Shown here piece by piece: positions 1 through 36,716 of a stretch of DNA of 36,716 bases; positions within the stretch are counted from its first letter, which is position 1; every line of letters begins with the position of its first letter. Below the pieces are notes generated by a model that saw only the letters and a list, made by a program, of their open reading frames with translations, ran no database searches and had not been told where the DNA came from. The stretch comes from Chloroflexota bacterium (GTDB taxonomy: Bacteria; Chloroflexota; Dehalococcoidia; Lucifugimonadales; UBA3495), in the NCBI GenBank assembly GCA_028875655.1, contig JAPPCX010000109.1, forward strand, positions 1-36,716. Reading direction: 5' to 3'. The position numbers and the translations under genes are program-made.

Positions 1-75
1 CCATAGGCATTCACCACTCCTTGCGGGTCGTACACGGGTTTTCTGGGACAGGCTCAAATAGGAAGGTGGGGAGAT

Positions 76-2274
76 ATGCCCGAAACACTGGCCCGGATCA
101 GTTCACGCCGCCCGCTGGTGATTATCGCCATTTGGGTGCTTGTGGTGATCGTTGCCCTTGGCGTCAACGCACAACTTTTGGCCGGCGCAACCACGACCGA
201 ACTGCGTCTGGGCGGAGGCGTTGACTCGCAGCGCGCCGCGGAACTGCTGGAAACGCGCCTGCGCGGCGGGCCCGAGCCCATAACCGAAATCGTAATCGTC
301 CAATCGGATGCGTTGACCGTGGATGACGCCGCGTTCCGGGAAACCGTGGAGTCGGTGTTCGCCGGCATCGCAGCCCTCGGCCCCGACGTCGTAACCGTCG
401 CCCAGCACTACTACCAGGCCGGCGACGAATCCCTGGTATCTCAGGACCGGCAGACCACCATCATGCCAGTGGTGATGACCGGAACGCTGGAAGATGCCAC
501 CGACAACGTGGAGTTGCTGCTTCATGTAGTCCAGGACGCGAACGCGGCCGAGGGCTATCGTGTCCTGATGAGCGGCGCCGCCAGCATCGCCCACGAGTCC
601 AACGAACTGGCAACCGAAGACCTGGAGCAGGGCGAACGCATCGGCGTCCCCGTGGCGTTGATCATCCTGCTGGCCCTTTTCGGCGCCGTGATCGCCTCCC
701 TGATCCCGCTGGGATTGGGCATCGTTTCAATCGTCGTCGCCCTGGGCATCGCGGCTCTGATCGGCCAGGTTTTCGACCTGGTTTTCTTCGTAACGCTCAT
801 GATCACCATGATCGGCCTGGCCGTGGGTATCGACTACTCGCTGTTCATCGTATCCCGTTTCCGTGAAGAGCTGGAGCGGGGCCTGGAGAAGCGCGAAGCG
901 GTCATACGGGCCGGAGCTACTGCGGGCAGCGCGGTTCTGTTCAGCGGCCTCACCGTCGTGATCGCCCTTTGTGGAATGCTCATCATCCCCGCCACTTTCT
1001 TCCAGTCGCTGGGTATTGGGGCCATCGTCGTCGTCCTGGTGACGCTGGCCGCCACGCTGACGCTGCTGCCCGCCGTGCTCTCCCTGCTCGGCGACAAGGT
1101 CAACTTCCTTTCCATTCCCTTCTTCCGACGGCGCCGGTCCAGCGACGATGCAACGGAGCAGCATGGTTTCTGGGAAGCCACCACCCGAATCGTCACCAAG
1201 GTCCCCATCGTCAGTTTCCTCATCGTGGCCGTGCCCATGATCGTCGCCATCGTCTTCTACTTCGACATCAACACCGGCATCAACGGCGTTGACACTTTCC
1301 CCGAGGGCGCGGAGACCCGGGAGGCTTTCTTCGTCCTGGAGGAGGAATTCTCGTTCGGTTTGGTGAATCCCGTTGAAATCGTCATCGACGGCGACCTCAA
1401 CGACCCCCAGGTGCAGGCAGCCATCGGAAATCTTGAAGCCACGTTGATCGACGACCCGGGTTTTCCCATCCCTCCCGCACTGATTCCCGCTCCGTCGGGC
1501 GACCTGGCCCTGATGACCGTCGCCATCCACGGAGAACCCAGCGGCCCCAACGCCGTCGGCGCCGTTGCCCAACTCCGGGAACAACACATCCCGGCAGCTT
1601 TCGACGGAACCCCGGCCACGGTGTTCGTTGGCGGCGTTTCCGCCGTCAGCGCCGACCTGTTCGACATCGTGGATCGCTACACTCCCATCGTCTTCGCCTT
1701 CGTCCTTGGCCTCAGCTTCCTGATCCTGCTGCTGGTCTTCCGGTCAATCGTCATACCGGTTAAGGCGGTGGTGATGAACCTGCTGTCGGTGGGCACTGCA
1801 TACGGGCTGCTGGTGCTGGTATTCCAGAAGGGCCTCGCCACCGACCTGCTGGGCTTCCAGCACGCCGAGGTGATTGACGCCTGGATACCGCTGTTCCTGT
1901 TCACCATCCTCTTCGGCCTGTCCATGGACTACCACGTGTTCCTGTTGAGTCGGATCCGCGAACGCTACGACCAGACCGGCAACAACGCCGAAGCGGTCGC
2001 CTACGGCTTGCGTTCCACTGCCAGCATCATTACCGGCGCCGCGCTCATCATGGTGGCCGTCTTTGGAGCATTCGCGGCCGGCGAGACCATCATCAACCAG
2101 CAGGTGGGATTCGGCCTGGCCGTTGCCATATTCCTCGACGCCACCCTGGTCCGTTCGGTGCTGGTGCCGGCCAGCATGGAAATGCTCGGACGCGGCAACT
2201 GGTACCTGCCCTCCTGGCTGCGCTGGCTCCCCGACGTTCGCGTTGAACCCGCCGAGGAAACAACCGCCCCCTGA
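76..2274 (+). CDS. MMPL/RND-family membrane transporter
   Basis: A 732-residue inner-membrane transporter of the MMPL (RND superfamily) type, expected to export lipids or other hydrophobic molecules using the proton gradient; the substrate cannot be read from sequence. It has the duplicated RND plan: TM1 at about 13-33, an extracytoplasmic loop to about 188, a TM bundle 190-340, TM7 at about 377-397, a second loop to about 535, and a second bundle to about 705. Both halves carry the signature Asp-Tyr in a membrane helix followed by Arg: GIDYSLFIVSRFREE (D253) and SMDYHVFLLSRIRER (D618). The second loop is short for the family. The start is chosen because GGGGAG lies just upstream of ATG 76. 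The next gene begins 10 nt downstream, so the two are probably co-transcribed. Family call sure, substrate unknown. Confidence 0.93.
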   Translation: MPETLARISSRRPLVIIAIWVLVVIVALGVNAQLLAGATTTELRLGGGVDSQRAAELLETRLRGGPEPITEIVIVQSDALTVDDAAFRETVESVFAGIAALGPDVVTVAQHYYQAGDESLVSQDRQTTIMPVVMTGTLEDATDNVELLLHVVQDANAAEGYRVLMSGAASIAHESNELATEDLEQGERIGVPVALIILLALFGAVIASLIPLGLGIVSIVVALGIAALIGQVFDLVFFVTLMITMIGLAVGIDYSLFIVSRFREELERGLEKREAVIRAGATAGSAVLFSGLTVVIALCGMLIIPATFFQSLGIGAIVVVLVTLAATLTLLPAVLSLLGDKVNFLSIPFFRRRRSSDDATEQHGFWEATTRIVTKVPIVSFLIVAVPMIVAIVFYFDINTGINGVDTFPEGAETREAFFVLEEEFSFGLVNPVEIVIDGDLNDPQVQAAIGNLEATLIDDPGFPIPPALIPAPSGDLALMTVAIHGEPSGPNAVGAVAQLREQHIPAAFDGTPATVFVGGVSAVSADLFDIVDRYTPIVFAFVLGLSFLILLLVFRSIVIPVKAVVMNLLSVGTAYGLLVLVFQKGLATDLLGFQHAEVIDAWIPLFLFTILFGLSMDYHVFLLSRIRERYDQTGNNAEAVAYGLRSTASIITGAALIMVAVFGAFAAGETIINQQVGFGLAVAIFLDATLVRSVLVPASMEMLGRGNWYLPSWLRWLPDVRVEPAEETTAP

Positions 2275-2284
2275 GCTTGGCTAG

Positions 2285-3454
2285 ATGAATATACCCAGCT
2301 ATTACGCTTCGGGGTACGAGAAAGCCCGCGAGCTGAACCCGGAGTTGGCGGATAACTACGCCGCTCACATGACCATTGGCGACCCGGCCGCCGACGCGGC
2401 CATAGCCGACCTGCTCTCTCTTGAACCCTCGCAAATCGCGCGCCTCATACAGGCCGGCGTTGACCGGGACGCAGCGGCGCTGCGCGACGCCCCGCCTCGG
2501 GTGCGTGACTTCTTTGAGATGATCGAAGCGCCACCCGACTGGGTCAACACGGACGGTTTCATCCCGGGCATCCGAATGTTCCACCGCAACTCGTCCCTGA
2601 TACTGGGCGCCTTCGTCGGCGGCACCCTCGTTGAGGGCTTCTCCACCAACATCGCAAAGCCCTTTTTCATCACTGGACGCCTGCGCGAATCGGCGGTCCG
2701 CCGGTTGAGGCAAAATAACCGCCAAATGTTTGAGCTGTTCCTGCCTGGCGGCCTGGAAAGAGACGGCGACGGGTGGAAACTGTCGGTGCGGGTACGTCTG
2801 GTTCATGCGCGAATCCGACACTTGCTCACCGATTCGTTCGAATGGGACGACGCCTGGGGCACACCGCTGAGCGCAGCGCACATGGGCTTTGCCATCACCG
2901 CTTTTTCAGTCCGACTGGTGCGCCATATGCGGCGGCTGGGCTGCCGGTTCAACGACGAGGAAAAGGAAAGTTTCATCGCCGTCTGGCGCTACGCCGGTTA
3001 TCTGATGGGCATCCCCGAGACCATCCTGTTCCGCGGCGAGAAGGACGCGCTGGAAATATATCAGATGGGCCGGATGACGGAACCCGAGCCGGACTTCGAA
3101 TCCGTGGCAATGGCAAACGCCCTTATTCAGTCCGCGCCACTGGTCATCGACATTACCGACGTCACTTCCCGTCGCAACCTGGCCGGATACGTGTACAAGG
3201 TATCGCGCGCCCTCATTGGCAATGAGTTGGCCGACCAACTGCGATTCCCCGACACCTCCACCATGGGCGTGCTGACCTGGTTCCGGCTGCAGAAACGGTA
3301 CGAGGAAACGCTGGGCAAACTGATCAACAGGCAGGGACAGAGCAATCGGTTCGGCCAGTTCTCCGCGCTGCTGGAAGCCTCCATGTACGACAACTTTGGT
3401 ATCAGCTACGCGCTGCCCAACCGCCTGTATTCGGAAGAGTCCCGACCGTACTGA
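2285..3454 (+). CDS. MpaB/Lcp-like oxygenase (DUF2236)
   Basis: A 389-residue protein of the DUF2236 family, which includes rubber oxygenase Lcp and the fungal MpaB enzyme; characterised members are b-type haem proteins that cleave or oxidise hydrophobic substrates. Visible family features are an Arg/His-rich helix at about 168-180 (VRVRLVHARIRHLL, with H174 and H179), a helix with H199 (PLSAAHMGF) that could hold the haem ligand, and the RYAGYLMGIPE segment at about 235-245. No signal peptide or clear membrane helix is present, so it is probably cytoplasmic. It follows the MMPL gene by 10 nt on the same strand, which suggests a shared transcript and perhaps a lipid-related substrate; that link is inference. 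The ribosome binding site before ATG 2285 is weak. Its real substrate is unknown. Confidence 0.85.
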   Translation: MNIPSYYASGYEKARELNPELADNYAAHMTIGDPAADAAIADLLSLEPSQIARLIQAGVDRDAAALRDAPPRVRDFFEMIEAPPDWVNTDGFIPGIRMFHRNSSLILGAFVGGTLVEGFSTNIAKPFFITGRLRESAVRRLRQNNRQMFELFLPGGLERDGDGWKLSVRVRLVHARIRHLLTDSFEWDDAWGTPLSAAHMGFAITAFSVRLVRHMRRLGCRFNDEEKESFIAVWRYAGYLMGIPETILFRGEKDALEIYQMGRMTEPEPDFESVAMANALIQSAPLVIDITDVTSRRNLAGYVYKVSRALIGNELADQLRFPDTSTMGVLTWFRLQKRYEETLGKLINRQGQSNRFGQFSALLEASMYDNFGISYALPNRLYSEESRPY

Positions 3455-3516
3455 GACGCTACCCATTCGTGCGAAACCCTTGAGAATGCCGGGCACGCCG
3501 GCGCATCCTAGCGCCG

Positions 3517-3717
3517 TCAACACCCCGGCTGCCCCGGATTGCCGCAGCACCCACGCAGCGTGGCTATCTTCCGCCGCATGTTGGACGCGGCGATGGCAAG
3601 CACCTCGCGCCAGGGACGGCCCGTCCCCCGGAGGTTGGCGAACACCGATACCAGGCTGTCGGGCCGGTTATGGTCGTGCCCGTGGTCGTGGGGTTCCTGC
3701 GGCTCATGCTCGGTCAT
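3517..3717 (-). CDS. Small His-rich protein ending CCGNPGQPGC
   Basis: A 66-residue protein. The N-terminus is acidic and His-rich (HDHGHDH at about 10-16), the middle is an amphipathic stretch with Trp and Arg (RPWREVLAIAASNMRRK), and the C-terminus is the Cys/Gly/Pro tail CCGNPGQPGC. The reading frame is open back to 3765, but that would overlap the end of the transporter gene; ATG 3717 is preferred because AAGGA lies about nine bases upstream in the 19-nt gap. Three Cys and clustered His suggest metal binding. I recall similar Cys-Gly tails on short uncharacterised bacterial proteins, but I assign no function. It is probably transcribed with the queuosine precursor transporter upstream and converges with the MpaB-type gene. 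Confidence 0.7.
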   Translation of the reverse strand: MTEHEPQEPHDHGHDHNRPDSLVSVFANLRGTGRPWREVLAIAASNMRRKIATLRGCCGNPGQPGC

Positions 3718-3736
3718 GCTGGACGGTTCCTTTGTT

Positions 3737-4549
3737 TCAGGCCCGGCCGACGGCGGCGTTGGCATCGGGGCCGCTGCCGAAGACGCCGAAGGGATTCAGT
3801 GAGCGCGGCGCGTCGTAGGCGTCCATCCGCTCGGTGCGCTTCAGCCAGCCCACCACCAGGTAAGTCAACGGAGTGGCGATGATCTCGTACAGCGACTTGG
3901 CGATCCAGGCGCACACCGCCGCGTTGAACACCGGCAGCCACGACCCGTCCGGGCCCACCCACAGCCCCGAAATGCCGAACGCGATGGTGAAGAACAGTAT
4001 CGAGTCGATTCCCTGTCCCACCACCGTGGACGATATGGTCCTCAGCCACAGCATCCGGCCCTGCGTGCGGTTCTTCAGCAGCACCATCACCACGGCGTTG
4101 GTGAACTCGCCGACGAGGTATGCTACGAACGAGCCCAGCATGATCCAGCCCGTCGCGCCCAGAATGGCCTCGTAGGCGTGCTCGCTGGGCAGGTTCGCCA
4201 CCACGTTGCCGGCATCATCGGTTATCGTCACCGGTTCGTGCGACCAGAACACCGCGCCGGGAATCAAGTCTCCCGCCCAGAACAGGAACACCATCAGCAG
4301 GTTGCACAGGAAACCCAGCCAGATCACTCCGCGCGCCACCCGGAACCCGTACACCTCGGTCAGAATGTCACTGATGATGTATCCGATCGGAAAGCAGATG
4401 ATGGCCGCCGACACCACGAATAGGTTGTTGCCGATGAAGTTGAACGGCAGCTCGAACAGCGCCACCGGCTTGATGGCGATGATGTTGCTCACCAGCAGCA
4501 CCGTCACGGCCAGGGCGGCAATGATTACCAGCTTTCCTGAGAACTGCAT
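3737..4549 (-). CDS. yhhQ: Queuosine precursor transporter, YhhQ family
   Basis: A 270-residue integral membrane protein of the YhhQ (DUF165) family, whose characterised members import queuosine precursors such as preQ0/preQ1 for tRNA modification. Family marks include the early motif DILTEVYGFRVAR, the central STVVGQGIDSILFF, and the late SLYEIIATPLTYLVVGWLKR. About six hydrophobic helices are visible. The loop between the third and fourth (residues about 95-120, rich in acidic and His residues) is longer than I expect for the family. The start ATG 4549 has AAAGGTG about ten bases upstream. A TATAAT box lies about 57 bases upstream, overlapping the stop of glnA, so it may have its own promoter. 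No queuosine biosynthesis gene is in the window, fitting salvage, and I saw no preQ1 riboswitch in the leader. Confidence 0.9.
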   Translation of the reverse strand: MQFSGKLVIIAALAVTVLLVSNIIAIKPVALFELPFNFIGNNLFVVSAAIICFPIGYIISDILTEVYGFRVARGVIWLGFLCNLLMVFLFWAGDLIPGAVFWSHEPVTITDDAGNVVANLPSEHAYEAILGATGWIMLGSFVAYLVGEFTNAVVMVLLKNRTQGRMLWLRTISSTVVGQGIDSILFFTIAFGISGLWVGPDGSWLPVFNAAVCAWIAKSLYEIIATPLTYLVVGWLKRTERMDAYDAPRSLNPFGVFGSGPDANAAVGRA

Positions 4550-4606
4550 TGCGAATCACACCTTTCGCCCGGTGGGACGTTGCACGGCTGGAAGATGAAC
4601 GCGGCA

Positions 4607-4612
4607 ATTATA
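4607..4612 (-). promoter_or_regulatory. Candidate -10 box (TATAAT) for yhhQ
   Basis: A perfect TATAAT on the minus strand, overlapping the TAA stop of glnA. It would start a transcript near 4600 with a leader of about 50 nt before yhhQ. The hexamer 17 bases upstream (GATTTC) is a poor -35 match, so this is a prediction from the -10 alone. Confidence 0.45.
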
Positions 4613-5948
4613 ACAGCGGCAAATATCTGGAAATCTCGTAGTCAGTTACCGCGGAGCTGTAGTCTTCCCACTCCTTCTTCTTGTTGCGGATCAGCGTTTC
4701 ATGCACAAACTCGCCCAGGGTTTCGCGCAACAGGCTGCTCTCTTCGGCCAGCGCGATGGCTTCACCCAGGTTGGTGGGCAGCCGGGAGATGCCACGCGCC
4801 GCCCGCTCCTCCGCCGGCATCCGCGATACGTCGGACGTCACCGGCGACGGCAGCGGGTATTCTTCCTCAATGCCCTTCAATCCCGCCGCCAGCAGCGCGC
4901 TGAACGCCAGGTACGGATTGCAGGCCGGATCCGGCGCGCGGTACTCCACCCGCAGCGAGGTCTCGTAGCCGGTCTTGTACGACGGCACACGGATCAGGTC
5001 CAGCCGGTTCGACATGGTCCACGAAACATGCACCGGCGCCTCGTAACCCGGCACCAGTCGCTTGTAGGAATTTACCCACTGATTGGTCACCAGCGTTATC
5101 TCCGGCGAGTGCCGCAGCAACCCGGCGATGAAACGCTTGCCGGTTACGGACAGGTGCAGGTCGTCGTCGGTGTCGTAGAAGGCGTTGGCATTGCCACGAA
5201 ACAGCGACTGGTGAGTGTGCATGCCGCTCCCGTTCTTGGTGCGGAACGGCTTGGGCATGAAGGATGCGTACACGCCCTGCTGCTGCGCCAGTTCCTTGAT
5301 GACCATGCGGGCCGTCATCACGTTGTCGGCCATGGTCAGCGCGTCGGTGTATTGCAGGTCGATTTCGTGCTGGCTGTGCGCGCCCTCGTGGTGCGAATAC
5401 TTGACGGGGATTCCCATGTCCGCCAGGTTCAGCACCGTATCGCGGCGCAGGTCGGAGGCGGGGTTGCTGGAAAGCTGGTCGTAATAGCCATAGGTGTCCA
5501 GCGGCTCCAACGATTCCGCGTCTTTCAGGTAGAAATACTCCAGCTCCGGCCCCACGTAGTAGATGTAGCCCAGGCTCGCCAGCCGTTCCAGGTTGCGCTT
5601 GAGGACCTGGCGCGGGTCGCCGACGAACGGCTCGCCCCGGGGCGTGCGGATGTCGCAGAAGATGCGCGCCACCGAGTTCTGTCGCGGCCGCCAGGGCAGC
5701 AGCGAGAACGTAGTCGGGTCCGGGAACGCGCGCAGGTCGCTCTCTTCGTCGGTGGTGAAACCGTCGATAGCCGCGCCGTCGAATCCTACTCCCAACTCCA
5801 GCGCGTCCTCCAGGTCGTCCACCGTGATGGCGAAGCCCTTGAGGTTCCCCAGTATGTCCGTGAACCAGAGGCGAATGAACTTGACGTCGAAGTCGCGGGC
5901 GCTGCGCAGCACGTACTCGCGCTCGGCGGCGTGGTGGTCGGTCAGCAT
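4608..5948 (-). CDS. glnA: Glutamine synthetase, type I alpha
   Basis: A 446-residue glutamine synthetase that joins ammonium to glutamate using ATP, forming a dodecamer in the cytoplasm. The N-terminal beta-grasp domain contains GFDGAAIDGF, supplying the Asp of the neighbouring active site. The catalytic domain shows GPELEYFYL (metal-binding Glu), SHHEGAHSQHEIDLQY, KPFRTKNGSGMHTHQSL, the Arg-containing NSYKRLVPGYEAP and RVEYRAPDPACNPYLAF. Its length and the lack of the adenylylation-loop region point to the alpha subtype, so feedback control rather than adenylylation is likely. The open frame extends to 5996, but ATG 5948 is chosen because AGGAG lies seven bases before it and because the broken hicA ends at 5965. 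A small oddity is SNRLDLIRVP where many members have SNRSALIR. Two ammonium transporters follow upstream on the same strand. Confidence 0.95.
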   Translation of the reverse strand: MLTDHHAAEREYVLRSARDFDVKFIRLWFTDILGNLKGFAITVDDLEDALELGVGFDGAAIDGFTTDEESDLRAFPDPTTFSLLPWRPRQNSVARIFCDIRTPRGEPFVGDPRQVLKRNLERLASLGYIYYVGPELEYFYLKDAESLEPLDTYGYYDQLSSNPASDLRRDTVLNLADMGIPVKYSHHEGAHSQHEIDLQYTDALTMADNVMTARMVIKELAQQQGVYASFMPKPFRTKNGSGMHTHQSLFRGNANAFYDTDDDLHLSVTGKRFIAGLLRHSPEITLVTNQWVNSYKRLVPGYEAPVHVSWTMSNRLDLIRVPSYKTGYETSLRVEYRAPDPACNPYLAFSALLAAGLKGIEEEYPLPSPVTSDVSRMPAEERAARGISRLPTNLGEAIALAEESSLLRETLGEFVHETLIRNKKKEWEDYSSAVTDYEISRYLPLL

Positions 5949-5964
5949 GGGTTTCTCCTGATAC

Positions 5965-6226
5965 TCACATTCGGAATCGTTCCGGTATCTCGCCATCCAA
6001 AGCCGTCCGGAACTCGTCGTCGCTAACCCCTGAATCGCGAACCATTTTAGTTACCGTGCCCATCGGCAAAGTCCCCCGGTGCCGGGGAATATGTGCGGTT
6101 AGTCCAAGCCCCGCGTGCTGTAACCGGTTACTGAGGTGAGCGCCCTCTGCCGACTGGCCGGAACCCCAAACGTAGAAAGGCCGACAGTACCTCTGCTGCA
6201 TTCAAGTTGCGAAAATACGGCGGCAT
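5965..6226 (-). pseudogene. hicA: Frameshifted hicA toxin remnant
   Basis: The HicA-type mRNA-interferase toxin of the hicBA pair, broken by a one-base shift. Frame one starts at ATG 6226, overlapping the hicB stop by one base, and reads the usual HicA N-terminus (NAAEVLSAFLRLGFRPVGRG) before running out at TAA after 32 codons. A second frame, open across 5965-6201, reads the HicA C-terminal half from GAHLS through HIPRHRGTLPMGTVTKMVRD. Removing one G from the GGG run (plus-strand CCC at 6143-6145) joins them as ...PVGRGAHLS..., placing the catalytic His in the expected RG(S/A)H context and giving an 86-residue protein, normal for HicA. It is either a true pseudogene, a sequencing or assembly error in the GGG run, or much less likely a programmed shift. 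It ends 16 nt before glnA. Confidence 0.75.
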
Positions 6227-6579
6227 CAGACAACCGGGTCGTAAAGGTCTGCGAAACGGGGATTGTCTCGCATCTCTGCTTCAGTCATAAACCTCGGCTC
6301 CACCCAATGCAACTCGGTAATTCCGCCTTCTTCATGGCATTCGGCAAGAACGACTTGTTTCTTGTATTCAGTCTGTTTGTCATCAAAAACCACCACCTCC
6401 CACCCCGGCACCGGTTCCAGATAAGACGCCATCGCATCGGCAATCATCGCCAGCGCCTCTTCACGAGTTTGGCCGTCGGAGACGCAGCCGCGCATGGCGA
6501 GACAAACCGCTGTCCACCATAAGTTGTCGGGGGGTTCCAACTCCGGGTATTTGACCAATACCACTTCGTACTGTGCCAT
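6226..6579 (-). CDS. hicB: HicB-family antitoxin
   Basis: A 117-residue HicB-like antitoxin, expected to bind and neutralise HicA and possibly repress its own promoter. The N-terminal RNase H-like fold is visible: a first strand (YEVVLVKYPE), then WWTAVCLAMRGCVSDGQTREEALAMIADAM, the family's GCxSxGxTxEEAxxxIxDA pattern at about 22-51. The C-terminal part (about 55-117) is acidic and has no recognised DNA-binding domain. Order hicB then hicA, with stop and start overlapping as TGATG, is a standard arrangement. Here the toxin partner is frameshifted, leaving the antitoxin apparently alone. A perfect 28-bp palindrome lies just upstream of its start. Confidence 0.8.
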   Translation of the reverse strand: MAQYEVVLVKYPELEPPDNLWWTAVCLAMRGCVSDGQTREEALAMIADAMASYLEPVPGWEVVVFDDKQTEYKKQVVLAECHEEGGITELHWVEPRFMTEAEMRDNPRFADLYDPVV

Positions 6580-6607
6580 GGTCCGTTGCCTCCGGTTCGC
6601 CAGCGTC

Positions 6608-6635
6608 GTAGGGGCGAATGATCATTCGCCCCTAC
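6608..6635. repeat. Perfect 28-bp palindrome, GTAGGGGCG family
   Basis: Two 14-base arms, GTAGGGGCGAATGA and its exact complement, with no spacer. It lies between the hicB start and the end of the first ammonium transporter gene, where it could act as a terminator for the minus-strand amt transcript, although no T-run follows. The outer nine bases (GTAGGGGCG / CGCCCCTAC) recur in the palindrome at 32553-32581, while the core differs, so it belongs to a dispersed palindrome family. Confidence 0.85.
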
Positions 6636-6715
6636 ACATTCATTCGTCGCTGGCAATTGTACCACCCGGCCCGCCGGCGACTTGCTGGCCGCCGCTACTG
6701 CCGGGCTGCCCCCGG

Positions 6716-7936
6716 TTACTGGGCCATACCCTCGCCGTGCTGGGCGAGGTCGATGCCCACTTCCTCTTCCGTGTCGTTGACGCGCAGTCCGATGGTGAAC
6801 TTCAACGCCAGCAGGATGATGCTGGACACCACGAACGACCAGGCGAACGCCGCGCCGATGCCGATCAACTGGTACAGCACCTGCTCAATCCGCGAGACGT
6901 CGGCGTCCAGCGCGCCGAACCCGATGCCCACGAACAGACCGGTGGCCAGCGCGCCCCACATCCCGCCGATGCCGTGGATGCCGAAAACGTCAAGCGAGTC
7001 GTCGATGCGGAGTTTGTGAATCAGCTCAACGGCGAAGAAGCAGGCCGCGCCTGCCCCCGCTCCGATGATGATGGCCGGCATCACGCCCACGAATCCCGCC
7101 GCCGGCGTAATCGCCACCAGGCCCGCAACCGCTCCCGCCGCCGCGCCGCTGGCCGACGGACGATGCGTAAAGAACCACGACACGAAGGACCAGGACGACA
7201 TCGCAGTGGCCGCCGCTACGTTGGTAACCACAAAGGCGTTGGCCGCGTCATAGGTGGAAAGGTTGAAACTGCTGCCGGCGTTGAATCCGAACCAGCCGAA
7301 CCAGAGCAGCCCGGCGCCCAGCAGCACCAGGGGCACGTTGTGCGGCACAATCGGGAGCGTGCCGAACCCGACGCGACGGCCCACGATGAACGCCGCCGCC
7401 AGCGCGGCCGTGCCCGACGCGATATGCACCACCGTGCCGCCGGCAAAGTCCAGCGCGAACCCAGCCTCGCTCATCCCCAGCACGCTGCCCAGGTTGCCCA
7501 GCCAGCCGCCGCCCCACACCCAGTGGCACAGCGGAGCGTACACGATGGTTACCCACAGGGCCGCGAAGATGATGTAGGACGAAAACTTGAACCGCTCGGC
7601 GAACCCGCCGGCAATGAGCGCCACGGTGATGATGGCGAACATGCCCTGGAACACCATGAACGCCTGCTCGTCGGGCAGCACGCCGATCATGCCGAATTTC
7701 GTCAGGTCGCCGACAAATCCCAGCGCGCCCACGCTGTTGCCGAAGGCCAGGCTGTATCCCCACAGCACCCAAACTATGCTCACCACGCCGATGGCCGCGA
7801 CTGAGTGCATCATCGTTCCGATGACGTTCTTATGCCGTACCAGGCCTCCGTAAAACAGCGCCAGGCCGGGCACCATGATGAATACCAGCGCTGACGATAT
7901 CAGGAAGGTCAGCACTTCCAGTTCCGAGAACTCCAT
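6716..7936 (-). CDS. amt: Ammonium transporter Amt
   Basis: A 406-residue Amt/AmtB-family channel that moves ammonium into the cell, working as a trimer in the inner membrane. Eleven hydrophobic helices can be traced. The twin pore histidines are present: H171 in DFAGGTVVHIASG and H321 in FGIHGIGGMWG, as is the family Asp (D163). The C-terminal tail is short (about 25 residues, acidic). There is no obvious signal peptide, unlike the second amt gene upstream. The start ATG 7936 has GAGGAG seven bases before it. No PII (glnK) gene accompanies it in this window although amtB-glnK pairing is common. With the neighbouring glnA it forms an ammonium uptake and assimilation set. Confidence 0.95.
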   Translation of the reverse strand: MEFSELEVLTFLISSALVFIMVPGLALFYGGLVRHKNVIGTMMHSVAAIGVVSIVWVLWGYSLAFGNSVGALGFVGDLTKFGMIGVLPDEQAFMVFQGMFAIITVALIAGGFAERFKFSSYIIFAALWVTIVYAPLCHWVWGGGWLGNLGSVLGMSEAGFALDFAGGTVVHIASGTAALAAAFIVGRRVGFGTLPIVPHNVPLVLLGAGLLWFGWFGFNAGSSFNLSTYDAANAFVVTNVAAATAMSSWSFVSWFFTHRPSASGAAAGAVAGLVAITPAAGFVGVMPAIIIGAGAGAACFFAVELIHKLRIDDSLDVFGIHGIGGMWGALATGLFVGIGFGALDADVSRIEQVLYQLIGIGAAFAWSFVVSSIILLALKFTIGLRVNDTEEEVGIDLAQHGEGMAQ

Positions 7937-8140
7937 CTGCTAGCTCCTCACCCTGGTTGATTGGTTACTGCGCCCTTTCTGTATCACCGCCGCGGATCCG
8001 CCGGGAGCGGCTGGCCGTGCCGTCGGCGACGTTTTTGACCTTCACAGGGAAGGCGCAAGGTATCGAAAGATGTTAGATTTCCGGTGTTACGTACGAATGA
8101 CGGAAATGTTACAAAGTTGTTACGCGGCTGCCCGAAAGGA

Positions 8141-8177
8141 ACGGGAGCCGAAGGAGGCCACTACCCCCGACTCCCGT
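8141..8177 (-). terminator. Inverted repeat after second amt gene
   Basis: The arms ACGGGAGCCG (8141-8150) and CGACTCCCGT (8168-8177) pair over ten bases with one G-T-type mismatch and a 17-base loop. Position just past the minus-strand stop of the amt gene at 8209 suits a terminator, but there is no T-run, so it could equally be a regulatory hairpin in the 272-bp gap before the next amt gene. Confidence 0.35.
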
Positions 8178-8208
8178 AGTGAGGAGAGGAAATTGTTCTG
8201 TTGCGCGG

Positions 8209-9570
8209 TTAGCTGACGGCCGCCGATTCGGGGTAGGTCTGGATGCCGTGCTCGGATACGTCGAGACCTTCGATCTCTTCGGCCTCGCTGACCCGGACGC
8301 CCATGGTGAACTTCAGCAGGTAGAACAGGGCGAAGCCGGTTACCAGGGACCAGACCACCACCGCAACGATGCTCACGATCTGCGGAACGATCAGCGACGC
8401 GCTGCCGCCCACCAGGCCGCCGTCATTCGCGAAGATGGCAATGGCCAGCAGGCCCCACAGTCCGGTTACGCCATGCACGCTGATCGCGCCCACCGGATCG
8501 TCGATCTTCAGCACCCGCTCCATGAACATCACGGAACCGTACATGACGGGCGCGGCGATGGCTCCGATGACCACTGCGGCCCACGGGTCCACGAAGTTGA
8601 CGGGCGCGGTGATGCCCACCAAACCGGCCAGCGCGCCGTTGCACGCCATCAGGATGTCGGCCTTGCCCTTGACGATGAGGGTGATGTACAGGGCCACCAC
8701 CGCTCCGGTCGCGCCGGACAGCAGCGTGTTGACCGCGTTCAGGCCGATGTCGTCACCCCAGCCGATGTTGAAGCCGAACCAGCCGAAGAACAGGATGAAC
8801 GTGCCCGCCACCACGAAGGGCGTGCTGTGGGCCGGCAGTTCCTGCGCCACTCCGTTGACGAACTTGCCCATGCGGGGGCCGACCACCATGGCGCCGGCCA
8901 ACGCCACGAATCCACCCACCGCGTGCACCACGCCGGAACCGGCGTAGTCCAGCGCGCCCATTTCGGCCAGCCAGCCGCCGCCCCAGACCCAGTGTCCGTA
9001 GATGGGGTAAATGAGGGCGGAGACGATGAAGCTGTAGGCCAGGTAGGTTTGCAGCTTGGTGCGCTCGGCCATGGCGCCGGCCACGATGGTCGCGGCGGTG
9101 GCGGCGAACACCATCTGGAAGATCCAGCCCACGTAGTCGCCGCTGGCCAGGAACCACCCGGTCAGGCCGATAAATCCGCCGGCGGTCTCGCCCAGCATGA
9201 ACGCGAACCCGAAGGCCCAGAAGCCCAGGGAGGCGATGGCAAAGTCCATGAAGGACTTGGTGAGGTAGTTGGTCGTGTTCTTGGAACGAATCAGGCCCGC
9301 GCCCAGGAAAGCGAAACCGGCCTGCATGAAGAAGACCAACGCCGCCGCCACCACGGTGACGATGTTGTCCGAGTAGCCGTTGAGCCACTCCGTGGTGGGC
9401 GCGTCATCCTGGGCGAAAGCGATGTTGAAGGACGCCAGCAGTCCGATTGCCAGCAGTCCCACGGCCAACGCCAGCAGCGTCCGCCGCAACGAGAGCGGGT
9501 ACTCCTTCACCGCGGCGACGCCGTGGTTGAGCACCTCCTGACTGAAGAGCGATTTGGTCGCCGAAAGCAT
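8209..9570 (-). CDS. amt: Ammonium transporter Amt with signal peptide
   Basis: A second Amt-family ammonium channel, 453 residues from ATG 9570. It carries the twin pore histidines H216 (DYAGSGVVHAVGG) and H366 (ISVHGVTGLWG). Unlike its neighbour it has an N-terminal extension with a hydrophobic stretch at about 31-52 ending AFAQDD, which looks like a cleavable signal peptide. That leaves eleven helices in the mature protein with an outside N-terminus, as known for this family. The open frame reaches 9666, but the earlier residues are low-complexity and basic; ATG 9570 has AGGAGG 12 bases upstream, a strong site at slightly long spacing. It is only moderately similar to the first Amt by eye, so they look like anciently diverged paralogues rather than a recent duplication. 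Confidence 0.93.
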   Translation of the reverse strand: MLSATKSLFSQEVLNHGVAAVKEYPLSLRRTLLALAVGLLAIGLLASFNIAFAQDDAPTTEWLNGYSDNIVTVVAAALVFFMQAGFAFLGAGLIRSKNTTNYLTKSFMDFAIASLGFWAFGFAFMLGETAGGFIGLTGWFLASGDYVGWIFQMVFAATAATIVAGAMAERTKLQTYLAYSFIVSALIYPIYGHWVWGGGWLAEMGALDYAGSGVVHAVGGFVALAGAMVVGPRMGKFVNGVAQELPAHSTPFVVAGTFILFFGWFGFNIGWGDDIGLNAVNTLLSGATGAVVALYITLIVKGKADILMACNGALAGLVGITAPVNFVDPWAAVVIGAIAAPVMYGSVMFMERVLKIDDPVGAISVHGVTGLWGLLAIAIFANDGGLVGGSASLIVPQIVSIVAVVVWSLVTGFALFYLLKFTMGVRVSEAEEIEGLDVSEHGIQTYPESAAVS

Positions 9571-9792
9571 TTGTGATCTGTGCCTCCTGATGGATTTTGA
9601 GGCGTCGTCGCGTCCGCCGCAGGCGGACTGTGGGCGGCGTCCCGATTTGAAATTGACCGTCATCATGGTAGGTACGCCGTGTTAACCGGTGATTGCGCCG
9701 TGATTAACAAACTGTTGCTTATGAGTTACTTTTATGTTTCGCGGTGCAATTGCCGACTCCGCCGGCCATGCCGGCCAATCTGCCCCGTCGTG

Positions 9793-9798
9793 TATAAT
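9793..9798 (+). promoter_or_regulatory. Candidate -10 box for sulfurtransferase gene
   Basis: A perfect TATAAT about 49 bases before ATG 9847. Transcription would start near 9805, giving a leader of about 42 nt that contains the GAGGTG ribosome binding site. No good -35 hexamer is visible at 16-18 bases spacing. It sits in the 276-bp divergent gap with the second amt gene, which otherwise holds a small GTCCGCC/GGCGGAC hairpin at 9612-9628. Confidence 0.5.
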
Positions 9799-9846
9799 GC
9801 GCCGGACTCAATTCTTTGCGAATGGACACTCTTCATGAGGTGCATC

Positions 9847-10695
9847 ATGGCCGAATACGCGCATCCCGAATCCCTGGTATCCACGCAGTGGGTCGCCGAC
9901 CACGGCAGCGACGGCAACGTCCGGCTGGTTGAGGTTGACGTCGATACGTCCGCCTACGAGCAGGGACACATCGCCGGCGCCGTCAGTTTCAACTGGCAGT
10001 CGCAGTTGCAGGACAACGTGGTCCGGGACATCGTGTCTCGCAGCGAGATGGAGGCTCTGCTGAGCGGCGCCGGCATCTCGCCCGACACCACCGTCATTCT
10101 GTACGGCGACAACAACAACTGGTTCGCGGCGTGGGCCTTCTGGCAGTTGCGTTACTACGGCCACGCGGACGTGCGCCTGATGAACGGCGGCCGTGCCCTG
10201 TGGCTGGCGGAGGGCCGGCCCGTTACCACCGACGCGCCCAGCCATGCGGCCACCAGCTATAGCATCAGCGCAGAGAACACCGACCTGCGCGCCCTGCGGG
10301 ACTACGTGCTGCAGGCGGTGAACAGTGGCAGCCACGCGCTGGTGGACGTGCGCTCGCCCGACGAGTTCTCCGGGGCACTCAACGCGCCGCCCAACGTGCC
10401 GCAGGAGGGTTCCCAGCGCAACGGGCACATTCCCGGCGCTGCCAACATCCCGTGGGGGCAGGCGGTCAACGAGGACGGCACCTTCAAATCGGCCGACGAG
10501 CTGAGCGCGCTGTACGGCGGCAAGGGGGTGGACGGCTCCCGGGAGACCATCGCCTACTGCCGCATCGGGGAGCGCTCATCGCACACGTGGTTCGTGCTGA
10601 GCCAGCTGCTGGGGTACGACAACGTGCGCAACTACGACGGCTCGTGGACCGAGTGGGGCAGCATAGTGGGGGCTCCGATCCAACGGGACGTGTAG
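9847..10695 (+). CDS. Two-domain thiosulfate sulfurtransferase (rhodanese)
   Basis: A 282-residue tandem rhodanese that transfers sulfane sulfur from thiosulfate (or possibly mercaptopyruvate) to a thiophilic acceptor such as cyanide. The N-terminal rhodanese domain (about 8-125) is inactive: the loop reads LYGDNNNWFA, with Asp where Cys would be. The C-terminal domain (about 150-278) has the catalytic Cys238 in the loop CRIGERSSHTWF, the form found in actinobacterial CysA-type thiosulfate sulfurtransferases. The CH2A-like DVRSPDEFSG motif is at about 167-176. The open frame extends upstream to 9679, but ATG 9847 is chosen because GAGGTG lies five bases before it and the protein then matches the family's usual length. 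It has its own TATAAT box and no sulfur-pathway neighbour. Confidence 0.9.
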   Translation: MAEYAHPESLVSTQWVADHGSDGNVRLVEVDVDTSAYEQGHIAGAVSFNWQSQLQDNVVRDIVSRSEMEALLSGAGISPDTTVILYGDNNNWFAAWAFWQLRYYGHADVRLMNGGRALWLAEGRPVTTDAPSHAATSYSISAENTDLRALRDYVLQAVNSGSHALVDVRSPDEFSGALNAPPNVPQEGSQRNGHIPGAANIPWGQAVNEDGTFKSADELSALYGGKGVDGSRETIAYCRIGERSSHTWFVLSQLLGYDNVRNYDGSWTEWGSIVGAPIQRDV

Positions 10696-10714
10696 ATGCC
10701 AAGAGTCCTTCGAG

Positions 10715-10868
10715 AGGCTCAGGACGAGCGGGCGGAAGGCTCAGGACGAGCGGGCGGAAGGCTCAGGACGAGCGGGCGGAAGGCTCAGGACGAGCGGGCG
10801 GAAGGCTCAGGACGAGCGGGCGGAAGGCTCAGGACGAGCGGGCGGAAGGCTCAGGACGAGCGGGCAGA
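10715..10868. repeat. Seven tandem copies of a 22-bp unit
   Basis: Seven head-to-tail copies of a 22-bp unit (AGGCTCAGGACGAGCGGGCG followed by GA). The first six are identical and the seventh differs by one G-to-A change. Because 22 is not a multiple of three, all forward frames stay open and read the same Arg/Gly/Ala-rich peptide, so the open frames here are not evidence of a gene. The first copy is preceded by CCTTCGAG, which makes the start resemble the dispersed CTTCGACAGGCTCA-type element found elsewhere in the window; the array probably arose by expansion of such an element. Near identity implies recent expansion. Confidence 0.95.
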
Positions 10869-10887
10869 ACCTTTGCGCGCTACAGGG

Positions 10888-10906
10888 GGCGGGTCTGAGA
10901 CCCGCC
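10888..10906. terminator. Bidirectional terminator hairpin
   Basis: GGCGGGTCT and AGACCCGCC pair perfectly around a single G. On the plus strand TTTACATTTT follows, so it could terminate the sulfurtransferase transcript. It lies between convergent genes and may also stop the P450 transcript. Its core resembles that of the palindrome at 32553. Confidence 0.55.
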
Positions 10907-10924
10907 TTTACATTTTACGGCGGG

Positions 10925-12334
10925 TTACGTTTGGCGGCGGGTGAGGAACATGGGCATGCCGCCTTTGGGGCGCAGGGACACCAGCGGTTCCAGCTCGATG
11001 CGGTGCTGCGGGTCGTGACGCATGGCCCACCGCTGTCCGAGGGCGGCGAGCAACAGCATGGCTTCCATCCACGCGAAACCTTCGCCGATGCAGAGGCGGG
11101 GGCCGCCGCCGAAGGGATAATAGGCGAACCGGGGCAGTTCCTGGCGGAACTCGGGCGTCCAGCGGTCGGGACGGAAGTCCAGCGGGTCTTCAAACCAGCG
11201 GGGGTCACGCTGGATGTTGAGTTGCGGGGCGGTGAGGGCCGCGCCGGCCGGGATGTCGTAGCCGCCCAGCGTGATGGGTTCAAAGGTCATGCGCCCGGTG
11301 GACCAGATGGGCGGGTAGAGCCGCATGGATTCGGTGAGGACCTGCTCAGTAAAGGCCAATTTGGGCAGGTCGCCGGGGGTCGGTGTGCGACCGGCGAGGG
11401 TTTCGTCGAGCTCGGCGTGGAAGCGGGACTGGATTTCCGGGTGGGTGGCCAGCAGATACCAGGTCCAGACCAGGGCGACGGCGGTGGTCTCGTGTCCGGC
11501 GGCGAACAGGGTGATGGCTTCGTCGCGCACCTGGATGTCGGTCATCACGGCGTCTTCCGGGTTTTCCGCCTCTTCATCCCGCACGTTGAGCAGGAGGGAC
11601 AGCAGGTCGTCGGTCTCCAGGCCAGTGCGCCGGCGCTCTTCGATGAGGCCATAGACCGTTTGGTCCAGGTAGGACAATCCGTGGCGGAACCGGAGAGTGA
11701 AAGGCAGGGGCATGCGGTGGAACAGCCGGCGCAGGGCGGGAGGCTGGTTGTCCCGGGCCTTGATGTAGTTGTTGCTGAGCTCAAAGGCGGCGCCGATACG
11801 ACGCACCGTGTCCGGCAATTCCAGGTCGAACAGGGTCTTGACCACGATGCGCAGGGTGAGGTCGCTCATCTCCCTGGCCAGGTCGATTCTCATCCCATCC
11901 TGCCAATTCTGTTCGTGCTGACGGGTGAAATCGGTCATGGTTTGGGCGTAACCGGCGATGCGGCGGTGGTGAAACTGGGGCTGCATGAGGCGACGCTGAC
12001 GCAGGTGCAGCGGGCCGTCGGCGGTGACCAGCCCGAAACCCATCAGGTATTGCAGGGTGGCGGTGATGCGGCCCCGGCCCACTTTCCGGTGGTTGGTCAC
12101 GAAGAGTTCCTGAACGAGGTCCGGGTGGTTGACCAGGTACACCAAGGCCGGTTTGACCGACAGCGTGACCAGATCCCCGTAAGCGGCGGCGCCCTGGATA
12201 AAGTCCAGCAGGTTGAACACGTACTTGAACGACTGCCCCACCAGCGGCCACTCGGGAGGGCCGGGAGGCAACGAAGCGCGGTTAACGACGGGCTTGGGCG
12301 GGTATTCCATTGCTCGGGTAGTCATGGTAGTCAT
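10925..12334 (-). CDS. Cytochrome P450
   Basis: A 469-residue soluble P450 monooxygenase, which uses haem, O2 and electrons from a partner reductase to oxidise a small molecule. Signature elements are all present: the N-terminal proline-rich PPGPPEWPLVGQ, the I-helix oxygen-binding AGHETT, the K-helix ESMRLYPP (ExxR), the meander FRPDRW, and the haem loop FGGGPRLCIG with Cys at about 415. No membrane anchor is visible. The overall pattern resembles bacterial relatives of CYP102/CYP110, but I cannot assign a subfamily or substrate. No ferredoxin or reductase gene is adjacent. ATG 12334 is chosen over an upstream TTG because GAGGAA lies eight bases before it; a TATAAT box lies about 27 bases upstream. 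Confidence 0.94.
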   Translation of the reverse strand: MTTMTTRAMEYPPKPVVNRASLPPGPPEWPLVGQSFKYVFNLLDFIQGAAAYGDLVTLSVKPALVYLVNHPDLVQELFVTNHRKVGRGRITATLQYLMGFGLVTADGPLHLRQRRLMQPQFHHRRIAGYAQTMTDFTRQHEQNWQDGMRIDLAREMSDLTLRIVVKTLFDLELPDTVRRIGAAFELSNNYIKARDNQPPALRRLFHRMPLPFTLRFRHGLSYLDQTVYGLIEERRRTGLETDDLLSLLLNVRDEEAENPEDAVMTDIQVRDEAITLFAAGHETTAVALVWTWYLLATHPEIQSRFHAELDETLAGRTPTPGDLPKLAFTEQVLTESMRLYPPIWSTGRMTFEPITLGGYDIPAGAALTAPQLNIQRDPRWFEDPLDFRPDRWTPEFRQELPRFAYYPFGGGPRLCIGEGFAWMEAMLLLAALGQRWAMRHDPQHRIELEPLVSLRPKGGMPMFLTRRQT

Positions 12335-12360
12335 GCCGGTATTCCTCAATCAATGCGGTG

Positions 12361-12366
12361 ATTATA
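12361..12366 (-). promoter_or_regulatory. Candidate -10 box for P450 gene
   Basis: TATAAT on the minus strand, predicting a start near 12354 and a leader of about 20 nt with the GAGGAA site inside it. A weak -35 match (TTAGCC) lies 18 bases upstream. The promoter falls in the 94-bp gap after the small hypothetical gene. Confidence 0.5.
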
Positions 12367-12428
12367 TTATCAGAGTAACGGCTCGGCTAACCACGCGCAA
12401 GTTTGGTGGCCGGCTGGCGCGGGCATGG

Positions 12429-12761
12429 CTAGCGCGCGAGGGCGGGCAGGTCCCAGCGGAGGAAATTGCGGTAGCGGTCTTTGCCGGCCCAGGGCAGCAG
12501 GTCGAGGACGATGCACTCAGGCTCGGGGACGTCGCCCTGACGTATGGTGTCGTCGAGGTATCGGCGGAGGCGCATGAAGGTGGAGAGGCGGAAGCCGGCT
12601 TTGGCGACGCGCTGGATGACGTCGTGGGGCTCCGGGGGTTGGTCGGGGTCCCAGTCGTTGCTGACGGCTTGGGCGAGGCGGCGGAGCCGGATGATGGCGA
12701 GTTCGGGGGCGAACTTGCGCATGAGGGCGTTGACGCGGCGGCGGATTTCGGAGATGGTCAT
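12429..12761 (-). CDS. Conserved-looking hypothetical protein, 110 aa
   Basis: A 110-residue soluble, basic protein with no recognised domain. It is predicted mostly helical: an N-terminal amphipathic segment (TISEIRRRVNALMRKFAPEL), an Arg-rich helix (IIRLRRLAQAV), an acidic Pro-rich linker, then a second half ending LLPWAGKDRYRNFLRWDLPA. It has excellent translation signals, with AGGAGGT six bases before ATG 12761, and ordinary high-GC codon use, which argue that it is real. I have an impression of similar proteins in uncultured Chloroflexota but cannot confirm it. It precedes the P450 gene on the same strand; a TATAAT between them suggests separate control. Confidence 0.65.
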   Translation of the reverse strand: MTISEIRRRVNALMRKFAPELAIIRLRRLAQAVSNDWDPDQPPEPHDVIQRVAKAGFRLSTFMRLRRYLDDTIRQGDVPEPECIVLDLLPWAGKDRYRNFLRWDLPALAR

Positions 12762-12785
12762 GGGCTTACCTCCTACGGGGAGTTA

Positions 12786-13056
12786 TTTGCATGGATGAAC
12801 GGGATTATGGGATTTTCAGGATTTCCCGCTCATTTCCTCTCATTTCGGTTCAGTTGAGTAGGGCTATGAGCGGATGATGGGGTCGGATTGGGGGCGATAT
12901 GGATGGTTGTGGAGGGCATTTGAGAGGGCTTTGGGGATGGTGGTTCGACTGGCTCACCATGAGCGGGCTGTGGGCTGCATGAGTGGGGGATGGGCGATTG
13001 GATGGTTTAGTTAATGGTACGTATGGATGGTGGTTAGGGACAAGGGGAAAGTGTCA
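12786..13056 (+). repeat. G-rich intergenic element, copy 1
   Basis: This fills much of the 544-bp gap before dnaX and I see no gene in it. The strand shown is rich in G and runs of GGATGG. It shares in the same order several blocks with 25185-25532: TTTGCATGGATGAA, CCCGCTCATTTCC, TTGAGTAGGGC, GATGGTT..AATGGTACG and GGGGAAAGTGTCA. Spacing and intervening sequence have diverged. The CTTCGACAGGCTCA-type element at 12942-12965 lies inside it. Confidence 0.6.
12942..12965 (+). repeat. Dispersed GTTCGACTGGCTCACCATGAGC element
   Basis: GGTTCGACTGGCTCACCATG followed by AGCGG. Related sequences occur at 10708-10732, 22083-22111 (opposite orientation) and 26206-26230 (opposite orientation). It contains an imperfect palindrome around the GCTCA..TGAGC core. 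Confidence 0.6.
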
Positions 13057-13065
13057 TGGATTTTC

Positions 13066-13113
13066 GTCCGCCAGAGGCGGTGGGGTTTACTGGATTCCCG
13101 CTTTCGCGGGAAT
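13066..13113. repeat. Two small hairpin repeats before dnaX
   Basis: A GTCCGCC-aga-GGCGG hairpin (13066-13080) is followed by ATTCCCGC-tttc-GCGGGAAT (13094-13113). The first resembles the hairpin at 9612-9628; the second recurs at 16815-16834 and 22007-22026. The rest of the gap up to 13305 shows no gene, no clear promoter and only a weak ribosome site for dnaX. Confidence 0.7.
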
Positions 13114-13305
13114 GACGGTGGGGGTGTGAGGACGACGTGGGCGGCGGGGATTACGGGTGGGGCTTTGAAATTCGATAGCAACGGTCCTGGACGTCCGGGG
13201 GTAGTGGTGGTTTGGCGCGGGCGCTATGGCGTAAGCGGGGTTGTTGGCGTTATTATTTGGGTTGTTGGCAGGCGCTTTTGAATTGCCGGCACTCTGCTAG
13301 TAGTT

Positions 13306-15030
13306 ATGACCACGTCAGCGCAAGTTTATTACCGCAAGTGGCGGCCCGGCACGTTCAGCGACCTGGCCGGGCAGGAACACGTAGGCAACACCCTGCGCCA
13401 GGCGGTGACACAGGGGCGCGTCAGCCACAGCTACCTGTTCTGCGGCACCCGGGGCAGCGGCAAGACCACCACCGCCCGCGTGCTGGCCAAGGCCGTCAAC
13501 TGCCTGAACCCGCAGCAGGGCGACCCCTGCGACGAGTGCGCCATCTGCGTCTCGATCAACGAGGGGCGCAACCTGGACATCATCGAGCTGGACGCGGCCA
13601 GCAACCGGGGGGTGGAGGAAATCCGGGAGATCCGCGACAAGGTCCACTTCCAGCCGGCCCAGAACCGGCGCAAGGTGTATATCATCGACGAAGCGCACAT
13701 GCTGACCCGCGAGGCTTCCAACGCCTTCCTGAAAACGCTGGAGGAACCGCCCGAGCACGTCATATTCATTCTCTGCACCACCGAGGCCGACCGGCTGCTG
13801 CCGACGATACTATCCCGCTGCCAGCGTTACGACTTCCGGCGGCTGCCCGGGCAGACCATTTACGACCGGCTGGCGTACATCACGGACCAGGAAGCCATCG
13901 CCATCCATCCCGACGCGCTGCGCATGGTCGCCCGCAACGCCGGCGGCTCCATGCGCGACGCGCTGAACATCCTCGAACAGCTGGCGGTATCATCCGACGG
14001 CGACATCACCCTGCGCCACGTCGAGGAATCCCTCGGCCTGGTGCGCAGCGACGCCTACCTGGCCCTGGCCCAGAAACTGCTGGCCGGCGACACCACCGGC
14101 GCGCTGGAAACGATCAACGAAGTCGTCTGGGAGGGAGGGGAGCCGCGGCAATTGCACCGCCAGACTCTTGACCTGCTGCGCTCCATGCTCCTGCTTTCCT
14201 GGGACGCCGGCCAGACGCTGGACCTGCCCGACGACACCCTGACCGGCTTGCGGGACATCATCCAGAAGACCGATTCCCACCACATCCTGCGCGCCGTCCG
14301 CATCTGGGGCGAGGCCAGCGCGGGCCTGCGCTACGACGCGCCGTCGGCGCTGGTGCTGGAGATTGCCGCCGCCGAAATCTGCCGGCAGGACGCGCCCGCA
14401 GAACCATCGATGGCGGCACCGGCGCCAGTATCTGAGCCATCCCGGCAGCCGGCCGGCGGGCGCCAGCCTCAACGCCCGCCGGCCCCACCGACGCAACAAT
14501 CCGGTCGCGGCCAATCACGCCAGGGCACCGCCGGCTCTTCGCAACCGCCGCCGCGCCAGTCCGCGCCGCCACCGCCAGATAGCAGGCCCGCGCCGTCGAG
14601 GTCTCCCGCCGCTGCGCCGGACAGCCTGCAGGGACGCTGGGAGCAGGCGGTGCGGCAACTGGGACGGGTCAAGGGGAGCAAGTACAACCTGGGGGCGTTG
14701 CTGCGGGACTGCCGCTCCGGCAGCGTCCACCTGGCGGATCCGGCTCCTGAATCGGGCCTGGCCACGCTGGTGCTGCCTTTCAGCAACGCGGCCAACCTGG
14801 ACCGGATGCAGGAGGAACTGAACGACCCCCGAGTTCGTGATACTATTGAGCAGGCCATCGAACAGTTTTTTGGCTCACGACACCCCTTCCAGGTGACCCT
14901 GGCCGGCGCCAACGGAGAGGGCACCCAACCAGCCCGCAACTCCATCCAGGACAGCCCACTGGTCCGCACGGCGATGGGCCTGGGCGCGCGCATCCTGGAC
15001 GAACAACAGGAGGCCCCGAAACCATTATGA
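13306..15030 (+). CDS. dnaX: DNA polymerase III subunit gamma/tau
   Basis: The 574-residue clamp-loader ATPase subunit of the replicative polymerase. The AAA+ core shows Walker A GTRGSGKT (47-54), a zinc-binding set C66, C75, C78, C81, Walker B IIDEAH (126-131), and the sensor/arginine-finger segment ILSRCQRYDF (168-177). The collar domain runs to about 365. A Pro/Gln/Ser-rich linker (about 370-445) is followed by a compact C-terminal domain. I saw no A6-type slippery site, so a shorter gamma form by frameshift is not supported. ATG 13306 lacks a clear ribosome binding site. It overlaps ybaB by ATGA, beginning the dnaX-ybaB-recR-recO operon. Confidence 0.96.
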   Translation: MTTSAQVYYRKWRPGTFSDLAGQEHVGNTLRQAVTQGRVSHSYLFCGTRGSGKTTTARVLAKAVNCLNPQQGDPCDECAICVSINEGRNLDIIELDAASNRGVEEIREIRDKVHFQPAQNRRKVYIIDEAHMLTREASNAFLKTLEEPPEHVIFILCTTEADRLLPTILSRCQRYDFRRLPGQTIYDRLAYITDQEAIAIHPDALRMVARNAGGSMRDALNILEQLAVSSDGDITLRHVEESLGLVRSDAYLALAQKLLAGDTTGALETINEVVWEGGEPRQLHRQTLDLLRSMLLLSWDAGQTLDLPDDTLTGLRDIIQKTDSHHILRAVRIWGEASAGLRYDAPSALVLEIAAAEICRQDAPAEPSMAAPAPVSEPSRQPAGGRQPQRPPAPPTQQSGRGQSRQGTAGSSQPPPRQSAPPPPDSRPAPSRSPAAAPDSLQGRWEQAVRQLGRVKGSKYNLGALLRDCRSGSVHLADPAPESGLATLVLPFSNAANLDRMQEELNDPRVRDTIEQAIEQFFGSRHPFQVTLAGANGEGTQPARNSIQDSPLVRTAMGLGARILDEQQEAPKPL

Positions 15031-15329
15031 TGAACAAGCGCATGATGCGTCAGGCCCAGCAATTGCAAAACCGCCTGGCCAAGGCCCAGGAGGAACTGGA
15101 GGCCATGAGCGTGGAGGGCTCGGCCGGCGGCGGCGTGGTGCGCGTCACCATGACCGGCAAGCAGGAAGTGACCGCCGTGGCAATTGAACCGGAGGCGGCC
15201 GAGGATATCGACCTGCTGCAGGACCTGGTGGCGGCCGCGGTCAACGACGCCTTCACCCGCACCCAGGAACTGGCTGCCGAAAAGATGGGCGCGGTAACGG
15301 GTGGTATGAACATTCCCGGCCTGTTCTAG
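15027..15329 (+). CDS. ybaB: YbaB/EbfC nucleoid-associated protein
   Basis: A 100-residue DNA-binding protein of the YbaB/EbfC family, which forms dimers that coat DNA. It shows the helical N-terminus (MRQAQQLQNRLAKAQEELEA), the glycine-rich strand turn (SAGGGVVRVTMTGKQEV), and the conserved C-terminal helix ending GGMNIPGLF. The start overlaps the dnaX stop; ATG 15027 or 15030 are both possible, and AGGAGG lies 12 bases before the first. The dnaX-ybaB-recR order is widely conserved in bacteria, which supports the assignment. recR starts 5 nt downstream. Confidence 0.94.
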   Translation: MMNKRMMRQAQQLQNRLAKAQEELEAMSVEGSAGGGVVRVTMTGKQEVTAVAIEPEAAEDIDLLQDLVAAAVNDAFTRTQELAAEKMGAVTGGMNIPGLF

Positions 15330-15334
15330 CGGAT

Positions 15335-15958
15335 ATGACCTCCGACCCAACTCCGGGCACTACGCGCTCCCTGGGTCAGCTGATCGACCGGCTGCACCAA
15401 CTGCCCGGGATCGGCCCCAAGAGCGCCCAGCGCATCGCCTACTACATCGCCCACGTTCCCGACGATGAGGCGCGCGCGCTGGCCGACGCCATCGTGGCCG
15501 TCAAGGACCTGATCCTGTTCTGCGACGAGTGCCGGAACCTCACCGACGCCTCACCATGCGCCATCTGCGCCAATCCCCAGCGCAACCGCGACCAGATCTG
15601 CGTCGTTGAGGAATCCCGGGACCTGGTGGCCCTGGAGCGCACCCGCGTTTATCGCGGCATGTACCACGTGCTGCACGGCGCACTGTCGCCCCTCAACGGC
15701 GTCGGCCCCGAGGACATCCACCTGCCCCAACTGTTCGCGCGGTTGCAGGGTCAGGACAACCCATTGCAGGAACTGATTGTCGCCACGAACCCCACGCTGG
15801 AGGGCGACGCCACCGCCGATTTCATTTACAGGCGCCTGGCCGGCAGCGGCATCCGCATCACCCGGCTGGCGCTGGGCCTGCCCGTCGGCGGCTCCCTGGA
15901 ATTCGCCGACGAGACCACCCTCAGCCGCGCCCTGGCCGGACGCAACCAACTGGAATGA
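15335..15958 (+). CDS. recR: Recombination mediator RecR
   Basis: A 207-residue RecR, which with RecO (and RecF) loads RecA on gapped DNA. Domains in order: helix-hairpin-helix (LHQLPGIGPKSAQRIAYYI, about 20-38), a C4 zinc finger (C63, C66, C75, C78), and a Toprim domain starting at ICVVEES (88-94) with conserved GVGPEDIHLPQL and IVATNPTLEGDATA stretches. The length is typical. The ribosome site (GGAT close to ATG 15335) is weak, consistent with translational coupling. Its stop overlaps the recO start by ATGA. Confidence 0.96.
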   Translation: MTSDPTPGTTRSLGQLIDRLHQLPGIGPKSAQRIAYYIAHVPDDEARALADAIVAVKDLILFCDECRNLTDASPCAICANPQRNRDQICVVEESRDLVALERTRVYRGMYHVLHGALSPLNGVGPEDIHLPQLFARLQGQDNPLQELIVATNPTLEGDATADFIYRRLAGSGIRITRLALGLPVGGSLEFADETTLSRALAGRNQLE

Positions 15959-16740
15959 CCCAGCCCCGAACCTACCGCGCCACCGGTCTCACCCTCCGCA
16001 AGTTGCCGGCCGGCGAGGCGGATCTCGTTGCGTCGCTGTACAGCAGGGAGCACGGCAAGCTGGACGTGCTGGCCCGCGGGGCGCGTCGGCTCACCAGCAA
16101 GCTCATGGGGCACTTCGAGCCGCTCACCCTGGTTCGCCTGTCCATCGCACGGGGGCGCACCCTGGACATCGTGGCGGAGGCCGAGGTGGTCAACGCGTTT
16201 CCGGGCGTCAAATCCGACTACGGCAGCGTCGCGCGCGGGCTGCACGTGGCCGAACTCATTGACGGTTTCAGCGCATCCTCAGCGTCCAACCCGCAGGTGC
16301 TGGATCTGGCGCTGCAAACGCTGGAGGCCATCGGCAAGCGTCCCCCTAACGCCACCGACGGCCATCCTCACGACCTGCAACTGCGCTACTTTGACCTGCA
16401 ACTGCTGCAACTCTCCGGCTTCCTGCCTGAGCTTTACCAGTGCGTGGAGTGCGGCGACGAGCTGGAGCCGGAGCGGCACCGGTTCGCAGCCGGCGCCGGC
16501 GGGGTGCTCTGCGCCGGCTGCATAACGCCGCCGGAGATTGTCGTGCGCCCGCTGTCCCTGCCGGCGCTGAAAGTGCTGCGCCTGCTGCATCGCACCGAAT
16601 CGGTTGACCGGCTGCCTCAACTGAACATGCCGGCGCCCGTGCAAAGAGAAGTCCACAGCATCCTGAGCGAGACGCTGCAATACTGGCTTGACCGTCAATT
16701 GCGCGCCCAGTCTTTTCTTGATGCCGCCAAATTAGCCTGA
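15955..16740 (+). CDS. recO: DNA repair protein RecO
   Basis: A 261-residue RecO, the partner of RecR that anneals DNA and helps RecA replace single-strand binding protein. It has an N-terminal OB fold (about 5-80; ATGLTLRKLPAGEADLVASL), a helical domain with YFDLQLLQLSGFLPEL, and a C4 zinc finger (C163, C166, C186, C189). The length is typical. It overlaps recR by four bases and ends the operon; a hairpin at 16773-16794 could be the terminator. Direct adjacency of recR and recO is a helpful functional pairing, though recO is often elsewhere in other bacteria. Confidence 0.95.
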   Translation: MTQPRTYRATGLTLRKLPAGEADLVASLYSREHGKLDVLARGARRLTSKLMGHFEPLTLVRLSIARGRTLDIVAEAEVVNAFPGVKSDYGSVARGLHVAELIDGFSASSASNPQVLDLALQTLEAIGKRPPNATDGHPHDLQLRYFDLQLLQLSGFLPELYQCVECGDELEPERHRFAAGAGGVLCAGCITPPEIVVRPLSLPALKVLRLLHRTESVDRLPQLNMPAPVQREVHSILSETLQYWLDRQLRAQSFLDAAKLA

Positions 16741-16772
16741 ATCCGCATACCCTGCTGTTGAACCGCCAGCCC

Positions 16773-16794
16773 GCAAAGGCGTAAAACCCTTTGC
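16773..16794 (+). terminator. Weak hairpin after recO
   Basis: GCAAAGG and CCTTTGC pair over seven bases with an eight-base loop, 33 bases after the recO stop. There is no T-run, so termination is only suggested by position. Confidence 0.3.
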
Positions 16795-16814
16795 ATAACT
16801 CAGCCGCAAACGCC

Positions 16815-16834
16815 ATTCCCGCTTTCGCGGGAAT
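16815..16834. repeat. ATTCCCGC/GCGGGAAT palindromic repeat
   Basis: Eight-base perfect arms with loop TTTC, followed by CCAGG. Related copies are at 13094-13113 and 22007-22026 (the latter inverted). This motif is a common dispersed repeat in many bacterial genomes. It sits just upstream of accC. Confidence 0.75.
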
Positions 16835-16866
16835 CCAGGCAACCGGATTCATTGAGAAGGGTCCTC

Positions 16867-18444
16867 ATGTTCAACAAAGTGCTAATAGCCAACCGGGGCG
16901 AAATCGCCGCCCGCATCATCCGCACCTGCCAGCGTCTTGGCATCTCCACCGTAGCGGTTTATTCCGAGGCCGACGCCGGGGCCCTACACACGCAGTTGGC
17001 CGACCAGTCGGTGTGCATCGGCCCTGCGCCGGCCGTCGAATCCTACCTCAACATCGACGCCGTGATGAACGCCTGCCACGCCACCGGCGCCCAGGCCATC
17101 CACCCCGGCTACGGATTCCTGTCGGAGAACGGGCGGCTGGTCAACCGCTGCAAGTCGGAGGGCGTAGTATTCATCGGGCCCGTGGAGGAAGTGCTGAACC
17201 AGATGGGCGACAAGCTCTCCGCCCGCCGGGTCGCGCGGAAATCCGGCCTGCCGGTCATGCCGGGCACTGAGGAGCCGGTCAGCGATGAGGAGGCCATCAG
17301 CAAGGCCTGGGAGCTGGGGTTCCCCATGATGGTCAAGGCGGCAGCCGGCGGCGGCGGCATTGGCATCCACGTGGTGCACAACATGGCGGAGCTGGAACCT
17401 ATCATCGAGCGCACCCGCAAGATCGCCCAGGCCGCCTTCGCCGATTCCAGCCTGTTCTACGAGCGTTACCTGGAGGGCGCGTCCCACATCGAGGTCCAGC
17501 TCATCGCCGACCAGTACGGCAACGTGCTACATCTTTACGAGCGCGACTGTTCCATCCAGCGCCGCAACCAGAAGCTCATCGAGGAGACTACGGCCTCCGT
17601 CAAGCTCCCCGGCGAAGTGCGCGAGCAGATCGGCCGGCTGTCCCGTCAACTGGGGCGCGAGGTGGGCTATACCAACGCCGGCACCGTGGAATTTCTGGTC
17701 ACGCCCGACGGCCATTTCTACTTCATGGAGATGAACCCCCGTCTCCAGGTTGAGCATGGAGTCACCGAGCTGCTCACCGGGCAGGACATCGTGGAGTTGC
17801 AGCTGCAATCCGCCGCCGGCTTCCCGTTCACCATCCGCCAGCCCGACCTGCGGCCCAACGGGCACGCCATCGAAGCCCGGGTATATCCCGAAGATCCCGA
17901 CACCTGCCTACCCAACGTCGGCGTCGTGAGGGAGCTGAGGCTGCCCCGGGGTGAACACGTGCGCGTTGACACCGCGCTTTGCGTCGGCTACGAGGTTTCG
18001 CTACACTACGAACCGTTGCTCGCCAAGGTGATGGCCTGGGGCGTTGACCGAGACGCCGCCATCGCCACGCTGGACGCGGCCCTGGCCGACTTCCACGTGG
18101 CTGGCGTAACGACCAACATACCCCTGCTGCGCGACGTGCTGGCCAGTCCCGAATTCACGTCGGGGCAATACCACACCGGCAGCCTGAGCGCTATCCTGGA
18201 GCGACGATTACAAGCCGCGGGAAAAACGACGACCATGCACCCAAGCGGAACCTCCGGCAACGGACACCGGCCGGACGCCGAACTCGATCCGCGCGCCCTG
18301 GCTGCCGCCATCGGCGCGGCCGCCGTGGCCGTTGCTCGGAACGAGCAGCAGAACGGTTCTGGCATCCCGCAGGACGGCTCTCGCTGGCGAACCATGGGGC
18401 GTCGTGAACTTTTCCGCTCGCGGCTGGGGAGCGTGTCCTGGTAA
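16867..18444 (+). CDS. accC: Biotin carboxylase subunit (acyl-CoA carboxylase)
   Basis: A 525-residue ATP-grasp biotin carboxylase that carboxylates biotin on its carrier protein. It shows the N-terminal KVLIANRGEIAARIIRTCQ, the HPGYGFLSEN motif, the ATP-binding KAAAGGGGIGIHVV loop, ERDCSIQRRNQKLIEE, and the catalytic MNPRLQVEHGVTELLTG. The glycine loop carries Ile where Arg or Lys is usual, and VEHG replaces VEHP. After the normal end (about residue 450) there is a 70-residue tail, partly low-complexity, resembling tails of acyl-CoA carboxylase alpha chains. ATG 16867 has AAGGG five bases upstream. The biotin carrier gene starts directly after; no carboxyltransferase lies in the window, so acetyl- versus propionyl-CoA is unresolved. 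Confidence 0.92.
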   Translation: MFNKVLIANRGEIAARIIRTCQRLGISTVAVYSEADAGALHTQLADQSVCIGPAPAVESYLNIDAVMNACHATGAQAIHPGYGFLSENGRLVNRCKSEGVVFIGPVEEVLNQMGDKLSARRVARKSGLPVMPGTEEPVSDEEAISKAWELGFPMMVKAAAGGGGIGIHVVHNMAELEPIIERTRKIAQAAFADSSLFYERYLEGASHIEVQLIADQYGNVLHLYERDCSIQRRNQKLIEETTASVKLPGEVREQIGRLSRQLGREVGYTNAGTVEFLVTPDGHFYFMEMNPRLQVEHGVTELLTGQDIVELQLQSAAGFPFTIRQPDLRPNGHAIEARVYPEDPDTCLPNVGVVRELRLPRGEHVRVDTALCVGYEVSLHYEPLLAKVMAWGVDRDAAIATLDAALADFHVAGVTTNIPLLRDVLASPEFTSGQYHTGSLSAILERRLQAAGKTTTMHPSGTSGNGHRPDAELDPRALAAAIGAAAVAVARNEQQNGSGIPQDGSRWRTMGRRELFRSRLGSVSW

Positions 18445-18445
18445 C

Positions 18446-18880
18446 TTGACCACGATTAGGGTTCGCGTCGGCGAGCATTGGTACACCGTTGAAGTTGGCG
18501 ACCTCGGTCAATCGCCGGTCCGGGTTACGGTTGACGGCGAGGTTTTTGAGGTAGATGTAGAGGCTGAGATAGTGCCAACGCCGCCACGCCGGGGTCGGCC
18601 CGCCGGCGGTTTCACCGTGCCGGACGCGCCGACGCCCGCGCCGTCGGGTTCCGCGGCGCCGATTGATGATGACATCCTGCGCTCGCCCATGCCGGGCCGG
18701 GTTATGTCCATTCTGGTTCGCCCGGGCGATACCGTGTCCGCCGGCGACGAGGTATGCGTGGTCGAGGCCATGAAAATGGAGCAGAGCATCCTGGCCCACC
18801 GCAACGGGGTGGTCAAAACCGTGTTCGTGCAGCCGCTGGATTCTGTCAACGCCAACGACCCGCTGGTAGAATTGGAGTAG
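18446..18880 (+). CDS. accB: Biotin carboxyl carrier protein
   Basis: A 144-residue biotin carrier that shuttles carboxybiotin between AccC and a carboxyltransferase. The C-terminal biotinyl domain (about 78-144) has the biotinylation motif VEAMKMEQ with Lys110, plus the flanking [19 protein letters not shown] short N-terminal beta domain (1-42) and a Pro/Ala linker (43-75) precede it. The frame is open from 18332 inside accC, but residues encoded there do not look like the family. TTG 18446, one base after the accC stop, is the likeliest start; GGGGAG lies upstream at loose spacing, so the start is uncertain. Separate carrier and carboxylase genes in tandem resemble the acyl-CoA carboxylase layout. 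Confidence 0.85.
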
Positions 18881-18930
18881 CCAAGCAATCTGAACCGATA
18901 ACCGCCAACCCAACGCAAGAAGGCACTCTA

Positions 18931-21966
<3,036 letters not shown>

Positions 21967-22006
21967 GACGCTTTGTACAGTTTCGCCATTACTGCCCCCA
22001 CCCGTC

Positions 22007-22026
22007 ATTCCTGCGAAAGCGGGAAT
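22007..22026. repeat. ATTCCTGC/GCGGGAAT palindromic repeat
   Basis: Inverted copy of the element at 13094 and 16815, with one mismatch between arms and loop GAAA. It lies 40 bases after the uvrA stop and could serve as its transcript end, but lacks a T-run. Confidence 0.7.
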
Positions 22027-22082
22027 CCAGAGAGCGTAAATTCAGTCAACCATCCGCTCGCCCCAAGCCCGTCGAACCCAAA

Positions 22083-22111
22083 CCGCTCATCCTGAGCCTG
22101 TCGAAGGATGG
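22083..22111 (-). repeat. Dispersed CTTCGACAGGCTCAGGATGAGC element
   Basis: On the minus strand this reads CCTTCGACAGGCTCAGGATG then AGCGG, like the elements at 10708, 12942 and 26206. Its end supplies the AAGGATG that is the best ribosome-binding match before the ATPase gene at 22118. It is in the same orientation as the copy at 26206, and the two bracket the ATPase-TOPRIM and MFS segment. Confidence 0.75.
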
Positions 22112-22117
22112 TATCCC

Positions 22118-23173
22118 ATGCCTGACGCACTGCCTCCCGACCAGTCCCTACACCTTCCCAGCCTGGTAATCAAGAACTTCCGCGGCATCGACGAACTGAC
22201 GATACCGCGGCTGGGTCGCGTAACGCTGCTGGCGGGGAAGAACGGCGTCGGCAAAACGACGGTGCTGGACGCGGTGCGGGTGTGGGCGGACCGGGGATCT
22301 GTTCATGCAATCGATATCCTGTTGTTGTACAAGGGAGATTCGTTTGCTAGCAGTGAAGATAGTCCTTCAATCACCGTCATCGATAGGGCTGCGCTCTTCA
22401 CTGATCGCGACTACGAAAATAATTCTCTTATTGCTATTGGCCCAGTTGGCGACAATGACAATTCAGTCTTGCTGTCAGAAAACCGGACTAACGAAATTGG
22501 CCAAAGCTTGCTACCTTCGGAAATGTCAGATTCCATTGGCAACATTGGGATCTCTACGCAGTTCGGTGAAGAACCCATTTACCGACGCACTTCTGTTAAT
22601 CACAGGACCTTGGGTCCCAATGTCCCAAATGATCAGATCGTTCAACAATACTGGAGCGAAGTGGCGCTGACGTCGCATGAGGATCTCGCTCTTGAAGCAC
22701 TCAACATGGTCACCAACCAACGGGTTGAACGGGTTGCAGCATTGGGACCTCCAACCGGTAACGGCGTAAACCAACCGCGCCGAATGATGGCAAAGGTTAC
22801 CGGGAGAGATTACCAAGTACCCTTGCGTAGCTTAGGCGATGGCGCGTTGCGTACTTATGCCGTCGCACTAGCCCTTGCCAAAAGCAGCGGCGGCTTCCTC
22901 CTCATCGACGAGGCCGAAAACGGCATTCATCACTCTATCCAAGCCAAGTTCTGGAACATGGTGTTGCAGACGGCCCACCGCAACAACGTGCAGGTAATAG
23001 CCACAACCCACAGCTGGGACTGCGTAACCGGATTCGCCCAGGCCGCCAACGAATTGGAGGACGTGGAGGGCCTGCTGGTGCGGCTTGAACGCGTGCCAGT
23101 AGGGTTACGGGTTTTCACCTATGATGAATCACGCTTGAAAAACATCTCTGAAAACGGTATTGAGGTGCGCTGA
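22118..23173 (+). CDS. AAA/OLD-type ABC ATPase, candidate defence gene
   Basis: A 351-residue ATPase of the AAA_15/AAA_21 (OLD/RecF-like ABC) type. The N-terminal strand (LVIKNFRGIDELTIPRLGRV) leads to Walker A GKNGVGKT (41-47 region). The C-terminal half has a signature-like LRSLGDGALRTYAVALALAK, Walker B FLLIDEAENG (D264, E265) and the H298 switch in ATTHSWD. The central part (about 65-235) is variable and unrecognised. Base composition is uneven: sampled lines give about 63% G+C in the Walker A region, 45-50% in the centre and 55-67% after Walker B. It is followed after 3 nt by a TOPRIM-like gene, and such ATPase-TOPRIM pairs are typical of OLD, Gabija and PARIS-type phage defence. Function here is inference. 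Confidence 0.85.
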   Translation: MPDALPPDQSLHLPSLVIKNFRGIDELTIPRLGRVTLLAGKNGVGKTTVLDAVRVWADRGSVHAIDILLLYKGDSFASSEDSPSITVIDRAALFTDRDYENNSLIAIGPVGDNDNSVLLSENRTNEIGQSLLPSEMSDSIGNIGISTQFGEEPIYRRTSVNHRTLGPNVPNDQIVQQYWSEVALTSHEDLALEALNMVTNQRVERVAALGPPTGNGVNQPRRMMAKVTGRDYQVPLRSLGDGALRTYAVALALAKSSGGFLLIDEAENGIHHSIQAKFWNMVLQTAHRNNVQVIATTHSWDCVTGFAQAANELEDVEGLLVRLERVPVGLRVFTYDESRLKNISENGIEVR

Positions 23174-23176
23174 TCA

Positions 23177-23842
23177 ATGATTAGCTTCAACCCTCGTCCA
23201 TCCGACTCAATATTGCTGGTCGAAGGCTCGAACGACAAACACGTCATCAAACACTTAGCCGAACGTTTTGATCCCAATCTCGAGTTCGCAATCAAAGACT
23301 ACGGAGGTATTGATGGGGTTCTGGCGAACATCCGCGACCATATTGATGAACCAGGCCGTCCTGCTGTCGGCATAGTAGTCGATGCCGACGCTGTCCAACT
23401 TCAAAGCTGGCGCCGCGTCTGTGACGAAATCGCGAGCGCTGAGCGTAATATTTCCCCTATCCCTCCTGCACCTGACCCGCAGGGAACTATCATCTCGGAA
23501 AACCCCGGCAACGGAGATCCGCGTGTTGGCATTTGGGTGATGCCTGATAATATTTCTTTGGGCGAATTGGAAGGATTCATCGCGCGAATGATCCCGGCTG
23601 GCGATATGATCTGGCCGCTGTCTCGACGCTACATAGACCAGATCCCTTTGGCGGTACGTCCATTTGCAAGCACACTCGCTCAGGTAGCTCAAAACAAAAT
23701 ACTTGGCGCGCAAGTTCACGCTTGGTTAGCGACCCGAGCGGATCCACGACCGATGGGCCTCGCCATTGGAGCTAACGACCTTGATACCAATGTCCCTGTA
23801 ACCCAAACCTTTCTCCGCTGGCTCGCCAACCTCTTCCGCTAG
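23177..23842 (+). CDS. DUF3226 TOPRIM-like protein, candidate effector
   Basis: A 221-residue protein matching the DUF3226 pattern, a TOPRIM-like fold. Acidic positions expected of TOPRIM nucleases are visible: E16 in ILLVEGSNDKHVI, D69 and D71 in GIVVDADA, and a later acidic cluster in VGIWVMPDNISLGELEGF (D124, E130, E132). KDYGGIDGVL at about 40-49 is also characteristic. It starts three bases after the ATPase gene with GAGGTG nine bases before ATG, so the two are translated together. Sampled G+C is about 47%, well below the core genes, pointing to acquisition. By analogy with OLD and PARIS it may be the nuclease effector released or activated by the ATPase. The last three bases overlap the convergent MFS gene. 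Confidence 0.82.
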   Translation: MISFNPRPSDSILLVEGSNDKHVIKHLAERFDPNLEFAIKDYGGIDGVLANIRDHIDEPGRPAVGIVVDADAVQLQSWRRVCDEIASAERNISPIPPAPDPQGTIISENPGNGDPRVGIWVMPDNISLGELEGFIARMIPAGDMIWPLSRRYIDQIPLAVRPFASTLAQVAQNKILGAQVHAWLATRADPRPMGLAIGANDLDTNVPVTQTFLRWLANLFR

Positions 23843-25149
23843 CAGCCGCCCTCAATCCGCTCCCCGCCGCTGGCTGCGTCACGGCCCGGGCGGGTTGCCG
23901 TTAGCATTAGCAGGGAGACTACTGCCAGGTTGATGCCGAAGGCCAGGAAGGCTCCCTGGTAGCTGCCGTAGCGGTCCACCGCCAGGCCGGCCGCAGTGGG
24001 GCCCAGCGCCTGGCCGCCCACCTGCGCTGCCAGACCCCAGGCGCGTATCGCTCCCAGGTGCAGCCGCCCGAAGTAGTCGGCTCCGGCCAGCCGCGCCATG
24101 ATGTGCAGGCCGCCGACGCCGAACCCCAGGAAGAATGCTCCCAGGACGCCCACCGCGATCTCGCTGGCGAACGCCGTGGTGATGGCGCCGGTGGCGACCA
24201 CCAGACCCGACACCGTCATCACGAACCGCGCCTGCGTCTTCTGGGCCATCGCCGAAAAGGCCACGCTGGCCGGCACTTGGGAGATGGCGAACGTGCTGGC
24301 CGTCCACACCGCCACCGAAGGCGGCACGCCCTGGTCAACGAAGTGCGGCACCTGGTGCAGGGACACACCCGCCTGCACGATGAAACCGGCGAAGGCGAAC
24401 ACCATCATCAGCCAGAAGGCCCGCGTCCGCATCGCCTGGCGCAGCGTGAAGTTGATCTCCTCGGTCGCAGACTGCGGACGCCGGCCAGAAGCGGATTCAC
24501 GGCGCGCCGAACCCGCTCCGCCATCCGGCTCCAGTCCCAGGTCCTCGGGACGCCGCGCCATCAGCAGCATGGCAGGGATCACTCCCACCGCCAGCGTCCA
24601 GATGCCCAGGGTGTACCACGCCACGTCCCAGCCCCAGGCGCCGATGATCGCCTGCGCCACCAGCGGCATCACCGCCAGGCCCGAACCTTGCGTTACGTGA
24701 TTCAGCGCCAGGGCGAAGGGACGCCGCCGCACGAACCAGTTGCTCACCGCCACCGACGTCCCCAGCTCCAGCGGGCCGGAGAACGCCATGCGCCCCGGCA
24801 CGTACACCACGTAGAACATCCAGATCTGCGACACCGCGCCCAGCGCGACCGCGCACACTCCGGCGATGGCAGAGAATATGCCGACCACCATTCCCGACCC
24901 GTAGCGGTCCAGCACCAGCCCCACCATTGGCGAGACCACCGCCGCGAACACTCCGCCCAGGCTCACCGCGCCGGCCAACTCCGCTCGCGTCCAGCCGAAC
25001 TGCTCCGACATGGGCACCACGAACACCGTCAGCACCGCCACCGACATCAGCGGCCGCGCGGAGTAGGATACAACCCCCGACAGGCCCAGTATGATCCAGC
25101 CGTAGTAGAAGGGCGTCGTCCGGGCCGTCCGGGCTTGCAGCGCGCGCAT
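23839..25149 (-). CDS. MFS transporter, monocarboxylate/OxlT-like
   Basis: A 436-residue major facilitator protein with twelve hydrophobic helices and a central basic, Ser/Ala-rich loop (about 205-235). The N-terminal FYYGWIILGLSGVVSYSARP and the cytoplasmic LDRYGSG between helices 2 and 3 fit the oxalate/formate or monocarboxylate subgroup. The substrate is unknown. A TATAAT box ends only eight bases before ATG 25149 and no ribosome site is visible, so the mRNA is probably leaderless or nearly so. The stop codon shares a CTAG palindrome with the convergent TOPRIM-like gene. A decayed copy of its N-terminal region lies at 25943-26063 on the same strand. Confidence 0.9.
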   Translation of the reverse strand: MRALQARTARTTPFYYGWIILGLSGVVSYSARPLMSVAVLTVFVVPMSEQFGWTRAELAGAVSLGGVFAAVVSPMVGLVLDRYGSGMVVGIFSAIAGVCAVALGAVSQIWMFYVVYVPGRMAFSGPLELGTSVAVSNWFVRRRPFALALNHVTQGSGLAVMPLVAQAIIGAWGWDVAWYTLGIWTLAVGVIPAMLLMARRPEDLGLEPDGGAGSARRESASGRRPQSATEEINFTLRQAMRTRAFWLMMVFAFAGFIVQAGVSLHQVPHFVDQGVPPSVAVWTASTFAISQVPASVAFSAMAQKTQARFVMTVSGLVVATGAITTAFASEIAVGVLGAFFLGFGVGGLHIMARLAGADYFGRLHLGAIRAWGLAAQVGGQALGPTAAGLAVDRYGSYQGAFLAFGINLAVVSLLMLTATRPGRDAASGGERIEGGC

Positions 25150-25157
25150 GGCGGCTG

Positions 25158-25163
25158 ATTATA
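25158..25163 (-). promoter_or_regulatory. Candidate -10 box for leaderless MFS mRNA
   Basis: TATAAT followed by eight bases and then ATG 25149. Transcription would begin about two bases before the start codon. No convincing -35 hexamer was identified. Confidence 0.5.
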
Positions 25164-25184
25164 GCACCCGGCACTGTGGGGGTT

Positions 25185-25532
25185 TTTGCATGGATGAAGG
25201 GGATAAACGGGATGGCAGGATTTTGGCGGAAACCCGCTCATTTCCGCTCATTTACACTCATTTTGAGTAGGGCGGGGGGACAGGTCGCGGGGGTGAACGG
25301 AGGTGAATTGGGCGGGTTTTGGGTGTGATTTCAGGGGTTTTGGCGGGCAGGTGGGAGGATTTGGGAGCGGTGTTGGGATGGTACGTGATTGTCAGAATCA
25401 GGATTTTTGGGATTAGAGGATTTTCAGGATTTGGGGGGCCGGTCATTTGAGTTGGGCGGCGGGTTGGATATGGGCGGTTCGATGGTTAAATGGTACGGAT
25501 GGGCGGCGGGTGGAGGCAAGGGGGAAGTGTCA
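25185..25532 (+). repeat. G-rich intergenic element, copy 2
   Basis: This occupies most of the 420-bp gap between the MFS start and the mcrC remnant; no gene is seen. It shares ordered blocks with 12786-13056: TTTGCATGGATGAA, CCCGCTCATTTCC, TTGAGTAGGGC, GATGGTTAAATGGTACGGAT and GGGGGAAGTGTCA. It contains GGATTTT-type microrepeats. A short inverted piece of the same family (TTTGCATGGATG plus GGATTAACAGGAT on the minus strand) is at 26241-26273. Confidence 0.6.
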
Positions 25533-25571
25533 CCGGTCATACTCACCCCCGCATCAAGTACAGGGCGGGCT

Positions 25572-25945
25572 CTAATCCTCTCCCGTCAAGGGAGAGCATC
25601 GGAAGAGCCTGACCTTCTCCGATAAACTCTTGACCCGGGCCAGCGTTTCATCCAGGGTGCCGGAGATGTCGAGGGCCGCCACCTCGAGCCGCTTGCCGGC
25701 GTGCCTGACGTGATATTCGCGGGGCTCGTCCTCGCCCTGTGCGTAAATCAGTAGGCCGCCGGGCAGGTCAAGCGCGGTGGCGTAGGCCAGCAGTTGGTAG
25801 AGGTCCGCGTTGGGAACGCTGGCATGGGTGATTTTCTTGTACTTGGCGTCGCCGACGAATACGCAGGAGCGGCCATCCCACCAGGTCAGGTCGGGGCGCA
25901 AGTGGATGCGGCCTCTGTCGTCAAGGCTATCAATGCTCAGACCGT
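25572..25945 (-). pseudogene. mcrC: mcrC remnant (C-terminal nuclease domain)
   Basis: The C-terminal part of an McrC-like protein, the nuclease subunit of the McrBC restriction system that cuts methylated DNA. Readable sequence runs from about GLSIDSLDDRGRIHLRPDL through WWDGRSCVFVGDAKYKK, containing the PD-(D/E)xK motif (RPDL ... DAKYK), then NADLYQLLAYATALDLPGGLLIY and a C-terminal tail ending SPLTGED. The first in-frame ATG is 25901, but homology clearly extends upstream to about 25945 where it stops at the junction with the MFS fragment. The N-terminal half of McrC and all of mcrB are missing. It is a truncated relic and unlikely to function. Confidence 0.75.
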
Positions 25946-26063
25946 GTCCAGCCGAAATGTTCCGACCTGGACACCACGAACACCGTCAGCACTGCCACCG
26001 ACATAAGGGGCTGCGCCGAGTACGATGCGTCGCCCGGGCCGTCCGGGTTTACAGCGCGCGCAT
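25943..26063 (-). pseudogene. Decayed N-terminal fragment of an MFS gene
   Basis: On the minus strand from ATG 26063 the sequence reads MRAL, a stop (TAA 26049-26051), then TRTARAT. After a deletion of roughly 16 codons and a frame change it continues ASYSAQPLMSVAVLTVFVV and SRSEHFGWTRSEH before a stop. The intact MFS gene at 23839-25149 reads MRALQARTARTT ... VSYSARPLMSVAVLTVFVV ... SEQFGWTRAEL, so the match is unmistakable at both protein and DNA level. It is a dead partial duplicate, fused at about 25943 to the mcrC relic. The following gap to 26387 holds only repeats and two TATAAT boxes. Confidence 0.85.
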
Positions 26064-26179
26064 CAGCCGTCACGCCGCCCGACTGCACGCGCCGATCCGT
26101 TCGGACAGCAAAACGATGCGGCGGTCGGGTGATTCACAAGTTCACGGAAGCTACGGCAGGACAATTGCGGTGCGCGGCG

Positions 26180-26185
26180 ATTATA
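26180..26185 (-). promoter_or_regulatory. Orphan TATAAT box, minus strand
   Basis: TATAAT followed by CGCCGC, as seen near several promoters in this window, but no start codon of a plausible gene follows closely. It could be the relic promoter of the lost duplicate MFS gene 117 bases downstream. Confidence 0.3.
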
Positions 26186-26205
26186 GCAGGGCAACAACCT
26201 CCAAA

Positions 26206-26230
26206 CCGCTCATGGTGAGCCTGTCGAACC
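26206..26230 (-). repeat. Dispersed GTTCGACAGGCTCACCATGAGC element
   Basis: On the minus strand GGTTCGACAGGCTCACCATG then AGCGG, nearly the same as 12942-12965 and related to 22083-22111. It sits in the 324-bp gap between the MFS relic and the next gene. Confidence 0.7.
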
Positions 26231-26292
26231 TTCACCTTAGTCCTATCCTGTTAATCCTGTACATCCATGCAAATGCCCGTCCCCTGCTGCGC

Positions 26293-26298
26293 TATAAT
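26293..26298 (+). promoter_or_regulatory. Candidate -10 box upstream of unknown cassette
   Basis: TATAAT, then six bases, then ATG TAG at 26305-26310. The predicted start is at or near 26305 and the leader to the gene at 26388 would be about 83 nt. A perfect GCGCTA/TAGCGC hairpin (26299-26313) surrounds the start-stop codons. Confidence 0.45.
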
Positions 26299-26387
26299 GC
26301 GCTAATGTAGCGCGCCCTACGGTTGCCCCTTAGCTAGTTCAACTCCACCGCTGTTAACTTACCAATTACCAGGAAGAGGCGCAGCCC

Positions 26388-27086
26388 ATGCGGAACGAAA
26401 TCAGGTCTGCCCTCGAAGCCTTAGCTGGCAGTTGGATACCCAAGGTGGTCCTCGGAATATTCGCCCTATGTCTCGCTAGCACAGCGGCGCTTGCTATCAC
26501 TCAAAATGCCTATTCGTGGCGAGGGCAAATCCCGCCCAACGGGATAGCATCTGTAGATGTCGGCAGGCTCGGAATAGTAGTTGGAACAGCCGGTACTGCT
26601 TCAGCGTTCCTCGTCACCTTGTACGTAGCAGAGCGCAACTATCGAAGAGGACGGGAGCACATCCCCCATCTTACGATGTACCTACACGTCGACCGCGTTG
26701 CAGTTAGCGGACGATATGATGCTATTGTCATCACGCTCGAGGCGCAGAATACCGGTTCAGGACTGTGTCGAGTCGACGAAATCCAATGGTCAGTTCATGC
26801 ACTCTCAAACTACGACGACGAAACGGCTGAACTGATGCGTCAAGAATTTAACCAAAGAGACGACAGGAGCCAAGAAACCGAGTTTCCTTGGCATGAAATA
26901 GCAACGGACACGACCAGCCACAACATTGCCATTGAACCCGGAGAGACGGAGCAAATGACGCATGACTTCCTCATTCCCCATGAAGTCGATGCGGTTGCAG
27001 CATCGGCTTGGGTGTCAAACGCCTCTTATCCGAAAACGACCGATGGATGGTACCGAAGGACACCGCACGTGAAGCAGGACGGTTAA
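26388..27086 (+). CDS. Unrecognised two-TM membrane protein
   Basis: A 232-residue protein I do not recognise. Two hydrophobic helices at about 17-38 and 60-82 are joined by a short loop (NAYSWRGQIPPNGIASVD), followed by a basic stretch (ERNYRRGREH) and a soluble domain of about 145 residues. The soluble part alternates strands (HLTMYLHVDRVAV, YDAIVITLEAQNTGSG) and looks beta-sandwich-like, ending in a charged tail. By the positive-inside rule the soluble domain is probably cytoplasmic. AGGAAGAGG before ATG 26388 is a good ribosome site. Sampled G+C is 50-57%, lower than core genes. The next gene starts five bases after the stop, suggesting a common transcript. Confidence 0.75.
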   Translation: MRNEIRSALEALAGSWIPKVVLGIFALCLASTAALAITQNAYSWRGQIPPNGIASVDVGRLGIVVGTAGTASAFLVTLYVAERNYRRGREHIPHLTMYLHVDRVAVSGRYDAIVITLEAQNTGSGLCRVDEIQWSVHALSNYDDETAELMRQEFNQRDDRSQETEFPWHEIATDTTSHNIAIEPGETEQMTHDFLIPHEVDAVAASAWVSNASYPKTTDGWYRRTPHVKQDG

Positions 27087-27090
27087 CCTT

Positions 27091-27552
27091 ATGAAAAATG
27101 ATGACGGCCAACGCGCCCGTAACGTAACGATCCTGACAGAAAGCCGAGGCGGTGGACAAAGCAGCCCCAGAACACCATCGGGGCAACGTAACCGGTGGCA
27201 GCCGCCGCAGAATCCTTCCACCGCCGCTAACCGAGGCGCACTTGAGACCGCCATCCACTCACACCCCTCAAGCGCGCCATACAATCACCAGTCGGCAACA
27301 CCTCAAAGCACTGATGATCCAGTTTGGCACACGCCCTACCTCGCCGCTGAACGAGCTCAATTCGGGCACTGGGAGTTGGTCGTCCAACCAACAGAGAACG
27401 GCAATTCCTGGGAATGGACCGCCACATTGCCGGATTGGGAAGGCGAAGACGGAAAACAATTTCAGGGAGCATCGTTCAACGGTCGGTCGCTGACAAAAGA
27501 AGACGCAAAAGAGGCAGCTAGGAAAAAGGCATCAACCGCTTTGTTGAGCTGA
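27091..27552 (+). CDS. Unrecognised 153-aa protein, disordered N-terminus
   Basis: A soluble protein with a polar, Pro/Ser/Asn-rich and probably disordered first half (1-85) and a compact second half. The latter reads GHWELVVQPTENGNSWEWTATLPDW ... GRSLTKEDAKEAARKKASTALL: two Trp-rich strands followed by a basic helix. That strand-strand-helix order recalls small domains that process input along an EAKxxA helix, such as HicB or dsRNA-binding folds, but no family is identified. It follows the two-TM gene by five bases and is probably translated by coupling. Its function is unknown. Confidence 0.6.
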   Translation: MKNDDGQRARNVTILTESRGGGQSSPRTPSGQRNRWQPPQNPSTAANRGALETAIHSHPSSAPYNHQSATPQSTDDPVWHTPYLAAERAQFGHWELVVQPTENGNSWEWTATLPDWEGEDGKQFQGASFNGRSLTKEDAKEAARKKASTALLS

Positions 27553-27592
27553 CAGCTACTTAAATGGGCTTTGTACCAACAGAACCGTACCG

Positions 27593-28411
27593 ATGATCTA
27601 CCCACTATGTCCCAAATGTGGCTCCGGCATGACCGTCCGTAGTGCCAAGCAGGGCTTCAATGCAGGCGGTGAGTTCTGGGGGTGCAACAATTTCCCGAGT
27701 TGCCGTGGCACGGCTCCTGTGCCTCGACACGATTGGGACTGGTATCAGCTTGTGCCAGTGCCTGTCCGTATCATCGCCAACCAAGAACGATGGCTAGACG
27801 ATTTGGCCGCGAATGACTCGTTCTTAAATCCATGGATCGAATACTACGAAGCAACGGAAGGATTCTTCGGGCCATACGCGGACTACGATGAACATATGTG
27901 GGCATTCGAGAATGCTATGGAAATTGCCGAACGCCACTACGATGCCATCTTGGATGAGGAGTATGAACTGGATAAGCCGACCCTACAAACTATCGACCAG
28001 ATCCTCAACGGTGCGCATTCCGACTTATCGATGGCTGGCCGTGCAGTAACGGTGGTGGACAGATACATCCTCAGCGAAGCGTCAATCCAAAAGTTCAGTG
28101 CTTGGATCACGGAAAATTTCAAAGGCAGCCATCCAGCCATGGCAGGGCCAGAGGATGGCGGAATAGACGGTGGCCTTATAATGCTGGACGATGGAAGCCG
28201 TCTGCTGTTCCATCGAACACCGGATGGTGTAGTGTTGGCGGAATGGACGATACGAGGAAAAAGTCTCTCTGCATTGAGACATACGAACCTCCTGTCGCAG
28301 TTTGAGGACGCCTCGGCCAATCTGTCTATGAGGCAATTCGAGGAGATAGCCAGATACTTTGCACGTCACTTCGGGTTGCAGGCACCGGCTAATGCCCTTT
28401 GGGTTGTATGA
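27593..28411 (+). CDS. Topoisomerase-type zinc-finger protein
   Basis: A 272-residue protein with an N-terminal C4 zinc ribbon like those at the C-terminus of topoisomerase I: CPKCGSGMTVRSAKQG ... FWGCNNFPSCRGT, Cys at 6, 9, 30 and 37. The rest (about 45-272) is unrecognised, acidic and mixed alpha/beta, with DGGLIMLDDGSRLLFHRTP near 190-210. Elsewhere such fingers accompany DNA-acting domains, but I cannot name one here. The ribosome site before ATG 27593 is poor. It is 41 nt after the preceding gene and shares its lower G+C, so the three genes look like one acquired cassette. Confidence 0.7.
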   Translation: MIYPLCPKCGSGMTVRSAKQGFNAGGEFWGCNNFPSCRGTAPVPRHDWDWYQLVPVPVRIIANQERWLDDLAANDSFLNPWIEYYEATEGFFGPYADYDEHMWAFENAMEIAERHYDAILDEEYELDKPTLQTIDQILNGAHSDLSMAGRAVTVVDRYILSEASIQKFSAWITENFKGSHPAMAGPEDGGIDGGLIMLDDGSRLLFHRTPDGVVLAEWTIRGKSLSALRHTNLLSQFEDASANLSMRQFEEIARYFARHFGLQAPANALWVV

Positions 28412-28574
28412 TGAAGAATCCTGAATGATCCGTACACTGAAATTCGCACTAGCGCACAACCCCATAGCGCGCAATACGCCGAATAACTCCACAACCGCCA
28501 GGCTAATCAATTCAGCTGCCCGCGACGCGAAATCAACCCACGCCTAGGCAACCTTATAAACGCTTTCCACACCG

Positions 28575-28652
28575 TTAGGATCCCTCACTGCGCCTCGGAA
28601 CTTCGTAACATCCCAGCCGCGACAGCTTTCGGGCAGCCTCCCGGTATCTCAT
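28575..28652 (-). pseudogene. hicA: Truncated hicA toxin remnant
   Basis: ATG 28652 overlaps the hicB stop as ATGA. The frame reads MRYREAARKLSRLGCYEVPR then RSEGS and stops at TAA 28575-28577. This is the N-terminal third of a HicA toxin up to the GSH motif, where the catalytic His should follow; the stop replaces it. Nothing resembling the rest of HicA is seen further along in any minus-strand frame, so the toxin is inactive. The 160-bp stretch between here and the zinc-finger gene holds no gene. Confidence 0.65.
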
Positions 28653-28894
28653 GGGATGGAGACGACGGCCTCAATAGACACTGGCCCATTGGCGTCGTCC
28701 GTGTAGATGCCGGCAGGCAACGGACGTCCTCGGTCCTCATATATTTCCACCACTGCGGCAAAGGCATCCTCTACGTTGGCCAGGCACTCCGCAATGGTGT
28801 CGCCCTCGGTAATCAGCTCAGGCAGCAGCGGGGAGGTAACGGTGTAGCCGCCCTCGGGCTGCGGCTCCAGTATCAAAGGTATTCTTGCTATCAT
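28649..28894 (-). CDS. hicB: HicB-family antitoxin (second locus)
   Basis: An 81-residue HicB antitoxin. It has the typical first strand with Gly-Gly-Tyr (EPQPEGGYTVTSPLLPELITEG), then DTIAECLANVEDAFAAVVEIYED, the helix of the RNase H-like fold. No DNA-binding extension is present. ATG 28894 has AGAGG five bases upstream. The hicA that overlaps its stop is truncated. It lies 22 nt after a PaREP1-like gene on the same strand and is probably in its operon. It differs clearly in length and sequence from the HicB at 6226-6579. Confidence 0.82.
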   Translation of the reverse strand: MIARIPLILEPQPEGGYTVTSPLLPELITEGDTIAECLANVEDAFAAVVEIYEDRGRPLPAGIYTDDANGPVSIEAVVSIP

Positions 28895-28916
28895 CGCGGC
28901 CTCTCAGTGCCTGCGT

Positions 28917-29423
28917 TCACCTGCCCGGTGGATTGAAGGGTGGCATGGGCGGGGGCAGGTCTATGCTTTCGTCAGCAAGGGCCTCTGCTTCCGAGAGGAG
29001 CAGGCGGTCGATGGTTCTTTGCTGTGAGGGGGTAGGTGTAAAATTCCGGTTCGGTCCCCGTTCCCGCGCTTCCCACAACAGGGGTATCAGCGAATTAACT
29101 TCGGCAAGCAGACTCGCTACCAGCGCTTCGCCCAACCAGTCCTCGTAGTAGTTGTCGTGCAGTTGGTCCGCGATGGCTTGCAGATACAGCATTTGCGGTC
29201 TCTGGAACTCATCGGCCAGCAGGCCGACAATGTCCCGGCGCAAGTTGTGCGAGCGATGTCGCCAATTCCGGTCCTCGGCGATTGCTTTCACGGCCTGGGT
29301 CACGGCGCCGGAAGCCTTGTCAGAAGCCTGCACCCGGTCGCTCATGGTATGCAGTTCGTAATTGGCCTGTTCCATAAGGCGACGGCTGAGGTCGGTGTGG
29401 CGGTTGGCATTTGCAATGGACAT
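28917..29423 (-). CDS. PaREP1-like/HEPN-like protein
   Basis: A 168-residue helical protein resembling the PaREP1 group, itself HEPN-like in size and helix content; no function is established for these bacterial members. The recognisable core reads SGAVTQAVKAIAEDRNWRHRSHNLRRDIVGL and LHDNYYEDWLGE. The C-terminus is extended and Pro-rich (PPPMPPFNPPGR). A second protein at 33645-34037 shares the pattern GA.TQA..AI...R.WR..SH and H.N....D.L. ATG 29423 is preferred to 29447 because GGGGAGAG lies upstream of it. It is transcribed away from nadE and leads into hicB. Confidence 0.65.
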   Translation of the reverse strand: MSIANANRHTDLSRRLMEQANYELHTMSDRVQASDKASGAVTQAVKAIAEDRNWRHRSHNLRRDIVGLLADEFQRPQMLYLQAIADQLHDNYYEDWLGEALVASLLAEVNSLIPLLWEARERGPNRNFTPTPSQQRTIDRLLLSEAEALADESIDLPPPMPPFNPPGR

Positions 29424-29475
29424 GACAGATAGCTCTCCCCGAGGCATGGTAACACGGCCGCCTTGTCGCCTGCGT

Positions 29476-29481
29476 TATAAT
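29476..29481 (+). promoter_or_regulatory. Candidate -10 box for leaderless nadE mRNA
   Basis: TATAAT followed by exactly six bases (GCCGCA) and ATG 29488. A start seven bases after the box would be the A of the start codon itself. No ribosome site and no good -35 are visible. Confidence 0.6.
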
Positions 29482-29487
29482 GCCGCA

Positions 29488-31236
29488 ATGCAACGCACCC
29501 TCCGGCTGGCACTGGGCCAGTTCAACCCCACCGTCGGCGACATCGCCGGCAATACTGCCCGCATCATCGAGCTGATTGACGAGGCGCGGGCGTCCCACGC
29601 CGACCTGGCGGCTTTCCCTGAGCTGGCCGTGACCGGCTACCCGCCGGAGGACCTGCTCTTCAAGCCGTCGTTCCTGGCCGACAACGCCGCCGCCGTCCAG
29701 CGCATCGCCGCCGCTTCCCGGGGCATCGCCGTGATCGTGGGCTGCGTAGAGGTGGGCGACGACATCGCCAACGCCGCGGCCGTCATCAACGATGGCCGCG
29801 TCTTGGACTGGTACCGCAAGATGTACCTGCCCAACTACGGCGTGTTCGACGAGGACCGCTACTTCCGGCGCGGCGACGTCTGCCCGGTGTACGTCATCAA
29901 CGGCTGCCCCGTGGGGGTCAACATCTGCGAGGACATCTGGTATCCCGTCGGCCCAATCGCCGTGCAGCGGGACGCCGGGGCCGAGGTCATCGTCAACATC
30001 AACGCTTCGCCCTTCCACGCCGGCAAAGCCGGCCAGCGCGAGCGCATGATCGCCACGCGCGCGGCGGACAACGGCGTGTTCGTCGCCTACCTGAACACTG
30101 TGGGCGGCCAGGACGAGCTGGTCTTTGACGGCGCCAGCATCGTCTGCGCCCCCGACGGGACGGTGATCGCGCGCGGCCCCTCCTTTGAGGACCGCCTGAT
30201 CGTCGCCGACCTGGACGTGGATTCCGTGTTCCGGCAGCGGCTCCGCGATCCCAGGTCGCGCAAGGAGAACCCCGAAATCCTGCGCGAGGTAGGCCAGGCC
30301 GCCGTGGTCCGCGTATCCGACTACCACCGCACCGGACGCGGCAACGCCGTAGAGGCGGCCATGTGCCGGCCGCTGGACGAGGTGGAAGAGGTGTACCAGG
30401 CCCTGGTCGTCGGCACCCGCGATTACGTGCGCAAATCCGGTTTCCGTAAGACCCTGGTGGGACTGTCCGGCGGCATCGACTCCGCCCTCACCGCCACCGT
30501 CGCCGTGGACGCGCTGGGCGCGGACAACGTGGTGGGCGTCACCATGCCGTCCCGCTATTCTTCGGAGGGCAGCGTCGGCGACTCCCAGGAGCTGGCCGAC
30601 AACCTGGGCATCCAGCTCTGGCGCATCCCCATCGAGCCGGCGCACCTGGCGTTCACCGACATGCTGGCCGAGCGTTTCGCCGGCACGGAGGCCAACACCG
30701 CCGAGGAGAACGTGCAGGCACGTATCCGGGGCAACGTGCTGATGACCATTTCCAACAAGTTCGGCTGGCTGGTGCTGGCCACGGGGAACAAGAGCGAGAT
30801 GGCCATGGGCTACGCCACCCTGTACGGCGACATGGCCGGCGGGTTCGCGGTGCTGAAAGACGTGCCCAAGACGCTGGTGTACCGCCTGTGCCGCTGGCGC
30901 AACGCCGGCTCCCACAACGGCCGGCCGCTGATCCCCCAGGCCGTGCTGGACAAGCCGCCCAGCGCAGAACTGCGGCCCAACCAGACCGACCAGGACACGT
31001 TGCCGCCCTACGACGACCTTGACCCCATCATCAAGGCTTACGTAGAGGACGACTACGGCTACGCCGACATGGTGGCCATGGGACATAACCCCGAATGGGT
31101 CAGCCAGGTCATTTCCTACGTGGACCGCAACGAGTACAAGCGCCGGCAGGCGCCGCCGGGCGTCAAGATAACGCCGCGGGCATTTGGCAAGGACCGCCGC
31201 CTGCCCATCGTCAACCGTTACCGGCCGACGCCCTAG
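29488..31236 (+). CDS. nadE: Glutamine-dependent NAD+ synthetase
   Basis: A 582-residue two-domain NAD+ synthetase making NAD+ from deamido-NAD+, ATP and glutamine. The N-terminal nitrilase-like glutaminase has the triad E45 (FPELAVTGYPPEDLL), K111 (YRKMYLPNYGVFDE) and C147 (GVNICEDIWYP). The C-terminal synthetase domain begins near 300 and has the PP-loop LSGGIDSALTA (326-336), the conserved MPSRYSSEGSVGDS and ATGNKSEMAMGYATLYGDMAGGF. The length is typical of the bacterial glutamine-dependent type. The frame is open back to 29362, but MQRTLRLALGQFNPTVGD from ATG 29488 is the family N-terminus, and a TATAAT ends six bases before it. The stop overlaps that of the convergent Uma2 gene. Confidence 0.96.
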   Translation: MQRTLRLALGQFNPTVGDIAGNTARIIELIDEARASHADLAAFPELAVTGYPPEDLLFKPSFLADNAAAVQRIAAASRGIAVIVGCVEVGDDIANAAAVINDGRVLDWYRKMYLPNYGVFDEDRYFRRGDVCPVYVINGCPVGVNICEDIWYPVGPIAVQRDAGAEVIVNINASPFHAGKAGQRERMIATRAADNGVFVAYLNTVGGQDELVFDGASIVCAPDGTVIARGPSFEDRLIVADLDVDSVFRQRLRDPRSRKENPEILREVGQAAVVRVSDYHRTGRGNAVEAAMCRPLDEVEEVYQALVVGTRDYVRKSGFRKTLVGLSGGIDSALTATVAVDALGADNVVGVTMPSRYSSEGSVGDSQELADNLGIQLWRIPIEPAHLAFTDMLAERFAGTEANTAEENVQARIRGNVLMTISNKFGWLVLATGNKSEMAMGYATLYGDMAGGFAVLKDVPKTLVYRLCRWRNAGSHNGRPLIPQAVLDKPPSAELRPNQTDQDTLPPYDDLDPIIKAYVEDDYGYADMVAMGHNPEWVSQVISYVDRNEYKRRQAPPGVKITPRAFGKDRRLPIVNRYRPTP

Positions 31237-31793
31237 CTACCCAATATCTCCCGCACCGGGCAGCTGAATCCCGGCAGGACTTCGCCGCCGTCCAGGGTGT
31301 CGTCCATGGTGAGTATGGCGGTCGGCAGGTCCGGCTGCCGCACGCGTATCGTCTCGGCTTCCGGGTTTATCACCAGCGCCATCCGCACCCCGAAGTCCAG
31401 CCACATGGTGGCCTTGTCGTCAACTTCCCGCTCGGAGTCGCTGGGCGACTTGATCTCCACCACCAGGTCGGGCGGAACGGGGCAATAGCCGTCAACGTCG
31501 GCATCCAGCGGCAACCGTTCGGCGGAAACGTAGGCTACATCCGGCTCCCGCACCGTGTCCGGATCCGTCTCCAGCAACACACCGGAATCGGAGCCGCATA
31601 CGTGGCCCAAGCCCGCCGGGCCAACGTGGGCGTCCATCTTGCCACCGAGCCGCATTGCTATCTTGCCGTGCCTCACTCCTGATGCCATCGTTTCGTGCAG
31701 CACCCCTCGTATCAACTCGCCCTTTACACCCTTGCTGTATAGACGCAGCAGGTCGTCAGCGGTCAGTAGTTTTGGTTTGGCCGTCGTCATCAC
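31233..31793 (-). CDS. Uma2 family (DUF820) nuclease-fold protein
   Basis: A 186-residue protein of the Uma2/DUF820 family, which has a PD-(D/E)xK endonuclease fold; physiological roles are unclear. Expected elements are ELIRGVLHE near the N-terminus, D85 in REPDVAYV, and E113-x-K115 in PDLVVEIKSPSDS, followed by the helix with WLDFGVRMALVINPE. The start is ATG 31793 or 31790, with GGAGAG five bases before the first. Uma2 genes are often present in many copies in Cyanobacteria and Chloroflexi; only one is in this window. It converges with nadE, sharing a CTAG at the stops. Confidence 0.88.
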   Translation of the reverse strand: MMTTAKPKLLTADDLLRLYSKGVKGELIRGVLHETMASGVRHGKIAMRLGGKMDAHVGPAGLGHVCGSDSGVLLETDPDTVREPDVAYVSAERLPLDADVDGYCPVPPDLVVEIKSPSDSEREVDDKATMWLDFGVRMALVINPEAETIRVRQPDLPTAILTMDDTLDGGEVLPGFSCPVREILGS

Positions 31794-31824
31794 GACTCTC
31801 CAGCTAGTTGTTGGCGACAGTGTA

Positions 31825-32487
31825 TCACTCGCCGTTCCCGTTCTCGTCCCCCGTGTCCGCCTGCTTATAGGCGTACACCGCGAACAGGGGGTCGCCGGGT
31901 GGGGCTATGTCGGGGTTGGCCAGGCCGCCGCGCACGCCGTTGAACCCGCCGGCGTGTAGCATGTACTGCCCCACCAGCTCGATATGGTCCTCGTCGTTGG
32001 TGGAGCGCCAGACCCGCACCGCCTTGGTGGGGAAACAGCGGTTAGAAAACGTGACGATGAACACGCCGCCGGGCCGCAGGATTCGCGACACCTCGGCGAA
32101 CACGTCCACCGGCCGGGTGAGGTACTGCACCGACACCGTGATTACTACGGCGTCAAAGGACTCATCGTCAAAGGGCAGGCTGGAATCCGTGTTGATGTCC
32201 TTGAGCAGGTATTCGTTCAGTTGGGGATTGTCCGCCATTTCGGTGGCGTTCATGCCCAGGCCGACGATGCGCTGGCGAGGGTGCGCCTCCGGCCAGTGCG
32301 TCCGCCAGCTACTCATCAGGTCCAGCACCTCGGCGTTCTCCGGAATCAGCTGCTGGAACAGCCGGCCCACGGCCAGGATCGCCCCGTCGTCGATGTGCAC
32401 GACGAGGCGGGGCATGGTGTAAAACTCGGCGTCGTTGCTGTCGTCCTCGCGCTGGAAAAACTCCGGCGGAAAACGCTGGGGATCCAT
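31825..32487 (-). CDS. Class I SAM-dependent methyltransferase-like protein
   Basis: A 220-residue protein with a methyltransferase type 11 layout. The motif I region is unusual: VLDLMSSWRTHWP instead of the Gly-rich VLDLGCGTG. Later motifs are standard: LKDINTDSSLPFDDESFDAVVITVSVQYL and EVSRILRPGGVFIVTFSNRCFP. Proteins with a DLMSSW-type motif I occur as a distinct subfamily whose substrate I do not know, and SAM binding may be altered. The frame extends to 32544, but ATG 32487 begins the ordinary part; AGGAGG lies 12 bases before it, and a TTG six bases upstream is an alternative start. Confidence 0.8.
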   Translation of the reverse strand: MDPQRFPPEFFQREDDSNDAEFYTMPRLVVHIDDGAILAVGRLFQQLIPENAEVLDLMSSWRTHWPEAHPRQRIVGLGMNATEMADNPQLNEYLLKDINTDSSLPFDDESFDAVVITVSVQYLTRPVDVFAEVSRILRPGGVFIVTFSNRCFPTKAVRVWRSTNDEDHIELVGQYMLHAGGFNGVRGGLANPDIAPPGDPLFAVYAYKQADTGDENGNGE

Positions 32488-32552
32488 CGACAAACCCAAC
32501 CTCCTGATCAGTGCCACCTGGCCTGCTAATGGTAGGAAAATCATTACGCAAC

Positions 32553-32581
32553 GTAGGGGCGGGTTTGAAACCCGCCCCTAC
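32553..32581. repeat. 29-bp palindrome, GTAGGGGCG family
   Basis: Arms GTAGGGGCGGGTTT and AAACCCGCCCCTAC pair perfectly around one G. It lies between the amidohydrolase stop (32598) and the methyltransferase gene, both on the minus strand, and may terminate the amidohydrolase transcript. The outer nine bases match the palindrome at 6608-6635; the inner GGGT(T/C)T-G-A(A/G)ACCC matches the hairpin at 10888-10906. Confidence 0.9.
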
Positions 32582-32597
32582 CAGCCTACACCTTTAT

Positions 32598-33632
32598 CTA
32601 TCCCACCCGGTAGGCCCGCGCCGCGCAGCCGTAAAACATATCCGTCCGCTCGTCGGCTGAGAAGTCTGCCGACATTCGCTTGAAGGCGTTCCACATGACG
32701 CAGTACGAGAATGATTCCTTGTCCACGGGGAAGTTGCTCTCGAACATGCACCGGCTGGGGCCGAACTGCTCGATGCAGTGGCGTATCACCGGGTCGATGG
32801 CTGCCGCCAGCTCCTCGGAACCCACCGGCGTCTCCCGTCGGTGGAAGTCGTAGCCCAGCCGGGGCATCCCGACGCCGCCCAGCTTGATCACCACGTTGGA
32901 GCACTGGGCCGCCGCCGCGATGCCGGCGCGCCAGTTCGCCATCACCTCGTCGGGGTTGGCGGCGTAGGGGCCGGTGCGCATCAGGCCGCCCACGTGGTTG
33001 AGCACGATGGTCAGGTCGGGCACGGCGTTGGCGAAATCAACCAGCTGCGGCAGCTGCGGGTGCAGCAGCGACACGTCAAGGGACAGGCCCATGTCGGCCA
33101 GCACCCGCGCGCCGGCCCGGTAGTCGTCGCTCAAAAGCTGGTCGGGCATGGGATACGCGCCGACGATGGGAATCTCCGGGTTAGGGTCCCAGCTGACGCC
33201 GTGACGGATGCCCTTGAAGCGGTTGGGGCTGGCGGCCTGCAACGCCTCCAGCACGCGGCGCACCTCGGTTCCCAGGTGCAGGTTGGCGTGGCCGACGATG
33301 CCGTGGGCGGCTTTGGTGCGGCTGTACATGCCGCTGGCGGACTGGGCGGCGATGCCCTGCACAAACTCCACCTCGCCCACGGGCCGCAACTCCATGGGCG
33401 GGTCCGCCCGGTACATGGCCCGCGCCTCGATGAACACCGTCGAAACGATGTCGTGTCCGCTGCCGGTGTCGGCCTCCAGCTCATCGAGGAAGTAACGCGG
33501 CTCCACCCGGTCGGCGCGGCCGTCCCACAGGTGATGGTGAGGGTCGCAGATGGGCAGGTCGGGTTCCAGGGCCGGCTCCACGGTGCGGGCCAGCCATTGA
33601 TTGATCGGAGCAACCGTGCTGGGGGCTGCCAT
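32598..33632 (-). CDS. Amidohydrolase 2 family metal-dependent hydrolase
   Basis: A 344-residue TIM-barrel hydrolase of the amidohydrolase-2 (PF04909-type) family, whose members act as lactonases or decarboxylases on small cyclic acids. The metal motif is CDPHHHLWD (D30, H32, H34), then HANLHLG, a conserved FKGIRHGVSWDPN, LDVSLLHPQLPQL, the LNHVGG motif and a final FESNFPVDKESFSY with the catalytic-region Asp. It resembles 2-pyrone-4,6-dicarboxylate lactonase relatives; the substrate is unknown. AGGGAGG lies six bases before ATG 33632. A PaREP1-like gene ends 12 nt upstream, so the two share a transcript. Confidence 0.9.
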   Translation of the reverse strand: MAAPSTVAPINQWLARTVEPALEPDLPICDPHHHLWDGRADRVEPRYFLDELEADTGSGHDIVSTVFIEARAMYRADPPMELRPVGEVEFVQGIAAQSASGMYSRTKAAHGIVGHANLHLGTEVRRVLEALQAASPNRFKGIRHGVSWDPNPEIPIVGAYPMPDQLLSDDYRAGARVLADMGLSLDVSLLHPQLPQLVDFANAVPDLTIVLNHVGGLMRTGPYAANPDEVMANWRAGIAAAAQCSNVVIKLGGVGMPRLGYDFHRRETPVGSEELAAAIDPVIRHCIEQFGPSRCMFESNFPVDKESFSYCVMWNAFKRMSADFSADERTDMFYGCAARAYRVG

Positions 33633-33644
33633 GGCTATCCCTCC

Positions 33645-34037
33645 CTACTGCCCGCCGTCCAGAAAGGTCAGCAAACGGGCGACGAATTGATGCACCGCGG
33701 GGCGGCTTGCCTCAATTTCGTAATCTTCCAGGTTGTCGTGAAAGAAGTTCTCGTGGAACCGTTGGGCGGAGTCGTAGCCGGACACAATGAAAGGGTCGTC
33801 GTATTCCCGGGACAGGGCGGCAACCGCCTGCTGCATAGCGCGGTGGCTCTTGTAACGCCAACCCCGCTGCTGGCAGATGGCGATTATGGCCTGCGTCGCC
33901 GCGCCGTACAGTTTTTCCGAGCCTTGCAGGTGGTCGCCGGCGGCAAACTCCCGGTCGGAGGCGGCCAGGAATTCGTGGGCGGTTTGGGCGTTCCTGATTG
34001 GTAAAGAGTCGAGGGCGGTCATTTCTCTGGTGGTCAT
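33645..34037 (-). CDS. PaREP1-like/HEPN-like protein
   Basis: A 130-residue all-helical protein of PaREP1-like type. It reads AHEFLAASDREFAAGDHLQGSEKL, GAATQAIIAICQQRGWRYKSH, a variable helix, then FHENFFHDNLEDYEIE. The GDxxQxxEKxxGAxxQA pattern is typical of the family. It is related to the protein at 28917-29423 through the central R-W-R-x-x-S-H motif. The start ATG 34037 has GGAGAG six bases before it. The role is unknown; co-transcription with the amidohydrolase is suggested by the 12-nt gap, which may be incidental. Confidence 0.7.
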   Translation of the reverse strand: MTTREMTALDSLPIRNAQTAHEFLAASDREFAAGDHLQGSEKLYGAATQAIIAICQQRGWRYKSHRAMQQAVAALSREYDDPFIVSGYDSAQRFHENFFHDNLEDYEIEASRPAVHQFVARLLTFLDGGQ

Positions 34038-34104
34038 GGAGGCTCTCCGGAGCGGGTGAGGTTGAATTGTACCATTCCACCCGCCGCCGGCGCGTGACGG
34101 GGAA

Positions 34105-34132
34105 GGGCCGCTGCGTTGTCAGGCAGCGGCCC
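34105..34132 (-). terminator. Strong hairpin after the subtilase gene
   Basis: GGGCCGCTGC and GCAGCGGCCC pair perfectly over ten bases with an eight-base loop, 32 bases beyond the stop of the minus-strand protease gene. No T-run follows, so it may act with other factors. Confidence 0.6.
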
Positions 34133-34163
34133 GGTGTCTGAGGGGATTTGGTCAGCCCGGCGG

Positions 34164-36566
34164 TTAGGGAGGACAATCAAGCTGGGGTATGACAAGACCC
34201 GGCGGCCGCTCGTCCCGTCCGTCCACAAACAACCAACGCGGGCGCTGGGGCCAGGAGAAGTCGGCGCCAACGTTAAGCTTGTTGTTGTACAAGTTGTTGC
34301 TGGCCAGCACGGTGAAGGCGTGTTCGGCACCCGGAGAAAGTCGGCGGATGGTCCACTCGGCGCGGCCGTTCCTGACCGGCACGTTTGGCGCTTTCACGTC
34401 AACATAGATGAACGCTTGTAGCCAATCATCCGCCTCATTGGTGCAACTGGCCTCCTCGGCCAAGTAGAGGTCGACCTCCATGTTGATGTAGCCGATTCGG
34501 TAATGGGTGGCGTCCGGCACTGGAACCCAGGATATGATGGCCTGGCCTTCGGGGATATCGTCGGTACACCTAGGGTCATTGCTGGGACATACATAGAATT
34601 CAGGCGTTGGGGGCGAGCCGCGCAGCGTGGGTTCCGGCGCCGGCGGCAGGATCGCCAAGCCGTGGCCCCAGGTGTTGTCGGCCCCCAGGGAGTCCCTTTC
34701 ATCCGCGTGCTTCTTCAGGTAGTCGGCCACCTGCGCCGGGGTGTAGTCGGGGAACCGCTGTTTGACCAACGCCGCCAGGCCGGACACGTGGGGAGCTGCC
34801 TGGCTGGTTCCAGGGAACCAGCACTCCGTGCCGTCCCTGGTACGTGGCGGGTAAACCGTCGAACGGCCGCAGGCGATCCCGGTAATGTCCGGCTTGATGC
34901 GACCGTCAGTAGTGGGGCCGCGGCTGCTGTAGGAGGCGATAACACCAGGACTGCCCCAGTGAGTTGCGCCCACCGCCAGCATCCCCGGATTCCGGCTCTC
35001 GGCGGGATTGCCGACATGGTGTCCCGGGGAATAATACCCTAATTCAGGGATATCCCAAGCCTCAAGTTGTATCCAATCTGGCTCATTGACGCAGTTGCGT
35101 TTTACAATAAATAGTGCATATACTCCTTCCTCCGACACACTAGGGAGTTCATATACAACTAGCTCGCGAGGGACGTCCGAATCTTGGCCGTCCTGTTCAT
35201 CATTACCAATGGTAACTATTTCATAACCTCTGCCTGGTACAAATTTAGCTAGGTACAAATCCAGATTGCAGTCGGCACCACCCCAACTGTCTTCCCACCT
35301 CATTTGGGCAAATATATCGCGTCCTTCGTCTTCAGAGAAGCGTAAAGGGAAGAAATTGGCTGCACCCTGTCGGGTATTAAAATTATGGAAATTATTGCCA
35401 TCAGGGTCTTTGAAAGCACCGTACCAACCACGTTTCGCGGTATTGCCGCCGGAATTGACGAACACTATGCCTCTGGATACCGCCGTGTCGACGCTCCTGA
35501 GTACGCTATCACTGAAGTAGTACGTGCCATCGCCTGGTCCCTGATATATTGAACGTAGGGATCGATTTATAACGTTGACCCTATTGTCCACCATCCAGTC
35601 AACGGCGTTTTTCAGGTCGCCAGAAGATCGAGGGTTCGCTATATACAGTTGAACTTCGGGAGCAACGTCAATTACCGTTTCGGCAACCGCCGTACCGTGG
35701 GCACTACCAACTTCGCAGTCTGCCAGGAATGAACTCACTGGCTGCAGGGAGTCTCGGGGTGGGTAACAGCGAGCAATTACGTTCCCGGGAAGCCTCCCGC
35801 TGCGCTGTAATTCCCTGAAGCCATCAAAGCCGCCGTCAATAACGCCAACCTTGATGCCCTGTCCTCGGAAGCCCATGCGGTGCCAGGCGTCGGCCTGGTG
35901 CAGGGCCACGCCCTGACTGACTGCTCCCCGGCTCGAGCTTTGGTCGGGCTGGGGCGGCATGACGGTATCCACGCGCCGAACGCCGGGTAGTTCGGAGGCC
36001 GCAGGAAGCAGGGCGGGCAGAATCAGGGCTTCGACATAGTCCTCACCTATGTTGCGAATGAAAACGTCGTTGCCTTCCAGGAACTGTTGCACGGTGGCAA
36101 GCTGTTCCGGCTCGACGTAGAACGTAACCAGCACCGGTTCCGCTGGCGACGCCGGGGCGAGGATGCTGTCCGCCGTCTTGGGAGTGCTCTGCTCCGCCGG
36201 GGGATCGAAGGTATCAGACTGCTGATCGGTGGCCTGGGCTTGTTCAGCCAGACGGTTCAGGTTGGCGTCGAGGTTAGGATACCGGGGCGGATCCTCGACA
36301 ATCGGAGGCAGGTCGGTCTCTACCTCCTGATCGTCCGGCTGGACCAAGACGCGCTCAGGGGGCACGACGACCACGGGGAGGTCGTCGGCTAGGCCGGGGT
36401 CTGCTGTGTCGGCGACCTTTTGCTGCTCGCCCGGCGCCGGAAGTTCGGGCCGCGGCCGTTCGTTGGCAGCGAACAGGGCGCCGGCCGTCAGCACGATAGC
36501 GACGAGAACCGTAACCGCGGACAAAGCAAGCCAGTGTTTTCGCATGTTAAAAATGGCTCTTGACAT
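34164..36566 (-). CDS. Secreted subtilisin-like serine protease (S8)
   Basis: An 800-residue exported or membrane-anchored subtilase. From ATG 36566 (AAGGAG ten bases upstream) there is an N-terminal hydrophobic segment at about 11-33, an acidic Pro-rich region (35-140), a propeptide-like domain (about 143-205, VLVTFYVEPEQLATVQQFL), then the catalytic domain with D244 (VGVIDGGFDG), H290 (GSAHGTAVAE), oxyanion N375 (NSGGN) and S588 (GTSQAAPHVSG). An inserted beta-rich segment (about 400-505, including RWEDSWGGADCNLDLYL) lies between N375 and S588. The C-terminus (about 665-800) looks fibronectin-III-like (ISWVPVPDATHYRIGYINM). The frame is open to 36611 but the upstream residues are not signal-like. 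G+C falls from about 68% to 37-53% in the inserted region. The remaining 105 bases of the window hold its upstream region. Confidence 0.93.
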   Translation of the reverse strand: MSRAIFNMRKHWLALSAVTVLVAIVLTAGALFAANERPRPELPAPGEQQKVADTADPGLADDLPVVVVPPERVLVQPDDQEVETDLPPIVEDPPRYPNLDANLNRLAEQAQATDQQSDTFDPPAEQSTPKTADSILAPASPAEPVLVTFYVEPEQLATVQQFLEGNDVFIRNIGEDYVEALILPALLPAASELPGVRRVDTVMPPQPDQSSSRGAVSQGVALHQADAWHRMGFRGQGIKVGVIDGGFDGFRELQRSGRLPGNVIARCYPPRDSLQPVSSFLADCEVGSAHGTAVAETVIDVAPEVQLYIANPRSSGDLKNAVDWMVDNRVNVINRSLRSIYQGPGDGTYYFSDSVLRSVDTAVSRGIVFVNSGGNTAKRGWYGAFKDPDGNNFHNFNTRQGAANFFPLRFSEDEGRDIFAQMRWEDSWGGADCNLDLYLAKFVPGRGYEIVTIGNDEQDGQDSDVPRELVVYELPSVSEEGVYALFIVKRNCVNEPDWIQLEAWDIPELGYYSPGHHVGNPAESRNPGMLAVGATHWGSPGVIASYSSRGPTTDGRIKPDITGIACGRSTVYPPRTRDGTECWFPGTSQAAPHVSGLAALVKQRFPDYTPAQVADYLKKHADERDSLGADNTWGHGLAILPPAPEPTLRGSPPTPEFYVCPSNDPRCTDDIPEGQAIISWVPVPDATHYRIGYINMEVDLYLAEEASCTNEADDWLQAFIYVDVKAPNVPVRNGRAEWTIRRLSPGAEHAFTVLASNNLYNNKLNVGADFSWPQRPRWLFVDGRDERPPGLVIPQLDCPP

Positions 36567-36716
36567 GATTCGGTATCTCCTTGCTGAGGCCGGTTGTGGC
36601 GTTCTGCACATCGGGGTTTCGGCAGTTACGCATCACCCTATACTACACTTTAACCATATACCGGGAATCAACCTGCCCGCTATGGAATGCCCGAATGACG
36701 GCCACGCGGCTCCCAT

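Follow-up and report, generated by a model that had tools for sequence, protein, structure and literature searches.

Probable recent inactivation of a hicA toxin gene by a one-base insertion beside an intact hicB in a Chloroflexota bacterium

What is left of a toxin-antitoxin (TA) pair when the antitoxin gene stands open and the toxin gene is spread over two reading frames? This question is raised by a short locus in the genome of a Chloroflexota bacterium (GenBank assembly GCA_028875655.1), which amounts to 3.45 Mb in 123 contigs. One of these contigs, 36,716 nucleotides long, is called the window hereafter. On its minus strand, the genes of the locus are arranged in the order amtB, amtB, hicB, hicA, and glnA. 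The antitoxin gene hicB (6226-6579) is intact, with an open frame of 117 aa, and its stop codon shares one base with the start codon of hicA. Upstream of hicB lies an amtB-type ammonium transporter gene (6716-7936; Pfam PF00909), called amtB2, while the stop codon of hicA is followed after 16 bases by the start of glnA, the glutamine synthetase gene (4608-5948; Pfam Gln-synt_C, E 1e-114). No second copy of the locus was found, since apart from the locus itself a single DNA match of 33 bases is all that the genome contains. A promoter/terminator scan of positions 5900-6760 returned no promoter-like site and a single terminator-like site, versus 0.8 expected by chance. The interval between amtB2 and hicB includes a palindrome (6611-6632, GGGGCGAATNNNNATTCGCCCC) belonging to a genome-wide family that looks like REP-like repeats, with 54 genomic sites versus none for a reversed control pattern. 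A near copy of this palindrome, with one mismatch, is present upstream of glnA in G011, a genome of the same genus that has no hicBA at that place.

The two parts of a single HicA are contained in two overlapping minus-strand frames. Frame A (6128-6226) starts with the ATG at 6226 and runs for 32 residues before a TAA stop, and frame B (5965-6201) opens with an ATG at 6201 and is 78 aa long. The intact counterpart is the 86-aa HicA of another genome of the genus, G006, in which the order amtB2, hicB, hicA, glnA is identical. Residues 1-31 of this protein match window positions 6226-6134 with 96% identity and residues 33-86 match positions 6129-5968 with 92% identity, whereas the part of frame B preceding 6129 is out of frame. 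Taken in one stretch, the match between the G006 protein and the window pieces reaches an E value of 5e-39, far past chance. The first-pass annotation had described the two frames as the halves of one 86-residue HicA broken by one base next to an intact hicB, and this description is confirmed.

The position of the lesion turned out to be another one. In the DNA alignment with G006, the only gap column within hicA lies at 6131 and none is found at 6143-6145, and the hicB (354 columns), glnA (1341), and amtB2 (1221) alignments are gap-free. At the break, the window reads CTCAGTAACC versus CTCATAATCG in G006. The GGG at 6143-6145, to which the lesion had been assigned, is the in-frame codon of Gly28 and differs only synonymously from the GGA of G006. 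The break site guessed from one sequence was thus off by a dozen bases, a shift that matters for the likelihood of a sequencing artefact: the proposed homopolymer error has lost its basis as the extra base is located neither in the GGG nor in any other run of equal bases.

The extra base falls inside the codon of His32, which becomes CAG and directly precedes the stop, so that the His considered essential in HicA is missing from the window gene. His32 is invariant in the seven intact homologues (7/7, an aligned set from 6 genomes) and is the His of the family motif R-[GS]-x-H. The earlier placement of the break at the active-site motif therefore stands in that this codon is hit, and the join point formerly given, together with its out-of-frame "RGAH", proves to be coincidental. 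According to the available text of one study, the H24A mutation of the Burkholderia pseudomallei HicA abolishes toxicity (PMC3969222), and, judging from the motif and from the alignment with the solved structure 1whz, we take H24 to correspond to His32.

Pfam, sequence profile, and predicted fold all assign the intact homologues to HicA. All seven homologues match PF07927, six of them over the curated cut-off and one just under it, and their profile retrieves 1whz as the best solved relative (E 7e-8). The predicted model of the G006 HicA (locus L043; pLDDT 87.9) adopts a dsRBD-like fold, a statement that holds for this intact homologue only, and its best fold match in the PDB is again 1whz (E 9.4e-4), followed by two B. 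pseudomallei HicA structures, 6g26 (E 0.016) and 4c26 (E 0.19). NCBIfam gave no match for three intact HicA homologues or two HicB. Thus, the intact homologues share the family model, the fold, and the R-[GS]-x-H motif with PF07927 toxins, whereas the window copy is broken in the motif His codon. Neither frame A nor frame B alone matches any Pfam family at E 10. Because the pieces match no family while the intact homologues do, the window gene is regarded as a broken hicA rather than a working member.

The identity of HicB is less certain than that of HicA. The best Pfam match of the window protein is DUF7387 (E 0.0072), ahead of HicB_lk_antitox (PF15919, E 0.019), both under their cut-offs, and the homologue at locus L048 also remains under the cut-off of PF15919 with an E value of 0.00041. 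A search of the PDB sequences with the HicB profile retrieved no HicB, the best match being NifU (E 0.4). Searches with the predicted HicB model (pLDDT 86.5) ranked a solved HicB first and returned the HicB structures 6g1n, 6g1c, 6g26, and 4p7d as most of the best PDB matches, though weakly (best E 0.014), with TM scores by query length of about 0.3-0.5 against solved HicB; the predicted fold thus points weakly to HicB, without proof. The strongest argument is the placement of the gene right before hicA with the one-base overlap; indeed, hicA follows hicB in all seven homologous loci (L043-L049). A PADLOC search with five proteins yielded a single weak match, of a restriction enzyme to HicB (E 0.06), and a defence-system model was rejected.

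The pair resembles the Class 2 hicBA systems in that hicB precedes and overlaps hicA and in that the HicB Pfam matches at E 10 include no DNA-binding domain. These systems are characterized, in the part of the source available (PMC10865869), by a reversed gene order and a small HicB devoid of a DNA-binding domain. The likeness is close except for size, as a figure legend of the same source gives 63-103 codons for Class 2 HicB and the window protein counts 117 aa.

Does the extra base exist in the organism, or does it stem from an assembly or sequencing error, or from a minor strain variant in the consensus, hicA being intact in the cell? This latter explanation was confronted with a control in which the proteins encoded by the relatives' ORFs were matched to every reading frame of the window. 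Matches below 60% identity were dropped, as were ORFs that fell short of 75 aa or overlapped better ones, and the control covers the window parts having a counterpart in the fetched stretches of the relatives. Of the 25 ORFs compared with G006 (22,155 aligned bases) and the 27 compared with G008 (28,810 bases), hicA alone showed a collinear frame split, in both comparisons, which argues against an error. In another protein-against-frames listing under the same limits, more than one frame was recorded in 3 of 28 rows for G008 and 2 of 23 rows for G006; besides hicA, these rows correspond to two ORFs antisense to, or outside, the gene list and to one full-length single-frame match accompanied by an extra partial match at another place. 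A control based on raw DNA gaps was dropped, being too noisy, with many non-triplet gaps clustered in diverged stretches. Outside the window, three stretches of 20 kb each (about 51 kb aligned) gave 0, 0, and 1 split candidates in 14, 27, and 19 ORFs, respectively. The lone candidate among these 60 ORFs is doubtful, resting on a poorly matching first part of 35 residues (60.9% identity), and may nevertheless be counted in favor of an error, as may the fragmentation of the assembly. Furthermore, the remainder of hicA is well conserved, with 94.9% nucleotide identity to G006 and 5 nonsynonymous versus 8 synonymous changes, and such an absence of accumulated damage is equally expected from an error. 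On the other side, the 14 HicA-family matches found elsewhere in the genome carry no internal stops. The nonsynonymous changes are fewer than under neutral drift (binomial P = 0.007), and most of the divergence therefore arose under selection. Taken together, the non-homopolymer site, the sole frame split, and the still mostly synonymous changes make a recent real inactivation likelier than an error, which is considered unlikely.

Two further readings would preserve a product from the split gene. A programmed frameshift or transcriptional slippage could join the frames and deliver a controlled amount of toxin, as might be imagined from their overlap and from the conservation still visible in frame B. 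The break, however, offers no run of equal bases on which to slip, each of the seven intact homologues is a single open frame (six of them being 56-72% identical to the G006 protein), and the split is found in this genome only; such recoding is accordingly judged very improbable. Frame B could also be translated by itself, either starting with the ATG at 6201 or through reinitiation, into an N-truncated HicA with a kept function such as HicB binding. It is indeed an open frame with its own ATG, and the G002 genome likewise retains a HicA ORF missing the first part of the protein. But its first 24 residues are out-of-frame sequence, helix 1 and the part carrying the family His are gone, and the silence of Pfam even at E 10 applies to it as well, so that this option has hardly any credit.

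A real, recent inactivation of HicA beside an intact HicB is thus retained with moderate to good confidence, and the other genomes of the genus, with one genome per species, provide its context. A close glnA (84-100% identity) is present in 13 of the 14 genomes, G009 showing only a 71% match, and hicBA was searched in about 1.5 kb upstream of the close glnA by tblastn at E 1e-4. The pair is intact there in 5 of the 13 genomes (G004, G005, G006, G007, and G008) and frameshifted solely in the window genome (G000), whereas neither hicB nor hicA was found in that interval in six others (G001, G003, G010, G011, G012, and G013). The remaining genome, G002, contains a part of hicA without hicB. In this locus (L053), hicA is N-truncated with an altered C-terminus, and nothing is left of hicB save an apparent start; a deletion appears to have joined the hicB start to a hicA lacking its first part, leaving a toxin remnant without antitoxin. 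With a frameshift in the window genome and a deletion in G002, the pair has therefore decayed at least twice, by different routes. The suggestion of the first-pass annotation that toxin loss is tolerated gains support from the intact orthologue standing at the same place in a same-genus genome.

In most carriers, amtB2 immediately precedes hicB; G007 differs in that an additional glnA-like gene and more sequence separate the two. In one relative, the pair itself is far more diverged than its surroundings. When the window (5965-6579) is compared with G008 (L047, 5001-5611), the identity of hicBA drops sharply between similar flanks. The dS values are 1.2 for hicB and 1.9 for hicA, versus 0.31 for amtB2 and 0.54 for glnA; those of the pair, derived from 64-76 synonymous sites, are close to saturation, and only their order is meaningful. 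Selection on amino acids alone is insufficient as an explanation because it would not raise dS, and the diverged sequence suggests an allele exchange at a fixed place as the simplest reading. In the hicB tree, G000 and G006 group with G004 (88/85), whereas in the amtB2 tree, G004 groups with G007 (100/100). A wider and rather doubtful extension would be a recurrent TA slot in the glnA leader, in which hicBA alleles are swapped between species via recombination in the flanking nitrogen genes and repeatedly disarmed. In this reading, the closeness of the toxin stop to glnA might link translation of the toxin to nitrogen assimilation. Plasmid and phage collections gave no match for the G006 HicA at E 1e-5 and viral contigs contained no relative detected with the HicB alignment; a spread of hicBA on mobile elements was rejected on these grounds.

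The first amtB (8209-9666) is 97% identical to that of G008 and only 80% to that of G006, while identity to G006 amounts to 97-99% in amtB2, glnA, and a rhodanese gene. Just after the rhodanese gene, a 22-bp unit recurs in tandem in seven near-perfect copies (10715-10869). Farther on, a McrC-type gene remnant (25572-26063) matches only the last part of the PF10117 model, and only 24% of the corresponding 462-aa ORF of G006 matches there. Beside this remnant, the beginning of the MFS transporter gene (23839-25149) is matched in part a second time. The remnant is perhaps another decayed defence gene.

Antitoxin genes lacking a working partner are already known as solo genes (PMC2701414), and 15 solitary toxin or antitoxin genes were counted in Sinorhizobium meliloti according to the available part of another report (PMC2374986). 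The window hicB resembles them, with the difference that its broken partner is still recognizable and is intact in a same-genus genome. The literature search found no paper joining HicA with glnA and amtB. In the portion available of one publication on HicA/HicB frameshifts or pseudogenes, no broken hicA is stated, and the search results on solo or inactivated toxins and antitoxins and on sponge symbionts name no such locus.

The preferred reading is that the hicBA genes between amtB and glnA probably constitute a chromosomal type II TA pair in which the insertion of a single base has recently inactivated the toxin gene. By analogy with the HicA family, from which the toxicity and neutralization of these proteins are inferred, the intact HicA would be a small mRNA-cutting RNase of dsRBD fold kept inactive by HicB. 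The base added to the invariant His codon, with a stop right after it, would limit the broken gene to a 32-residue product when read from its own start, while hicB carries no lesion. This piece would comprise helix 1 but neither the family His nor the main strands, and presumably no toxin is made for this reason. HicB would persist because an antitoxin without toxin is harmless and the time for decay has been short. The safe order of loss would indeed be toxin first, with the antitoxin kept. Such toxin loss with a kept antitoxin is known, ordinary gene decay and adds no new mechanism to toxin-antitoxin biology. The locus nevertheless illustrates cleanly how the loss of a TA pair begins, as a single base in a key codon is affected, the antitoxin gene is spared, and an intact version of the same pair is still present in a genome of the same genus.
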